Source of the DNA: Advenella kashmirensis WT001
Lineage (GTDB): Bacteria; Pseudomonadota; Gammaproteobacteria; Burkholderiales; Burkholderiaceae_B
Length of the DNA: 64,000 nt
Direction of reading: 5' to 3'
Assembly (NCBI RefSeq): GCF_000219915.2
Contig: NC_017964.1
Span: forward strand, 1,550,001 to 1,614,000
The position numbers and the translations under genes are program-made. Position 1 is the first letter of the stretch. Every line of letters starts with the position of its first letter. Under the pieces are notes generated by a model. That model saw nothing but the letters and a program-made list of their open reading frames with translations, did no database searches and was not told where the DNA came from. Below are positions 1 through 64,000 of this stretch, in pieces.

Positions 1-745
1 CAGATAGTACTCAGGAGGGCATTGACGATTATCGGCAGATGTTATCGGATGGCGGCAATCCCGGCGATTTGCTTGTGGATACCGGCAAGGAGCTGTGGCA
101 GGAAAAAAAAGGACCGAAGAATGTGTCGCTCCAGACCTGTGATTTAGGGCTGGGCCCGGGCGTGGTCAAGGGGGCTTATGCCCAGTTACCGCGTTTTTTC
201 CAAGATGCGGACAAGGTCATGGATGCCGAGACGCGCATTATGTATTGCATGGAGACCTTGCAGGGCATCAATCCAAAGGATATTACGCCAACGGTTTTTT
301 CCAAATCCGGTGACATCTCTACCGACTGGGAGGCAATTGTTGCTTATGTTGCCAGCGAGTCTTCCGGGATTGCCATGGCTGCGCCGCAGAGCCACGCGGC
401 CGAAAAGGCGGCCTACGAGCGCGGCCAGAAGATATTTTTTCATCGCAGCGGCCCCTATGATTTTTCCTGCGCCACCTGCCATGGTGCCGCCGACAAGCGC
501 ATCCGCCTGCAGAATTTGCCCGATCTGTTAAATGCAAAAGATGCGCAACAGGCGTATACCACCTGGCCGGGCTATCGCGTGTCTCAGGGTGTTGTCAGAA
601 CCATGCAATGCGTTTGCAGGATTGCTTCAGGCAGCAAAGATTACCAAAGCTCAAATTTGCCTCTCAGGCATCCATTGATCTATTGACCTTCCTGGCCGTC
701 AGGGCCAAAGAGGGAAAAATGGCAGCTCCTGGAATCAAACGTTAG
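1..745 (+). CDS. soxA: SoxA, c-type cytochrome of the sulfur-oxidising Sox complex (5' partial, frameshifted)
   Basis: SoxA pairs with SoxX to couple thiosulfate oxidatively to the SoxY carrier cysteine in the periplasm. The reading frame is open from the first bases of the window, so the 5' end is missing. A CATCH haem motif lies at 468-482. The place of the first haem is taken by a lone cysteine in LQTCDLGLG, with a partner in MYCMETLQG, as in single-haem SoxA proteins. After base 610 one G appears to be missing: reading TGG CGT restores MQWRLQDCFRQQRLPKL, which carries the conserved ligand cysteine, and runs to a TAG at 743-745. As written, the frame stops at 686 with an unrelated tail. 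soxX follows after 8 bases. The family call is firm; whether the frameshift is real is not. Confidence 0.9.
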
Positions 746-753
746 GAAAAAAA

Positions 754-1386
754 ATGAAAAAATTACATTACGCGATGGTGATTGCGTCTCTGTCTTTGGT
801 CGGTGCCCATTCATTTGCACAGCCTTTGACCGGTACCAGCGATCAGGATGTCATGACGGTGCTGAAAGAATCCTTTGCGCCTGTGGGCGATGTCACGCTT
901 GAACGATTGGAGCAGTCACCAGAACAAAAAGCCTGTTCGGACATGGCGGCAAGCGGGCAAGCCATCCCTAAAGAGGTGATGGAAAAGTTATTGAAGCAGG
1001 CCATGGCGTCGATCAAGCCACCTGCCGATAAACAGTTTCTTGGTGACTGGAAAGCCGGTGAAAAAATTGCACAATCCGGCGTTGGGCTGCAGTTTAGCGA
1101 TAAACCAGGCGTTGCTTCTGGCGGTAACTGTTATGCCTGCCACCAGATGACCAAGTCGGAAATCGCCTTCGGCAATATCGGACCGTCGCTGCTCCATTAT
1201 GGCAAGAACCGGGGCAACGCCCCGCAGATACTTGAATATACCTGGAACAAAATCTATAACTCGCATGCCTATACGGCTTGCTCCAATATGCCGCGTTTCG
1301 GTACCGCGGGTATTCTGACAGAGCAGCAAATCAAAGATGTCATGGCATTGCTCTTTGATCCGGCTTCACCGGTGAATAACCAATAG
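754..1386 (+). CDS. soxX: SoxX, mono-haem cytochrome c subunit of SoxAX
   Basis: This is the small partner of SoxA in the periplasmic SoxAX thiosulfate:SoxYZ ligase/oxidoreductase. The 210-residue protein begins with a signal peptide (MKKLHYAMVIASLSLVGAHSFA). It carries one CYACH haem site at residues 126-130, followed by the typical NIGPSL segment. A likely distal methionine ligand is Met179 in CSNMPRFG. About 80 residues separate the signal peptide from the haem domain, so it belongs to the longer SoxX forms. It sits 8 bases after soxA and upstream of a thioredoxin and soxB, a conserved sox gene order. The frame is intact. Confidence 0.92.
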   Translation: MKKLHYAMVIASLSLVGAHSFAQPLTGTSDQDVMTVLKESFAPVGDVTLERLEQSPEQKACSDMAASGQAIPKEVMEKLLKQAMASIKPPADKQFLGDWKAGEKIAQSGVGLQFSDKPGVASGGNCYACHQMTKSEIAFGNIGPSLLHYGKNRGNAPQILEYTWNKIYNSHAYTACSNMPRFGTAGILTEQQIKDVMALLFDPASPVNNQ

Positions 1387-1435
1387 GCATGTTGCCAGAA
1401 AAACGGCGGTGCATGCATCGACAGGAAGCATATTC

Positions 1436-1945
1436 ATGATCAATCTTCAAACGCCTTTAATAAGGTTTTTCTTTGTACTTGCAATAAGCCTGGGCATATC
1501 GGTACAAGCCCATGCCGTTGTTACGTCATTAAAAAAGGGCGACACCATTACCTTGCCGGCATTTACGCTGCTCGATGGCAGTGAAATTGCCAGCGAATCG
1601 CTGAAAAATAAACCTGTGTTGCTGTCGTTCTGGGCGTCCTGGTGTCCTTACTGCGCCAGGCAGAACCCGTATATCCAAAAACTGCACGAGCAGGTGAAAG
1701 GTTCGAATATGCAGGTTGTTACGGTGTCAATCGACAAAGATCTGAAAGCGGCGTCCGACTACATGGCCAAGCATAACTATACCTTTGCGGCTGCAAAATT
1801 CACTCCGGAGCTCAAAGCGGTTTTTGGTGAAATAAAAATTATTCCTTTGGTGTATGTCGTTGATAAAAACAGCATTATCCAGGAAGTCATACCCGGGGAA
1901 ATGTTCGAGGAAGATGTCCTGGATATGCGCAAGTACGCTAAATGA
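1436..1945 (+). CDS. soxW: SoxW-like periplasmic thioredoxin (TlpA/ResA family)
   Basis: This is a thiol-disulfide oxidoreductase predicted to act in the periplasm, where Sox thioredoxins keep the SoxYZ carrier or haem cysteines reduced. I chose the ATG at 1436 because AGGAAG lies a few bases upstream and the protein then starts with a clear signal peptide (MINLQTPLIRFFFVLAISLG). An in-frame start at 1409 is possible. The thioredoxin active site WASWCPYC puts the cysteines at residues 70 and 73. The cis-proline region appears as KIIPLVYVVD. It lies between soxX and soxB with short spacers, so it is probably co-transcribed. The name soxW rests on context; the sequence alone only says TlpA-like. 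Confidence 0.85.
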   Translation: MINLQTPLIRFFFVLAISLGISVQAHAVVTSLKKGDTITLPAFTLLDGSEIASESLKNKPVLLSFWASWCPYCARQNPYIQKLHEQVKGSNMQVVTVSIDKDLKAASDYMAKHNYTFAAAKFTPELKAVFGEIKIIPLVYVVDKNSIIQEVIPGEMFEEDVLDMRKYAK

Positions 1946-1967
1946 ATACTGATTAAAGGAGATAAAT

Positions 1968-3680
1968 ATGGTGAACAGAAGAGAATTTCTCCAGATTCTG
2001 GCAATCGCTTCTGCGGGAGGGTATGCCTTTCCAAAAGACGTGCTGGCAGCTGACAAGGACATGCAGACGTTTTATGATATGCCGACATTCGGCAATGTCA
2101 GCTTTTTGCATTTCACCGATTCTCACGCTCAGCTTTTGCCAATCTATTACCGGGAACCGTCGGTCAATATTGGTCTGGGCGCGTCCCTGAACAAAGCGCC
2201 ACATCTGGTGGGGGATGCCTTTCTGAAAGAGTTTGGCATGAAGGCAAACTCCATGCAGGCTTATGCATTTACTGCCCTGGACTATAACGAGAGTGCGAAC
2301 AGGTTCGGCAAGGTGGGTGGGTTTGCTCATCTGGCGACATTGATCAAGCGATTGAAGGCGGATCGTCCGCATGCCCTGGTTCTGGACGGCGGAGACACCT
2401 GGCAGGGTTCTGCGACCTCCCTTTGGACCAAGGGGCAGGATATGATTGATGCCTCGCTGTTATTGGGCGTGGACATGATGACGGCGCACTGGGAGTTTAC
2501 TTATGGCATGGATCGCGTGCAGGAAGCGGTAGAGGGCCTTAAGGGCAAGATCAATTTCCTGGCACAGAATGTTGAAACGTCGGATTTTGGCGACCCGGTA
2601 TTTGAGCCTTATGCCATTCGCCAAATTAATGGCGTACAGGTCGCCGTTATTGGCCAGGCTTTTCCTTATACGCCCATTGCCAACCCGCGCTATATGGTCA
2701 GCGACTGGACTTTCGGCATCCAGGATCAGAAATTACAGGAAACCGTTGACGAAGTTCGCGGCAAAGGCGTAGCTGCGGTTATTGTGCTGTCTCATAATGG
2801 GATGGATGTGGATCTCAAGCTTGCCAGCAAGGTCACCGGCATTGATGCCATATTAGGGGGGCATACGCACGATGGCGTGCCTGAACCGGTGATTGTTTCC
2901 AATGCCAAGGGAAAAACACTGGTGACTAATGCCGGCAGCAATGGCAAATATCTGGGGGTGCTGGATCTGGATGTCGATAAAGGGGGCGTAAAGGGCTATC
3001 AGTATAAATTGCTGCCGGTTTTCTCCAACTTCCTGGACCCCGATCCCCAGATGGAAAAATTGATTCAGTCCGTACGTGCTCCGTATCTGGATAAGCTGGG
3101 TGAAAAGCTGGCAGTCACAAACGAGTTGCTTTATCGCAGGGGCAATTTCAATGGGTCTTTTGATCAGCTCATCGTTGACGCGTTGCTGCAGGAAAAAGGC
3201 GCGCAAATTGCTTTCTCACCGGGGTTTCGCTGGGGAACCACCTTATTGCCCGGACAGGCAATTACGATGGAAGATGTGATGAATCAAACGGCCATCACGT
3301 ATCCAGGGACAACGCTCAATGAGATGAGCGGTGAAACGATCAAAACCGTCCTGGAAGACGTTGCAGATAATCTGTTCAATACCGATCCTTATTACCAGCA
3401 AGGTGGCGATATGGTTCGTGTCGGTGGTTTGAACTATACGATTGACCCGAACCAGACCATGGGCAATCGCATCAGCAATATGACATTAAACGATAAGCCT
3501 CTGGAGGCTGGGAAAATCTATAAGGTTGCCGGCTGGGCTTCCGTGCAGGAGTCAAGCGAGCAGGGCGAGCCCATCTGGGAACTGGTCAGTCGCTATCTGA
3601 AAGACAAAAAAGTGGTCGGAGATATTCAGCTGAACACTCCGCAAATCAAAGGTATTGAAAATAATCAAGGCTTTATGTAA
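1968..3680 (+). CDS. soxB: SoxB, sulfate thiohydrolase (dimanganese metallophosphatase fold)
   Basis: SoxB hydrolyses the terminal sulfonate of SoxY-bound thiosulfate to release sulfate in the periplasm. The 570-residue protein starts with a twin-arginine signal (NRREFLQ near residues 3-9), preceded by a good AAGGAG ribosome site. Metal ligands of the 5'-nucleotidase-like fold are visible: FTDSHAQ (Asp51, His53), LDGGDTWQG near residues 139-147, LSHNGMD, and GGHTHDG. The C-terminal half matches the substrate-capping domain of SoxB/UshA proteins. Length is normal for the family (about 560-570). Its last 16 bases overlap tail-to-tail with a convergent DsrE-family gene. Confidence 0.95.
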   Translation: MVNRREFLQILAIASAGGYAFPKDVLAADKDMQTFYDMPTFGNVSFLHFTDSHAQLLPIYYREPSVNIGLGASLNKAPHLVGDAFLKEFGMKANSMQAYAFTALDYNESANRFGKVGGFAHLATLIKRLKADRPHALVLDGGDTWQGSATSLWTKGQDMIDASLLLGVDMMTAHWEFTYGMDRVQEAVEGLKGKINFLAQNVETSDFGDPVFEPYAIRQINGVQVAVIGQAFPYTPIANPRYMVSDWTFGIQDQKLQETVDEVRGKGVAAVIVLSHNGMDVDLKLASKVTGIDAILGGHTHDGVPEPVIVSNAKGKTLVTNAGSNGKYLGVLDLDVDKGGVKGYQYKLLPVFSNFLDPDPQMEKLIQSVRAPYLDKLGEKLAVTNELLYRRGNFNGSFDQLIVDALLQEKGAQIAFSPGFRWGTTLLPGQAITMEDVMNQTAITYPGTTLNEMSGETIKTVLEDVADNLFNTDPYYQQGGDMVRVGGLNYTIDPNQTMGNRISNMTLNDKPLEAGKIYKVAGWASVQESSEQGEPIWELVSRYLKDKKVVGDIQLNTPQIKGIENNQGFM

Positions 3681-4087
3681 GCGTAGCCCTGGTTCTGCAA
3701 TTGGGTCAGACGCACAACGCCGGATGGGGTAAAGTCAGCTTCCAGCATGAATTTATCCTTGTCCAGTTTTCTGCGTTTGATCGTAATTTCACACACTTCA
3801 AACGCGACGTTTCTTGCCGCCAGCGCCGCAATAAGGGGAGCGGTACTGGCAGAATCTTTATAGTCCGTCATCATCATATCTACGCCTTCCGAATGCATGA
3901 CCACTTTCAAATCCGTATCGGGATTGAAGTCCATTTGATTACGAATATTGCGCAGAGCCTTGAGCGCCTGTTGTTCCGCATTGTCTATATGGTAAACAAC
4001 CTTGTCCTTGGCTAGCGCCACGCTGGAGGCCAGAACACACGTGGCGCCGATGATTAAAAGTGAAATTTTCCTGATCATATCCGTCAT
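3665..4087 (-). CDS. DsrE/DsrF-like family periplasmic protein
   Basis: This is a 140-residue protein with an N-terminal signal peptide (MIRKISLLIIGATCVLASSVALA), so it is probably exported. The rest resembles the DsrE/YchN fold: KVVYHIDNAEQQALKAL, then VVMHSEGVDMM, and a cysteine in VAFEVCEITI. Cytoplasmic DsrE proteins shuttle sulfane sulfur, and exported versions are often encoded beside sox genes. A role as a periplasmic sulfur-binding partner of Sox is therefore plausible but inferred. The start could be 4087 or 4078 (second Met); the latter gives a more compact signal peptide. It is convergent with soxB, overlapping by 16 bases. Confidence 0.75.
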   Translation of the reverse strand: MTDMIRKISLLIIGATCVLASSVALAKDKVVYHIDNAEQQALKALRNIRNQMDFNPDTDLKVVMHSEGVDMMMTDYKDSASTAPLIAALAARNVAFEVCEITIKRRKLDKDKFMLEADFTPSGVVRLTQLQNQGYAYIKP

Positions 4088-4615
4088 CCAATTTAAAAAA
4101 TCTGTTATTCATTTAAATGCTGCAACATTAGAATGCGATTTTTCCTACAGTGGCGAAATGGGGAAAACCCCTAGCGAACGTATTTTGAACTTATAATTAT
4201 TTCAATTGAAATAATTAGGGTTCATGAATGCAGCCGGAAGCCAATAAATACGGGAATCTTTCCGGATCGGGTTTTTTCAGCTTCTCAAGCATTAAATAAT
4301 TTTCCATCCTTGTTGTTGACGTATATAAACATCGGCTTAATGTTCTATTAATCTTGAGGGTGTATAACCTTTCTATTTGGCTATTTGACATACTGTTGCC
4401 CCGCACTTGTCGCGAGACAATGTTGATCCCATTCATGGGGACGTTTCCGTTAAACGTTGACTTGAAACACAAGGCAAGGGTTCGCAGTTCATCTGTTGCG
4501 AGCAAAAAAATAAATATTTTCCAATCGCTGCATCCAAAGACTGTTCTGGCGTGTATTCAGTAAAGCAGGGCAGAACACTGCCGCTGCCCAACAGTCTTTC
4601 CTTTGGAGAATATTT
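4088..4615. other. Intergenic region upstream of the DUF3455-sigma-anti-sigma unit
   Basis: No supported gene is seen in these 528 bases. Short open frames on both strands have no recognisable composition or motif. The stretch carries a perfect 24-bp palindrome near 4194-4217 (listed separately) and a small inverted repeat, CCCAT-TC-ATGGG, near 4428-4439. It should contain the promoter of the DUF3455 gene and of the divergent dsrE-like gene. Confidence 0.5.
4194..4217. promoter_or_regulatory. Perfect 24-bp AT-rich palindrome, candidate operator
   Basis: The half TAATTATTTCAA is followed at once by its exact reverse complement, giving a 24-bp palindrome without spacer. No T-run or GC stem follows, so it does not look like an intrinsic terminator. 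It lies about 107 bases upstream of the dsrE-like start and about 400 bases upstream of the DUF3455 start. A dimeric repressor or activator site is the simplest reading. No specific regulator can be named. Confidence 0.55.
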
Positions 4616-5176
4616 ATGACTTTGCAATCGATCGTCCGCCTGTCTCAACCAGTGTGCCTCGTGCTATTGCTGGCCGGAGGTAGCACAATGGCCTACGCCG
4701 CAGGCAGCAGCTTTTCGCAGGACAGCCTACCCAGTTCCATCAAAGTGCCTGAGGGTAACAAGGTCGCCTGGGAAACAGTAGGAACTGGTGACATCACCTA
4801 TGAGTGCCGCGAGAAGGTCAACGCAGCGGGCCAGACTGAATGGGTGTTCGCCGGCCCCAAGGCGCAGCTTAAAGATCGCGCAGGCAAGCATGTCGGTAAT
4901 TATTACGGCCCCCCAGCCACCTGGGAGGCGATGGACGGTTCCAAAGTAACCGCAACCCAATTGGCGGTGGCGCCAGCCGGCGACGGCAATCTGCCTTATC
5001 AATTGGTGAAGGCTAATCCGGCGATGGGAGATGGTAATATGACTGGCGTAACGTATATCCAGCGCGTCGCGCTCAAGGGCGGAGTAGCACCAAAAACGGA
5101 GTGCAATACTGCTCGCAAGGGTGAGAAGGCCAAGGTAGCCTACCAGGCCGACTATATCTTCTGGAAATCGCAATAA
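4616..5176 (+). CDS. DUF3455 domain secreted protein
   Basis: This is a 186-residue exported protein of unknown biochemical role. It has a signal peptide (LVLLLAGGSTMAYAAG near residues 16-31), then the DUF3455 pattern: PSSIKVPEGNKVAWETVGTGDITYEC, WVFAGPKAQLKDRAGK, GPPATWEAMDGSKV, and a C-terminal pair of cysteines. In many proteobacteria this family is encoded just before an ECF sigma factor, as here (22 bases before it). It may be part of, or a target of, that stress response. The ribosome site TTTGGAG supports the start. Confidence 0.8.
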   Translation: MTLQSIVRLSQPVCLVLLLAGGSTMAYAAGSSFSQDSLPSSIKVPEGNKVAWETVGTGDITYECREKVNAAGQTEWVFAGPKAQLKDRAGKHVGNYYGPPATWEAMDGSKVTATQLAVAPAGDGNLPYQLVKANPAMGDGNMTGVTYIQRVALKGGVAPKTECNTARKGEKAKVAYQADYIFWKSQ

Positions 5177-5197
5177 GCCGAAGCGGGCGGAGACACA

Positions 5198-5815
5198 ATG
5201 GTGGTTCCGCCCGTACAACAGCGTATTCAACCCGGGAATCGAGTGACTGTGACGCCTGCTTCTGACAGCTTTGATTACGAGGCGGCGCTGGCCGCCTGTG
5301 CCGCGGGTCAACGCGATGCCTTGCTACAAATTTATAACCACGAGGGTGGCCGCCTTCTGGGTGTGGTGTTACGGATTGTGCGCGACAAGGCCATGGCTGA
5401 AGATATAGTGCATGATACCTGCATCAAAATATGGACTGGTGCATCCGGCTTTGATCCTGCCAAAGGGACTGGCCGGGGCTGGATCTACAGTGTCGCTCGC
5501 CATCTGGCGCTCAATGCTGTGCGCGACACCAGTCGCAATATAGATCTGGATGACGATGCGGCCACAGCCCTGAATGACAAGGCCTCGCTGGAGGCCTGGA
5601 ATGACATGACCGACAGTTTCGCCTGGGAAACCAGTCAGGGCCGCATTACCTACTGCCTGGAACAACTTGAGCCGGTAAGACGCAACTGTATCCTGCATGC
5701 ATATGTGGATGGCTTTTCTCATCGGGAAATCGCCGAGCGCCTGAATGCGCCGCTGGGTACGATCAAGGCGTGGATCAAACGAAGCCTGGCTGCACTACGG
5801 GAGTGCTTGACATGA
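5198..5815 (+). CDS. ECF-family RNA polymerase sigma factor
   Basis: This 205-residue sigma factor directs RNA polymerase to stress promoters. Region 2 is seen as AEDIVHDTCIKIW and the following GRGWIYSVARHLALNAVRD. Region 4 is seen as LEQLEPVRRNCILHAYVDG followed by the helix-turn-helix FSHREIAERLNAPLGTIKAWIKRSL. This resembles the SigK/ECF19-like group that is paired with RskA-type anti-sigma factors. A GGAG site precedes the ATG. The stop codon overlaps the start of the anti-sigma gene (ATGA), which indicates translational coupling. The inducing signal cannot be read from the sequence. Confidence 0.9.
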   Translation: MVVPPVQQRIQPGNRVTVTPASDSFDYEAALAACAAGQRDALLQIYNHEGGRLLGVVLRIVRDKAMAEDIVHDTCIKIWTGASGFDPAKGTGRGWIYSVARHLALNAVRDTSRNIDLDDDAATALNDKASLEAWNDMTDSFAWETSQGRITYCLEQLEPVRRNCILHAYVDGFSHREIAERLNAPLGTIKAWIKRSLAALRECLT

Positions 5816-6548
5816 GTCCTTTATCTACGACCTCCCCGGCCGATGATCTATCCGAGCTGGCAGGAGAATATGTCTTGGGCACCTTGTCCGGCCGGCAGCG
5901 CCGCGAAGTGGAACAACGCCTGGCGCAGGAGCCTGCGCTACAGGCAGCGGTACAGGCATGGGAAGCCCGGCTTTTGCCATTGACAGCACTTGTGCCGGCG
6001 GTGCCGCCGTCGCCAAGGCTCTGGCAGCGCGTTGTGCGCAGCTGGATGCATTGGAAAGACCGGCCACTGCTATGCCTCCAAGCGACACCCGGCCTGCATG
6101 CAATTCGTTGTGGCGCTCGCTGGCATTCTGGCGAGGTCTGACAGTCGTGGGCTTTACGGCTGCGGCGTTGGCGATGGTGGTGTTGCCAGGTCAGTTTCAG
6201 CCGCCGCAGACCCGATTCATGGTGGTGCTGGTCGCACCTGAAGATAAATCGCCGGGCTGGGTCGTGCAGGCTCGTTCCGATAAGCGGGTGGAGCTGATTC
6301 CGCTGGGCATGCTGCAAGTGCCTGCCGACAAGTCCTTGCAGTTCTGGACCAAAGCCGATGACTGGAAGGCGCCGGTGTCGTTGGGAATTGTGCAGCCAGG
6401 AGAGCGGGTCAGCGTGCCACTCAATAACCTGCCTGGCATGCAGAAAAACCAACTATTCGAGCTTACGCTGGAGCCGCGCGCGGGGTCACCGACAGGGCGT
6501 CCAACCGGGCCGATCCAATTTATCGGGCGAGCGGTGCAGGTGTACTGA
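5812..6548 (+). CDS. RskA-like membrane anti-sigma factor (frameshifted)
   Basis: This is the predicted negative regulator of the sigma factor, anchored in the inner membrane. The N-terminal anti-sigma segment reads DLSELAGEYVLGTLSGRQRREVEQRL. A transmembrane helix follows (LTVVGFTAAALAMVVLPG), then the periplasmic RskA domain (APEDKSPGWVVQ, KSLQFWTKAD, LFELTLEPRAGSPTGRPTGP). The two halves lie in different frames. One G seems to be missing after base 6036; restoring it gives LWQRVVAQLDALERPA across the break. The start overlaps the sigma stop codon. If the shift is real, the protein would lose its membrane anchor and periplasmic sensor domain. A base-call error is more likely. Confidence 0.85.
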
Positions 6549-6613
6549 CGTCTGCTATTTATTTTTACATTCGGCCATAATCAATTGAAATGGATCTGGC
6601 GCTTTTTAATGTA

Positions 6614-6625
6614 ATGTTATAACAT
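6614..6625. promoter_or_regulatory. Perfect palindrome ATGTTATAACAT, Zur-box-like
   Basis: This 12-bp perfect palindrome lies 78 bases upstream of the likely TonB-receptor start. Its GTTATAAC core resembles known binding sites of Zur, the zinc-responsive Fur-family repressor of proteobacteria. No second copy was found nearby. If it is a Zur site, the downstream receptor-chelatase operon would be expressed under zinc shortage. The assignment is by resemblance only. Confidence 0.5.
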
Positions 6626-6702
6626 ATCATCATTTTGCAAATGCGATGACGACTTGCGAGGCTGTATGTGAGTCAGCAAACGAATCGCAAACCGGATATG
6701 GT

Positions 6703-8699
6703 ATGAGTAAAAGAAGTAGAGTGGTGTCGGGCCTGCTTGTGGTGGCGGTCGGTAGTCTTGGAACGCAGGCTCAAACCCAGCCTTTGGAAGAAGGGCGACA
6801 AAGGACGGGGCAATCAGCCGCAACGCAACAGGATGGTTATGTGACAATGTTGCCAAGCGTCGTTGTCACGGCGACTGCCAGCGAACGCGCTTCCAGCGAT
6901 GTGCCTGCCAGTATTACGGTTGTGTCGGGCGAAGACCTCCGTCGGCGTCCCGTGAATGATCTGGCAGATGCGCTTAAAGGTACGGTCGGGGTCAGCCTGG
7001 AAGACGTCGGCCAGGGGCGCAGAGGTATTTCCATTCGCGGCATGAGTGCGGAGCATACCCTGATGCTGGTCGATGGACAACGTGTCAGCTCGTCTGCCTC
7101 GGCGATCGCGCACTCTGATATGGAACTGGGCTGGGTGCCTGCCGAGGCCATCGAACGTCTGGAAGTTGTACGCGGGCCAATGTCTTCGCTGTACGGTTCG
7201 GAAGCCCTTGGCGGCGTTGTGAACGTCATTACCCGTTCAGCGACTGACCGGTGGATCGGCTCGTTGAGCAGCTATGCATTGGCCACCGATCATGGCCTGG
7301 GCGGCGACCAATATAAAAACGGATTCTATATTGCCGGCCCCCTTGTCGCAGGGCGCCTGGGTCTGACCGCCTGGGGCGAGTTCAGGCAGCGTCACATGTT
7401 ACATGATACCGCTAATACGGCATTGAGCGCCCTGGACCGACAGCGGGCCACGACAGGCCACCTAGGATTAAGTTGGACACCGGACGCGCGCCAGCGTATC
7501 GACCTTTCTGTTGATGCGGTCAACGAGACCCAGACTGGTGTGTACGGTGGGGCGCGTGGCATTCCCTATCGTTCCGAGAATGAAATTCAGCGTCGCCGTT
7601 ATGCTTTATCTCACACAGGGGAGTGGGACTGGGGGAGCACCCGGGCCAGGTTGTATCGCAGCACACTTGACCGGCAGATATGGCGTAGCGACGGCGGTCA
7701 GGCCAGTGGTCCCAACCGTTTTGTCGATACTGTCTTTGATACTCAAGCAAGTTTTCCGCTCAATTCCATTCATAGGCTGACCATAGGCGGTCAGTTCAGG
7801 CGGGAAAGCCTGGAAGATCCCAATGTGAATCGCGTCGGCAAAAAAGCGCAAAATCATTATGCGCTTTTCATGCAGGACGAGATGGCGCTTGGCGAGCGCT
7901 GAGAACTGGTGCTGGGTAGTCGTTTTGACCGACATGAGCAGTTCGGGTGGGAGATCAGCCTCGTGCGTATGTGCTTTTTCATCCTGTAGAAGGCTTGACG
8001 CTGAAGGCCGGGGTTGGCCGCGGATTCAAGGCACCAACGCTCAAGCAATTGTCTGCCGAATTCGAATCCTGGGCAGCGATGGGCGGGCGGGGTGTTATCC
8101 GGGGTAATCCCGATTTGCAACCGGAAACCAATCTTTCCTATGAAATGGGTGCGGCCTATGAGTCGGATACATGGTCGGCCGGTGCGACCTTTTTTCACAA
8201 CAAAGTACGCAACCTGATTGATACCGTCAGACAGCCCACCTGTTTTGCTCCCGGCCGCGTTTGTCTGGCGTACGAAAATGTTGCCAGGGTTCGCCTGCAG
8301 GGCGTCGAATTGACGGGAGGCACCGATCTTTCCGAGCGCTGGCGACTGGATGCCAACTATACCTACCTGGATGCTCGCGATCAGATCACAGGGGAACCGA
8401 TGCCAGATCGCTCCCGACATCGCGCCAACGCGACATTGGCCTGGAAACCGCTGGCGTCTATGTCTACCCGAATGCAGCTCGAGTATATCGGCGCGCAATT
8501 TCGTTCAGACAAACAAGGCAAACGTCCCGGGTATGCACTATTGCACTGGTATATGGATTACGCCGTGAATCGCAACCTCACAGTTCAGGTTGGTGTAGAG
8601 AACCTGACGGATAAGCGTCTGGCCAACGATGATATCAGCCTTTTCAGCCGGGCGGACGAGGGGCGGCGCTACTTTGTCGGCATGCGGGTGCAGTTCTGA
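6703..8699 (+). CDS. TonB-dependent outer-membrane receptor (frame-disrupted)
   Basis: This is a TonB-gated outer-membrane transporter of the siderophore/haem/cobalamin receptor group. From the ATG at 6703 it has a signal peptide (MSKRSRVVSGLLVVAVGS), then a TonB-box/plug region (VVVTATASERASSDVPASI, IRGMSAEHTLMLVDGQRV, VVRGPMSSLYGSEALGGVVNVI). The barrel ends in a terminal Phe (GMRVQF). Two lesions break it: an in-frame TGA at 7900-7902, where Trp would fit (GER-W-ELVLGSRFDRHEQFG), and one missing C near 7958-7961. Restoring the C gives EISPRAYVLFHP followed by GRGFKAPTLKQLS. The stop overlaps the start of the chelatase gene, so they form one transcript. The substrate is unknown; context suggests a metal or metal-tetrapyrrole. 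Confidence 0.85.
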
Positions 8700-11600
8700 T
8701 GCGATTGTCACGATTGATCCAGGGGATCTCCTGTTTTCTGCTTATTGGCCTGGCTGGCATGACGCCTGTCTTGGTGTCTGCCAGTCCTGTGGTGCAAGTG
8801 CTGCACAATAATTTTGTTTTAGCAGAAAAGTTTCGGCATATGCAGACTATCGCCAAACGACAAGGAGTGGACTTGCGGCATCTCAATGTTGAGACGACAT
8901 CGTCGCAGGCGTTAAGTGCAGCTGTTGCGGGTGCTGCGCTCACCGTACTGGATGTGCCCAGACCGGGTGACCGATCAATGGTCGAACAGCGGCTGGACCA
9001 AGCACGACAACAACAGGAGAGCCTTAGTGCTAGACGCTTGACCGTTGGCGGGGGACGGCCCGTCTGGCACGGCCTGGAGGTGCCGGTGGGCAGCAGACTG
9101 GCCGAGCTCTATGCCGCAGGCGGTGAGGCTAATTACGGACGTTTTTTTGCGCTAGTCAGCACGATTGATGAAGGGCTTGTGCCGTCCCCTGATCTGCTTG
9201 TGCCGCCTGAAAAACTGCCGGCCACAGGCTTTTATCACTCGCAAGCTGCGCGAGTGTTCGACAATGTACAGTCCTACCTGAATTGGTATGCATCTGCCGT
9301 TTCTCCCGCCAGGCCTGATTCCATTGGCCGGGTGGCGTTTTTGATATCCCGGCATACAGTGACGGATTTTGTGACTGGTGAAGTGGATGAATTGATTCGT
9401 CGCAGTGAGGCCGCAGGCTTACTGCCTATCGTATTCTGGGCCGATGCAGATGATCCGCAAGGATTGCAGGGAGCGCTACACAACGCTACGGCAGATGTGC
9501 TGGTCAACCTGACGCATATGCGAGGCGGTGCTCAGCGCACCCGCGACTTTAAAGCGTTGAATGTTCCGGTAATCCAGACGCTACGTTTTCGCGAAGGGCA
9601 AGCACGCGACTGGCCCGCTGCTCCTAGCGGTGTTAATGCCCGTACTGCCGCTGTTTTCCTTGCCGGACCTGAAGGATGGGGTGTCAGTGACCCGCTGGTG
9701 CTGTCTGCCGCCACAGAAGGGATAGACGAGCTCCTGCCGCAACAAGCGCAAGCATTGATTGATAAGCTGCAAAGCCTGGTTGGCTTGCGACATACCCGTG
9801 CTGCGGATAAGCGGCTCGCCTTGATGTTCTGGAATTACCCGGCGGGTGAGAAAAACCTGGGCGCATCCAATCTGAATCTGCCGCGCAGTATTGTTTCTAT
9901 TCAGGCCGCATTGGCGGGGCAAAGTTATGATGTGGGCGAGCCCGTGAGCGAAAAAGTGGTTATCGAGAAAGGTCAGCGCATGCTGGGTGCGCTGTACGGT
10001 AGCGTATCGCTGGACGAACTACTGGCAGAAGATCTGGCAGCACTGTATCCGCTGTCGGCTTATGAAAGCTGGCTGGCAGGTCTGCCGGATGAGCAGCAGA
10101 AACAATTACGTCATCATGGCTCGCCTGACGAGCACCGCGCGATACGAGAGATTAACGGTCAACGTTATTTCGTTATTCCCCGGTGGCAGATCGGACATTT
10201 GCTGGTAATGCCGCAGATGCCGCGCCATGCCGACGCGGCTAAGCACTATCATGACACCGCCAGTGTACCGGATCATCTTTATATGGCGGCCTATCTGTAT
10301 TTGCAGCAACAATACGCTGCCCATGCACTTATTCACCTGGGAACACATGGCACTCAGGAATGGCTTCCTGGCAAGGATCGCGGGCTGGCCGCTAGCGATT
10401 ATCCGTGGCTGGCAGTGGGTAGCATGCCGGTATTCTATCCCTACATTCAAGATAACGTTGGCGAAGCATCCAGGCCAAGCGGCGCGGACGGGCTGTGATT
10501 ATCAGTCACCAGACGCCTCCCTTTGCACCTGCCGGACTGTACGACCAGTTGCGTGATTTGCACCACCTGATTCATGAGTATCAGCAGCTTGACGAGGGAA
10601 TAGTCCGTAAGCAAGTGGCACTGCGTATTCGGGAGACGGCATTTGCTGCGAATCTGCACCGGGACCTGGGTTGGGGTGATCAACAGGCGGAAGATGATTT
10701 TTCAGGTTTTCTTCAAGCCGTACATAACCAGTTGCATGAACTGGCGCGTACGGCCACGCCTCTGGGATTGCATACCTTTGGGCAGCCTGCGAGCGACGAG
10801 CACCGGGCCAGCACCATCGTGCAGCAGCTTGGAGAGCCATTCTATGCAGCGCTGGGGCTCGATAGGGAAGAGCTGTTTGTCGAAGATCATAAGCAGTTGA
10901 AAGACAATCCTGCCTATCTCGCCTTACATCAACTACTGAAGCCATCCAGTAAAAGCGCACTGCCTGACCGTGTTGCCGGTTTTGCCGATCGTGCCAGGGC
11001 GAATGATCTGCGCTTACGTGACACCCAGGAAAATGAGGCGTTGCTTGCCGGACTGGCGGGTGGCTTCATTGCGCCGGACGCTGGTGGCGATCCGATACGC
11101 AATCCCGATGTAATGAGTGGTCGTAATTTATACGCCTTCGAGGCCGACAAGATTCCCACCAGAGCAGCGTATGACTCAGCTGCAATGGCTTACGAACAGC
11201 TTGTTCAGGCTTTTCGGTCCGAGCATGATGGCCAGTGGCCTCGCAAGCTTGCGTTTAGCCTATGGTCGTCGAAGGCGATTCGTCACTTGGGGATAACTGA
11301 GGCGCAAATCCTGCATGCGGTTGGCCTGCGTCCAGTCTGGGATGCAGGAGGGCGAATTACTGCGCTGGATATTATCCCGACCCGGGAACTGGGACGGCCG
11401 CGAACGGATGTTGTGATTCAGGTTACTGGTGTGTATCGTGACCAGTTCGATAGTTTCATGCGGCTGCTTGACGACGCTCTGGCCCGCCTGGCCACACTGG
11501 AAGAACCGGGTAATCCGATTGTGGCAAATAACCAGCGTATTGCCACGCTCTTGCGCCAACAGGGTATGCCATCAGACCAGGCGGTCGCCGCCGCCCGATA

Positions 11601-12633
11601 CCGTATTTTTGGCAACGCTCCCGGACAATATGGTACGGGTGTGCCCGATCTGGCCTTACGCTCTACCGAATGGAACGATGATGGCGAACTGGCTCAGCAT
11701 TTTCTTGCGAGCAGCAGGCACGCATACGGCAGGCAGCAATGGGGCGCCAGTCTATCAAAAACGAATCTGCTGGCGGAACAACTGCGCGGTACGCAAGCGG
11801 CGATTATGTCCCGGTCGTCGAATCTGCATGGTGTGCTGTCAACCGACCACCCATTTGAGTTCCTGGGAGGTTTGTCGGCGGCGGTACGACACCTTGATGG
11901 TCAGGCTCCGCAATTGCTGATCTCCGACTTGCGTGACGGTGAGGTAAGCACAACCGGGCTGGCGCGCTTTCTGGCCAATGAGCTGCGGGGACGTTATCTG
12001 AACCCGCAATGGATTGAGTCCATGCAGCAGGAAGGATATGCCGGCACGCTGCAAGTGCTCAATGTCACTAACAATTTGTTCGGCTGGCAGGCTATGGAAC
12101 CGGCGTCTGTGCGTGATGACCAATGGCAGGCGATGTTCGATACTTATGTGAACGACACACGAGAACTGGGCACACGCGAGTGGTTTGAGCGGCACAATCC
12201 TACGGCGCAGGCGCAGATACTCGAACGGATGGCCGAAGCCATGCGCAAGGGCTACTGGAATGCGTCCGAGCAAACGCAACGCGACCTGGTCCGGCGCTGG
12301 CAGCAACTGGCCAAACAGTTTGATGTGCACACCGGCGCCGAGGCGACGCGTCGCTATATCGCTGATATTGCCCAGGGTTTTGGCTTGGGCGCAGAAACGG
12401 CGCCCCAGATGGAGTCAGGACCCGCCCTAGACCAAACGGCGGATAATCCGGGAGCGACAGAGCAGGAGATACAAACCGTAAATGGGCAGATCCTGGAGCG
12501 CGTGGAGGCTCCCGCCGAATCTTCGCCGGAGACGCTACTGGTTTTGCTTTTGCTGCTATGTGTCGCGGTGACCGGCGGAGCGCGGCAGTGGTGGGATGGC
12601 CGTCACATCACACATCGCGCAGATTCGATCTGA
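8699..12633 (+). CDS. CobN/HmuS-type chelatase, exported and membrane-anchored (frameshifted)
   Basis: This protein of about 1,310 residues belongs to the CobN/Mg-chelatase large-subunit family. Recognisable segments include HLGTHGTQEWLPGKD, SDYPWLAVGSMPVFYPYI, LFGNAPGQYGTGV-like FGNAPGQYGTGVPDLALRS, and the SRSSNLHGVLSTDHPFEFLGG region. Unlike biosynthetic CobN it starts with a signal peptide (LIQGISCFLLIGLAGMTPVLVSA) and ends with a transmembrane helix (LLVLLLLLCVAVTGGA). It should therefore act in the periplasm, tethered to the inner membrane, as proposed for HmuS-type dechelatases. One base is missing after 10467: adding a C gives VGEAIQAKRRGRAVIISHQ across the break. It follows the receptor with overlapping codons and precedes an ExbB-like gene. 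Whether it removes metal from a tetrapyrrole or handles another metal complex is not known. Confidence 0.85.
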
Positions 12634-12679
12634 ATCCATTTTTATTTTTTAATTGATTTCTATAACCCGAGACAACCTG

Positions 12680-13189
12680 ATGGACTTTTTTGCCGATATC
12701 GAACATTTGCTATACGCAGTCTCCCGCATTTTTCTTATGCCGGTACTGTTTCTCATCGTCTTGTCTTTGCTGTATGCGGTGGGAATGCTAGGGGCTTTTT
12801 TGGTTGAAGGCTGGCAACGACGTCGGCAGGGCGGCGCCGACAGGCTAGTGAAACAGACCAGAGATTACTTACGGCGACAGACAATATCTTCTGGTGATCT
12901 GGAACTGTATATTCTGAAACAGCTGGAATGGCTGCGGGTCGTGTCGCGCACCGCCCCGATGCTGGGTCTTATCGCTACCATGATTCCGATGGGGCCAGCC
13001 TTACTGGCGCTGGGCAATGGTGATGCGACGGAAGTAGGTAAAAACATGGTGGCGGCATTTTCGGCTGTTATTCTCGCGTTACTGGCTGCCAGTCTTTGTT
13101 TTTTTATCCTTACCATACGTCGTCGTTGGCTACTGCAGGATTTGCATCGGGCTGAACGTACCCTGTTATTGCAAGAGGAGTCGGCGTAA
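12680..13189 (+). CDS. MotA/TolQ/ExbB-type proton-channel protein
   Basis: This is an inner-membrane protein of the ExbB/TolQ/MotA family, which uses the proton gradient to energise partner proteins. From the ATG at 12680 it has 169 residues with three hydrophobic segments (IFLMPVLFLIVLSLLYAVGMLGAF; LGLIATMIPMGPALLALG; FSAVILALLAASLCFFIL). The family signature APMLGLIATMIPMGPALLAL is clear. It overlaps the next gene by one base and follows the chelatase after 46 bases. In Hmu-type loci the equivalent gene is thought to supply energy to the receptor or chelatase. Without a classical ExbD or TonB here, the coupling partner is probably the DUF2149 protein. Confidence 0.85.
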   Translation: MDFFADIEHLLYAVSRIFLMPVLFLIVLSLLYAVGMLGAFLVEGWQRRRQGGADRLVKQTRDYLRRQTISSGDLELYILKQLEWLRVVSRTAPMLGLIATMIPMGPALLALGNGDATEVGKNMVAAFSAVILALLAASLCFFILTIRRRWLLQDLHRAERTLLLQEESA

Positions 13190-13515
13190 TGCGTTTCCTT
13201 GAAGACGATGACACCGACCCCATGTTGTCGGTCGTCAATCTCATTGACCTGTTTCTCGTTATTATCGGGCTGCTGATGATTGTGATCGCGCAGAATCCGC
13301 TAGGTCCGTTAGCCCGGGAGAACGTGGTGGTGGTAGAGAGCCCGGGCCAGGCCGACATGCGCATCACGGTCAAGGAGGGCAAAGAACTGACGCGCTACGA
13401 ATCCAGTGGCAAGGTTGGTGAAGGACAGGGGGCACGCGCGGGCATAACGTACCGTCTGGATGATGGCAGGATGATATACGTCCCTGAAAACAAGGTCAAA
13501 GAAATAAATCAGTAG
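13189..13515 (+). CDS. DUF2149 protein, ExbD-like small membrane partner
   Basis: This 108-residue protein has one N-terminal membrane helix (LIDLFLVIIGLLMIVIAQNPL). It begins with the acidic stretch RFLEDDDTDPMLSVVNL, which is typical of DUF2149. The periplasmic tail ends in YRLDDGRMIYVPENK. Topology and position match ExbD/TolR: a single helix, and a gene directly after an ExbB-like gene (TAATG overlap). In Bacteroidetes hmu operons a DUF2149 gene occupies the same place. It probably forms the stator complex with the preceding protein. Function is inferred from context. Confidence 0.8.
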   Translation: MRFLEDDDTDPMLSVVNLIDLFLVIIGLLMIVIAQNPLGPLARENVVVVESPGQADMRITVKEGKELTRYESSGKVGEGQGARAGITYRLDDGRMIYVPENKVKEINQ

Positions 13516-13546
13516 CTCGCCATTGTTTATTTAGCTGTTGTTCAGG

Positions 13547-14962
13547 TTACGCATCCAGTGTTGCCAGTTTTCCAAGGGTGGCAGTCGCCGCTTCGGTTCG
13601 GGCGTCCCAGGCATACCCGTAGTTGATTCTCAGGCAGTTCTGGAATGCTTGCTTGGCGGAAAAAATCGGGCCCGGAGCAACGCTGATGCCGAGCGACAGG
13701 GCATGCCTGTGAATTTCCAGCGCGTTTATCCCCAACGGCAATTCGATCCATATGAAATAGCCACCCTTTGGCCGCGTCGCGCGGGTGCCGGGCGGGAAAT
13801 AATGCCCGATAGCCTGTGCAAATTGTGTCTGTTGTGTTTGCAGCGTTTTACGCAAGTGTCTCAGGTGCTTGTCGTATCCGCCTTTTTCCAGATAGTGAGC
13901 GATCGCCATCTGGGTCGGAAGCGGGCAGGTTAGCGTCGTCGTGAGCTTGCGACGGGCGATGGCGCGGGTGTGGCGTTCGGCTACGACCCAGCCGATCCGA
14001 TAACCCGGCGCCAGTGTTTTTGAAAACGAAGAGCAATGCATCACGATCCCGCTTGTGTCAAAGCGCTTGGTGAGCGCAGGTTGAGTAGAACCGAAATACA
14101 GTTCGTTATAGACGTCGTCTTCAATCAAAGGGACGTCGTAGCGCGTGAGCAGCTCGACGAGCGCTTGTTTTTTTTCATCCGACATCAGATAGCCCAGCGG
14201 GTTCTGGAATGTCGTCATCAGACAGCAGGCTTTTGGCCGATGGCGCTTGATGGCATTTTCCAGCGCGTCCAGTTGTATGCCTTCGCGCGGATGCGTCGGC
14301 ACTTCCACTGCTTCCAGGTGATGCGCTTCCAGCGATTGCAGCGCGGCGTAGAACGTTGGCGTTTCAATCAGGACCTTGTCGCCTGGCTGTGTCAGGACGC
14401 CAAGACAGAGGTTCAGCGCTTCAAGCGCTCCATTGGTAATGATAATGTCGTCGGTGTTGACATGTACGCCGCTGGCCAGGTAGCGCAGCGCAATCTGGCG
14501 GCGCAGGTCGGTATGCCCAGGTGTCAGTTCATCGACGATGGACCACGGATCGAAATTCCTTGTTGTGCTGCTGATGGACTGGCTCAGTCTGTCATGTGGA
14601 AACAGCAAAGGACTGGGGAACGCTGATCCCAATTGGACGACATCACGCATCATGGTCGATTCAAGGACGTCGAAGACCAGATCATTAATATTCACGGACG
14701 CGGCGTCTTCCGTTGGCTGCGATGGCGTATCTGCCTCGGGCGGCAGGTGGCGGGCACCATGCGCGACGTAGTAGCCGGAGCGATCACGCGCACGCACCAG
14801 CCCCTGCGCTTCGAGCAGGTAATACGCTTGAAATACCGTGGAGGCGCTGACGCCGCGATTGGCGGTAACCTGCCGCACTGACGGCAACTTTTCTCCAGAG
14901 CGCAATACGCCAGAATAGATGGACGCGGCGATGTCGGCGGCCAGCGCTTCATATAACTTCAT
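13547..14962 (-). CDS. MocR/GabR-type transcriptional regulator (GntR helix-turn-helix plus aminotransferase fold)
   Basis: This is a PLP-binding regulator of about 471 residues. The start at 14962 (MKLYEALAADIAASIYSG) follows a GGGGA site. The N-terminal GntR domain is seen as KLPSVRQVTANRGVSASTVFQAYYLLEAQGLV. The rest is a fold-type I aminotransferase domain with NGALEALNLCLGVLTQPGD, VPLIEDDVYNELYFG and the PLP-lysine region HCSSFSKTLAPGYRIGW. MocR proteins usually control a divergent gene through direct repeats in the shared promoter. Here the divergent unit is the cbb3-like oxidase operon, and imperfect direct repeats are present between them. The ligand is unknown. Confidence 0.9.
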   Translation of the reverse strand: MKLYEALAADIAASIYSGVLRSGEKLPSVRQVTANRGVSASTVFQAYYLLEAQGLVRARDRSGYYVAHGARHLPPEADTPSQPTEDAASVNINDLVFDVLESTMMRDVVQLGSAFPSPLLFPHDRLSQSISSTTRNFDPWSIVDELTPGHTDLRRQIALRYLASGVHVNTDDIIITNGALEALNLCLGVLTQPGDKVLIETPTFYAALQSLEAHHLEAVEVPTHPREGIQLDALENAIKRHRPKACCLMTTFQNPLGYLMSDEKKQALVELLTRYDVPLIEDDVYNELYFGSTQPALTKRFDTSGIVMHCSSFSKTLAPGYRIGWVVAERHTRAIARRKLTTTLTCPLPTQMAIAHYLEKGGYDKHLRHLRKTLQTQQTQFAQAIGHYFPPGTRATRPKGGYFIWIELPLGINALEIHRHALSLGISVAPGPIFSAKQAFQNCLRINYGYAWDARTEAATATLGKLATLDA

Positions 14963-15011
14963 GAATATCCCCTTCAGGAATTGCCACTTACGGTAATGAC
15001 AAAGATAGACC

Positions 15012-15200
15012 AACTGATACGGTGTTTAATATATTTTATCGTATATTTAAATCTGATATGAATTAGAGCCCGGATCTGCCTGGGACAATTTGTCCAACCC
15101 TAAAAAACCAGAATGTGATATGCGTTCATGATGTATGTTTCCAAAAGTAACTGATATGGTTATTTATTCTATCTTTGCATATTTAAAATGTGATATTCAA
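15012..15200. promoter_or_regulatory. Imperfect direct repeats between the MocR gene and the oxidase operon
   Basis: Two related blocks lie 137 bp apart. AACTGATACGGT (15012-15023) matches AACTGATATGGT (15149-15160) at 11 of 12 positions. An ATATTTAAA(A)TnTGATAT block (15042-15059) recurs at 15179-15196. MocR-family regulators are known to bind paired direct repeats, so these are good candidate operators for the adjacent regulator. The region is strongly AT-rich and must also hold both promoters. No functional evidence exists beyond position and repetition. Confidence 0.5.
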
Positions 15201-15268
15201 ATATTACCATACAGACTTTTATCAGATTGTCGGCATTCATTCCGATGCCTTGAAACTCAAGGAAACCC

Positions 15269-16917
15269 ATGAACCCCACAGCCTTGTTACTGGCTACTTT
15301 TATTTTGTCCATTGTCGGACTTTTTGCTTTTATATGGTCCCTGAGAAAGGGGCTGTTTGAAGCGGAGTCCAGTGGTGCGCGTACTATTTTTTCGACCGGA
15401 GAAATCGGACATCCTGAAGAGCCATCAGTAGGGCCTGCTCAACAGAGCGCCCTGGATGAAGTATCGCGGACCAATCTGGACGCCGACGAAACCAAAACCT
15501 CCCCAACTGAGTTGGCTGCCCGCGAGGCGGCCGACCGATCCAGTGCCTTGCCCGCCTTTGTGCTCATTGGCTGTTCGGTTGTGTGGCTGATTGTGGCTTC
15601 ATTCGCAGGCCTTTTGGCTTCGCTCAAATTGCACTGGCCAGATCTGATGACAGAGCACGCCTGGCTCAGTTTCGGTCGCTTGCGCACCATGCATTTGAAT
15701 GGCGTTGCGTACGGCTGGGCACCCCTGGGGCTGCTGGGACTTGCTATCTGGATGCTGCCACGACTTTTGCGAACGCAATTGTTGGGCGGACGGTTGGTCA
15801 TTTTTGGTGCGCTGTTGTGGAATGCCGCACTGATCGCAGGGATGGGTGGCCTGGCTATCGGCATTAACGCAGGCATGGAATGGCTGGAGATCCCCTGGCA
15901 GATCGGTGTGCTGTTCGCCATTGGCGGCATGCTAGTTGGCTTGCCGATGGCCCTGATGCTGACGCGCCGTAAAGTAAATCATCTGTACGTGTCTGTCTGG
16001 TATATGGGAGCCGCACTGTTCTGGTTTCCAACGCTTTATATCGTGGCCAAAGTCCCTGGTGTGCATTTCGGGGTGGAGCAGGCCACGATGAACTGGTGGT
16101 ATGGACATAATGTATTGGGGCTGTTCTATACACCGTTGTCGCTGGCCGCTGTTTACTATTTCCTGCCCAAGGTGATTGGCCGGCCAGTGCGCTCTTACAA
16201 CTTGTCGTTGCTGGGCTTCTGGACACTGGCCTTTTTCTATGGACAGGTGGGGGCGCATCACTTGATTGGCGGCCCGATCCTGAGTGGCTGATCACACTAT
16301 CTATCGTGCAAAGTGTGATGATGATCATCCCGGTTCTGGCGTTTTCAATCAATCAACACATGACGCTGAAAGGGCACTTTAGCGCCTTGCGCCATTCCCC
16401 GGTGCTGCGCTTTATTGTCTTTGGCGCCGTGATGTATACGCTGGCATCGGTACAGGGTTCTTTCCAGGCATTGCGTACGGTCAACGCCACGACGCATTTC
16501 ACCCACTTTACGGTGGCGCATGCACACATAGGCATGTACGGCTTTGTGTCGATGGTGATTTTCGGTGGGGTTTATTTTGTCATGCCGCGCATTCTGAATA
16601 CGGCCTGGCCCAAACCCAGTCTGATCGCCTGGCATTTCTGGCTCGTGGTAGCGGGGTTCGCAGTCTATATGATTACCTTGAGCATCGGCGGGGTATTGCA
16701 GGGCCTGGCTTTGCTGGATCCTGCCCGTGAGTTCATGGAGTCGGTAGCAGTCACGATGCCATGGCTGCAGGGCAGGTCGATTGGCGGTGCGCTGATGACG
16801 CTGGGCCATCTGGTGTTTGCGCTACATGTCTTTCTGATTATCGTGCGTTCCGGCGCCTTTTCCCTGACCGAGCGTAAAACGCCCGCTGCTGCTGCGGCTA
16901 ACCCTTCACTGACATAA
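15269..16917 (+). CDS. cbb3-type haem-copper oxidase subunit I (CcoN-like) with CcoS-like N-terminus (frameshifted)
   Basis: This is the predicted catalytic subunit of a C-family terminal oxidase, about 550 residues. The histidine motifs of CcoN are visible: FGRLRTMHLNGVAYGW (low-spin haem), NWWYGHNVLGLF (CuB region), GAHHLIGGPIPEW, and THFTVAHAHIGMYGF (haem ligands). The first 50 residues form an extra helix and FIWSLRKGLFEAESSGAR, which resembles the small assembly protein CcoS. A hydrophilic linker follows, so the gene looks like a CcoS-CcoN fusion. One C is missing in the run at 16279-16280; restoring it reads GPIPEWLITLSIVQS and rejoins the C-terminal third. It is the first gene of a five-gene operon divergent from a MocR regulator. 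Confidence 0.85.
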
Positions 16918-16924
16918 ACGCGGT

Positions 16925-17568
16925 ATGGAAAACGAACTTAAACTACTTGTGGGTGCGATGGTGACGCTATCGCTGGCAACCTCAGCCTTGGTCGTCGTGC
17001 CCTTTCTACAACTGAAGGATGAGCCGGCACCTGCCGAGCTCAAGCCTTATACCAGCCAGGAATTGCGCGGACGCCAGCTGTATCGTGCGCACGCGTGTAT
17101 GGCCTGTCATACCCAGCAGCCGAGCACACTGGTGCAGGTATCGCAGATGCCAGCCGTGGCTGGGGGCGCGCATCGGTAGCGGGCGATTATCACTATGATG
17201 ATCCGCCGTTGCTGGGCACCATGCGTACCGGGCCTGATCTGTTTAATATCGGCGTGCGCCAGCCTAGCGTGGACTGGCATCTGGGTCATCTGTTCCAGCC
17301 GCGCGCCTATACGCCGGGCAGCAATATGCCTGCCTATCCGTTTATGTTCGAAGTCAGGAACGCCGATGATGTGGCCGACGGCGAGAAGGTCGTGCATCTT
17401 CCAGCAGGTACGGTTGAACCTGGCAAGGCCGTGGTTGCCAAGCCGGAAGCACTGGACCTGGTGGCGTATCTGATCAGCCTGAAACGCACCTACCCCGTTC
17501 TGTCTACGGAACAGGCGGACGTATTGTCGCAATCGGGCGCAGCTTCAGAAAAGGAACAAGTGCAATGA
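16925..17568 (+). CDS. CcoO-like membrane-anchored mono-haem cytochrome c (frameshifted)
   Basis: This is the predicted electron-entry subunit of the oxidase, about 214 residues. It has an N-terminal membrane anchor (LLVGAMVTLSLATSALVVVPFL), then YTSQELRGRQLYRAHACMACHTQQ with the single CMACH haem site. The C-terminal half shows GDYHYDDPPLLGTMRTGPDLFNIG and PGSNMPAYPF, which match CcoO and supply the methionine ligand. One G is missing near 17146; adding it gives VSQDASRGWGRASVAGD and rejoins the halves. It starts 7 bases after the ccoN-like gene and its last codons overlap the next gene (ATGA). Confidence 0.85.
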
Positions 17569-18171
17569 GCGTAAAGAAACAGACGCGTGCTGCCGAAAAT
17601 GCGGATCCGCACGAGCTGAACAATCCCGTTCCGCGCGTGCTCCTGGGCGTTATTCTGGCCTTGGTGGTATGGGGCGTGTACTATATTTTTTCTGCAAATC
17701 CCAATAGTGTTGCGGGCCTGGGCGATAGGCGCGATCCCGCTACGCTGGTGGCTGCGGCGCCGTCCGAGAACGGCGTCATTGATGGCAAGCAGTTGTTCAC
17801 GACCGCCTGCCAGTCGTGTCATCAGGCTAGCGGCCAGGGGCTGACCGGGGTATTCCCGCCGTTAGCGGGTGCTGAATGGGTAACCGGCGATCCGGCTGTG
17901 CTGGTGCAGATCGTACTGCATGGGCTGAGCGGACCAATCAAGGTTGCGGGCGCGCAATATAACGGTATGATGCCGCCGTTTGGAGAGCAGTTCAACGATG
18001 CGGAGCTGGCGGCTGTGCTCAGCTATATTCGCGATGCATGGGGCAACGGTGCCTCTGCGATCGAGATGGCGACCATCCGGAAAGCCGCGGGCGACCAAGG
18101 ATAGAACCACGCCGTGGGGTGGTGAAGAGGAACTGCGCAAGGCCGCCCTGACGTTCTCTGCATCTGATTGA
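17565..18171 (+). CDS. CcoP-like membrane-anchored mono-haem cytochrome c
   Basis: This third oxidase subunit has a cytoplasmic N-terminus (ADPHELNNPVPR, a CcoP-like motif), one transmembrane helix (LLGVILALVVWGVYYIF) and a single haem site CQSCH near residue 85, followed by a methionine in MMPPFGEQF. Standard CcoP has two haems, so this is a reduced form. As written it stops at 18104 after GDQG. Removing one G from the run at 18089-18091 reads AATKDRTTPWGGEEELRKAAL and extends it to a TGA at 18169-18171, only 2 bases before the SCO gene. The extension is inferred. Confidence 0.8.
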
Positions 18172-18173
18172 TC

Positions 18174-18815
18174 ATGAAGACGTCCGGGGTTCGTTCAGTT
18201 ATTGCATTTGCCATCATCGTGGTGCTCGGGCTGGCCGCGTTTTCGGCTGTTACGGCCGGTTTTGCGGCAGTCACCTCCGATGGGGTGAGACGCGTGCAAC
18301 TTAAGCGCAACCCCAGGGCGCTCCCAGATCTGCCCCTGATTGACGCTCGCGGCACGATGTTTTCATTGCGCGATTATGGCGGTGCTTCGAAGCGCGTGAC
18401 GTTTATCACACTTGTCTATCTGCAGTGTCAATCGGTCTGCCGTACCAGCATCGCCGGCCAATCGTGGATGCAGCATGCGATTCAGGCCCGCGGGCTTGAG
18501 GGTCGAGTGCGATTGCTGACTTTGAGCTTTGATCCGGCAAACGATAGCCCGCAGGTCATGGCCGAGCATGCCAGGCGCATGGGCGTGGACGCCGACCTGT
18601 GGCGTTTTGCAACCGTGCGTGATACGGGCGATCTGAATCGTATGCTTGCACTATTTGATATCATCGTTTTGCCCGACGGCCTGGGCGGTTATTCGCATAA
18701 CGCTGGCCTGTTTTTGATTGATGAGCACGGTCAGCTTGCCAGGGCATATGATGTAGACCGTCCTGATCTGGCGCTGGCAGATTATCTGGCGCGCGCCAAA
18801 GGGAAGGGCGGATGA
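18174..18815 (+). CDS. SCO1/SenC/PrrC-type copper chaperone
   Basis: This is a membrane-tethered periplasmic thioredoxin-fold protein that delivers copper to haem-copper oxidases. An N-terminal helix (VIAFAIIVVLGLAAFSAVTAG) is followed by the SCO copper motif VYLQCQSVCRTS (CxxxC, near residues 83-87) and a distal histidine in GGYSHNAGLFLID. Redox-fold landmarks LLTLSFDPANDSPQVM also match. I chose the ATG at 18174 rather than an upstream TTG. It overlaps the next gene by four bases (ATGA). Its place directly after oxidase genes supports a role in their CuB maturation. Confidence 0.88.
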   Translation: MKTSGVRSVIAFAIIVVLGLAAFSAVTAGFAAVTSDGVRRVQLKRNPRALPDLPLIDARGTMFSLRDYGGASKRVTFITLVYLQCQSVCRTSIAGQSWMQHAIQARGLEGRVRLLTLSFDPANDSPQVMAEHARRMGVDADLWRFATVRDTGDLNRMLALFDIIVLPDGLGGYSHNAGLFLIDEHGQLARAYDVDRPDLALADYLARAKGKGG

Positions 18816-19396
18816 AACTGCTGTTCCCCAAAAAAACCGCCTTGAACAAGTGGGCTCGTCACTGGGCGCTGCCTGGATTGCTTTGTGCGACCCTGGCACT
18901 ATTTCAGCCGCGGCTTGAGCAGTCAATGGTTCTGCATATGGGGGTGGAGATTCCCTTGCTGTTTATCCTGGGTTGGCTGACGGCAAACGCCTGTGGCCCG
19001 GCGCTGGTGAAAAAACTCGCGCCATGGAATATGGCCGGGGTGCCCGGACTGACATTTGCGCTCCTGGTGATCTCGCTCTGGATGGTGCCCGCAGCGCTTG
19101 ATTATGCCGTGTTGTCTGCGCCGGTCGCAATCGCTAAAGTTGCCAGTCTGCTGGCGGCCGGGATGGCGGCCGGACTGTCCTGGAAGCCGGCCGGATTCAT
19201 TGTGCAGGCGTTTTTCACGATGAATGCGTTCTGGATGACATTTGTGGTTGGCCTGCTGTATCGCGAGGCGCCGCTGCAGCTGTGCAGTGTCTACCTGGAA
19301 GATGAGCAGGCCCGTGCCGGCGCGGCGATCATGGCGTGGGCAATCCTGGCGTTGCTACTTTGGGTGCCCGGCGTGCTCAGAAAACTTCGCGATTGA
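18812..19396 (+). CDS. Polytopic membrane protein of the oxidase operon
   Basis: This 194-residue protein has about five to six hydrophobic helices and no signal peptide. Distinct features are QSMVLHMGVEIPLLFILGWL near residues 37-56, MNAFWMTFVVGLLYREAPLQLC, and an acidic EDEQARAG loop before the last helix. The histidine and glutamate in the second helix recall metal-handling assembly factors such as the CtaG group, but I do not recognise the family with certainty. The start overlaps the SCO stop codon, so it is translated with it. A role in oxidase assembly or electron supply is inferred from the operon. Confidence 0.65.
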   Translation: MKLLFPKKTALNKWARHWALPGLLCATLALFQPRLEQSMVLHMGVEIPLLFILGWLTANACGPALVKKLAPWNMAGVPGLTFALLVISLWMVPAALDYAVLSAPVAIAKVASLLAAGMAAGLSWKPAGFIVQAFFTMNAFWMTFVVGLLYREAPLQLCSVYLEDEQARAGAAIMAWAILALLLWVPGVLRKLRD

Positions 19397-19493
19397 ACGT
19401 CTGCGCAACAAGACGCTACAACTGTGTTGTTCAGATATATCGCCTTGAACGTCGACGGCCCCCGGTTTAAGCGTGATGGGTCCGAATATCCAT

Positions 19494-19994
19494 TTAGTCG
19501 GACTTTACCCCACCGATTGGCGGCTCATCGTCCAGGGCATCGGCAAATTTTCGCATTGATTTGACGAACGCATCAAGCTCGTCTTTACTCCAGTCCTTGA
19601 AGATTGCATTGGCCATGCGTTCACGCGCAGCATCGATGCGGTCTGTCATTGCCTTGCCCTTTGGCGCTATGACCGCCTCGCGCACCCGCCGGTCCGTGGG
19701 GTTGGCCTGACGCTTGACCAGATCCAGGCTTTCGAGCCGGGCGACCTGGCGGCTGATCGTGGTGTAATCCCGCCCTGAGCGATCGGCAAGCTCCACCACG
19801 CCAATCGGCCCCAGCCGCTCAATCATCACGAGCGCGGAAAACAACGCCCGATCAAGCCGGATTCCGGCGTCCTGGATCATTTTTTCATCGTTTCGCGGAC
19901 GGTTCAGCGCACTAAGAATGCTGATCAATGATCCATGAAGGGATTTCATTTGTTCCGATATATGTGTATCTTGCACATTTTTTCTAAATGACAT
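19494..19994 (-). CDS. MarR-family transcriptional regulator
   Basis: This winged-helix regulator has about 166 residues. I chose the start MSFRKN at 19994 because AGGAGCTATATT lies just before it. The DNA-binding core reads PIGVVELADRSGRDYTTISRQVARLESLDLVKRQANPTDRRVREAVIAPKG, with the DRR wing motif typical of MarR. It is divergent from a FAD monooxygenase gene, with only 44 bases between the starts. It most likely represses that gene and itself, with an aromatic ligand as inducer. Confidence 0.9.
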   Translation of the reverse strand: MSFRKNVQDTHISEQMKSLHGSLISILSALNRPRNDEKMIQDAGIRLDRALFSALVMIERLGPIGVVELADRSGRDYTTISRQVARLESLDLVKRQANPTDRRVREAVIAPKGKAMTDRIDAARERMANAIFKDWSKDELDAFVKSMRKFADALDDEPPIGGVKSD

Positions 19995-20011
19995 AATATA
20001 GCTCCTGTTAA

Positions 20012-20024
20012 GTGCATAATACAC
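20012..20024. promoter_or_regulatory. Inverted repeat in the MarR/monooxygenase intergenic gap
   Basis: GTGCATAATACAC is a 13-bp imperfect palindrome (five of six pairs match around a central base) in the middle of the 44-base gap between the divergent starts at 19994 and 20039. Size and place fit a MarR operator that would block both promoters. It is a candidate only. Confidence 0.45.
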
Positions 20025-20038
20025 ATATTGGAGCAATC

Positions 20039-21556
20039 ATGACAAGTCATTCGAGTACAGATGTATTAATTTGCGGGGCAGGCACAGCGGGTCTGACGCT
20101 GGCCATCGACCTTGCCCGCCGCGGCGTTTCTTTCCGGCTGATCGAAAAACAGGCGACGCCATTCCCCGGCTCCCGCGGCAAAGGCATACAGCCCAGGACC
20201 CAGGAAGTGTTCGAGGATTTGGGCATTCTGGACAAAATCGTGGCCCGTGGCGGCTTCTATCCCCGGCAGCGCTGCTATCGTGACGATGGCAGCTACATTG
20301 AAACGATGCTATCGGAACCCGATGATGCATCACCGGCAGAACCGTATCAGTTGCCCCTCATGCTCCCGCAGTTTCTGACAGAGCAAATCATGCGTGAGCG
20401 CCTGAACGAACTCGGCTATCAGGTGGAGTTCGGCTGCGAGCTGCTCGGCTTTGAACAAGATTCCGATGGCGTCACGGTAACGCTATCAGGACCAGCTGGC
20501 CCGCAGACTGTTCGCGCTCGCTACCTCGTGGGCGCCGACGGCGGACGCAGTTTCGTCAGGAAAACGCTTGGCATAGGCTTTCCGGGCAAGACGCTGGACG
20601 TGCGCGCAATTGTGGCCGACGTGACGCTGACCGGCCTGGATCGGGATGCGTGGCACCAGTTTAACGACGGCGATATGCAGCGGATGGTTGCCATCTGCCC
20701 GCTGGCCGGTACGGAGTTTTTCCAGATCCAGGCGCCGGTCCCACCGGATGAGCAGGTCGACCTGTCAGCACAGGGGCTGACTACTTTGGTCGCCAGCAGA
20801 ACGGGACTTGCGGATATAGTCGTGCATGACGTGTCCTGGGCTTCCGATTACCAGATGAGTGCCCGGCTGGCCGAGCGCTATCGTGTGGACCGGGTATGTC
20901 TGGTCGGCGACGCCGCTCACATCCACCCGCCCACCGGCGGACAGGGACTGAACACCAGTGTGCAGGATGCCTACAACTTGGGCTGGAAGCTGGCGGCCGT
21001 GTTGCGAGGAGCGCCAGACAACCTGCTGGACAGCTACGAGGCTGAGCGCCGTCCGGTGGCTGAATCTGTGCTTGGTCTGTCAACGCGGCTCCTGAAGGAT
21101 CAAAAGGCAGGTGGTATGCGCCGCGGCCGTGAGACGCGCCAGCTGGACATCGGTTACATGGACTCGCCGCTGGCAATCGAACTGCCGCAGCGCAAAAGTG
21201 GTGTCCGGGCGGGAGAACGTGCACCAGATGCACCGATTCGCGGTGCAGCCGGCCAGGCATCACGACTGTTCCAACTGTTCAAAGGCGGGCATTGGACGTT
21301 GCTGTTCCAGACAGAGCAGCAGCAGGCACCGGGGGTACAGGAGATGGCAGAGCCAAGAGCGGGACTGCGTGTTCACACGATTGGTCCAAAGGGCGATGTG
21401 ATCGACGCTTGGGAGCACATCCATGATGCTTATGGACTGGCGCCAGGTGAGTGCGCGCTTATCCGTCCGGACGGGTATGTGGGTGCGATTGTTGCAGCAG
21501 ACAGACTTGATGAGCTTGATGACTATCTGGATCGCATGGGCGTGGGGGATAATTAA
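20039..21556 (+). CDS. FAD-dependent aromatic monooxygenase (PheA/TfdB/MhpA group)
   Basis: This is a group A flavoprotein hydroxylase of 505 residues, which uses NAD(P)H and oxygen to hydroxylate an aromatic or polyketide-like ring in the cytoplasm. The FAD-binding fold is shown by LICGAGTAGLTLAIDLARRG (GxGxxG), the DG motif LVGADGGRSFVRK, and VCLVGDAAHIHPPTGGQGLN (GD motif). The C-terminal thioredoxin-like domain of phenol hydroxylases appears after residue 390. The ATG at 20039 has a GGAG site. Control is probably by the divergent MarR gene. The substrate cannot be told; related enzymes degrade phenols or inactivate rifampicin and tetracyclines. Confidence 0.85.
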   Translation: MTSHSSTDVLICGAGTAGLTLAIDLARRGVSFRLIEKQATPFPGSRGKGIQPRTQEVFEDLGILDKIVARGGFYPRQRCYRDDGSYIETMLSEPDDASPAEPYQLPLMLPQFLTEQIMRERLNELGYQVEFGCELLGFEQDSDGVTVTLSGPAGPQTVRARYLVGADGGRSFVRKTLGIGFPGKTLDVRAIVADVTLTGLDRDAWHQFNDGDMQRMVAICPLAGTEFFQIQAPVPPDEQVDLSAQGLTTLVASRTGLADIVVHDVSWASDYQMSARLAERYRVDRVCLVGDAAHIHPPTGGQGLNTSVQDAYNLGWKLAAVLRGAPDNLLDSYEAERRPVAESVLGLSTRLLKDQKAGGMRRGRETRQLDIGYMDSPLAIELPQRKSGVRAGERAPDAPIRGAAGQASRLFQLFKGGHWTLLFQTEQQQAPGVQEMAEPRAGLRVHTIGPKGDVIDAWEHIHDAYGLAPGECALIRPDGYVGAIVAADRLDELDDYLDRMGVGDN

Positions 21557-21851
21557 CCATGCGTCGATTTTGCGAATTACTGCTTATCGTAGAATAGATC
21601 AGTAGCACTGGAGTCAATGCAGGGTTTAGGGGTGTGGCGGGCTGATTTTAGGCGTACTGGCTCCTCAAGCAATGATAAAGTCAGGGAGAAAAGCCGCCAT
21701 GCGGATGGACTCTGGCGTTGACGGAACCCCGGCATTGGGTCCATGCCAAGACTTGTCGGTACTATAGAGAATAACAATAAAGGGTTTGACTTAAAATGGG
21801 TTGCTGCGTTTTCAATAATCGGAAACTTAAGTGGCTTAACAAGAGTAATCT

Positions 21852-22366
21852 ATGCCTAAGGCACAGTTGAATGACGATATGTCAGTTCCGAAGAAATGGC
21901 TTCATGAATTTTCCGAAACCGTAGTTGAACGGCAGGCTATTGGAGAGTCGAAAGCTGATGTTTTCCGTATTTTCAATGACAAAAGGCCTAGTCTATTTGT
22001 GAAGTCTGAACCTGTTGGTCAATACAGTGAGTTGCCGAATGAAGTTTAACGCCTTAAATGGCTGAAACAGGCCGGTCTGCTTGGTCCCGCAGTGCTTGAT
22101 TATGCGACGGAAAATAGCCGCCATCGGTTGCTAATGAGTGCTGTCGCAGGATGTGACTTGGCTGGTGCAAAGGATATACCTGCTTCGCGGATCATCAGCA
22201 TTATAGCGTCAGCTTTGCGCGCCTTGCATAATGTACCTGTTTGGGAGTGCCCCCTCTGATCATCGACTTGAGTTGCGCATAGCAGCACCCTTTTTTTGAG
22301 GATTACGGTACAGAGCCGGATGAGGAACGGATTGAGTTCTTTTGTTTATTGGACGAATTTTTCTAA
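21852..22366 (+). pseudogene. Aminoglycoside 3'-phosphotransferase relic lacking its catalytic core
   Basis: The reading resembles APH(3')-II type kinases. The N-terminal part has DVFRIFNDKRPSLFVKSE (nucleotide-site lysine) and SELPNEV, then a TAA at 22047-22049. It continues in the same frame as RLKWLKQAGLLGPAVLDYATEN and RHRLLMSAVAGCDL. A further one-base C insertion in the run near 22252-22256 leads to SDHRLELRIAAP. The text then jumps to FFEDYGTEPDEERIEFFCLLDEFF, the normal C-terminus. About 110 residues, including the catalytic HGD and DxG motifs, are absent, and the frame is kept across the junction. The product would be inactive. This lesion cannot be explained by base-calling error alone. 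Confidence 0.8.
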
Positions 22367-22536
22367 TATATTGAAGTCGTGAATTTTTCGATCTGTCATT
22401 TTGAATATGGAACAGCCATAGGTCGCTGGTATTCTAAAGCTTGCAGGGAAAAGTACCAGCTCCTGGCTAAAACGACTCTGCTCACAGGCTATGGTCTGCG
22501 CGACTTTCCGCTAACAACCTCTAGGGGAACAAAAAA

Positions 22537-23378
22537 ATGCACGGTGTGAGCCTGGCTACTGCTGATGATATGTTAAGGACGCATATAACGGGTTTGGTTG
22601 ACGATCTCAAAAGAGAACTGGGAGATGACCTATTATCTGTATTGCTTCATGGCTCCCTCGCCATGGGTGCGTTTTATGCTCCTAAAAGCGATGTGGATTT
22701 ACTGGTTATCGTGCAACACTTGACCGCCGAGCAGGCCCGTCAGTTGTACAGTATTTTCGAATATCATCATGCCCGCAGACCCTATGTTGGCGGCCTTGAA
22801 GTGAGCGTTGTTCACATTGAAGATGCAAAATCGCCCGTGCATCCATTGCGCAGTCAAGTTCATTTTAGTGAAACTACCACCGGGTGGCAGCCATGGCAGG
22901 CGGGCATGCCGCCAACGGATGAGGATCTTATTGCCCATTTGGCAGTAGCGAAGTATCGTGGGCGCAGTCTCTATGGTCTAAGCCTGATGAGGCAATCGGA
23001 GAGCTGCAATGGGCTGACTATCTGGCATCGGTACACGGTGATATCGATTGGATTCTTGAAGGCGAAAATATTCTAAGCTCACCATTTTACTGTGTCCTGA
23101 ATCTTTGCCGATGGATGATGATGGCAGAAGCGACGGACCGTATCGTGCCGGGAAAAGAAGAAGCAGGTGTATGGGCTATGACTCATCTGCCTGGACAGTT
23201 TAGGAACGTTGTCGACCAAGCACTCGCCGCTTATCGTAGCAGGGAGTGCCCACATACCAAGCAGGAAAGGCAGTTGTCGGGAGGCCCGTGGGATCGTAAG
23301 TCGCTTCTGGAGTATCGAGATTATGTGCGCTCCCTATATAGAGATGGGAAACGCGCGTACCATCAACGTAGTGGCTAG
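22537..23378 (+). CDS. Aminoglycoside nucleotidyltransferase-like protein (AadA/DUF4111 type, frameshifted)
   Basis: This is a nucleotidyltransferase-fold protein of about 280 residues. The catalytic motif is VLLHGSLAMGAFYAPKSDVDLLVIV (GS...DxD). The C-terminal helical DUF4111 domain includes SSPFYCVLNLCRWMMMAEATD and VPGKEEAGVWA, as in spectinomycin/streptomycin adenylyltransferases. One A is missing near 22981; restoring CTAAAGCC reads YGLKPDEAIGELQWADYLASVHGD and joins the halves. It follows the phosphotransferase relic, so two antibiotic-modifying genes of different families sit together. Activity and drug range are not shown by the sequence. It is convergent with an MFS gene 20 bases away. 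Confidence 0.78.
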
Positions 23379-23398
23379 TGTCTGAGCCTGGCGCGCAG

Positions 23399-24685
23399 TT
23401 ATGATCGTTGTAAATCGGACATGGTGTGAGGCCCGCGATACGCCAGATATGCTGCTGCAGCCAGGATCTGTATACCCATGGCAGTGGCAAAGAACATGTC
23501 TTGTCCGGCACCTGAATGACCAGGAGCATTGCTTTGCAGCAGACCAAAGAAGGCAGGTGCGAAAGCATAGGTTCCCTGGGCAATGGCCACAGTCAGCGCG
23601 ACAACTCGGGGTACATCTTCCGAGGCGAAATCCGATTGCGCAACCAGCGGCGGAATAGAGGTGGCATTCCCAATACCGGAGCCAAACAGCATGATGCCAA
23701 GGGTAAGAAGCCAGACATTGTCTGCGCCAGAAAGCAGCAACGTTGCTGTTCCAAGCGCCTGAACCACATATCCCCCAGCGGCAACCGCACGTCGGTTTCC
23801 AAGTCTTTGAACGGCCCGCGCAGCTATAGTGCGGCCACCAATGGCGCAAGCGGTTCCCAGGCCCATAAGCCATCCCATTTGCTGGGCACCGATCAGCGGG
23901 GAAAAAATATTGAATAGATGAGCCAGCAAACCAATCTGTGCAAACAACCCGATTGCCATTCCCGCAGACAGGGTGATGAACGCCCAATTGCGCCAAAGCG
24001 CGGCGCCAGGCAGCGTTTGGCTGCTTTGGGTTGCATGCTGCCGAACTGTCGTCGCTCCCGAACTGTTGCCGTCTGGCGCCTGGCCGATGTTTGCTGGTGT
24101 TTTAGTGAATACATAGCGGGCCAGCAGTAGTACGATAATAATAACCGTCACGCCCACGATACTGGCTGCGCCAGTAAAACCCAGAATGCCGATCAAGGCC
24201 ACCCATAAGGGCGAGAAGATCACACCTCCAACGCTGGCGCCATTATATGCCTTGCTTAAAGCGCTAGGGCGACGCTTGTGATACCAGGTCGCAACAATCG
24301 TATTGACCGCAACGGCCCCCATCGTGACCCACCCCAGGCCGGTAAGGGTGCCCGCCAAAAACAAATGCCACGGCTGCTGTGCACTCGCCCAGCCAACGAC
24401 GCCAATAGCGGTAATGACGGCGCCACATACCGTCGTTGCGGGTAATCCAACCCTGGCATATAGACAAGGCAGATTGAGGATCACCAATGTGCCAACAAGA
24501 AAATGCAAGGTAACGGCCAGTGAAATAAGGCTCAGGGGCCAGTTTGTACGCTGTGCCACCTCTGCCAGGTAGATCGGCGGACCGTAGAATCCCACGCCCC
24601 AACCCAGGATAGCCAGAAGAAAGGCCGCCCGTACAGCCCAAATACCAAAAAAAGTCGACGTTTGTTTAATCTTAGAAGAGCCCAT
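23399..24685 (-). CDS. MFS transporter
   Basis: This 428-residue protein has about twelve hydrophobic helices and a central hydrophilic loop near residues 195-225 (PANIGQAPDGNSSGATTVRQ), the usual MFS 6+6 plan. A loop HKRRPSALSKAYNGASVGGV between helices 4 and 5 is typical of monocarboxylate/oxalate-formate-type MFS proteins. The frame is intact. It is divergent from an ArsR-like regulator gene (150-base gap), which may control it. The substrate is unknown. Confidence 0.85.
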   Translation of the reverse strand: MGSSKIKQTSTFFGIWAVRAAFLLAILGWGVGFYGPPIYLAEVAQRTNWPLSLISLAVTLHFLVGTLVILNLPCLYARVGLPATTVCGAVITAIGVVGWASAQQPWHLFLAGTLTGLGWVTMGAVAVNTIVATWYHKRRPSALSKAYNGASVGGVIFSPLWVALIGILGFTGAASIVGVTVIIIVLLLARYVFTKTPANIGQAPDGNSSGATTVRQHATQSSQTLPGAALWRNWAFITLSAGMAIGLFAQIGLLAHLFNIFSPLIGAQQMGWLMGLGTACAIGGRTIAARAVQRLGNRRAVAAGGYVVQALGTATLLLSGADNVWLLTLGIMLFGSGIGNATSIPPLVAQSDFASEDVPRVVALTVAIAQGTYAFAPAFFGLLQSNAPGHSGAGQDMFFATAMGIQILAAAAYLAYRGPHTMSDLQRS

Positions 24686-24836
24686 TTAGATTGTCCTTGC
24701 TTGTGGAAAACGACGACTTTGTGTTGAGAGAATATAAGTACATTATGGCGGTGACGGGCGCCAATTGCTACGGCGCAGACCGTACAATGGCGTAGGGTCG
24801 CTTTGTTAAAATCATGATACGTTCCAGGAGCCCACC

Positions 24837-25607
24837 ATGGTCAGTATTGCCTCCATAGCCCAAACAGCATCGTTGATTGGTGATCTTGCCCGTGCCAGCA
24901 TGCTGACAGCACTGATGGATGGGCGTGCGTTGACTGCAACCGAATTGTCCCGCGTCGCCGGTATTGCGCCGCAAACCGCAAGCGGGCACCTCACCCGCCT
25001 GGTAGAAGCTGGCCTGCTTGTCATGGAACGCCAAGGCAGGCACCGCTATCACCGCCTGGCCTCTCCGGCAGTTGCTCATATGATCGAAAGCATCATGTCG
25101 CTATCAGTTGATCCGGACACGCAAGGTGCCCGACCGCGATCTGCCGGCCCGGTGACTGGCCCGCGTGACAAGGCCTTGCGCTATGCGCGCACATGCTATG
25201 ACCATCTGGCAGGCCAGTTGGCGGTAGACATGACCGATCACCTTGTCGCCTCTGGTTGCGTTGAACTATCTGGCGATGGCGGCTTATTGACTGATGCGGG
25301 TGACAGGTTTCTGCGATCACTGGGGGTTGACGTCGATTCTGCTCATCATCGTGCGTCAGGCCGCGGCACAGGGCGCATGTTCTGCCGTCCTTGTCTGGAC
25401 TGGAGTGCAAGACGCTTTCATATTGGTGGTGCGCTTGGCGCTGCAATATGCCAATGTTATCTGGACCAGGGGTGGATTCGGCTTGCAGCGGGCACTCGCG
25501 CTGTGACCGTAACACCCCAGGGCCAGCGAGCCATTCGGGAGGCATTTCCCTTAATGGAGGTTGGTCTTTCGGAGACCGCCCATGCAGATAAGCGCAACAG
25601 GCCGTAA
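24837..25607 (+). CDS. ArsR/SmtB-like winged-helix regulator with long C-terminal domain
   Basis: This 256-residue protein has an N-terminal ArsR-type domain: GDLARASMLTALMDGRALTATELSRVAGIAPQTASGHLTRLVEAGLLVMERQGRHRYHRLA. The C-terminal 150 residues include two Cys-containing motifs, MFCRPCLDWSARRFHIGGALGAAIC, also seen in a subgroup of large ArsR-like regulators. Metal binding is possible but not shown. It is divergent from the MFS gene, the usual arrangement of a local repressor. Ribosome site CCAGGAG precedes the ATG. Confidence 0.85.
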   Translation: MVSIASIAQTASLIGDLARASMLTALMDGRALTATELSRVAGIAPQTASGHLTRLVEAGLLVMERQGRHRYHRLASPAVAHMIESIMSLSVDPDTQGARPRSAGPVTGPRDKALRYARTCYDHLAGQLAVDMTDHLVASGCVELSGDGGLLTDAGDRFLRSLGVDVDSAHHRASGRGTGRMFCRPCLDWSARRFHIGGALGAAICQCYLDQGWIRLAAGTRAVTVTPQGQRAIREAFPLMEVGLSETAHADKRNRP

Positions 25608-25646
25608 AGGTCAGGTGATCGGAGGCACTGTGTTGATACCGTGACT

Positions 25647-26240
25647 TTAATTTTTCAGGCGGAAGCTGGATACATAGTTGTCGCACATCTGCCTGGCTGT
25701 TTTTGCTGCGTGGACTGGATAATCGCACATGACGTTGAATACGCTGCCAGAGGTTTTCGATAGGCGCATGACAATTGCGCGCGAGGTGCCTTCGAAGGCC
25801 GTACGCGCCACCTGTTCAGGTCCTTCCTGCTTTACGCTGATCGCAGGCGCCGTCGCGCCCAGGCTGGCCGCCGTGCGTGTAATAAAATCGCGCAAATTCA
25901 TGTCTTTTTGCCTTGCGGTACGTATGGTCTCAATCGTGCCAAACTCCATGTCATCGACGCTTCTGCTGCCAATGCCGTGCATCGTCAATGTGCCGATGTT
26001 TGGATCTTCTGTTGTTATTGTGTAGTCGTTAAAAGGCAATGGCGATTTTACCGAGAAGTGACCCCTGGTCGATTCTGCCGGATACAGGCCATCCGCGTCT
26101 GTTTGCTGAACCATTTCGCGGTGCATTTCCAGTTTGGGGTTCGCTGCATAAGTGTAGAGCGGGTATCCGCCCATGAGGATGCAGACCAATGCGGTGGTTA
26201 ATCGCCGGTTTGCGATGTTAAGGGGAGAGCACGGGTTCAT
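25647..26240 (-). CDS. Small secreted protein of unknown function
   Basis: This is a 197-residue protein with an apparent signal peptide (LTTALVCILMGGYPLYTYAA). The body has no motif I recognise: FSVKSPLPFNDYTI, GTLTMHGIGSRSVDDMEFGTIE, and two cysteines near the C-terminus (VMCDYPV, RQMCDNYV) that could form a disulfide. I chose the start MNPCSP at 26240; upstream in-frame codons overlap the preceding Bug gene antisense-free but lack a ribosome site. It lies 37 bases downstream of that Bug gene and may be co-transcribed. Confidence 0.6.
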   Translation of the reverse strand: MNPCSPLNIANRRLTTALVCILMGGYPLYTYAANPKLEMHREMVQQTDADGLYPAESTRGHFSVKSPLPFNDYTITTEDPNIGTLTMHGIGSRSVDDMEFGTIETIRTARQKDMNLRDFITRTAASLGATAPAISVKQEGPEQVARTAFEGTSRAIVMRLSKTSGSVFNVMCDYPVHAAKTARQMCDNYVSSFRLKN

Positions 26241-26277
26241 TTTATGGGTTCCTTCAGCATGCGGGCCTGCGATGTTC

Positions 26278-27280
26278 TTATCCAAGTTTGGCGCCAGATT
26301 GGTCCACCAGAGATTTCCAGATAGGCATATCACGCTCGTAATTGTTGCGAAACGCCTCGGGGGTATTGATGAGTGGTTCAAAACCTGCAGCCAGAATTTT
26401 CTGCCGGATATCGGCATTCTTCGCAATCTCGGCCAAGTGTGATTGCAACAGGTCAATGATTTTTCGCGGCGTATCCGCCGGTGCTGCCATTGCCACCCAA
26501 CCCGCAATGGAATAGGCCGCGTCTGTCACACCTTGCTCCTTGATGGTGGCCACCGCCGGAAGGATTTCCATGCGCGCTGTTCCGGTCACACCAATAATCT
26601 TGATGCGGCCGGCGTCGATAAAGGGCTTGGTACTGAGTGCGCTGGCAAAGCACATCTGGATTTGTCCACCAATCAGATCCTGAAGCATTGGCGTCTCGCC
26701 TTTATATGCTACGTGCACCATCCCGGCATCCATACTTTTGCTCATATAGGCGCCGGCCAGATGTGCGTATGACCCGACACCCCAGGATCCATAGGTCAGC
26801 TTGCCTTTGTTCCCCTTACTATAGGCCAGCAAGGCATTCATGTCGTTGACAGGCACTGATGGGTGCGTAACAAGCGTGACAGGGGCGATGGCGATCTGAG
26901 ACAGCCATCAGCAGGTCTTTCTGTGGGATGTAAGGTAATTTTTTATATAAAAACTGGTTGATCAACATTGATGTGCTAAGCGATAGCAATAGCGTGTAGC
27001 CATCCGGACGGGCTTTGGCGACGGCATTGGTGCCAATAATGCCTGATGCGCCGGGCTGATTTTCCACGACCACAGGTTGACCCATGCGGCTGGCGAGCGC
27101 CTCGGCAATCGTGCGCGCAATAATGTCAGTGGCACCGCCCGCATTGAACGGAACGATCAGCCGAATCGCCCTGGTTGGCCACTCTGTACTTGCAGGTTGA
27201 GCTCTGACGTTCAATGCAGCTGCGCTACTGATCGCGACCAAAGATTGCACCAATGCACGGCGCTTGATGGATATAGCCAT
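26278..27280 (-). CDS. Bug-family (TctC-type) periplasmic substrate-binding protein (frameshifted)
   Basis: Bug proteins bind small carboxylates in the periplasm for tripartite tricarboxylate transporters or as sensors. A signal peptide (LVQSLVAISSAAALNVRA) is followed by the family patterns WPTRAIRLIVPFNAGGATDIIAR, GQPVVVENQPGASGIIG and ARPDGYTLLL. The second half reads YGSWGVGSYAHLAGAYM, VAYKGETPMLQDLIGGQI and ends in WKSLVDQSGAKLG. The frame changes near 26900 (one base gained or two lost), after which IAIAPVTLVTHPSVP restores the fold. No tctA or tctB membrane genes are nearby. Confidence 0.88.
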
Positions 27281-27954
27281 ACTGTTGTCTCCTTATGCCG
27301 GTGTTTTTTTGTCAGTATAGCTTTAACATTAATCAAGTGCACTCACTTATTTTGAGTCGTGACAGAGGTAATTTGAACAGGCAATTTGGGAAATACGCAG
27401 TGAGAAAGCCAATGCTGGCCACAGGCGTTTATGGGCATTTTGTAGCCTTGGCGTACAGATTATATCGGCAACTGCTGCGCGTAAAATTGACGATGCCGCC
27501 TGCTGCGGCATGCGCTTCAAATATTAAGTTATTGATTATTAAAAATTAGATCGCTGGCTTTTGTCCGGGCTGTTTATCCGCCGTATCAGAAAAATGAACA
27601 GAAATCGCCAATCGCCAAAATTAGCCAAGGCTTTCCCGAATAGGGCCTTATAATGTTGAATTAATTGAATATTATTTAGAAAAACGTTCTGCCAGATAGC
27701 CATTCAGGCTGCTTGTCGGGTGTCTAAGCCCAATAGGCCTCAATAGGCCTGATAGGTAACCTCAATTCGAAGATTTGTTGCGTTTTTCACATCGCATGGC
27801 AATTGTTCGAGCCCCCAAAAGTAACATCTCAGTCATTTTTTACGCGATGCCACGGTATACGTTTTACCTGTGCGCGCCGTTCATTCCTGTCGTTGTACCC
27901 TGTACACAAAGAAATCCAGACAGGCTTTTTTTAGCTCCATTTTTAGAATTCCCC
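27281..27954. other. Intergenic region upstream of the OsmC-YcaO gene
   Basis: No supported gene is seen in these 674 bases. The frame of the downstream gene stays open for 60 codons before the chosen ATG, but that peptide looks unlike OsmC proteins and has no ribosome site. Other features are a 10-bp tandem duplication CAATAGGCCT at 27731-27750 and an AT-rich imperfect palindrome around 27651-27675. The promoters of the Bug gene (leftward) and the OsmC-YcaO gene (rightward) should lie here. Confidence 0.45.
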
Positions 27955-30158
27955 ATGGAAATTAAAGTCAACTTTCTCGACAAGCTACGCCTTGAAGCCA
28001 AATTCGATGATTTTACGGTTGTGGCCGATCAGCCGATCCGTTATAAGGGCGATGGATCGGCGCCTGGTCCTTTCGATTATTTTCTGGCTTCCTCGGCCTT
28101 GTGTGCAGCGTATTTTGTGAAGTTGTACTGCGTCACCCGTAATATTCCTACGGAAAATATCCGCCTGTCTCAAAATAATATTGTGGATCCGGAGAATCGC
28201 TACAAGCAGATCTTCAAGATTCAGGTCGAGCTGCCCGCTGACATCGAGGAGGCAGACCGCCGGGGAATTCTACGCTCTATCGAGCGCTGTACGGTAAAAA
28301 AAGTCGTGCAAACCGGGCCGGAGTTTGTCATTGAAGAGGTAGAGAACCTGGATGCTGATGCCCAGTCTTTGCTGACATTGAATCCCGCTTCCGACGCCAG
28401 TACCTATATAACGGGCAAAGATTTGCCGCTGGAGCAAACCATCGCCAATATGTCGGGCATTCTGGCTAACCTGGGTATTAAGATTGAAATTGCCTCATGG
28501 CGCAATATTGTTCCCAATGTCTGGTCGCTGCATATTCGCGATGCGCACTCGCCCATGTGTTTTACCAATGGCAAGGGAGCGACCAAGGAAAGCGCGCTGG
28601 CATCGGCGTTGGGAGAGTATATCGAGCGCCTTAATTGCAATCACTTCTACGCCGGTTCATTTTGGGGCGAAGACATCGCCAACGCATCGTTTGTACATTA
28701 CCCGGACGAACGCTGGTTCCAGCCGGGGCCCAAGGATGCGCTGCCCGCAGACATTCTGGATGCATACAGCCGGCAAATCTATAACCCGGATGGCGAGCTG
28801 CGTGGCTCGCATCTGTATGATACCAATTCCGGCAATATGTCGCGAGGTATCTGTTCGCTGCCGTTTGTACGGCAATCAGACGGCCATGTGGTGTATTTTC
28901 CGTCAAACCTGGTCGAAAACCTGTATGTCAGCAATGGCATGAGCGCCGGCAACACGCTGGTAGAAGCGCAGGTACAGTGCTTGTCCGAAATTTTTGAACG
29001 GGCGGTAAAACGCGAAATTCTGGAAGGCGAAATTGCATTGCCCGATGTGCCGCAGGAAGTGCTGGCGAAATACCCAGGCATTCTGGCCGGGATTCAAGCA
29101 TTGGAAGAGCAGGGCTTTCCGGTGCTGGTCAAGGACGCATCGCTGGGCGGGACTTACCCGGTAATGTGCGTGACCTTGATGAACCCACGCACAGGCGGCG
29201 TCTTTGCCTCATTCGGCGCGCATCCAAGTTTTGAGGTGGCGCTGGAGCGCAGCCTTACGGAATTGCTGCAGGGACGCAGTATCGAGGGGCTGAACGATTT
29301 GCCTAAGCCTACCTTTGTCAGTGAAGTGGTGACCGAAGCAAATAATTTTGTCGAACACTTCATTGATTCCAGCGGAGTGGTGTCGTGGCGCTTTTTCAGC
29401 GCCAAGGCGGATTTTGAGTTTGTGGAATGGGATTTTTCCGGCCAGGGTAAAGACGCCAATGCTCAGGAAGCAGCGACCTTGTTCGGTATTCTAGAGGACT
29501 TGGGCAAAGAGGCGTACATGGCAGTCTATGACCAACTGGCGCTATCGCCTGCCGAATTCTGGTGCCCGGCTATTCGGAAGTGTACCCGGTAGACGATGTG
29601 ACCTGGGACAACACCAATAAGGCACTTTTGTTCCGCACAGATATTTTGAACCTGCATCGCCTGGACAATGCCGCGTTGGTCGCGCTGCTTGAGCGGCTTG
29701 AGAACAACGAACTGGATGACTACGCCGATATTGCTACGTTGATCGGTATCGAGTTTGATGAGAATACCGACTGGGGGCAGCTCACTGTTCTGGAGTTAAA
29801 GCTATTGATAAACCTGGCCTTGCAGCAATTTGAGGCAGCGCAGGAGCTGACCGGCGCTTTCCTGCAGTACAACGACAACACGGTTGAGCGCGGTCTGTTT
29901 TATCAGGCATTGAATGTGGTGCTGGAAGTGCAGCTTGATGATGACCTGGAGCTGGACGACTATGCCGTTAACTTTCGCAAGATGTTCGGCAATGCCCGGA
30001 TGGATGCGGTGATGGGGTCAGTGAACGGCAGCGTACGCTTCTTCGGGCTCACGCCTACCAGTATGAAACTGGAGGGGCTTGACAGGCATCACCGCTTGAT
30101 CGACAGTTATAGGAAATTGCATAAGGCGCGGGGCAAAGCGGCGGTGACTGTTGATTAG
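27955..30158 (+). CDS. OsmC-YcaO fusion protein (YcaO-type accessory factor, frameshifted)
   Basis: This protein has about 734 residues and two domains. Residues 1-150 form an OsmC/Ohr-like domain with the paired cysteines SSALCAAYF (Cys50) and IERCTVKK (Cys112). From about residue 158 it follows E. coli YcaO closely: ASWRNIVPNVWSLHIRD, CFTNGKGATKESALASALGE (ATP site), MSAGNTLVEAQVQ, HFIDSSGVVSW, and a TPR-like C-terminus. YcaO is linked to methylthiolation of ribosomal protein S12 and uses ATP to activate amide backbones. One base is missing near 29545; restoring it reads ACRILVPGYSEVYPVDD. The ATG at 27955 gives the normal OsmC start. The sulfur-reactive OsmC domain may serve the same reaction, which is inference. 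Confidence 0.88.
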
Positions 30159-30332
30159 GGACAACAACGTATTATTTGCTTATGATACCTTGGTCTCCAG
30201 TGAACGTGCACGCTTGATATGCCTGGGCTTAAATCTGGTCAGTGGTGCGTACCTGAATTATCAAAACATTCTGAGCTGATCTTCATTAGGCCGCGTAGGC
30301 TGGAAATTCGATGACATCTGCACGACTCTGAA

Positions 30333-31145
30333 TTAATGGCCAGAAAAGCAGGCAGGGCGTCGTTCGATGAAATGTGCGATGCCTTCCTTGAAGTCTTCAC
30401 TTTGCAAACTCATGACCATCTCGGTATTGGCGTGCGAGATCGCTTCTCCCAGTGTCTGGAACGGCGCTTCCCACAGTTGTTGTTTCATGATGCGTACCGA
30501 ACGCGGTGATACGTCGGTGCCAAGCCGGTGCGCCAGTTGCCGGGCCGCCGCCAACAGGGAATCGGCGGGAACAACACGATGGACCAAGCCTAAATTGAGT
30601 GCTTCCTCGGCGTCGATTTTGCGTGAGGTCAGCAGCAGGTCCGTCGCATGAGCATGGCCGACGATGCGGGGGAGAATCCAGGCGATGCCGTGCTCGGCAA
30701 TCAGACCACGTTGGGCAAAGGCGGTTGCAAATATTGCCTTATCAGCAGCGAGCCGAAAATCGCTGTAGAGCGTCATGATTAACCCCAGTCCGGCTGCCGC
30801 GCCATTGATAGCGCTAATAATAGGTTTGGGCGCAGCAGGGAAATAGGAGTAACGTGTCTGGAAGTCTGCACGACGATTCATGTCGTAGGCGCGCATCCAT
30901 TGTTCGGCCCTGATATCTTCGGGAGGCAGCACTTCCAGTTCGTCCATGTCCATGCCCGCGCAAAATGCACGCCCCGCACCGGTCAATATGATGGCGCGCA
31001 CGGTGTCGTCACGGCCAGCTGTTTCGATGGCTGAGCGCAGTTCTGTCTCCATGACTTTGGTCAGCGCGTTCATGCGTTCGGGTCGGTTCAGCGTGATAGT
31101 GGCGATTGCGTCGTCGACGGCGTAGTTCAATGTTTCATATGTCAT
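30333..31145 (-). CDS. Enoyl-CoA hydratase/isomerase family protein
   Basis: This 270-residue crotonase-fold enzyme has the start MTYETLNYAVDD at 31145. The oxyanion-hole segments are AGRAFCAGMDMDEL and ISAINGAAAGLGLIMTLYSDFRLA. The acidic residue position usually carrying the hydratase glutamates appears in FAQRGLIAEHGIAWILPRIVG. It likely adds water to, or rearranges, an unsaturated acyl-CoA. It is the last gene of a leftward operon with an aldehyde dehydrogenase, a second hydratase, an ADP-forming acyl-CoA synthetase and a Bug protein. The frame is intact. The actual substrate is unknown. Confidence 0.87.
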   Translation of the reverse strand: MTYETLNYAVDDAIATITLNRPERMNALTKVMETELRSAIETAGRDDTVRAIILTGAGRAFCAGMDMDELEVLPPEDIRAEQWMRAYDMNRRADFQTRYSYFPAAPKPIISAINGAAAGLGLIMTLYSDFRLAADKAIFATAFAQRGLIAEHGIAWILPRIVGHAHATDLLLTSRKIDAEEALNLGLVHRVVPADSLLAAARQLAHRLGTDVSPRSVRIMKQQLWEAPFQTLGEAISHANTEMVMSLQSEDFKEGIAHFIERRPACFSGH

Positions 31146-31155
31146 AGTCAGGGTA

Positions 31156-32594
31156 TTATTCACAGAGTGATTCGAGGAAGGAGGTGGGAAGCTGGATGGC
31201 GACCGGCTCAAGAAACTCTTGTATTCCGTGACAACCGTTTTCGCGTCCGATGCCGGATTTTCTGAAACCGCCGAAAGGCGCAGAGGGATTGAATGGAGCG
31301 CCATTGATGTCGACTTGGCCTGCGCGAATGCGGCGCGCCACAGCCAGCGTGTCGAGCGTGACGGGCCCCCAGACAGCGCCGGCCAACCCGTATTCGGTGC
31401 CATTGGCCAGGGCGATGCCATCTTCGATATCGTCATAGCACATGATGCACAGGACCGGGCCGAACACTTCTTCCATTGCGATTGTCATTGCGGGTGTGAC
31501 GTCCGATAGCACCGTCGCGGGAATGAAAAAACCATGATCTGGAACGGACTGTTTATCTCCACGGAACGTGCGCCTGCGGCCACGGCGCTATCGATCATTG
31601 CCTGCACTTTTTCGCGCTGGTCCGCAGAAACGAGGGGGCCGAGTCGCGTTGCTGCGTCTGCCGGGTCACCCATGCGATAGGTGTCAATAAGGTCTCGAAC
31701 AAGTCGCTCGACTTCTGGCAGCATATCGCGTTGTACCAGCAGGCGCGTCATGGAGGAACAGGTTTGCCCAGAGTTGAGCATGCAACTGGCCAGGGTGGCT
31801 TTGACGGCTGTCGGCAGCTCGGCGCCGGGCAGCACGAGTGCGGCAGATTTGCCGCCCAGTTCCAGAGCCATGCGCTTGATCTGGCTGCCGGCGATGGCTG
31901 CGATATGACTGCCTGCGCGTGTGGAACCGGTGAAGGAGACCATATCGATACCGGGATGGGAGACCAGCATCTCTCCGATATCCGGGCCGGTGCCATATAT
32001 CACGTTGAATACGCCTGGTGGCAAACCGGCCTGTTGGATCGCTTCGGCCAACAGGGCAGCGCTGGTCGGTGCGATTTCAGAGGGTTTCAGGACAACCGTG
32101 CAGCCGGCCAGCAGCGCCGGTGCGACCTTGCCGGTGATTTGGTGCAAAGGATAGTTCCATGGCGTAATGCAGGCCACCACGCCCACCGGTACATTCTGCA
32201 CCAGGGAATGACCCATGCGCGTTTCCCAAACCATCTCAGCCGCAAGATCGGCATAGCTATTCCACGCGGCAATGGGTGCGCCCACCTGGATACGCGCAGC
32301 TAATTTGCGCGGCATTCCTACTTCGCGGGAGATTGCTGTTGTCAGCGCTTCGGCCTTTTCCGACAGCGCGGCAGCCACTCGACGCACTGCCGCGATGCGT
32401 TCGGCCAGGGGCGTGGCGGACCAGCCGATCCATGCTGCGCGTGCAGCTGCGACCGCGCGATGTACATCGTCATGCGAGGCAGAACGATAACGAGCGAAGA
32501 CGTCTTCAGTGAAACTGTCCGTGACGGGCAACTCCTGCTCGCCGCTTGCGGCTGTCATGACGCCGTCTATGAATAAGTGAGTCTGTTTAAGCAT
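31156..32594 (-). CDS. NAD(P)-dependent aldehyde dehydrogenase (frameshifted)
   Basis: This aldehyde dehydrogenase of about 480 residues oxidises an aldehyde to an acid. Conserved elements are the ITPWNYPLHQITGKVAPALL cofactor loop, VSFTGSTRAG, the catalytic glutamate motif LELGGKSAAL, and the nucleophile cysteine in LNSGQTCSS. The C-terminus has EEVFGPVLCIMCYDDIEDGI and NPSAPFGGFRKSGIGRENG. One base is missing near 31545 (a GG read as G); adding it gives EINSPVPDHGFFIPATVLSD. It sits between two enoyl-CoA hydratase genes with 6-10 base gaps, as in operons where a CoA-thioester is cleaved to an aldehyde. Confidence 0.88.
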
Positions 32595-32600
32595 GGGTAG

Positions 32601-33394
32601 TTAATCCTTGTGGAGGCGGGCCGATGTGGATGAAGCGCGTCGAGAGATAAACGCGCGCATAACCTGTTGTGGTTCCCCGGATGCATAGCATTCAAGTTGA
32701 TAGCGGATGCCGGCGCTGCACGCCTCGTTAAAGCCGGGCTGCGTGCGTTCCCTGAAGCGCTGCTTGGTCAAGCGGACAGCGGTACGCGGCAATGCAGCCA
32801 GCTTGGCTGCCCGTTCCAGGGCACGAGGTAATACCTGATCGGCAGATACCAGGTCGTTGACGAGCCCGAGTGTATGCGCCCGTTCGCCCGTGATCAGTTC
32901 TCCGCTCAGCGAGAGCTCCTGGTTGAGGGAATGGCCAATTTGTAATGACATCAGATATGAACCGACAATACTCGCCAATCCGGCCTTGACTTCGGGCTGT
33001 CCCATGCGTAGCGCTGGATGGGCTACCCGCAAGTCGCACATCAGGCGATCTGAAAGCCGGCGCCAACGGCAGTACCATTCAGTGCCGCAACAATTGGCTT
33101 GGTCATGTCGCGTACAGCCTGATACATGGCGTGTTGGCGATTGAGCCAGTCAGCAAGATTGCCAGTGTCGATCGTGGCCGCCTCATCCAGGTCCTGGCCT
33201 GCGCAGAAGGCGCGCTCGCCGGTACCTGTCAGCACAATGGCGCGGACTGTGTCGTCAGCCTCGAGCGCATATAAAGTGTCTGTGAGTTCTGCGCGCAACG
33301 AGGCATTTACGGCGTTCATTTCGGCCGGGCGATTGAGGCGAACGACGGCAATCTCGTCGATGTAGTCTGTCACTACGGTACTTTGAGAGGTCAT
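32601..33394 (-). CDS. Enoyl-CoA hydratase/isomerase family protein (frameshifted)
   Basis: This is the second crotonase-fold enzyme of the operon, about 264 residues. It shows TGERAFCAGQDLDEA and ALNGTAVGAGFQIA for the oxyanion hole, then CDLRVAHPALRMGQPEVKAGLASIVGSYLM. As written it stops after FQIA. One C is missing near 33041; adding it gives FQIALMCDLRVAHP. The start MTSQST at 33394 overlaps the stop of the acyl-CoA synthetase gene (ATGA), so translation is coupled. The substrate is unknown, but the paired synthetase suggests an acid that is first activated to its CoA ester. Confidence 0.86.
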
Positions 33395-35508
33395 GCCTGC
33401 TCCTTGCAACGTTCGATGACGGCATCGACGGCCCAGCCTGCGCTGCCCGTATCGCCGACAATCAGCGGGTTAAGATCGATGGATGTAATATCGCGCGGAT
33501 GAGATGCGGCCAGGCGAGCAAGCGCCACGGCCGTATGCGCTACAGTATCAAGGTCGATGGGCGCCTCGCCGCGTACACCGGCCAGAATCGGCGCGATGCG
33601 AAGTGTGTGCAGCTTGGCGATAACGTCATCTTGAGAAAACGGGTGTAGCAGCACAACGAAGTCGCGCAGGGCTTCTACATATTTGCCGCCATCGCCGATC
33701 ATGACCACGGTGCCAAAGGCTGGATCCTGCCGAACGCCCAGCGCAAACTCACGCCGACCTGAAACGCGCCTGGCGACAATGACGCCATCAAATGGGACCT
33801 GCAGGGCGGCAACACGCTGTACGCACTTTTTCCATGCATCAATGATTTGCTGTTCGCTGTTCGGGCCAATAAATACCAATCCATGCTCGGATTTGTGCGG
33901 AATGTGAGCAGAACAGGCTTTCATCACAACGTCCTGTCCGAGTGCACGCCAGGCGGTGAGGGCTTCATCCGCATTGCGGCACAGTAAATACGGCACTGTT
34001 GGAATATCCGCTCTTGCCAGTACGGCCAGGCTTTCGTCTTCGCTCAGAAAGTGACTGGTTCGGTCCGGGAGGGCGAGCACTGATGCTGCCGCTGCTTCCA
34101 GTTGGTCGCGTGCCGATGCCTGTTGCATCAGGGTGCCATGGCGGCTCCACTGGTGCAGCGCATTGATGGCATCCGTTTCGTGCGCAAACACGGGTACTCC
34201 GGCTTCGCGAAAAATCTGGCGCACCGACACCTGGGGCGCAGACACCACGGCTGGTTTACCTGTATTGGCTGCAAACGTGGCGGTATCGGTTGCCATGCCC
34301 TGCACGTCATAGCCGGGACCGGCCACGGGTACGCCGATAAGAAACATATCTGCCTGCGGATCGGTAGCCAGGGTATTGAGCGTAGCGGCATACATGCCGC
34401 TTTGGGTCATCAGCGAGGCGGTCAAGTCTACTGGATTCTGCGCGGTTGCAAAGCTGGGCATAATATCGGCCAAGTTGCGTACCACCGCAGGGGCCAATTC
34501 CGTTAACGGAAGGTTCAGGGTTTCGGCTGCATCCGCGCACAGTACCCCGACAGCGCCGCTGTGGCTCATGACAACCAGGCTGTCTGCGGGTCGGGGAGGC
34601 AGTGCCAGATAAAGTTCAACGGCATTGATCAGTCCGTGCACATCGGCGGCACGCCAGATACCGTGGCGTTCGAAAAAGGCCTCCACGACGACATCATCGT
34701 TGACCATCGCGCCTGTGTGCGAGGCCGCTGCCTTCGCACCGTGTACGCTTCGTCCGGCCTTCAGGGCAATGACCGCTGCACCGCGCGAGATGGCCAGTCG
34801 GGCCGTTTCGGCCAGCATGGCGGGATCCGCAAGCGATTCGATATACAACAGGATGACCCGGATTTCCGGATCGACGGCTGCAGCCAGCGCTAATTCGCAC
34901 ACAGAGGCATCAGCATCATTGCCAGAGGCAATCAGATAGCGCACCCCCACACCGCGTTCACGCAGCATGGCGTAGGGCATGACGCTGGCGGCGCCACTCT
35001 GGCTGATGATGGCAACCGGCCCGTCTTCGGGTTCGATCTCCATGAACATGGTGCTAAAGTTCATGACTGCGCCGGTGTGGAAATTAGCCACGCCTTGCGC
35101 GTTGGGGCCCACCAGCCGCAAGCCCAGTCGGCGAGCCTGTTGTACAAGTGCGGTTTGCCGCTGTACTCCCGCGCTGCCAGTTTCGCCAAAACCCGAGCTC
35201 ATCAAGATGACGCATGCAATTGCCTGTGTAGCGCATTGTTCTATGACGTCAGCAACGGCATCCTGGCCCACTGCGACGATGGCGACATCGGGTGTCTCCG
35301 GCAGTTCAGCGAGCGATGCATATGCCTGCATGCCCTGTATTATCTTGCGTCTTGGATTTATCGGATACACTGCGCCGGAAAATCCGAAGCGCTTAATATA
35401 ATGCAGAGGGCGGCCCCCGACCTTATTGGGGTCTTCCGTCGCGCCGATCACGGCGATGCTGCGTGGAACCAGTGCAGTGCGCAGGCGAGGATCAGGAGAA
35501 ATTGTCAT
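33391..35508 (-). CDS. Acyl-CoA synthetase, ADP-forming (acetate-CoA ligase/FerA-like family)
   Basis: This 705-residue protein combines the CoA-binding, succinyl-CoA ligase-like and ATP-grasp domains in one chain. The start is MTISPDPRLRTAL at 35508. Visible motifs are SIAVIGATEDPNKVGGRPL (CoA-binding Rossmann), ISQSGAASVMPYAM, KAGRSVHGAKAAASHTGAM with the phosphohistidine loop, and the ATP-grasp part VVMKACSAHIPHKSEHGLVFIG. It forms acyl-CoA from an acid, ATP and CoA. Some members activate aromatic acids such as ferulate. It is followed by hydratase and aldehyde dehydrogenase genes, so activation of a side-chain acid before chain shortening is plausible. Confidence 0.88.
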   Translation of the reverse strand: MTISPDPRLRTALVPRSIAVIGATEDPNKVGGRPLHYIKRFGFSGAVYPINPRRKIIQGMQAYASLAELPETPDVAIVAVGQDAVADVIEQCATQAIACVILMSSGFGETGSAGVQRQTALVQQARRLGLRLVGPNAQGVANFHTGAVMNFSTMFMEIEPEDGPVAIISQSGAASVMPYAMLRERGVGVRYLIASGNDADASVCELALAAAVDPEIRVILLYIESLADPAMLAETARLAISRGAAVIALKAGRSVHGAKAAASHTGAMVNDDVVVEAFFERHGIWRAADVHGLINAVELYLALPPRPADSLVVMSHSGAVGVLCADAAETLNLPLTELAPAVVRNLADIMPSFATAQNPVDLTASLMTQSGMYAATLNTLATDPQADMFLIGVPVAGPGYDVQGMATDTATFAANTGKPAVVSAPQVSVRQIFREAGVPVFAHETDAINALHQWSRHGTLMQQASARDQLEAAAASVLALPDRTSHFLSEDESLAVLARADIPTVPYLLCRNADEALTAWRALGQDVVMKACSAHIPHKSEHGLVFIGPNSEQQIIDAWKKCVQRVAALQVPFDGVIVARRVSGRREFALGVRQDPAFGTVVMIGDGGKYVEALRDFVVLLHPFSQDDVIAKLHTLRIAPILAGVRGEAPIDLDTVAHTAVALARLAASHPRDITSIDLNPLIVGDTGSAGWAVDAVIERCKEQA

Positions 35509-35522
35509 GAATGCTGCTCGTA

Positions 35523-36503
35523 TCAGTTCAGGCTGGCGCCGGAGTTCTTCACAACCGGTGCCCATTTGGCGGTATCGTTTTTAATCAGATCGGCAAACTC
35601 TGCGGGCGTGGTGCTTTGCGCGGTAGCACCGTCCTTTTGCATGCGCGCTTTCATGTCTTCGGTTCCCATGATGGCTGCAATTTCCCGCTGCAGTCGGTTC
35701 ACGATGGATTCAGGTGTGCCAACTGGCGCAAGTACGCCATACCAGATGGTGACGTCGAAATCATCAAGCCCGGCCTGCTGGGCCGTGGGCACGTCAGGTA
35801 GCAATGGCGAGCGTGTTGGGCCGTTGACCGCCAGAGCTGTCACTTTGCCGGCAGCAATATTCTGGGTCTGCTGTGCAATAGTGTCGAACATCATTGAAAT
35901 GCGACCGGCCAGAAGATCAACGAGTGCAGGCGCCGAGCCTTTATATGGAATGTGGTTGATCCGGATGTCGGCGGCGGAGCGAAATAGCTCGCCCGAGAGG
36001 TGATTGGAACTGCCATTGCCCGCTGATCCATACGTGAGTTCGTTCGGCTTTGTTTTTGTCAGTTTCACCAGATCATCAAGTGTCTTTACGGGCAATTGGC
36101 GGTTGACAACCAGGACATTCATCGTTGTCGCCATCAGGCTGACGGGCGCGAAATCCTTGACTGGATCGTAACGCAGGTTGGCGTACAGGCTCGGATTGAT
36201 CGCCATGGTGCCGGTCGTGCCAAAAAACAGGGTATAGCCGTCTGCTTTGGAACGAGCCACCAGTTCCGCAGCGATGCTGCCGCCTGCACCGCCACGGTTG
36301 TCGACAACCACTTGCTGGCCAAGTCGCTCGCCCAGCCTTTGCGCCAGGATCCGCGCCATGGCATCGGTGGGGCCACCCGCAGCAAAGGGTACAACCAGGT
36401 TGACCGGGCGGGTTGGATACGACGCTTCCTGCGCATTCACAACAGATGAGGCCAGCAGGCAGGTTGCGGCAAATGCCGCAGTGAGGCAATGGATGGGTTT
36501 CAA
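35523..36503 (-). CDS. Bug-family (TctC-type) periplasmic substrate-binding protein
   Basis: This 326-residue exported binding protein is intact. It has a signal peptide (LTAAFAATCLLASSVVNA), then YPTRPVNLVVPFAAGGPTDAMAR, GQQVVVDNRGGAGGSIAAE, YGSAGNGSSNHLSGELF, IPYKGSAPALVDLLAGRI and a C-terminal WAPVVKNSGASLN. It leads the leftward catabolic operon (14 bases before the synthetase gene). It probably captures the substrate of that pathway. The divergent LysR gene at 36609 likely controls it. Confidence 0.9.
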   Translation of the reverse strand: MKPIHCLTAAFAATCLLASSVVNAQEASYPTRPVNLVVPFAAGGPTDAMARILAQRLGERLGQQVVVDNRGGAGGSIAAELVARSKADGYTLFFGTTGTMAINPSLYANLRYDPVKDFAPVSLMATTMNVLVVNRQLPVKTLDDLVKLTKTKPNELTYGSAGNGSSNHLSGELFRSAADIRINHIPYKGSAPALVDLLAGRISMMFDTIAQQTQNIAAGKVTALAVNGPTRSPLLPDVPTAQQAGLDDFDVTIWYGVLAPVGTPESIVNRLQREIAAIMGTEDMKARMQKDGATAQSTTPAEFADLIKNDTAKWAPVVKNSGASLN

Positions 36504-36608
36504 GTTTGTCTCCTTATTTGTTCTATGTTGATGGATACAAGCTTATCCACAATTGAGATATATATAAATAGACAGTTTATAATTTCAGATTTCCATTTAA
36601 GTGAAACC

Positions 36609-37526
36609 ATGAATTTCAAGCAGCTGGAAACATTCCTGTTGGTGGCGGACATGCAGTCGTTGTCGCGCGCAGCGATTGCATCGGATATGGCGCAGTCGCT
36701 GGTCAGCCGTCAGATCGCCGTGCTGGAAAAAGAATGGGGCAAGCGTCTGTTTGACAGAACCGGGCGGGGCATGGTGCTGTCCGAATTTGGTCGACGCATG
36801 TATCCCGAAGTCAAGCGCATCGTTGATCAGGTCGAACAGCTAGGCACCACCGCTCATCAGGCTGCCGGCATATTGACTGGGACAGTGCATATTGGGGTTT
36901 TGCCTTCGCTGGCAAGGCAATTATTGCCGCTGTTGCTGGCCGATATCCGTGAACGCGCACCCCAACTTCGTCTGCATGTGACGGAGGGCTTTAGCGGCTC
37001 CCTTGATGAACAGCTTGCGTCGGGGCGCCTGGATATGATCGTGGTCAATCGCTATGGTTCTTCCGCGTCGCGTGGAGAGGATGCGCTTGGCAAATTGGAC
37101 ACGTATTTGGTTGGCAAAGCTGGTCTGCCCGAACTGGCCACAAAAAGCCTGCCTTTTCATTCCCTTGATGGCGTTCCGTTGGTATTGCCCGCGGTACCTA
37201 ATGGCTTGCGCGCGACGCTGGATGTATTGTCTCGTCGCCACGATACGAAACTGAATATCGTCATGGAAGTGGAAACCGCTACTGCAATGAAAGACGTTGC
37301 TGCCGGTGGCCATGCATTTACGTTACTGCCCATGACTGCAGTGGCCCAGGAAATTGCCGCCGGCGAACTGGGCGCCAGCCTGATCATCAGTCCTGGGATA
37401 CGCAGAACGATCGCCTTGAGCGTGAGCCGCCAGCGTCCGTTATCCGAAGGTGCCAGACTTGTATCGTCCAGAGTCAGGTTGCTGGCGTCTGAGTTGCTGA
37501 CCGATTCGTGGAGTCAGGGTAAATAG
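36609..37526 (+). CDS. LysR-family transcriptional regulator
   Basis: This is a 305-residue LysR protein. The N-terminal helix-turn-helix reads MNFKQLETFLLVADMQSLSRAAIASDMAQSLVSRQIAVLEKEWGKRLFDRTGRGM. The C-terminal effector domain begins at VHIGVLPSLARQLLPLLLADI. It resembles the nitrogen-assimilation-control (Nac/Cbl-like) group in the TGRGMVLSEFG segment. It is divergent from the Bug-led acyl-CoA operon across a 105-base AT-rich gap, the standard place for a LysR activator. Confidence 0.9.
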   Translation: MNFKQLETFLLVADMQSLSRAAIASDMAQSLVSRQIAVLEKEWGKRLFDRTGRGMVLSEFGRRMYPEVKRIVDQVEQLGTTAHQAAGILTGTVHIGVLPSLARQLLPLLLADIRERAPQLRLHVTEGFSGSLDEQLASGRLDMIVVNRYGSSASRGEDALGKLDTYLVGKAGLPELATKSLPFHSLDGVPLVLPAVPNGLRATLDVLSRRHDTKLNIVMEVETATAMKDVAAGGHAFTLLPMTAVAQEIAAGELGASLIISPGIRRTIALSVSRQRPLSEGARLVSSRVRLLASELLTDSWSQGK

Positions 37527-37814
37527 AAAGCGGTTTAACATGCTTTGAACTATGCTGGTGCTGGATAGGCGGGATAGGGAGTACCAGGATGGGCTGCAAA
37601 CGAATTTTATGCAGTGACTTGTTAGTTTTTTGCATACGACGAGCTCACGTCTCTTCGATCTGCCTCATTTTTGCATGGGTGCGGTACGTCTGTATGGCCC
37701 GATATCTTGACGCACGGCTGAACATTACCCGCCGTTGCAATATTCCCGCCTGACTACAATCGATTGTCTTCAGCCTGCTCTGTCAGTAAGATAGCGTGAT
37801 GTAAAGGAGAGGCT

Positions 37815-40800
37815 ATGTACTTTGACTATCGTCTGTGGCTGATGACCGCCGGATTGCGCACCCGCATGATCGGCGGGGTAATGCTTGGTCTGTTGGCCTT
37901 GCTGGCGGGGATCGCCCGCTACGTTTTCCTGGGTCAGTTATTGGCCCGCGTATTCGATCAGCAACCCTGGCAGCAATGGTTGACTCCGGCGTTGTGTGCT
38001 GTGGCCATGGTGCTGCTGCGAGCCTGGCTGGATCATCTGCGAACCGTCGAGGCTAACCGGTCCGCGTCCCGGATTCAGCTTACTTTACGTGCGGGCTTAT
38101 ATGATCGTATTGTCGATCTGGGGCCAGCCTGGCTTGGTAGCCAGCGTACCGGGGGCGTCATGTTGAGTGTCATCGATGGTGTCGAGCAATTGCAGACCTT
38201 TTTTGGTCGCTATTTACCCCAGGTCGCCATTTCGCTTATCGCACCCATTGCTATCTTTGCAGTTATTGCATTCTGGGACGTGCCAACGGCCTCGGTACTG
38301 CTTATCGCAGCGCTTTTCTCGTTGCTGGCGCCCGCTGCCGTGCATGCGCTGGACCGGCGTGCCAGCCGTGAGCGCGCACAGGCACTTAGAGAGTTCGGAG
38401 AGGATTTTCTGGATGCCATGCAGGGTTTACCTACGCTCAAGGCGTTTGGCCAGGGCAAGAACTTCGGCCTGCGATTGGCGCAGCGGGCACGCCATCTGTC
38501 AGACAAAACATTCTGGGTCCTGTCTGTTAGCGTACTCACGCGGGGCATGAGCGATCTGGGTGTTGCCATGGGAGCTGCGATAGCGATCGCGCTGGGCGCA
38601 ACCCGTGTGGTGCAAGGCGAGATGAGTCTGGAAGCGCTTCTTATTGTATTGATGGCGGGGACTGAAATTTTTCGTCCGCTGCGCGACTTGCGCTCCGTGC
38701 TGCACCAGGGGATGCTTGGGCAGTCGGCAGCATCCAGCATTCACGCGCTTAATGGCGCGCGTCGAGTCGATCCTGCATCGGGGCGGGCATTGTCGCCCAC
38801 GGATATAGCGCCGCGTATTCGATTTGAAGATGTGACATTTGCGTATCAGCCCGAGAGGACCGCGCATAGTGGCCTGAACTTTGACATAGCTGCCGGAGAG
38901 CGCATCGGCGTGGTCGGCCCTAGCGGCGCCGGTAAATCCACTATTGTTCGCTTGCTCTTGCGCGAAGTGACACCGCAGCGTGGCCATATATACGTGGGAG
39001 ATTATGACATCCGTGATCTTTCCGAAGAGGCATTGCTATCGCGTATTGCATTGGTTAGCCAGGACATTACCTTATTCCATGGCACCCTGGACGAAAATAT
39101 ACGATTGGGCCGCCCCGATGCGACGCCTGAACAGGTGCGCGCGGCTGCCCGGTCAGCCAATATAGATGCATTCATTATGACTTTGCCCGACGGTTACCAG
39201 ACGCAGGTAGGGGATCGCGGCCTCCAATTGTCTGGCGGACAGCGGCAGCGTGTCGGTATCGCCCGTGCGTTGTTGAGAGACGCGCCAATTCTTATCCTGG
39301 ACGAGGCGCTGTCATCGGTCGACTCGCAGAACGAGTTTCTGATCCAGGAGGCGCTGGACCGGCTTATGGAAGGAAGAACCACGCTGATCCTGGCGCACCG
39401 CCTGGCCAGTGTAATTAATGCCGATAGAATCCTGGTGCTGGAACAAGGGCGAATTGTCGAGTCTGGATCTCACAAGGCATTGATGCAAGAAGGAGGGTTG
39501 TACTATCGATTGATGCGGGAACAGAGCAGTGTCAATCAGATCTCGGAAGAGGCCGATACGCAGGCTGACCCTATAGTGGTACCAAACCGCGCCAACGGTC
39601 CCAAACCAAGATCACTGGAGCAAGATGCCGCCCGGGTGGGGTGGCCAGACGTACTGGCCACGCTGCTGTCGGTGGTCAAACCATGGCGTCTGACTTTGAT
39701 TGCGACCATCTTGCTGGGCGTGGCGCGGGTTGCGGCTTTTATCGGGGTGGGCGCATTAAGTGCGCTTGTGGTTGCCGCTTTGCGTAATGGTCAGCCAACA
39801 CAGATGCTGATCACCGCACTGCTGGTTGTTGCCCCCCTGGCCGCGTTATTTCACTGGCTGGAGTCCTGGCTTGCGCATGCGATGGCTTATAAGTTGCTGG
39901 CCAACATGCGGATCGATTTGTATGACAAGCTTGAACAGCTTGCGCCAGCATATCTCCTGGAGCGCCGCTCCGGTGATTTGGTATCACTGGCCACACAGGA
40001 CGTGGAAATGATTGAATACTTCTATGCCCATACCATTGCGCCAGCTATCGTATCGATACTGGTTCCTGCCTCTGTACTGGGGTTCCTGGCTGTCTATAGT
40101 TGGCCTGTCGCGTTGGCTTTGCTGCCTTTTCTTGCTTATGCGTTGTTGTCACCGGTGCGCAACCGACGACGGATTGATGCGCTGGGAGAACAGGCCCGTC
40201 AATCCCTTGGTCAAATGAGTGCGCACTTGACCGACACCATCCAGGGCATGGCCGATCTGACCGCGTTTCAGGCGACAGCACGCCGACGCAAGCAATTTTT
40301 GGATATTGCCCAATCCTATAGCGCTCAAAGGCAAGCCATCTTGGATGATTTATCAGCGCAAAGCGCCTGGTTCGAGATGGCGATGGGGCTGGGCGGATTG
40401 GCGGTTGCCGTGACTGGGGCCTTGCTGGCTAATGCCGGTGCGCTTGATCCGACCATGGTGCCCTTGCTGGTGCTCGTGGCAGTCGCAACATTTTTGCCAG
40501 TATCTGAAATCTCCCAGGTTAGTCGCCAGTTGGCTGACACCGTGGCTGCCAGCCGGCGGTTGCATGTGGTGCATCAAGAGCCGGTGCCTGTCAGAAGCGG
40601 GCCGGGTCGGCTCGCGCTCACACCACAAGGGCTGTCGATCAACTTCGATAAGGTAAGTTTCAGATATACACCGCAAGCGCGCCTGACGCTCGATGCGCTC
40701 TCATTTTCCCTTTCGCCCGGTACGACCACTGCATTGGTAGGCGCGTCAGCGCCGGCAAAAGCACGGTTGCCAACCTGCTGCTGCGGTTTTGGGATGTCAG

Positions 40801-41368
40801 TGAGGGAGCGATACGGATCGGTGACGCTGATATTCGCCAGCTCGAATTGGACAACCTCAGAGATCATGTCGCTCTGGTCACGCAGGACACCTATTTATTT
40901 AACGATACCCTGGCGGCAAACATTCGGCTTGCTCGTCCTGACGCAAGTGAAGCCGAAGTACGCGAAGCGCTGGCCTCTGCTGCGTTATCAACGTTCGTTG
41001 CCTCGCTGCCGCAAGGTCTGAATACGCTCGTGGGTGAGCGTGGCACGCAATTGTCAGGCGGACAAAGACAACGTATAGCCATTGCACGTGCCTTTTTGAA
41101 GAACGCGCCCATTTTGATACTGGATGAGGCGACGTCGCATTTGGATAGTCTGAGTGAAATGCAGGTGCGGGATGCGCTTACGCTGCTGATGCATGAGCGC
41201 ACGACCCTGATTATTGCGCACCGGTTGGCGACCATTCGAGACGCTGACCAGATCCTGGTACTGGATGACGGAAAACTGGTTGAGCAGGGCACGCATGATG
41301 CATTGCTTACTCAATATGGACCTTATGCACGTCTGATTCAACATCAGGAGCAGGGTATCGCTGGTTGA
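37815..41368 (+). CDS. Fused double ABC exporter (CydDC-like architecture, frameshifted)
   Basis: This single chain of about 1,184 residues contains two complete type IV ABC exporter halves (membrane domain plus ATPase, twice). The first half has VVGPSGAGKST, LSGGQRQRVGIARAL and ILILDEALSS. The second has a Walker A broken by one missing G near 40749 (LVGASGAGKSTVANLLLRF when restored), then LSGGQRQRIAIARAF and ILILDEATSHLDS. A charged linker lies around residues 580-620. The layout recalls fused heterodimeric exporters, including CydDC-type thiol exporters. The substrate is unknown. It begins after a 288-base gap with an AAAGGAGAGG ribosome site and is followed by an unknown gene 73 bases on. 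Confidence 0.87.
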
Positions 41369-41441
41369 TATGGGTCGTAGCTTGGAATGCTCATTCTGTC
41401 GTCATTTGCCAGCTAATGCGATGGACCGTTAAGGAGGCGAG

Positions 41442-42006
41442 ATGATCAACAGTTCGGACATGCTTGTCCAAATTCTGTACAAGTGGGACGAGGCCAGCAA
41501 GCAGACCGCCAATTACCGACCGATCAATAGCACAGCGGCGTTGCTTACCTGGGACGTCGTTCCGCTCCCCATTGACGAAGGCGTTCCGGAACCCATTATG
41601 CGGGCGGTTGCAGAAACGATGGCAGCAAGTGGTACGGTCGCATTTCGACTGTTTTTTAACGTTAGATCTGCGAGATGGCCTGACGTTGCATCCCGCACCC
41701 CGAGCCTGGTTCCCCAGGAGAGTCGTGGAGAGAGTGCTGCATTGCTGGCCTGCAACTATTGCGACTGCAATAACTCCTCATGCTGTAACCGAGATATTTT
41801 TTCAGAATTGGCACTTACAGGACCAGGCGGCATTGGTGCTTCGTAATGCTAACCTTTCCCACGTGACCATGGATCGTTTAAGACGCGCGCGCGACTGGCG
41901 CCGCCACGAATTTCCGCCAGATACGCGGGTTTTGATTGCGCCGTCCGTGGATGGGGAGGGCGTCCTGTTCGTCGCTGCGGATGTGCACGAACTTGAGCGT
42001 GCCTAG
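41442..42006 (+). CDS. Conserved-looking hypothetical protein (frameshifted)
   Basis: I do not recognise this protein of about 187 residues. A strong AAGGAGG site precedes the ATG. The N-terminal part reads MLVQILYKWDEASKQTANY and VPEPIMRAVAETMAASGTVAFRL. Removing one T from the run near 41654-41659 leads into LTLDLRDGLTLHPAPRAWF, FFQNWHLQDQAALVLRNAN and ARDWRRHEFPPDTRVLIAPS. The second half is rich in Trp and Arg and has no membrane helix or signal peptide. It follows the ABC exporter in the same direction, possibly in one transcript. Confidence 0.55.
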
Positions 42007-42271
42007 TGTCCCTTGTCGTGGCTTGACGAGTGCTCAGAGATGCGGGGCTTGTTGTCAGCATTGAGCGTTGAATGGGCGTAGGCTTTGTGTAATTAGGATT
42101 TAAAATTTTACTTTAATGAGTGAAATTTTTTGCTTTTACTTTGGCTTGTCTTTAAACAATAATAAAGAGTAACAAAAGGTGGCCGCATTGCCGTCGATCA
42201 TTTTATTGACAACGCCTTTTGCTTGGATCCGGATTTATTTATTTCAAAAGTAATTCAAGGGGAAGGCAAAG

Positions 42272-43264
42272 ATGTGCAAAGCAAAAAGCGTGTTTACGCA
42301 GCAGATTTTTCGCAGTATCGCAGCCTGTATAAGCTGTTTTCTAATGGGTGCCCCGGTGCTTGCGAGCGACTGGCCGAACCAGCCGGTACGGCTGATTTCT
42401 CCTTTTCCCGCCGGCGGGACCGCAGATATTCTGTCCCGGTCATTGGGCCAGGAGCTCAGTGAGCAATGGAAGCAGACGATCGTAGTGGAAAACAAGGTGG
42501 GTGCTGGCGGCGCAGTCGCCGCCTCTCAAGTAGCCAGGGCACGGCCGGATGGATACACCATGTTGATGGTTTCCGGAAGTATGCTCACGGTAAATCCGAA
42601 TTTATACAAGGATCTTCCTTATCGGGTCGGCGATTTCAAAAATGTCAGCATCGTTTCCATTGGTCCATTTGTGGTGGCAACCAACAAAAAGGTCCCCGCC
42701 AATAATCTTGCAGAGCTGCTTTCTTATATCGGGCAGAACAAGTCTGCTGTCAATTTCGGGTCATCTGGCGTCGGCAGCCAGACGCATATGGCATCCGAAA
42801 TGTTGATGCATGTGACCGGCAGCAAAATGACGCACATCCCCTATAGCGGCGAAACGCTGGCGCTGACAGACCTGATTGCCGGCCAGATTCAGGTAGTCAC
42901 CGGAAACCTGGCTGCGCTCATGCCATTTATAAAGTCCGGTGATGTAAAGGCGATTGCCGTTACCAGCAGCGAACGATCTTCTGCACTGGCTGATGTCCCA
43001 ACGGTAAAGGAGCAAATCAATAAGGAATTTGACGCTCAGGGTTGGTTTGGCGTGGTCGTACCCAAAGGCACGCCAGATGACATCGTGCAAAAGATGGAGC
43101 AAGGCATCGCGACCGCAATGGTCTCTGAACGCATGAAGAAAAAATTCCAGGATCTTGGGTTGACGGCAGCAGAGCAGGGGCAGGAGTATATGACGCAAAA
43201 GATCACAAACGAATTGGCATCCTGGAAAACAATTATTGCAGAGCAGAAAATCAATCCAAAGTGA
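42272..43264 (+). CDS. Bug-family (TctC-type) periplasmic substrate-binding protein
   Basis: This 330-residue exported binding protein is intact. A signal peptide (SIAACISCFLMGAPVLAS) is followed by WPNQPVRLISPFPAGGTADILSR, TIVVENKVGAGGAVAAS, FGSSGVGSQTHMASEML, IPYSGETLALTDLIAGQI and a WFGVVVPKGTPDDIV segment. GGGGAAGG precedes the ATG. It lies upstream of, and in the same direction as, a TPP-dependent enzyme, so its ligand may be that enzyme's substrate or a precursor. No transporter membrane subunits are present. Confidence 0.9.
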   Translation: MCKAKSVFTQQIFRSIAACISCFLMGAPVLASDWPNQPVRLISPFPAGGTADILSRSLGQELSEQWKQTIVVENKVGAGGAVAASQVARARPDGYTMLMVSGSMLTVNPNLYKDLPYRVGDFKNVSIVSIGPFVVATNKKVPANNLAELLSYIGQNKSAVNFGSSGVGSQTHMASEMLMHVTGSKMTHIPYSGETLALTDLIAGQIQVVTGNLAALMPFIKSGDVKAIAVTSSERSSALADVPTVKEQINKEFDAQGWFGVVVPKGTPDDIVQKMEQGIATAMVSERMKKKFQDLGLTAAEQGQEYMTQKITNELASWKTIIAEQKINPK

Positions 43265-43477
43265 TTCAGTCAGTTAAAAATAAATTGCGAACCTGATAGC
43301 AACGCGACGTAAACGAGGATATGACTGATGGCACAATGAACAAAGCATGAGAAATTGAAGAGGGGAGACGCTTTAATAATTGGGTACGCGAGACACGATA
43401 TTTCAGGGGCTCCGGTTTTAAGACGGCCAGCAGTAGTGGGGTCGCCATTGCTAAATTTTATAAAGGTACTTTTGTTT

Positions 43478-45082
43478 ATGCTAGGAGCTCATCTTGTTAC
43501 AGACGCATTGCAACGTGCAGGCGTCAAAACGATATTCAGTCTTTCAGGCAATCAGATCATGCCCATCTACGATGCCTGCATTGATGCCGGCATTCGCATT
43601 GTTCATGTGCGTCACGAAGCCGCTGCAGTTTATATGGCTGATGCGTGGGCGCAACTGACTGGTGAAATCGGCGTAGCGCTGGTAACGGCAGCGCCGGGCA
43701 TTACCAATTGCCTGTCGCCGGTATTCTCAGCCCGTCTGGCTGAAAGCCCCATCTTGCTGCTCTCGGGAGATTCACCCCTCTCACAGGATGGCATGGGTGC
43801 ATTTCAGGAATTGGACCAGATAGAGGTAACAAAAAAGCTTGTCAAAAAATCCTTGCGGTTAGCGAGCGCTCAAGACATAGACCAGGATATGACATCGGCA
43901 ATATCTTTGGCGCTATCGGGCCGCCCTGGTCCCGTCCATATTGCCATGCCGTTTGATCTGTTGCAGGAGGATGTTGATATCAGCAAAGCAAAGCGCGGAC
44001 AGGTGCCCGCGCGGGTCAGCACGTCTCTGTCGGCGGCTGATGCACAGCAAATCAAAGAGCGAATCGCGAAAGCAGAACGGCCATTGGTGCTGGTAGGCCC
44101 GATGAACAATGCGAGTCGTGCGCCAGATTTAGTCAAAAATGCCAGTAACGTTCTGCAGGCACCGATTATTGCCATGGAAAGCCCTCGCGGCCTGCGCGAT
44201 CCCTCTTTGGGGCACTTTCCCCAGGTATTGAAAAAAGCGGATCTGGTCGTCCTGGTTGGCAAAACGCTGGACTTCACTCTGAATTTTGGCCGATCAGCAG
44301 GTATGAATCCGGGTGCGGACATCGTTGTGATAGACCCCGATGAAACAATGATCGATCGTGCAAAGCAACTATTGGGAACGCGTTTGTTCAAACACGCGCT
44401 AGCAGATTCAGATGCCGCTTTACGCGAACTGAGTAACTACACCTATCCTGGCAAGCGCGACGCATGGTTGGAGGAGGTCGATGGCGCCATTTCAAACCGG
44501 ACGCTGAAGTCGCCATCTGATGAAAACACGGCCAATCCAGGGCCAAAAGCGATATGCCAGGCGGTTCAGAAAATACTGGACGAAGCGGCAGACCCTATTT
44601 TGATATCTGATGGTGGAGAGTTCGGCCAATGGGCGCAGGCCTTTTGCCGGGCGCCGACGCGGATTATCAATGGTTTGTCTGGTGCGATTGGCGGCGCCTT
44701 ATGTTATGCGATCGCTGCAAGTATCGCTCGACCCAATGCAACGATTATTGCCATGATGGGCGACGGGACCGTGGGCTTTCATAGTACCGAGTTTGAAACA
44801 GCAGCACGGGAAAATGCTAAGTTTATTGCAGTTGTTGGCAATGATTCGCGCTGGAATGCCGAGTATATGATTCAACTGCGCGAGTATGGGCCTGACAGGC
44901 TGTACGGGTGCACATTGAACGACTCCGCCCGCTATGATCTGCTGGCGTCTGCGCTGGGTGCACAAGGTGCTTATGCAGAGCAAGCCGATCAACTGGATGA
45001 GGTACTTAGCAAAGCTGCCAAGCATTCTGGCGCAACATGCATCAATATCAGGATGGAAGGGCAAGCGGCGCCTGCTTTTTGA
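43478..45082 (+). CDS. Thiamine-diphosphate-dependent enzyme (acetolactate synthase-like)
   Basis: This 534-residue enzyme has the three-domain plan of the pyruvate oxidase/acetolactate synthase superfamily. The start MLGAHLVTDALQRAG at 43478 follows an AAAGG. The cofactor-activating glutamate is in VRHEAAAVYMADAW (Glu47). The diphosphate-Mg motif is MMGDGTVGFHSTEFETAARENAKFIAVVGND. The central domain region reads ERPLVLVGPMNNASRAPDL. The superfamily decarboxylates or ligates 2-oxo acids or 2-hydroxyacyl-CoA; the exact reaction cannot be told. It follows a Bug gene by about 213 bases. Confidence 0.85.
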   Translation: MLGAHLVTDALQRAGVKTIFSLSGNQIMPIYDACIDAGIRIVHVRHEAAAVYMADAWAQLTGEIGVALVTAAPGITNCLSPVFSARLAESPILLLSGDSPLSQDGMGAFQELDQIEVTKKLVKKSLRLASAQDIDQDMTSAISLALSGRPGPVHIAMPFDLLQEDVDISKAKRGQVPARVSTSLSAADAQQIKERIAKAERPLVLVGPMNNASRAPDLVKNASNVLQAPIIAMESPRGLRDPSLGHFPQVLKKADLVVLVGKTLDFTLNFGRSAGMNPGADIVVIDPDETMIDRAKQLLGTRLFKHALADSDAALRELSNYTYPGKRDAWLEEVDGAISNRTLKSPSDENTANPGPKAICQAVQKILDEAADPILISDGGEFGQWAQAFCRAPTRIINGLSGAIGGALCYAIAASIARPNATIIAMMGDGTVGFHSTEFETAARENAKFIAVVGNDSRWNAEYMIQLREYGPDRLYGCTLNDSARYDLLASALGAQGAYAEQADQLDEVLSKAAKHSGATCINIRMEGQAAPAF

Positions 45083-45382
45083 GCCATGTTGTGGGCGGCC
45101 ACGAGAAAGGGCATCCAGGCGAACTCGCCTGAATATGATTAAGTATGACAATAAGCGCAAAATAGGGCGGCTGTATTATGAGTTGTGCCTCAAGGGCTGG
45201 ATGCTAATCCGGCGCTTGGGCCTGCCAACAATATTATCGATGTAAAGTCTTGCCCGAGGCGTGTAAATCAACTTCTGATTCTATAGACATCGTGTGGCAA
45301 ACAAGTCTTTGTTAGAGCGAGCTTGCGCCGGGACAAATGAATGCCACGCAAATTTTACCCGCTATATAAACCTTTGACATAT
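45083..45382. other. Intergenic gap between convergent TPP-enzyme and sulfatase genes
   Basis: These 300 bases separate the ends of two convergent genes. I see no supported gene, no clear hairpin terminator and no repeat. Short frames here are not conserved-looking. Confidence 0.4.
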
Positions 45383-46826
45383 TCATGAGGATGGAACGGG
45401 CGTTGCCCCGGGGGTTCCGATACCGAGCGCGGCGTCGCGGCCGCCAAATTTCTGAATCAACTCGTGCTGATCGGATTTCGCCTGGGCATCGACCTCAATA
45501 GGATCAATTACGCTGAATAGCCGTTTTTGCATGGACTCAACTACGTCAGCGTATTTTGAATTGTGAGCCAGGTCATGTGTCTCAAGTGGGTCGTTCTCTA
45601 GATCAAACAACTCAGGTTCATATCCGACGTAATGATGGTACTTGTATCGACTGTCAGCGAGCATATATCCAGCCGATTCCGAACCGACTGCGTGATATTC
45701 AGAAAATGCAAGCCGTGCTGGATCATAAGGTTTGTTGGCACTGTCAACCAAAGATAGACCGGGAAGATCCGAGTCGGGCTCGGTCGGTGCAACGCCAACA
45801 CTCTGCAGTATTGTCGGAAATATATCGACCAGCGAGACGTTGGTCTGTACAGTTTGACCCACTGGCACGTCGGGCCCTTTTAGAATCATCGGGATAGATG
45901 TTGAGTCTCTGTACAGCATGCATTTGTTCCACAATCCGCGCTCTCCCATATTGTCTCCGTGGTCACTGGAATAAATGACAGTCGTATTGTCTGCCATGCC
46001 TGAATCAGCCAGCGCATTAAGAATATTGCCGATCTGATGATCCATGAAGGACGTTAATGCATAGTAAGAGGCTAAAGCCAGCTGGCGTCGCTCATCTGTT
46101 CCCAGCTGTTCGTCATGTCCGCTAAAGCGTGCGTGGCGTTCAGCCATGGGTGGCGGCGGTAACCTCTGTCGGGATGCAGTCGGGGCAGTGGCATATCATG
46201 AACGGGATAGCGCTCTAAATATTCCGGCGGAACGATAAGTGGAAAATGAGGGGCGACAAGGCCAACGAATAGTACCCAGGGATATGAGTCTGTCACGCGG
46301 CTGCGCTTATGCAGCCACTGAGCTGCTTCTTGAGCCACGGCGCGGTCAAATCGGTTGTAGCTGGATTCTCCGGCACCTATGTTCTTGAATAAAGGTGCGG
46401 TTGGGAAGGGATCTGGTAACGGATCCCGCACCGAACCCCAAACCTGGCCAATACCGTCCTGAATATGTGCCGCCAGCAGTTGTTGGTCAAAGCCTGTGGC
46501 GTCATTTCCATTTCGGTAGTGCAGTTTGCCGATAGACTGTACCGGTATACCGGCTGCTTGTAACCGGTGCCCCCAGGAGGGTGGATGTCCTGGTATGCCA
46601 ATGCATTATCCCAACAACGATGCTGATGTACGTAGCGACCTGTTGCGAGGCTCGCCCTTGCCGGCACGCAGATGGGCGAAGGTGTATAAGCGTTGGTAAA
46701 GCGGGTGCCTTGCCGGGCCAATTTATCAAGATTAGGGGTATAGGCGATGGCGTCTCCGGCGCATCCCATAATGCGGGCATTATGCTCGTCGGACAGCAGG
46801 ATAAGAACATTCGATGTAGATGTCAT
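45383..46826 (-). CDS. Type I sulfatase (two frameshifts)
   Basis: This arylsulfatase-family hydrolase has about 481 residues. It hydrolyses sulfate esters after the active cysteine is converted to formylglycine. The maturation motif is SPICVPARASLATGR (Cys53). Metal ligands are in LLSDEHNARIMGC and IYSSDHGDNMGERGLW. The C-terminus has YKYHHYVGYEPELFDLENDP, as in choline-sulfatase-like enzymes. Two single-base losses break the frame. Near 46590, restoring a base gives AYQGHPPSWGHRLQAAGIPV. Near 46157, restoring a base gives DRGYRPPPMAERHARF. No signal peptide is seen, so it is probably cytoplasmic. It is downstream of a Bug gene by 18 bases. Confidence 0.85.
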
Positions 46827-46844
46827 GGCTTTATGGGAATGCGT

Positions 46845-47809
46845 TCAGTTTGAAAATGTGTTGCCAGAGTTTGATAAGGCTTTACCCCACATTGCGTAAT
46901 CGTGCAGCACCAGATCCCTGAAGTCGCCGGCAGACATGGGTGCCGGCAAAAAACCTTGTAAGGTAAGGGTATCGTGCAGTGACTTTGAATTGAGCGCGTT
47001 GTTAATGGCGGTGTTCCACTTTTTAACTGCATCGGAAGACATAGTAGCTGGAGCAAGAATACCAAACCACTCTTCAATTGCCAGCCTGGGTAACCGAGTT
47101 CCTTGAGGGTGGGGACACCGGGTGCGTGTTTATCTCTATGGGTACCTGTGGTTGCCAACAGCTTTAGCCGTCCATCACGCACCATTGGTAAAAGAGAAGG
47201 CACGGTGGAGATGACCGCAGGTATCTGTTTGCCCAGCGCATCATTGATAGCGGGGCCTGCGCCCTTGTATGGCACATGAACCAGATTGACTCTGGATTGC
47301 TTAGCAATCGTTTCGCCTACAAAGTGTGGCGATAAACCTATGCCAGCAGTGCCGTATGCGGCCAATTTTCGCGAATTGTCCGCCAATTTCAGAAATTGCG
47401 CCAGGGTTGCTGCGTTCACATCTGGCGAAACTGCTACGCCTAAAGTGTAGGTTGCCAGGCGTGCGACTGGCACAAGATCTTTTTTGGGGTTGTACTGGAA
47501 ATGTTTGTTGGTATGGGGTGTCATGGTTATGCTGCCACCAGGCATGATTACGAGCAAAGCGCTATTGCGCGAGGCATTACGTACTGCGTCAATAGCCATC
47601 ATTCCACTGGCACCAGGCTTATTTTCGACAACGATCTTGTGTTTTCCCGTTTTATTGAGTTCATTGGCCAGAGCACGGGCAACCGAGTCCAGCCCACCAC
47701 CTGCCTGAAATCCAACAATAAGCGTCGTGGGCAACTCTGCGGCATGAGCACCCAAAGTCATACAGGCCATTAGGATCATTGGCAATGTCTTGCGGATAGC
47801 CATAACCAT
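46845..47809 (-). CDS. Bug-family (TctC-type) periplasmic substrate-binding protein (frameshifted)
   Basis: This exported binding protein has about 321 residues. It shows a signal peptide (RKTLPMILMACMTLGAHAA), then TLIVGFQAGGGLDSVARALA, KIVVENKPGASGMMAIDAV, YGTAGIGLSPHFVGETI and VPYKGAGPAINDALGKQI. One base is missing near 47086; restoring a G reads GYPGLAIEEWFGILAPATM and leads to the normal end GKALSNSGNTFSN. Start may be 47809 or 47803. It precedes the sulfatase gene in one transcript, so a sulfated organic compound is a candidate ligand. It is divergent from a LysR gene. Confidence 0.87.
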
Positions 47810-47892
47810 GGGCTGTCTCCTTTATTATAAAAATAGCGTTATTTGGTAAGAGTATCGATCAATTCGTTATTGAATAAAAGTGATATTATTTT

Positions 47893-47915
47893 CTTTTGGT
47901 ATTACCAAAAGGTAA
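47893..47915. promoter_or_regulatory. Overlapping GGTAA inverted repeats, candidate LysR operator
   Basis: CTTTTGGTA-T-TACCAAAAG (47893-47911) is a perfect 9-bp-arm inverted repeat. It overlaps a second one, TTACC-AAAA-GGTAA (47902-47915). It lies just before the LysR start at 47927 and about 84 bases from the divergent Bug gene start. A further half-site, TTTGGTAA, occurs near 47842-47849. The layout fits an autoregulatory LysR site. Direct evidence is only the symmetry and position. Confidence 0.55.
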
Positions 47916-47926
47916 TGTATTTAATT

Positions 47927-48886
47927 ATGGAACCGATTTCGCCGATCACATTGGAACGCGCATTTCGCTACGGCCTGAAGCTTGGGCACTTGCGCATCAT
48001 TACAGCGCTTGCAAGAGTAGGGCGTGTCAGCCGTGTAGCAGAGCTTTTCAACGTAACGCAACCGGCCATTTCTAAGCAGCTAGGCGAACTGGAGCAGTTA
48101 TTGGGTGCACCGGTTGTCGCCCGTTCTGGTCGGCGAGTTGTGCTGACGCCCACTGGAGAGGTATTGCTAAAGTACGGTAGACAAATCCTTTACAATTTGG
48201 AGGCTGCACAGCGTGAACTGGAGCAATTGAGGGAAGGGGGCGTTGGGCATCTGAAAATAGGCGCTGTAGCGACGACCATGCCCACTCAAGTAGCCAAAGG
48301 CGTCGTGCGCTTGCGCCAACGGGCCCCCGGGCTCACTATTACACTGACTGAAGCTACTACCGATACACTTTTTCCGGCGGTGCGGGATGGGGATCTGGAT
48401 ATGGTGATTTCGCGTACTCGTATCGACAGAACCGTGGAGGAGTATGGGGCTTTGGAAGAGCGTTTGATCAGTAAGGATCCGCTGGTCATCGTGTGTTCCA
48501 GCTTGCATCAATTAGCAGGGCGTAAGTCACTACGTTGGGCTGATCTTTCTCCCTACACCTGGATTCTGCCACCAGACGGTTCGGCCATTCACGATGGCTT
48601 AATGCGTTTATATAAAAAACACTCATTGCGCCCGGGCGTGGGAACGATAACTGCGAACTCAATTGCTGTCCTGCCAGCGCTTTTAGCGAATAGCCAGCTG
48701 TTAGGCTTGATGCCGCGTGCTTACGTTGTTGAATTGGTCGATCGAAAATTACTTGCCGTACTACCTTTGACCTTCTCGCGCACGGCGCAAGAAGTACGAG
48801 CAGTCTGGCGGCGCGAAAATGAAAATCCAGCAGTCCGCCTTTTTCTGCAAAGTTTAAGTGGGGAGTTGGGTATTGAAAGCGCATAA
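47927..48886 (+). CDS. LysR-family transcriptional regulator
   Basis: This is a 319-residue LysR protein with start MEPISPITLERAF (47927); an in-frame ATG at 47915 is an alternative. The DNA-binding part reads LRIITALARVGRVSRVAELFNVTQPAISKQLGELEQLLGAPVVARSGRRVVLTPTG. The effector domain starts at HLKIGAVATTMPTQVAKGVV. It resembles the PcaQ/GbpR group. It is divergent from the Bug-sulfatase operon and probably controls it. Confidence 0.9.
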   Translation: MEPISPITLERAFRYGLKLGHLRIITALARVGRVSRVAELFNVTQPAISKQLGELEQLLGAPVVARSGRRVVLTPTGEVLLKYGRQILYNLEAAQRELEQLREGGVGHLKIGAVATTMPTQVAKGVVRLRQRAPGLTITLTEATTDTLFPAVRDGDLDMVISRTRIDRTVEEYGALEERLISKDPLVIVCSSLHQLAGRKSLRWADLSPYTWILPPDGSAIHDGLMRLYKKHSLRPGVGTITANSIAVLPALLANSQLLGLMPRAYVVELVDRKLLAVLPLTFSRTAQEVRAVWRRENENPAVRLFLQSLSGELGIESA

Positions 48887-48980
48887 CACGGACCGTGAAG
48901 TCTGCTATTCAAGGTAGATAACCGCCGCCTTTTCCACTGCTCAGGTAGCATACGGCGCTAGCGTGCTTCGGCAAGATAAG

Positions 48981-49508
48981 CTAGATAATCCGAGGTACCG
49001 CGCTGAGCGCCGGCTGATTGAACTGGTAGTCTTGCCCCGGTTCATCTTCGAAGCCGTACAGGGCAAAAAACGGCTGGTAATCGGCACCAACGTAGTTGGC
49101 GGTAATTTCAAATGGTCTGAGAATGTCTTCTAGCCGGTACTGGTAGCGGCCCTGGGGCGAATAATCATATTCCCGCACGCCAGCAGATACGGCCAGCGCC
49201 AGCTTGCGGCCGCGCATTTTGTACCCGCTTTTCGAACCATAAGCCCAGCCATAGACAAAAACATCGTCCAGCCATTTTTTCAACAACGGCGGGCAATTGA
49301 ACCAGAACACGGGAAATTGCAAGACAACCTTGTCATGTGCTTCAATCAGCGCTTGCTCACGGGCGACGTCAAATTGCCAGTTTGGGTAGGTGCCGTAAAG
49401 ATCGTGGACAGTGTACAGGTCTGGGTGTTTTTTTAACTCATTGATCCAGGCTTTGTTTACCCGTGAATTTTCCAAATCGGGGTGAGCGACGATTATCAAT
49501 GTTTTCAT
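48981..49508 (-). CDS. Flavodoxin-fold NAD(P)H oxidoreductase (KefF/MdaB-like)
   Basis: This 175-residue protein starts at MKTLIIVAHPDLENSRVNKAW (49508). The FMN/FAD-binding flavodoxin-like fold is shown by IVAHPD, VLQFPVFWFNCPPLLKKWLDDVF and the long GWAYGSKSGYKMRGRKLALAVSAG segment. Such enzymes reduce quinones or act as regulatory subunits of Kef potassium channels. No kef gene is near. It is divergent from an HxlR regulator, a common pairing for redox-responsive quinone reductases. The frame is intact. Confidence 0.87.
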   Translation of the reverse strand: MKTLIIVAHPDLENSRVNKAWINELKKHPDLYTVHDLYGTYPNWQFDVAREQALIEAHDKVVLQFPVFWFNCPPLLKKWLDDVFVYGWAYGSKSGYKMRGRKLALAVSAGVREYDYSPQGRYQYRLEDILRPFEITANYVGADYQPFFALYGFEDEPGQDYQFNQPALSAVPRII

Positions 49509-49614
49509 TTCGAGCGATCCATAGTGAGTGATGACGCTACTATGATATAGATTATGGTAAAAAATAAAAGTACGCACAATCACGTTATATACTTACCTAA
49601 ATGATAGTATAACT

Positions 49615-50013
49615 ATGGACAAAATAATGAATGCCAAACTACCAACTCCCAAAGAGATGCCCAGTTGCTTTGCCATGGAAATTCCTCTGGAGCAGACCGG
49701 TTTTGGCTACACACTGGCACGGCTTAGCGGCAAGTACAAGATGACAATTATGTATTGGCTGTCCGAGCACAAGCCAGTGCTCAGATTCAACGAACTGCAG
49801 CGCTGCATCGGGACGATTTCATACAAGACGTTGAGCAGCACGCTCAAGGAAATGGAGCAAGACGGGCTGGTTATCCGCAAGGAATATCCGCAAATTCCGC
49901 CAAAAGTCGAGTACAGCCTTTCGCAGCGTGGGCAGTCCCTGTTACCTGTGATTAATCTGATGTGCACCTGGGGCGAGGCGCAGCTGGCTGAGCAAAACGC
50001 AAAGGGATCATAA
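49615..50013 (+). CDS. HxlR-family transcriptional regulator
   Basis: This 132-residue winged-helix protein shows the HxlR core: LSGKYKMTIMYWLSEHKPVLRFNELQRCIGTISYKTLSSTLKEMEQDGLVIRKEYPQIPPKVEYSLSQRGQSL. Cysteines at the N-terminus (PSCFAM) and in the recognition region (QRCIG) could sense electrophiles or oxidants, as in related QorR/HypR-type members. It is divergent from the flavodoxin-fold reductase across about 106 bases and probably represses it. Confidence 0.9.
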   Translation: MDKIMNAKLPTPKEMPSCFAMEIPLEQTGFGYTLARLSGKYKMTIMYWLSEHKPVLRFNELQRCIGTISYKTLSSTLKEMEQDGLVIRKEYPQIPPKVEYSLSQRGQSLLPVINLMCTWGEAQLAEQNAKGS

Positions 50014-50111
50014 TCACTTATTTAGAAATAGATGAACCCGTAGGCCCACATGCAGTCGATCGGGTATTGCCACCATGGCGTGCCGTTACGATCCACGCGG
50101 CCACTGACGCG

Positions 50112-51095
50112 TTAATTTTTACTAGTGCCGGTCATTTCCATAAGCTTGCGCCACTTTGTGATTTCCGCGGGCCCGTTGGCTTTCACCGTGGCCGCGTCCT
50201 GCGGATCTATATCCAAACCAAGGCGCGCGCACACTTCTTTGTACTCTTTGGTCTGCATCTGACGCAAAAGTGAATCCGATAGCTGCTTTACAATTTCTGG
50301 CGAAGTACCGCGCGGTGCGAACATCCAGAGAGCGGAATCCACTTCGTAGCCGGGGTAGCCTAGTTCCGCTACTGTTGGCACGTCGGGCAGACTCTGGGTG
50401 CGTTTGGAAGTGGTCACAGCAAGCGCGCGAAGTCGACCGTCCCTGATCAGTGGAAGTACGGATGTCGTGCCATTAAAGCTCAGGTCAATTTGGCCGCCAG
50501 CCGCGTCGACCGCGACCTGCGTGGGGGTTTTATACGGAATATGGTTTAGCGAGATATCTGCTCTGCTGGAAAACAGCGCTGCCGCCATATGCGAGGTGGT
50601 GCCTTGGCCGGATGAGCCGTAGGAGATGGCTCCTGGGTTCGTCCTGGCTGCCTCAACGACATCCGCCAACGTTTTATATGGGGAGTTTGCCGCTACCGAT
50701 ATCACCAGCGCAGAATTAGCGAAACGTGCCAATGGTTCGAAATCTGACAAAGCGTCGTAGGGCGTGTCCCGCACTAGCTGGTTAGTATAATGCTGGGCAT
50801 AGGTGGCAAGCAGCGTATGGCCATCGGGCGCTGCTTTGGCGACATGCACCGCGCCGATGACACCGCTAGCGCCAGTACGGTTCTCTATCACAAAAGGGAC
50901 TCCAAAATCCTTGGACAGGCCCTGGGCGAGTTGACGCGAAGTCTGGTCAGTACCCGAACCAGCACCTGTAGAAACCACGATAGTTACGGGTTTTCCACCG
51001 GGGTAGTTTGCTGCAACGGCGTACGAAATTGGAAATACGACAGTGGTTGCCAATGCTCCTAGAATCTGGGTGAACCTGCGTCGTTTCATTATCAT
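50112..51095 (-). CDS. Bug-family (TctC-type) periplasmic substrate-binding protein
   Basis: This 327-residue exported binding protein is intact. It has a Tat-like N-terminus (MKRRRFTQILGALATTVVF), then GGKPVTIVVSTGAGSGTDQTSR, FVIENRTGASGVIGAVHVA, YGSSGQGTTSHMAAALF and IPYKTPTQVAVDAAGGQI. The region ALWMFAPRGTSPEIVKQLSDS is a typical late Bug motif. It stands alone: a 298-base gap separates it from the BadI-like gene. It may serve the downstream CoA-ester pathway. The ligand is unknown. Confidence 0.9.
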   Translation of the reverse strand: MIMKRRRFTQILGALATTVVFPISYAVAANYPGGKPVTIVVSTGAGSGTDQTSRQLAQGLSKDFGVPFVIENRTGASGVIGAVHVAKAAPDGHTLLATYAQHYTNQLVRDTPYDALSDFEPLARFANSALVISVAANSPYKTLADVVEAARTNPGAISYGSSGQGTTSHMAAALFSSRADISLNHIPYKTPTQVAVDAAGGQIDLSFNGTTSVLPLIRDGRLRALAVTTSKRTQSLPDVPTVAELGYPGYEVDSALWMFAPRGTSPEIVKQLSDSLLRQMQTKEYKEVCARLGLDIDPQDAATVKANGPAEITKWRKLMEMTGTSKN

Positions 51096-51393
51096 GATTG
51101 TCTCCTGTTTAGAATATAGTTGTGCCGCGTCTGGAATTTATGAATTATGTTGGCCGCCCGTTTTGCAGCGAGGCAGTTCCATTTGCGCTTTCATGTCGTT
51201 GTGTAACTCCATCGTATTTGCATAGAATCTCCCCCTAAGTCCTTCTGACTGACGGTGTCCGTCTTTTGTAATCAACGATAGCCGCAGAGATGATGCGCAG
51301 AAGCTAGAGCTCGATTTAATCTGCGGTCATTATCAAGCCTGCGCCAAACGAAGGGCTGCGCACGCCATTAACGCGAGAGGATTAAGCCCTGCG

Positions 51394-52176
51394 TCATTTA
51401 GCATATTTGCGAAAATTTGGCTTTCTTTTTTCGGTCAGAGCAGCGACACCTTCGCGCGATTCCTCAGTGTCATAGTAGAGTTTCAGTGCATACATACCCA
51501 TTCCTGCGATGCCGCTCTGGTGAGCAGTATCCATATTGAAACTTCGCTTCGCGATAGCCAACGCGGTAGGGCTGCGTTCACATAGCTCTTCCCCCCAGCG
51601 CTGAACTTCCTCGTCTAATTCATCGTGAGCAACGCAGGCATTTGCAAGACCCATTGCAACTGCCTCTGCGCCCGTGTAACGTCGGCACATATACCAGATT
51701 TCACGGGCCTTTTTTTCGCCGACAATACGGGCCAGAAAAGCAGTTCCGTAGCCTGGATCAACGGATCCCATTTTTGGGCCGACTTGACCAAAAATAGCTT
51801 TTTCGGAACAAATCGTCAGATCACAAATCGTGCATAACACATTGCCTCCGCCGATCGCATAACCTTGAACACGCGCGATAACCGGTTTAGGAACATTGCG
51901 GATCGCATCGTGCATCTCTTCCATTGGGAGGCCGATAGTTCCACGTCCGTCATAGTTGCCGTCGTGGGCTGACTGATCACCACCAGTGCAGAAAGCACGA
52001 TCGCCAGCGCCAGCCAACACAATCGCGCCGATTTTCTTGTCGTACCCAGCGTGATTAATAGCCTTAATGAGCTCGTCGCAGGTTTGCCCTCGGAATGCGT
52101 TCATTCTGTCAGGACGATTAATAATGATCCAGGCCACACCGTTGCGTGGCTCGTAAAGAATATCTTCAAATTCCAT
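51394..52176 (-). CDS. badI: 2-ketocyclohexanecarboxyl-CoA hydrolase-like enzyme (BadI/MenB group)
   Basis: This 260-residue crotonase-fold protein is very close in pattern to BadI of Rhodopseudomonas palustris, which opens the ring of 2-ketocyclohexanecarboxyl-CoA to pimelyl-CoA. Matching segments as I recall them are GVAWIIINRPDRMNAFRG, DRAFCTGGDQSAHDGNYDGRG, QGYAIGGGNVLCTICDLTIC, FGQVGPKMGSVDPGYGTAFL and AIAKRSFNMDTAHQSGIAGM. The length is equal. No badH or aliA orthologue is certain in the window, but an acyl-CoA dehydrogenase and an acyl-CoA synthetase lie close by. Assignment is from memory of the family, not a search. Confidence 0.82.
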   Translation of the reverse strand: MEFEDILYEPRNGVAWIIINRPDRMNAFRGQTCDELIKAINHAGYDKKIGAIVLAGAGDRAFCTGGDQSAHDGNYDGRGTIGLPMEEMHDAIRNVPKPVIARVQGYAIGGGNVLCTICDLTICSEKAIFGQVGPKMGSVDPGYGTAFLARIVGEKKAREIWYMCRRYTGAEAVAMGLANACVAHDELDEEVQRWGEELCERSPTALAIAKRSFNMDTAHQSGIAGMGMYALKLYYDTEESREGVAALTEKRKPNFRKYAK

Positions 52177-53015
52177 GAAATTGCCTTTTCGTAAATTGAA
52201 TGACGGGTGATCGATCGTCCATAGTCAGACAACCCGAAACACTTTAGTAGCTGACGAATAAATAAACTGCCTCTTTGTCTACACAAAACGACGCCCGGGA
52301 GATCATCTGGATAACTCACTCTTTTCCAGAGGTATGGAGCGCTTGAAAGCCTCTATACGTTTTCCGGGTTTCCTGTGCTGTCTATGCTAATAGCGTCATT
52401 GACCACGGCGGGAAGCGTAAAACCCCAAATGCGTAGAACCACCAAGTGCATCTTTAGTCCTTATTGCGACTTTCGTATATATGAACATCGTTCGAATTTA
52501 GCTCATAACTCAAAATGCTGTCAAGTGTTCTGATATGGATTTCTTGGTGCACTTCCCGGAATCGTTGTTGGCATCGGGGCGATTCGGCCAGCAGAAACCC
52601 ATCTGGATGCCAGAAAATTCTGAAATCGCATCGAACTTAACGCTCATCGCACGGGCAACAATAGCAATGAGATCAAAAGGGATGGAGTCAAAGCCGCGTT
52701 ATCAACCGTCGTGGTCTGCTATTTGAGTTAGCCACCACGAGTCCACTATCGCCAAAGCGTTCACGCTGCTCATGGGAGATTTCTTGATCGGGCGACATGT
52801 GTAGCAATGGCCCCATTGCGTGTGGCTACCTCATGCAAACGCCCGCCAAACTTCGATTTTGATGAGCACATCACGCGGGTCCTCCAAGCAGAATGGGAAG
52901 CTCTTCCAGATGTGGAGCGCACTGAATTCACGGCCCTCTTGCTACCATAGGACGCGTCATTTTCTCTCCGCTATTATTTGCTGAATAATTATTGTTAATG
53001 GTTTGCAAAAGGGAC
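52177..53015. other. Long intergenic region between badI and iclR
   Basis: No established gene lies in these 839 bases. A 47-codon frame at 52807-52950 (VATSCKRPPNFDFDEHI...LPDVERTEFTALLLP) has protein-like composition and may be the end of a lost gene. I do not recognise it. At 52471-52500 a TTTCGTATA-containing stretch with an inverted TTCGAA resembles the candidate IclR sites found further on. The badI promoter should be near the left end. No terminator was seen. Confidence 0.4.
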
Positions 53016-53865
53016 TTAACGCTCGCCGGGATCGGACGCGAATTTAAGAGCGGCACCAGCGTGTCCAAAACCAAATGAGATAGACTCGGCAGCATCCCGT
53101 ATAAGAACGGCAAAGTGTTCGGGTCTGTTTTGGGTACGGCTTACGGGTGCGGCCATGGCAAGCGCAGCAATTATGCGTCCTTGATGATCGAATATGGGCG
53201 CTGCGAAACCGGCCACATCACTGGACACTTCTCCTATGGTTATCTCCATTCCTTGCTCACGGATGTGTGGCAAACGTCTTCGAAGTTCGTCGGGGTTTGT
53301 AAGCGTTTGCGGTGTCAATGGCGTAAGAGTGGCATTTCTTAAATAATGCTCTATGTATTCGACATCTGCATAAGCCAATAAGACACGGCCGGCTGCCGAA
53401 CAGTACAGCGGGCGGGATGTGCCGAGTGCGACGGTATATCTGATTGATCGACTGCTCTCTTATTTTTTCGATATACGTAGTGGCGCCAGCATCCCGATCA
53501 AGCACAGCTATCAACACTGTTTCTTCGCTTTGGTCGACTAGTTCACGCATTATGGGCGCCGCGATACGGGACATAGACAAAGACGGCATGATTGAAGTGC
53601 CCAGTCGATACGCTGCCGGTCCGAGTGTATATCGATCCGCATCCCGCACCACATAGCCATAGCTGCACAATGGTTTGAGAAGCCCCAGGAGGCTGCTTTT
53701 CGGAGACTCCAATTCAGAACTGAAATCCCCTAACGTCATGCCGTCAGGAGCACCCGCCAGTCGTTCCAGGATTCGTAAGGTTCTAATCAAAGATCGCGGC
53801 CCGACATCGGGTTTCTTATCTAATGCTGCGAGGCTCATAGAATCGGACTCCTTTATAGATTTCAT
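53016..53865 (-). CDS. IclR-family transcriptional regulator (frameshifted)
   Basis: This IclR protein has about 280 residues, and start MKSIKESDSMSLAAL at 53865 follows AAGGAATAGTT. The winged helix reads SLIRTLRILERLAGAPDGMTLGDFSSELESPKSSLLGLLKPLCSYGYV. The effector domain includes RIAAPIMRELVDQSEETVLIAVLDRDAGATTYIEK. As written it then runs out of frame. Removing one A near 53460 gives SSRSIRYTVALGTSRPLYCSAAGRVLLAYAD, the classic IclR continuation. It is divergent from the acyl-CoA operon, and repeated TCGTAT half-sites nearby are candidate binding sites. Confidence 0.87.
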
Positions 53866-53959
53866 AACTATTCCTTCTAATTTGTATCGCGATGGTGCTT
53901 GCGGCGAGCGAACGACATTGGCGCCAACGTACGAGCAATTTCTCGAATTATTCACATAT

Positions 53960-53983
53960 TGGTATCGTATACCATCATACGAT
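53960..53983. promoter_or_regulatory. Inverted repeats in the iclR promoter region
   Basis: TGGTAT-CGT-ATACCA (53960-53974) is a perfect 6-bp-arm repeat. It overlaps ATCGTAT-n6-ATACGAT (53964-53970 and 53977-53983). The second uses the same TCGTAT half-site seen in the operators at 54341 and 62775. The site is about 95-120 bases upstream of the iclR start, so it could mediate autoregulation. Confidence 0.5.
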
Positions 53984-54340
53984 TGAGTGTTGCAGGATGG
54001 CGTCACACTCACTATATAACATTGGGAAATGGCTTCGAACCCAGCCATTAGAAACTTAACTACGGGAAGTAATAATACTTGATTGCCGCAGTCGCTTCGA
54101 TGATCAGTATTGGTTACGCACGGGTCCGGATCAAGGTCTTTCACAAGTATTTCATCTGACGCGTATTGCCACCCAGCACGCCACACAGGACTCTTGTGGA
54201 GCCGTTACGCTTTTCCAGATAATTCACGCGACCGGTTGCATCCATGGTTGAGCATCATTAATCGGATTGTCTAACGTAGAAAAATATGTCTCTTTTGAAT
54301 CTTGTTTAAGTGGGCATGCTCCATAAAAGGTAATTTGCCA

Positions 54341-54379
54341 TTGTTCGTATTTTCGTATAATATTCGTATAACCGAACAA
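54341..54379. promoter_or_regulatory. Candidate operator upstream of the acyl-CoA operon (copy A)
   Basis: The 39-bp element is bounded by perfect 7-bp inverted ends, TTGTTCG and CGAACAA, and contains TTCGTAT repeats (54345, 54352, 54363). Its first 30 bases (54341-54370) match the reverse complement of 62775-62804 at about 27 of 30 positions. It lies 43 bases before the likely GTG start of the acyl-CoA dehydrogenase. The adjacent IclR regulator is the probable ligand-responsive binder; that link is inferred. Confidence 0.65.
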
Positions 54380-54421
54380 TAGTTGCTGCGCTAAATGGGC
54401 GGCACAACTGAAGGAGTGAAT

Positions 54422-55588
54422 GTGGACTTCGATTTCAACCAGGATCAGCGGCAGCTTCGCGAGGCAGTACTTACCTTATGTGAGCGATTCGACGGGCAAT
54501 ATTGGCTAGAGAAGGATCGTGATGGGGGTTTTCCAGAAGAGTTCTATCAGACGTTCGCTAAAGCGGGGTGGCTGGGAATTGCAATGCCAGAGGAATATGG
54601 CGGAGCGGGCCTCGGAATCACCGAGGCGGCGTTAATGCTTCAGGCTGTAGCAGAGTCTGGAGGAGGCATGTCAGCTACATCGTCTATCCATTTGAATATC
54701 TTCGGTCTCAACCCCGTTGTCGTGTTTGGTACCGAGGATCAAAAAAAACAGGCGCTAACACCGCTAATTAAGGGTGAATCCAAAGCATGCTTTGCCGTGA
54801 CTGAGCCCGATGCTGGTCTGAACACGACAAAACTGACTACCCGGGCCATTAAAAGGGGTAGTGACTACGTTGTTAATGGACGAAAAATCTGGATTTCAAC
54901 CGCTCAAGTGGCCGATTACATGTTGCTGCTAGCCAGAACCACCCCGATTGAGGAGGTGAAAAAGCCGACAGATGGGCTAAGCCTGTTCTATACGAAGCTC
55001 GATCGAAAATATATAGAAGTGCGAGAAATCGACAAAATGGGACGCAAGGCAGTCGACTCTAACGAGCTTTTCATAGATGAGCTGCCCGTTCCTGCTGCTG
55101 ACTTGATCGGGGAGGAAGGAAAGGGTTTTCAGTACATCCTTCATGGAATGAACCCTGAAAGAATTCTGGTGTCTGCCGAAGCGGTGGGTATCGGACGCGC
55201 AGCCCTTGCTCAGGCTACTCAGTATGCAAAAGAGCGTATCGTTTTCGATCGGCCCATCGGTATGAATCAAGGTATTCAGCATCCGCTGGCTAGATGCTGG
55301 GCAGAACTTGAAGCTGCTAATCTCCTGACGTTTAGAGCTGCGTCGCTGTACGACAGCAAGCGTGCATGCGGCAGCGAGGCGAATGCTGCCAAGTTGCTTT
55401 CGGCTGAAGCAGCTACGCATGCGTGCGAAACTGCCATGCTGACCCATGGCGGATTTGGCTACGCAAAGGAATACCATGTGGAGCGCTACTTCCGCGAAGC
55501 GATGATTTTGCGCATAGCTCCGGTGAGTCCGCAGTTGATACTTTGTAATATCGCGGAAAAAGTGCTGGGTCTTCCAAAGTCCTATTAA
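54422..55588 (+). CDS. Acyl-CoA dehydrogenase
   Basis: This flavoprotein of 388 residues oxidises an acyl-CoA to its 2-enoyl-CoA. I chose the GTG at 54422 because AAGGAG ends 5 bases before it; an upstream ATG at 54395 lacks such a site. FAD/substrate motifs are CFAVTEPDAGLNTTKL and RKIWISTAQVADYM. C-terminal LTHGGFGYAKEYHVERYFREAMI is conserved. The usual base motif YEGT at the end is replaced by IAPVSPQ, whereas GMNPERILVSAE carries a glutamate where isovaleryl-CoA dehydrogenase has its base. This points to a branched or cyclic substrate. It is first in a rightward operon. Confidence 0.9.
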   Translation: MDFDFNQDQRQLREAVLTLCERFDGQYWLEKDRDGGFPEEFYQTFAKAGWLGIAMPEEYGGAGLGITEAALMLQAVAESGGGMSATSSIHLNIFGLNPVVVFGTEDQKKQALTPLIKGESKACFAVTEPDAGLNTTKLTTRAIKRGSDYVVNGRKIWISTAQVADYMLLLARTTPIEEVKKPTDGLSLFYTKLDRKYIEVREIDKMGRKAVDSNELFIDELPVPAADLIGEEGKGFQYILHGMNPERILVSAEAVGIGRAALAQATQYAKERIVFDRPIGMNQGIQHPLARCWAELEAANLLTFRAASLYDSKRACGSEANAAKLLSAEAATHACETAMLTHGGFGYAKEYHVERYFREAMILRIAPVSPQLILCNIAEKVLGLPKSY

Positions 55589-55608
55589 ATGAGGTTTGCA
55601 TAAGCGTA

Positions 55609-56517
55609 ATGAAACAAATTCGTTCGTTTCTTTTTATACCCGGTATCCGGGCAGACTGGGTAGAAAAAGCTGACCAGACCGGAGCAGATGCTTTAATTCT
55701 TGATCTTGAGGATAGTGTCCCCGACTCGGCTAAGGATAGCGCTCGCGATATCGTAAGTTCGAGGATCGGGATGCTCGCGAGCACTGGCCAGAGAGTGTAT
55801 GTGCGGATAAATAAGAGCGTCTTTTTATATAGTATGAAGGATTTGGAAGCAGTGATATCACCCGGTATCGAAGGGATTCTGCTTCCCAAGCCTGATGGAC
55901 CGCGCGACGTAGATATGGCCCACCTTATGATTTCGGAAATGGAGTTGAAACGTGGCATTCCGATAGGTTCAGTAGGCCTGATTCCCACTCTCGAAACCGC
56001 AAAGTCCCTTCAGTTTGCATATGAGATTGCTACACATCCTCGGGTCACGGGAATCGCTTGTGCATCGGCGCGTAGTGGAGATGTCCAACGAGCAGTTGGT
56101 TTCAAGTGGACGCGAGAAGGATTGGAGAGCTTGCACTTTAAGTCTGCAGCGATTATCGCCGCAAGGGCCGCTGGTAAACAACCCATTGCCGGGTTATGGC
56201 AGGACGTTCGAGATCTCGAAGGCTTCAGCCATGCCGTCGCGTTGCATCGCCAGTTGGGTTTTACGGGTGAACTACTCATTCACCCGTCCCATGTTGCGCA
56301 AGCCAACGCAGCATATAGTCCTGACGAAGAAGAGCTCCGATATTACTCGCGGATGATTGAAGCCTTTGAACAGGCTGAGGCCCAAGGACGCGCAGCAGTT
56401 ATATACGATGGTGAACACATCGATTCTGCACATGTAAAGACGGCACGATTAATTCTCCAGCAAGCGGATTCTTTCGCTGAATTAGCTGTCACAGCCCGAC
56501 CACACCATACCATTTGA
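55609..56517 (+). CDS. HpcH/HpaI (CitE-like) CoA-ester lyase
   Basis: This 302-residue enzyme belongs to the citrate lyase beta/malyl-CoA lyase family, which cleaves or forms C-C bonds of CoA esters such as citramalyl-CoA. It shows RSFLFIPGIRADWVEKA, ALILDLEDSVPDSAK, ILLPKPDGP, GLIPTLETAKSL (Mg-binding glutamate) and ARSGDVQRAVGF (Mg-binding aspartate), ending with LLIHPSHVAQANAAYSP. It lies 20 bases after the dehydrogenase gene and just before a MaoC gene, the same lyase-hydratase pair found in C5-dicarboxylate (itaconate) catabolism. The exact substrate is inferred only. Confidence 0.88.
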   Translation: MKQIRSFLFIPGIRADWVEKADQTGADALILDLEDSVPDSAKDSARDIVSSRIGMLASTGQRVYVRINKSVFLYSMKDLEAVISPGIEGILLPKPDGPRDVDMAHLMISEMELKRGIPIGSVGLIPTLETAKSLQFAYEIATHPRVTGIACASARSGDVQRAVGFKWTREGLESLHFKSAAIIAARAAGKQPIAGLWQDVRDLEGFSHAVALHRQLGFTGELLIHPSHVAQANAAYSPDEEELRYYSRMIEAFEQAEAQGRAAVIYDGEHIDSAHVKTARLILQQADSFAELAVTARPHHTI

Positions 56518-56530
56518 TATGAAGGTAAAA

Positions 56531-57009
56531 ATGAAAAAAACTCGAGGAAGGTATTTGGAAGAGTTGTCTCCAGGCGACGTATATCAACATGCAGTGACGA
56601 GAACCGTCACTGAGACAGATAATTTATTATTCTGTGCGCTCACTCACAACACCCAGCCTTGCACCTTGACGAAGAATTTGGACGAGAGTCAATTTATGGG
56701 GGCAGAGTGGTGAACAGTATATATACGCTCGGTTTGGTGGTCGGCGTTGGGGTTACAGAGCTAACTTTGGGAACCACCTTGGGTAATCTGGGTTTTGGAG
56801 AAATATCCTTCCCAAATCCAGTCCGTGTGGGAGATACGATCCGGTCAGAGACCGAAGTGATCAACTGCCGGCGATCCAGCTCTCGTCCGGACGCGGGTAT
56901 TGTGGAGTTTGAAAGCAGGGGATTTAATCAGCGGAACGAGATAGTCGCGCGCGTCAGGCGTATGGCGCTAATGAAATGCATAAACACTTCGGAATCGGAT
57001 TCGGTATGA
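56531..57009 (+). CDS. MaoC-family acyl-CoA hydratase (frameshifted)
   Basis: This hot-dog-fold hydratase has about 160 residues. GAAGG precedes the ATG at 56531; an in-frame ATG at 56519 lacks a site. The sequence runs RGRYLEELSPGDVYQHAVTRTVTETDNLLFCALTHNTQP. One T is missing after 56660; restoring it reads PLHLDEEFGRESIYGGRVVNSIYTLGLVVGVG and GNLGFGEISFPNPVRVGDTIRSETEV. The Asn-His pair THNTQPLH is the usual catalytic region. It overlaps the next gene (ATGA). It resembles the Ich/mesaconyl-CoA hydratase subgroup, but that is only a suggestion. Confidence 0.85.
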
Positions 57010-58961
57010 GTGATCAGCGCTTCGTGTGGTACCCGCCAATGGAGACTATTCAGGCCAGCAATATCGCGAAGTTTCTGCATCTCGCTGATGTTGATGACTA
57101 CGACGAGCTTCTTAAAAAGGCTGAGAAAAACCCTGAATGGTTCTGGAAGTTGATTATTGATCGAGTGACGTTCTCAAAACCCTACAGTACCCTGCTTGAT
57201 CTTTCTGGCGGTGTCCAATTCCCACGGTGGTGCGTTGGAGGAGAGGGAAACATAGTGTTGGACTGTCTTGACCGTCATCAAGGCACTAGTACCTGGTCGA
57301 AAGAGTTCCTGGTGTGGGAGGCCGAAAGTGGAGAGGTGGTCCGGTGGACATATGCTGATTTGCACCGAGAAGTTTGCCGGGTCGCAAGGTCCCTAGACCG
57401 GTTGGCTATTACGGTGGGTGATGTTGTCGGGCTTTTTTTGCCGAACATTCCTCATGCTATCGCGGCTTTTCTTGCTTGTGCCAAGAAGGGAGTTATTGCA
57501 CTCCCCCTTTTTTCGGGATTTGGGTCGAACGCACTAAAAGACCGGTTAGAAGCCGCGGGAGCTATTGCTGTTATCACGGCTGACGGGACATCTCGACGTG
57601 GCATGGGAATCTCCATGAAGGCGGTCGCAGACGAGGCAGTCGAAACGCTCGGCGAGCTCAAGCATGTCATTGTCGTCAGGAACGCCGATATAGATGTCGT
57701 ATGGAATAGTGGTCGTGATCATTGGCTGGACGATTTGGTCGGTGATGAGAGCATTGAGTGTTCCACGGTACATTTGGCAGCCGACGCTCCGCTAATGCTC
57801 ATGTATACATCCGGCACTTCCGGAAAGCCGAAAGGTACAGTGCATACCCATCTCGGGTTTGCAACGAAAATGCTTTTAGATGTCGGACTGGTCATGGACC
57901 TAAAAGCCACCGACAGAATGCTGTGGATGAGCGACATGGGATGGCTCGTGGGTCCGATAGTTGCCGCCGCCGTCCCGCTCCACGGAGCCTCTGTGGTTCT
58001 GGCGGAAGGTGGTCCGGATTATCCAGACGAGGATCGGATGTGGCGTCTGATCGATGATCACACAGTAACCTTCCTGGGACTGGCACCAACATTGGCGAGA
58101 AGTTTCATACGTAACGACGGAAGTCAGATCGAAAAATATTCTCTGACTAGTTTGAGGGTGTGTGTTTCTACAGGAGAGGTCTGGACGCCAGAAGCATGGC
58201 TTTGGACTTTTGAGAACGTGTGCAAGAAAAAAATTCCGTTGCTCAATTATTCTGGCGGCACCGAGATTGGAGGTGGAATTCTTTGTGGCACGGTAATTCA
58301 CCCAATTAAGCCCTGCGCCTTTACTCGGCCTATCCCCGGCATGGGTGCACGCATATTCGATGAAAGCGGTAAGCAAGTGCTACGAGGTGAAGTAGGTGAG
58401 CTCGTTCTAACGTCACCGTCACCAGGAAGGACACGAAGCCTATGGCGCAGCGACGATACCTATTTAGATGCCTACTGGTCAACGTACCCTGGCGTATGGC
58501 GCCATGGAGACTGGGCAGTGGAAGACTCCGATGGCTGGTGGGAAATTACGGGCAGGTCCGACGATATATTGAAAATTGCAGGAAAGCGGACAGGGCCATC
58601 CGAAATTGAGGCTTTAATTGCCGGCACCGGACTTGTGGTTGAGTCAGCGGTGATAGGGCTGCCCGATCCGGTTAAGGGGCAAGCTGTCGTCTGTGTTGTA
58701 ACTGTTAAACGGGGTGTTGTCGCCGACAAGGTTACACAGAACGCGCTTGTTCGGGCTGTAGTCAAAGGCTTGGGTCCTCCGTTCAAGCCTCAAGCCATTA
58801 TCTTCGTGGATGAGCTTCCGAAAACGCGCAATATGAAAGTCATGCGTCGTTTGGTTCGCGCTGCATGCCTGGGACATGAACCAGGTGACCTTTCTGCTCT
58901 TGTGAATCCTGATGCTTTCGGATTGCTTCGCGACGCAGCGGCAACGGCAAACTTAAAATGA
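57006..58961 (+). CDS. Acyl-CoA synthetase (AMP-forming, acetyl/acetoacetyl-CoA synthetase group)
   Basis: This 651-residue adenylate-forming enzyme activates a carboxylic acid to its CoA thioester with ATP. The start at 57006 overlaps the MaoC stop. Signature motifs are LMYTSGTSGKPKGTVHTHLGF, LLNYSGGTEIGGGILCG, WRHGDWAVEDSDGWWEITGRSDD and KIAGKRTGPSEIE. The catalytic lysine near the C-terminus is in KTRNMKVMRRLVR. The N-terminal ACAS-like segment (DYDELLKKAEKNPEWFWK) places it with acetyl/propionyl/acetoacetyl-CoA synthetases. It ends in a four-base overlap with the CoA-transferase gene. Confidence 0.9.
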   Translation: MSDQRFVWYPPMETIQASNIAKFLHLADVDDYDELLKKAEKNPEWFWKLIIDRVTFSKPYSTLLDLSGGVQFPRWCVGGEGNIVLDCLDRHQGTSTWSKEFLVWEAESGEVVRWTYADLHREVCRVARSLDRLAITVGDVVGLFLPNIPHAIAAFLACAKKGVIALPLFSGFGSNALKDRLEAAGAIAVITADGTSRRGMGISMKAVADEAVETLGELKHVIVVRNADIDVVWNSGRDHWLDDLVGDESIECSTVHLAADAPLMLMYTSGTSGKPKGTVHTHLGFATKMLLDVGLVMDLKATDRMLWMSDMGWLVGPIVAAAVPLHGASVVLAEGGPDYPDEDRMWRLIDDHTVTFLGLAPTLARSFIRNDGSQIEKYSLTSLRVCVSTGEVWTPEAWLWTFENVCKKKIPLLNYSGGTEIGGGILCGTVIHPIKPCAFTRPIPGMGARIFDESGKQVLRGEVGELVLTSPSPGRTRSLWRSDDTYLDAYWSTYPGVWRHGDWAVEDSDGWWEITGRSDDILKIAGKRTGPSEIEALIAGTGLVVESAVIGLPDPVKGQAVVCVVTVKRGVVADKVTQNALVRAVVKGLGPPFKPQAIIFVDELPKTRNMKVMRRLVRAACLGHEPGDLSALVNPDAFGLLRDAAATANLK

Positions 58962-60271
58962 ATTCAACCGACATGAAACTATTTCAGACATCGTCTACCA
59001 CGTCAGAGTTTTCCCCGACTCCTGGCTCATTCTCGCCGCTCGCTGGTCTACGAGTACTCGATCTCACCAAGGTACTGGCTGGACCACTTTGTACCCAATA
59101 TCTTGGCGATCTGGGCGCCGACGTGATCAAGATTGAGGCCTGTGGCGGTGGTGACGATACTCGATCCTGGCCCCCGTATGTTGAGGGCGATGGCGCTGTT
59201 TTTCTTAGTGCTAACAGAAACAAGCGAAGTCTTGTGGTGGATCTGAAGTCGCCTGCTGGCCTGGAAGTCGCACTTCGACTTGCGAAGGAGGCCGACATTG
59301 TGGTGGAAAGCTACAGAAAAGGGGCCATGGAAAGACTTGGCCTTGGATACGATGCGCTGAAGCAACTGAATCCCCGGATCGTCTACGCGAGCATATCGGG
59401 CTTCGGTCGAACTGGCCCATTATCAGAGTTGCCGGGTTACGACGTCATGGTTCAGGCGTTCAGTGGGATTATGAGTATTACCGGCGAGAAGCACGGTGGT
59501 CCTGTCAGAAGCGCTTTCTCGCCAATTGACCAAACGACCGGAATATGGGCAGCGTTGGGCATATTGGCAGCCCTTCGAGAAAGAGACGCTACAGGAGTTG
59601 GACAATACCTGGAGGTTTCGCTGTTCGAAACATCTATGGCATTTCTTAATTACACAGCACAGACGTTCTGGGTAAATGGCAAAAGACCTCAGCCCAACGG
59701 CTCTGGACATGAGTCTCTATGCCCATATCAAGCGTTTAAAGCCAGCGATGCATATATTTTAATCGCTGTGGGTAACGACAAACTATGGGTGAAGTTTTGT
59801 GAGGTTGCGGGTCTGGAGGATATTTCTGATGATCCGAAGTTTAGAACTAATGCTGCTAGGGTCGCTCACTTTGATGAAACAGTTCAACGAGTCGGCGATA
59901 AAGTGCGCAAATATTCGGTTGCCTATTGGTCCGAAGTGTTGACCATCGCTGGAATACCTAATTCGCCAATAAACACCGTGGACGAAGCTTTAGATATTCC
60001 CCATACGCTGGCGAGAAATATCGTACTTGATTATGACGATGAAATACGTGGCCCACAGAAGGGGCTAGCGATGCCTGTGGTGTTTAATAGCCAAAAACGG
60101 TCAGTTCGCCGTCCTCCACCGACCTTGGGGGCCCATACAACCGAAGTCTTGCAAGAGTTGGGGTATTCGCCTGAACGAATTCAGGAATTGATGAGTTCGG
60201 GTGCTGTGTTGGGCCCGGGTGCCACGGAGCAGGAGGCGGTTCCGCCCGGACTTAATACCACTGTTGTTTGA
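58958..60271 (+). CDS. CaiB/BaiF-type (class III) CoA transferase
   Basis: This 437-residue transferase moves CoA between carboxylic acids, using an aspartate nucleophile. The N-terminus shows LAGLRVLDLTKVLAGPLCTQYLGDLGADVIKIE. The catalytic aspartate is in LPGYDVMVQAFSGIMSITG. Other landmarks are NPRIVYASISGFGRTGP and GVGQYLEVSLFETSMAFLNY. It lies directly after the synthetase gene with overlapping codons. Two CoA-activation enzymes in one operon suggest that one primes the pathway and the transferase recycles CoA during growth. The frame is intact. Confidence 0.9.
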   Translation: MNSTDMKLFQTSSTTSEFSPTPGSFSPLAGLRVLDLTKVLAGPLCTQYLGDLGADVIKIEACGGGDDTRSWPPYVEGDGAVFLSANRNKRSLVVDLKSPAGLEVALRLAKEADIVVESYRKGAMERLGLGYDALKQLNPRIVYASISGFGRTGPLSELPGYDVMVQAFSGIMSITGEKHGGPVRSAFSPIDQTTGIWAALGILAALRERDATGVGQYLEVSLFETSMAFLNYTAQTFWVNGKRPQPNGSGHESLCPYQAFKASDAYILIAVGNDKLWVKFCEVAGLEDISDDPKFRTNAARVAHFDETVQRVGDKVRKYSVAYWSEVLTIAGIPNSPINTVDEALDIPHTLARNIVLDYDDEIRGPQKGLAMPVVFNSQKRSVRRPPPTLGAHTTEVLQELGYSPERIQELMSSGAVLGPGATEQEAVPPGLNTTVV

Positions 60272-60375
60272 TTTGGTTTTGGCGGGAAACCCTTCGGAAT
60301 ATGACATTCAATCCAGGATTACTCGCTGAGTAAGGCGTGGGCTAACTTACCTCACGGAATCAAAGGAAGATATAG

Positions 60376-61326
60376 ATGGAAGTTATAGTTTCACGCAAGC
60401 GCCTGGAAACTCGGGATATAGCGATTTTTGAGTTGATTGATGCCCAAAATAAGCCTTTACCGGCGTTTTCCGCCGGCTCACATATTGACGTACATATCCC
60501 GGGCGGTTTGATCCGTCAATATTCCCTTTGTAATAGCCCTGCCGAATCTCATCGGTACGTGATAGCTGTACTTCGAGATCCATCCTCAAGGGGAGGGTCA
60601 AATGCAATGCATTCAGAAGTAAAGGAGGGTGACACGCTTTTCGTCAGTGTTCCGCGGAACCACTTCCAACTTGTGCCAACCGCAGAGCATAGTATTTTGT
60701 TGGCCGGGGGCATTGGGGTAACCCCAATTCTTTGCATGGCCGAGCAGCTTTCTCTGACTGGTGCCTCGTTCGAGTTGCACTATTGCACTCGTTCAATAGT
60801 GCACACCGCTTTTCGGGAATATATAGCGGGATCTTCTTTCTCCGCCAGATCGAGATTCTACTTTGATGACGACCGTACCTCTGGTGGCCTCGATCTTACG
60901 TTTCTGCAAAAGACCCCAAGCCGCAACACAGAACTTTATGTATGTGGTCCAAAAGGGTTCTTGGACGCCGTCCTTGAAATGGCATCCATTGCGGGTTGGA
61001 CAGATGAGCAGGTGCATCATGAACTTTTCTCGGCAGCAGTAAGCGACGCTATTGGCAATACGAGCTTCCAGGTGCAACTGAAAAGCAATGGGAGAATTAT
61101 TGATGTCAGTGAAGATCAGAGCGTGGTTGAAGCGCTTGAGATCGCAGGTGTAACTATACCTGTTTCGTGTGAACAGGGTTTGTGCGGCACCTGCGCTACC
61201 CGCGTACTTTCTGGCATACCCGATCATCGTGACTACTACCTCTCGCCGGCAGAGCGTGCTGTAAACGATCAGTTCCTTCCGTGCTGCTCACGTGCAAGGA
61301 CATCGCCATTAGTGCTGGACCTCTAA
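60376..61326 (+). CDS. Phthalate-dioxygenase-reductase-type oxidoreductase (FMN, NADH, 2Fe-2S)
   Basis: This 316-residue electron-transfer protein has the order FMN-binding, NADH-binding, ferredoxin, as in VanB. The flavin site is IRQYSLCNSPAE; the nucleotide site includes LLAGGIGVTPILCMAEQL and LYVCGPKGFLDAVL. The plant-type cluster cysteines are in PVSCEQGLCGTCATRVL, with the fourth in QFLPCCSRA. Such reductases feed a Rieske oxygenase that hydroxylates or demethylates aromatic acids. No oxygenase subunit is seen in the window; it may lie beyond the right end. It starts about 100 bases after the transferase gene. Confidence 0.9.
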   Translation: MEVIVSRKRLETRDIAIFELIDAQNKPLPAFSAGSHIDVHIPGGLIRQYSLCNSPAESHRYVIAVLRDPSSRGGSNAMHSEVKEGDTLFVSVPRNHFQLVPTAEHSILLAGGIGVTPILCMAEQLSLTGASFELHYCTRSIVHTAFREYIAGSSFSARSRFYFDDDRTSGGLDLTFLQKTPSRNTELYVCGPKGFLDAVLEMASIAGWTDEQVHHELFSAAVSDAIGNTSFQVQLKSNGRIIDVSEDQSVVEALEIAGVTIPVSCEQGLCGTCATRVLSGIPDHRDYYLSPAERAVNDQFLPCCSRARTSPLVLDL

Positions 61327-61434
61327 TCGCGCCATCTCAAGTTGTTTTAGCTTAGCAGGGTCATTCAGGGATTTCGAAGTGTCCATAGCGGAACTATGCG
61401 CAAATACTAATAAAGTTTTTTAGTGGAGGTAATA

Positions 61435-62193
61435 ATGATTGAGATTGGAATATTCAAAGAGTCTCTGAAAGCAAGGACTGCATACACTGGGGAAGATGGG
61501 ACTCCGTTCGCGCACAAGACGGTTATTATTGGGCCGACCAAACCGACGCCCTCTGCTCCGAATGCATATTTGGTAGAGCAAGCGCCGTTAACGACCTTGC
61601 CAGTCCATTTTCATGGGTACGGGCAATTTCAGATTATTGTAGATGGAGCAGGGAAGCTGGGTAGGCATGACTTACGCGTATGTACCGCTCACTATGCCGG
61701 TCAGCAGACGGCATATGGGCCGCTCAGATCGGGAGAGCGTGGGTTGTCATATCTAACGCTCCGTGCGGCTACTGAAGGCGCCGCCTTTTTTATGCCGGCG
61801 GCAAGTCATTATAGAAATCCCAATATTCCAAGATTTGAACGATTCGGCGTGGAAGGCGCACTCTCGAATGATGGTGTGATTCAAACCTTACTCCCGGAAG
61901 ATACGCTTGGTCTCGGGGCTTGGTTGTTGACTGTTCCTGAGGGGCAATCGGTGGCCTCTCCTTTGTTAAATAATGGATCTGGTCGTTTCTATGTTGTCCT
62001 TGACGGTGTCTGGCAGATGAACCCGCGCCTGACTCGGTTAGATATTGTGTGGACGGACGCAAACGAGGCGCCGTTGGAAATAGTTGGAGGACAAGGAGGG
62101 CTTAAATTGATGATTGTCCAGTTTCCAGCAAATGCATGCGAGATTCCTCATCCTGCTCCTGAGCGTCCCCAAAACACGAAAATCAATGGGTGA
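61435..62193 (+). CDS. Cupin-like protein of unknown function
   Basis: I do not recognise this 252-residue protein by name. GGAGG ends 5 bases before the ATG at 61435. A cupin-like histidine pattern LPVHFHGYGQFQIIVDGAGKLG lies near residues 53-74. A second half has LLNNGSGRFYVVLDGVWQMN, suggesting a two-domain (bicupin) fold. There is no signal peptide or membrane helix. Its position at the end of a reductase-containing catabolic operon hints at a ring-modifying or metal-dependent enzyme. No reaction can be assigned. Confidence 0.6.
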   Translation: MIEIGIFKESLKARTAYTGEDGTPFAHKTVIIGPTKPTPSAPNAYLVEQAPLTTLPVHFHGYGQFQIIVDGAGKLGRHDLRVCTAHYAGQQTAYGPLRSGERGLSYLTLRAATEGAAFFMPAASHYRNPNIPRFERFGVEGALSNDGVIQTLLPEDTLGLGAWLLTVPEGQSVASPLLNNGSGRFYVVLDGVWQMNPRLTRLDIVWTDANEAPLEIVGGQGGLKLMIVQFPANACEIPHPAPERPQNTKING

Positions 62194-62825
62194 GTAAATT
62201 GACCGCGGTGCGACCTCCAATTGAAGGGTTCAGAATGGGCCGCTTAATTGCTGCGTCAAGAAGCATATTTACTTTGCTCAGCGCTTAGACGTTAGAGATC
62301 AGATGGATCTCCAGGCCGGTGGGGTGAGCGATGCCGCAGTTTATTACAGTTGGCTTTATCTCTGCTGCGGTGCGTAGGAAGCACGGGCTCACCTGCTTCA
62401 TGTGGCGTAATCCTGTGCGAAGCACATTCATTTTGCGCCATGAGAAACAGAGCAGCATCGGGTCGCGCTACGGAGATGTCGCCGTTGCTGTGAGCAACGC
62501 TGAGTTAGAGGGCAAGAGGGGCTGAGGGGCGCAAGTACTGTTTGAAGTGCAGAGGCAGGGGAGATACCCAGTCTCCTATTCTACTCAGGATTTTGCAGGG
62601 CGGGCGATATGGTGCTTTCGTAGTAGATGCCAGTTCCTGTGAGGGTGAGACGACCGTGTTATCGAAATCAGCAGGCTCTGAACAGGCTGGGCTGAGCATT
62701 GGCCAATCAGCTCAATATCTGTGTACCGCGTCTGTAGATTTTATTGACCAAGTTGCTAAAAGCCTATATTCTTATATACGTATATGATTCGAAAATACGA
62801 ACAAAGAGGAGATAGCTGTCGCATT
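62194..62825. other. Intergenic region upstream of the terminal CoA-transferase gene
   Basis: No supported gene is seen in these 632 bases; short frames look random. The right end carries the candidate operator described separately (62775-62804), followed by an AGAGGAGA ribosome-site-like stretch at 62805-62812. The promoter of the last gene should lie near this operator. Confidence 0.45.
62775..62804. promoter_or_regulatory. Candidate operator upstream of the last CoA-transferase gene (copy B)
   Basis: Read on the minus strand this 30-bp stretch begins TTGTTCGTATTTTCG, identical for 15 bases to the element at 54341, and then matches it at 12 of the next 15 positions. It lies 21 bases before the likely start of the gene at 62826. 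Two copies in front of two catabolic genes 8.4 kb apart imply control by one regulator, most simply the IclR protein encoded at 53016-53865. Confidence 0.65.
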
Positions 62826-64000
62826 ATGGTCGCAACAAACGAGAACGAATCCAAATTACCTCTTGCCGGTGTTGTCGTCCTTGACCTTACTTGGCTCCTT
62901 CCTGGTCCGTTTTGCACGCATATCCTGAAGGAGCTTGGCGCGGAAGTCATCAAGGTCGAAAAGCCAGAGGGCGGAGACTATCTCCGCGATCTGTTGCCGG
63001 AAGCCTACATGCTTATCAACCGAGGGAAAAAGAGCATTGCCATTGACCTAAAGACGCAACACGGTCGGAACGAGTTCGAATATCTGGTCAGGGAATGCGA
63101 CGTTATAGTTGAATCGTTCCGCCCAGGAGTTGCTCAACGGCTGGAGGTGGACTATGACCGTCTTTCGTCCCACAATCCTCATTGATTTATCTATCTATCT
63201 CGGGGTACGGGCAAACAGGGCCTCTTGCTTCAGTTGCGGGGCACGACATTAATTATCTCGCGCTCGCAGGTGCACTCTCCATACCTGCTCATTGGGGAGA
63301 GTCGCCTCGACGCAGTGGGTTACCCATGGCAGATCTCGCGGCCAGTCTTTACGGAGCCATCAATGTGGTCGCCGCCCTTAGAACCAGGGACGTCAACGGG
63401 AATGGGGAATATATCGACCTATCGATTGCTGAGTCCGTACTGCACTGGACCCAGGTGCGATTCGCAGACCACGCAGAATCTTGTGATGGTACCTATGGCT
63501 GGAACCATGTATGGCCAGGCAATGACGTATTCACTACGAAAGATCGGCGGCACCTGGCCCTGGGAATTGTCGAGGAAAAATTCTGGAAGAATTTTGGAGC
63601 AGCTGCGCAATGGCGCGAGGCAGCTTCAATGGCAGAAACCTTTGAACGCGCGAGATGCGAACAGTCGCGTCAAATAGCGGGCAATCTCCTGCGTGAACAG
63701 GTGAGCGCACGAATAGCCGAACACGATATTCAACATTGGCTGCACGTGCTTGCACAGCATGACGTGCCGCATTCAATCGTAAATGATAAAACTGGCGTCT
63801 TTCGGGAGCCGCACTTCCAGAGCCGAGATGCCTGGGAAGAAATCCCTGGGCAGAATCAATCATCCATTAAAGCCGTAAACCTACCGGGGAACGTTTTTCA
63901 CGGTGCCAGAGGAAGCGCTCCTCGTCTCGACGAGCATGGGAGCCTGCTGCGAGCCCGGTTTCCAAATGACCTGCGAGAGCAGACGAACCTGTCCGATAAA
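62826..64000 (+). CDS. CaiB/BaiF-type CoA transferase or acyl-CoA racemase (frameshifted, 3' partial)
   Basis: This second class III CoA-transferase-family protein is open to the end of the window (about 391 codons). The N-terminus has PLAGVVVLDLTWLLPGPFCTHILKELGAEVIKVE, close to the alpha-methylacyl-CoA racemase group. One A is missing at 63181; restoring it reads [38 protein letters not shown], with the catalytic aspartate in GHDIN. Later text NGNGEYIDLSIAESVLHW and QHDVPHSIVNDKTGVFREPHF is in frame. Start at 62826 (MVATNENES) is chosen because it directly precedes the domain; the ribosome site spacing is long. It has its own promoter region with operator copy B. Confidence 0.85.

Follow-up and report, generated by a model that had tools for sequence, protein, structure and literature searches.

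A receptor, a CobN-like protein, a channel protein and a DUF2149 protein are encoded by the Zur-controlled PA1922-PA1925 operon of Pseudomonas aeruginosa (PMC4542158, PMC8531726, PMC9431628, PMC11761036). According to the passages of the literature cited here, the operon is induced by zinc depletion and Zur binding was observed by EMSA. Its control by Zur has been known since 2015, without a settled function or substrate, and its CobN-like protein has been taken for a cobalt enzyme or for part of a free-zinc system. The hmuYRSTUV system of Bacteroidota contains HmuS, an anchored class I chelatase recently solved as a haem de-chelatase (PMC12583661, PMC13227078). Rodionov et al. 2003 distinguished a third type of CobN-related protein, BtuS, which was predicted to act in metalloporphyrin salvage (as cited in PMC6460266). 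No paper naming both PA1923 and HmuS was found in our literature search, and PMC11481552 and PMC7689651 make no mention of the PA1922-PA1925 operon by name.

We analysed a stretch of 64,000 nucleotides (hereafter the window) from the soil bacterium Advenella kashmirensis WT001 (NC_017964.1, positions 1,550,001 to 1,614,000); all coordinates below are positions in the window. Four adjoining genes in it look like a zinc-starvation kit, in which outer-membrane import of a metal complex would be followed by stripping of the metal. By the published description of the operon, this cassette is of the PA1922-PA1925 type, an already described system. It shares with the operon a CirA-like TonB receptor, a CobN-like protein, an ExbB/ExbD-type channel and a DUF2149 protein in the same order, together with predicted Zur control. 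In contrast to the operon, we noticed nothing beside the cassette that corresponds to PA1921 (methyltransferase), and two cassette genes are frame-broken in the WT001 assembly. The families and order of hmuR-S-U-V and the anchored class I chelatase are common to the cassette and hmuYRSTUV, whereas the cassette carries neither hmuY nor hmuT and has a zinc-type box instead. With BtuS it has in common a CobN-like protein outside cobalamin synthesis. A sequence-only reading of the window had already proposed the match to hmuR-S-U-V, which is supported by the gene families, their order, HmuS as the best structure match (the first chelatase piece excepted) and histidines kept in 30/30 proteins. Overall, that reading held in part, both as observation and as interpretation; it had overlooked the frame breaks and the known PA1922-PA1925 system.

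Gene order and frame breaks

Profile searches of the open reading frames placed all four genes head to tail on the + strand. The receptor is split into two pieces. The first, at 6646-7902, ends at a stop and carries the plug domain (PF07715, 96.8 bits; positions 32-371 of 663 in the CirA model); the stretch at 6856-6876 in this piece resembles a TonB box. Judged from relatives, a start nearer 6700 than 6646 is more likely. The remainder lies in another frame, at 7947-8699, and carries the beta-barrel (PF00593, 158.1 bits; CirA model 395-663 of 663). The HmuS-like chelatase is likewise divided between two frames, with the N-terminal half at 8699-10498 (PF02514 positions 3-474) and the second piece at 10495-12633 (PF02514 positions 483-1089). 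The single receptor frame and the single 8699-12633 product of the sequence-only reading were therefore not found, since each gene spans two frames.

An ExbB/TolQ/MotA-family, HmuU-like channel subunit follows at 12680-13189. It matched PF01618 at 31.2 bits (cut-off 22.9) in a scan run from TTG 12653 rather than from ATG 12680; the latter is probably the true start, on comparison with relative L004. The ExbB-like protein is conserved across 32 sequences. The last gene, at 13189-13515, encodes a HmuV-like DUF2149 protein with one membrane helix (PF09919, 92.2 bits), in which Asp20 is invariant in the 18 proteins aligned. Its structure model is poor (pLDDT 54.2), with confidence confined to the membrane helix, and speaks neither for nor against an ExbD-like fold of the periplasmic domain. 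Receptor and chelatase overlap by 1 base, as do the ExbB-like and DUF2149 genes, and the gap between chelatase and ExbB-like gene is 46 bases, counting from ATG 12680. The four-gene unit of TonB receptor, CobN-like chelatase, ExbB-like channel and DUF2149 protein is real at the level of sequence; its overlapping or nearly overlapping genes had been described before, and the Pfam and CirA matches and the 1-base overlaps agree with that description.

All four genes occur together in 29 of the 32 relatives (phmmer). The exceptions are L018 and L025, which are cut by contig ends, and L027, whose diverged receptor was recognised by Pfam. In relatives, receptor and chelatase are each one intact open reading frame, and the pieces in WT001 are 87-92% identical to A. 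incenata proteins. The essential gene rpoB, present once, is also frame-broken in the WT001 assembly, while rpoC is whole. Because rpoB is split as well, sequencing error is the likelier cause of the breaks in receptor and chelatase. The other explanation is that genome decay has truly mutated both genes, leaving the cassette dead in WT001; this is a matter separate from function in relatives. The genome's authors, in the passage cited, regard most of its 578 frame-broken genes as real pseudogenes, and the anti-sigma, receptor, chelatase and ccoN genes are all broken inside about 11 kb. Against decay stand the broken rpoB, the Ion PGM reads at 37x, the identity to the A. incenata proteins and an independent survey, likewise cited from a passage, which counted 925 frameshifts in the WT001 genome, compared it to an error-prone genome and suspected errors in many such cases. 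We consider decay the lesser chance, though one to be reckoned with.

The chelatase compared with HmuS and CobN

The search had been suggested as a check of the earlier proposal, and HmuS came out on top in three cases: with the second piece, with the whole orthologue and with a profile. In the sequence search, HmuS (9d26) was the best PDB match of the second chelatase piece (300.7 bits). The intact orthologue scored 437.3 bits against HmuS, 373.5 against ChlH and 351.3 against CobN, and a profile of 19 chelatases gave 602.1 bits for HmuS and 509.1 and 508.0 for the other two. The first piece alone showed no clear winner (CobN 100.5, ChlH 92.8, HmuS 90.7 bits). Altogether 4495 homologues were found, a count that may include true CobN and ChlH, and the best 120 of the 4495 were listed. 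Structure prediction, the other suggested check, gave a divided answer. The model of the second piece keeps the class I chelatase fold in this half of the protein; Foldseek ranked HmuS first (E 7.0e-32; ChlH 8.6e-27, CobN 1.1e-26), whereas VIA-align put CobN and ChlH ahead of HmuS. Structure comparison therefore leaves HmuS and CobN even.

Seven HmuS residues are kept in 30/30 cassette proteins. By the relatives' alignment, their codons in the first piece are His254 (9515-9517), His506 (10250-10252), His538 (10346-10348) and Glu577 (10463-10465), and in the second piece Asp1208 (11845-11847), His1209 (11848-11850) and Glu1212 (11857-11859). They include the central-cleft residues of HmuS, His538/Glu577 and His1209/Asp1208/Glu1212, and His254 of the head/neck haem site, where the adjoining Gly255 is Met in 21 and Leu in 9. 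The likeness in His254, His538, His1209 and Glu1212 follows the published descriptions of HmuS (PMC12583661, PMC13227078). None of the five CobN controls has His254, His1209 or Glu1212, and all 30 cassette proteins have the His/Glu pair of HmuS where CobN has Asp/Gln.

Other features of HmuS are changed. Its methionine-rich insertion of about 120 residues is missing, with 49 residues where HmuS has 217 between the aligned stretches. In an alignment of 19 proteins, no Met within residues 1-900 is at least 90% conserved, which argues against an equivalent of Met79, the Met79 stretch of HmuS lying outside these alignments. In the propionate pocket, Gln1198 is replaced by Ser (29) or Thr (1), Trp1202 by His (27), the residue found in CobN, or Asn (3), and Ser1067 by Thr (30/30), while Ser1199 is kept in 30/30 and Ser1014 in 21/30. 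The Na2-site residues are also changed.

A hydrophobic stretch at 8732-8782 forms a signal-peptide-like start, judged by eye, N-terminal hydropathy alone overlapping two CobN controls. At the C-terminus, a hydrophobic anchor lies at about 12532-12583, where the model of the second piece has a helix (679-710). The best C-terminal hydropathy is at least 1.51 in 31/31 cassette proteins versus at most 0.38 in 5/5 CobN. Both the signal peptide, with that reservation, and the anchor had been predicted earlier.

The chelatase differs from an ordinary cobaltochelatase in sequence. It shares with CobN the PF02514 domain and fold, but the intact A. incenata orthologue P0003, the only one run against the CobN model TIGR02257, stays below its cut-off (521.8 versus 822.05 bits), which all five CobN controls pass; it is anchored, it has another active-site pair, and no CobST adjoins the cassette. 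P0003 reached 1658.2 bits with NCBIfam NF004644 (cut-off 1248), named "cobaltochelatase subunit CobN". Since two anchored proteins of another clade also pass this model and the five CobN controls fall short, we doubt the name.

The sequence-only reading had CobS and CobT as absent and held that their presence would speak against it. A CobS-like gene (490.1 bits, cut-off 558.55) and a CobT-like gene (287.5 bits, cut-off 759.05) do exist in the genome, so that to the letter the objection stands. A partnership with the chelatase is weakened by these sub-cut-off scores, the distance of more than 2 Mb from the cassette, and the lack of a second CobN and of CobJ/CbiH above cut-off in the WT001 genome. 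In addition, no CobS/CobT match was found among 20 scanned neighbour proteins of relatives (279 neighbours listed). A cytoplasmic cobaltochelatase paired with these genes is scarcely credible; as a candidate, a cobaltochelatase with CobST was ruled out by the TIGR02257 cut-off, the anchor and the active-site pair.

Zinc box and proposed mechanism

The palindrome ATGTTATAACAT at 6614-6625 (12 bases, no strand assigned) occurs once in the window and, by its sequence context, behaves as a Zur box. Exact sites number only three genome-wide, beside zinT, znuA and the cassette receptor, and a reversed-pattern control gave 0. At least 10 of the 12 bases are found upstream of the receptor in 26/30 relatives, versus 0.87% of 3000 random stretches; this count comes from a wider scan, a 300-base upstream scan having missed the boxes of L022 and L023. 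The relatives with zinc boxes span alpha-, beta- and gammaproteobacterial genera. Zinc-type boxes also lie beside zur. A 16-base pattern with up to three mismatches gave 7 sites against 17 for the reversed control; because the control was not split by mismatch number, it is the adjoining genes that lend weight to the four sites having 0-2 mismatches. The zinc control proposed earlier from the palindrome gains support from the zinT and znuA sites and the 26 relatives.

At the sequence level we consider several points established here: which genes make up the cassette, the family and anchor of the chelatase, its conserved residues, and the box with the sites that share it. With a probability of about 0.6, we read the cassette as a Zur-repressed system of the PA1922-PA1925 type for outer-membrane import and periplasmic metal release. 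Zinc-starvation induction and Zur binding are carried over by analogy from P. aeruginosa work by others, and we infer the chelate carried, the direction of the chemistry, the metal released and what the motor pair does. Under zinc shortage, Zur would come off the box and the four genes would be read together. The TonB receptor would let a metal chelate enter the periplasm. There the exported CobN-like protein, tethered through its C-terminal helix to the inner membrane, would hold the chelate between two facing histidines, the equivalents of His538 and His1209 of HmuS, which are H550 and H1051 in P0003, and the metal might be given up without ATP, as haem iron is by HmuS. A proton-driven pair, formed by the ExbB-like protein and the DUF2149 protein, may power the receptor or the chelatase, or serve both. 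The ion set free is most likely zinc and would pass to ZinT and ZnuA, whose genes bear the same box here. We also count in favour of this reading the DksA-family neighbours with one or two cysteines that lie beside the cassette in 4 of the 32 relatives. In the best reading, the cassette would take up a chelate, which may be a tetrapyrrole, and free its zinc in the periplasm.

The pocket residues that hold the porphyrin propionates in HmuS are changed, and a review, in the passage cited, suspects that PA1922-25 imports non-chelated zinc. The CobN-like protein might then be merely a periplasmic zinc chaperone or inner-membrane gate with no chelate substrate. However, the second half still has the class I chelatase fold, the histidines of HmuS are retained, and 1300 residues would make a costly chaperone, so that we hold a free-zinc importer to be unlikely, while still of some weight. 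Recovery of cobalt as a stand-in for zinc during starvation, from an imported cobalt complex or corrinoid, is quite unlikely, although several observations favour it. Cobalt rises in a P. aeruginosa znuA mutant, a rise that its authors tie to the PA1922-25 operon, and later authors also propose a cobalt-linked role (both from cited passages); the CobN histidine stands in place of Trp1202; and cobalamin riboswitches adjoin the cassette in L022, L023 and L027. These riboswitches, however, are on the opposite strand and in L022 and L023 precede a separate receptor, the zinc boxes lie beside zinT, znuA and zur, and the CobN Asp/Gln pair has given way to that of HmuS. A haem-iron system like hmu with an incidental zinc box would fit the HmuR-S-U-V families and the histidines; the box in 26/30 relatives, the zinc response of the P. 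aeruginosa operon and the missing hmuY/hmuT, pocket tryptophan and methionine-rich insertion make it very improbable.

The likeness to HmuS gives the PA1922-25 type a candidate function. Together with the zinc boxes in alpha-, beta- and gammaproteobacterial genera, it leads to the concrete idea that starving cells free zinc from imported chelates in the periplasm. More tentatively, and with considerable doubt, we suggest that Proteobacteria mine zinc from imported zinc tetrapyrroles, such as zinc porphyrins shed by other microbes, by means of an HmuS-like de-chelatase that works in the periplasm and is powered by an ExbB-DUF2149 motor, and that many "cobaltochelatase CobN" entries are zinc-scavenging de-chelatases. 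If so, metalloporphyrins would serve as zinc sources and an NCBI model would misname a sizeable protein family.

Genes flanking the cassette

No Rfam match and no riboswitch was found in the window, and riboswitch control of the cassette was dropped. Among the 279 flanking genes listed from relatives, no conserved fifth partner was seen; the largest neighbour cluster covers 8 loci and is represented by an ABC ATPase of generic type.

Cassette genes and frame breaks

Family matches and gene order confirmed the four-gene unit described in the sequence-only reading. On the forward strand, a CirA-like TonB receptor (6646-8699) is followed by a CobN/Mg-chelatase protein (PF02514, 8699-12633), a MotA/TolQ/ExbB protein (PF01618, 12680-13189) and a DUF2149 protein (PF09919, 13189-13515). 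The gene set was thus correctly described, but not as intact genes: the receptor and the chelatase each consist of two ORFs in different frames, which had been overlooked. Compared with the Advenella incenata locus (L003), the receptor match runs into a stop at 7900-7902 and shifts frame at about 7959; the chelatase match shifts at about 10465-10468. Just upstream of the receptor, the RskA-type anti-sigma gene, which follows an ECF sigma factor gene (5198-6548 for the pair), switches frame near 6042; a DUF3455 gene (4616-5176) adjoins this pair. Of 18 ORFs picked in the A. incenata locus, 10 match the window: nine in collinear order over 4.6 to 21.5 kb, of which three are broken in the window, and a tenth that hits a scattered family of paralogues. 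All four cassette genes gave single-stretch matches between A. incenata and two other relatives (L004 and L032).

Further downstream, cbb3 oxidase subunit I (ccoN) is split (15269-16291 and 16306-16917), with a subunit II-like piece at 17095-17568. A YcaO-domain protein (27775-30158) stops at position 526 of the 723-position profile, and another ORF overlaps the end of the gene; this is perhaps another frame break. A single 1068-residue ORF (37815-41021) matches the CydD and CydC models in two stretches and is perhaps a fused CydDC-like exporter.

The breaks may be errors of the assembly or real decay. The genome (chromosome of 4,365,995 and plasmid of 57,884 bases) was sequenced by Ion PGM at 37x with SOLiD mate pairs (PMC3669393). 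Its authors count 578 frame-broken genes and hold the large majority to be real. A survey of 2,307 genomes, in its section on missing RpoB and RpoC, gives 925 frameshifts for WT001 and tentatively attributes many such cases to errors in the sequence (PMC6403173). In the WT001 assembly, rpoC is whole and rpoB is split in two (L038 and L039, C1:4312569-4316643). Since rpoB is essential, its break is best taken as an error. The breaks in the receptor and chelatase genes are likely to be sequencing errors too.

Zinc boxes in the genome and in relatives

The palindrome ATGTTATAACAT occurs three times in 4.42 Mb, where 0.11 sites were expected from base composition and the reversed control gave none. 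The sites lie 40 bases before zinT (PF09223, L044), at the 5' end of a ZnuA/AztC gene (PF01297, L045) and before the cassette receptor (6614-6625). The second is inside the ORF as called from TTG; the ZnuA match begins only at residue 63, and the true start is therefore probably downstream of the called one. On the other strand, an amino-acid carrier gene begins about 150 bases from this site. There is also a near match, ATGATATAACAT, some 105 bases ahead of a zur-like gene (115.7 bits on the NCBIfam Zur model, below the cut-off of 167), after which comes a COG0523/CobW gene.

A single search of species genomes, with the second piece of the chelatase as query, yielded 32 loci of relatives that span, as judged by names, alpha-, beta- and gammaproteobacteria. 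An unbroken chelatase ORF is present in 30 of them (called at 1280 to 1435 residues, with some over-long starts); in L018 and L025 the gene is cut by contig ends. With phmmer, all four genes were recovered together in 29 loci. Of the others, L027 has a receptor so diverged that it was identified by Pfam, L018 has the chelatase alone, and L025 is without the receptor. Because the loci were chosen by likeness to the chelatase, they give no rate of incomplete cassettes elsewhere. Among genomes sampled from the family, 28 of 151 contain DUF2149, as do 17 of 398 sampled from the phylum; both counts include the genome of the window. In the second chelatase piece, WT001 shares only 74% identity with a strain called A. 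kashmirensis W13003 (L007), against 90% with A. incenata; the species name of W13003 therefore looks doubtful.

In 30 relatives, the best box match between -600 and +60 relative to the receptor start as called was 12 of 12 bases in nine, 11 in 12 and 10 in five; it was at most 8 in four (L008, L013, L029 and L034). Of 3000 stretches taken at random from these loci, 0.87% reached 10 bases. The 26 relatives with at least 10 bases are not independent, since several are close kin. Zinc control, which the sequence-only reading had proposed from the palindrome, is borne out by these boxes and by the three sites in the genome, and we regard it as very likely for the cassette. A review describes Zur control of PA1922 as seemingly unique to Pseudomonas aeruginosa, from a scan of 150 bases upstream (PMC10393844); the near matches in two Stutzerimonas loci, 523 and 438 bases before the called receptor start, would be beyond the reach of that scan. 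In 4 of 32 loci (L009, L010, L011 and L031; two called by Pfam, two via a BLAST cluster), a gene for a DksA-family protein that has one or two cysteines lies near the cassette, and dksA2 is reported as a Zur target in P. aeruginosa (PMC8531726). Cobalamin riboswitches stand beside the cassette on the opposite strand in L022, L023 and L027.

Identity and location of the chelatase

A cobaltochelatase CobN identity was considered and rejected. The intact A. incenata orthologue (P0003) scored 521.8 bits on the TIGR02257 equivalog model (cut-off 822.05), and five other chelatases from the relatives' genomes scored 1502.6 to 1738.5. NF004644, an NCBIfam model with the same product name (cobaltochelatase subunit CobN), is passed by P0003 and failed by the five, which would explain the CobN label of cassette proteins in databases. 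It takes anchored proteins of two clades (P0003; L066 and L071) and none of the five TIGR02257 proteins tested; its product name is probably misleading for anchored proteins.

The C-terminal anchor previously proposed was seen in all 31 cassette proteins, whose best 18-residue hydropathy in the last 60 residues is at least 1.51, against at most 0.38 in the five CobN controls. The N-terminus resembles a signal peptide, as proposed, but hydropathy does not separate it from CobN, two of the five controls reaching 2.00 near residue 28. Location in the periplasm is highly probable. The cassette chelatase is the one PF02514 protein of the WT001 genome, in which no CobJ/CbiH passed the cut-off (best 47.6 bits against 246.35). 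CobS and CobT, previously taken to be absent, have counterparts: CobS-like and CobT-like genes (L046:6705-9430), both below cut-offs, lie more than 2 Mb away, in a genome whose sole PF02514 protein is thus the anchored chelatase.

Known systems and proposed mechanism

The earlier interpretation was a good one, and the system is already on record in another genus. In P. aeruginosa, mutation of znuA raises PA1921-PA1925 by 15- to 147-fold and a Zur site is present (PMC4542158), Zur binds the PA1922 promoter in EMSA (PMC8531726), and PA1925 is a DUF2149 protein (PMC9431628). Proteomic data agree, some of the values falling short of significance, and the preprint that presents them speculates about cobalt (PMC11761036). 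In a review, the suspicion falls on non-chelated zinc (PMC10393844). In Bacteroidota, hmuYRSTUV encodes HmuY, a receptor, a CobN-like protein, a hypothetical protein, an ExbB-like protein and a DUF2149 protein (PMC10434189). Porphyromonas HmuS has likewise been distinguished from CobN and ChlH and assigned to the periplasm (PMC13227078). The name BtuS was given in 2003 to a third CobN-related type, with a predicted role in metalloporphyrin salvage (as cited in PMC6460266). A literature search for PA1923 and HmuS together gave, in the texts as available, no joint mention and no link between PA1922-25 and HmuS, which may be drawn elsewhere. What is added here is the broad conservation of the zinc box, the HmuS residues shared and changed, and the test of the CobN label.

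Beyond the gene set, the residues and the boxes, we infer every step of the mechanism. On zinc shortage, Zur would leave the box upstream of the receptor, and the TonB receptor would import a metal chelate. The anchored chelatase would hold the metal between two histidines and, with no need of ATP, free it in the periplasm, from where ZinT and ZnuA would carry the ion onward. An Asp in the membrane helix of DUF2149 is invariant in 18 of 18 aligned sequences, a feature that resembles ExbD, and the adjoining ExbB-like partner is conserved (32 sequences); the pair is therefore probably a proton-driven motor, as judged from sequence. We put the probability that the cassette releases metal from an imported chelate at roughly 0.6. 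That the chelate is a zinc tetrapyrrole is a tentative and rather unlikely specification.

A second clade of anchored CobN-like proteins (L066, L070 and L071, with L077-L079) is without His254 and mostly without His1209 (HmuS numbering). TonB receptors adjoin the CobN-like gene in L078 and L079, the latter with an ExbB-like gene as well; these loci are perhaps a cassette for another substrate.
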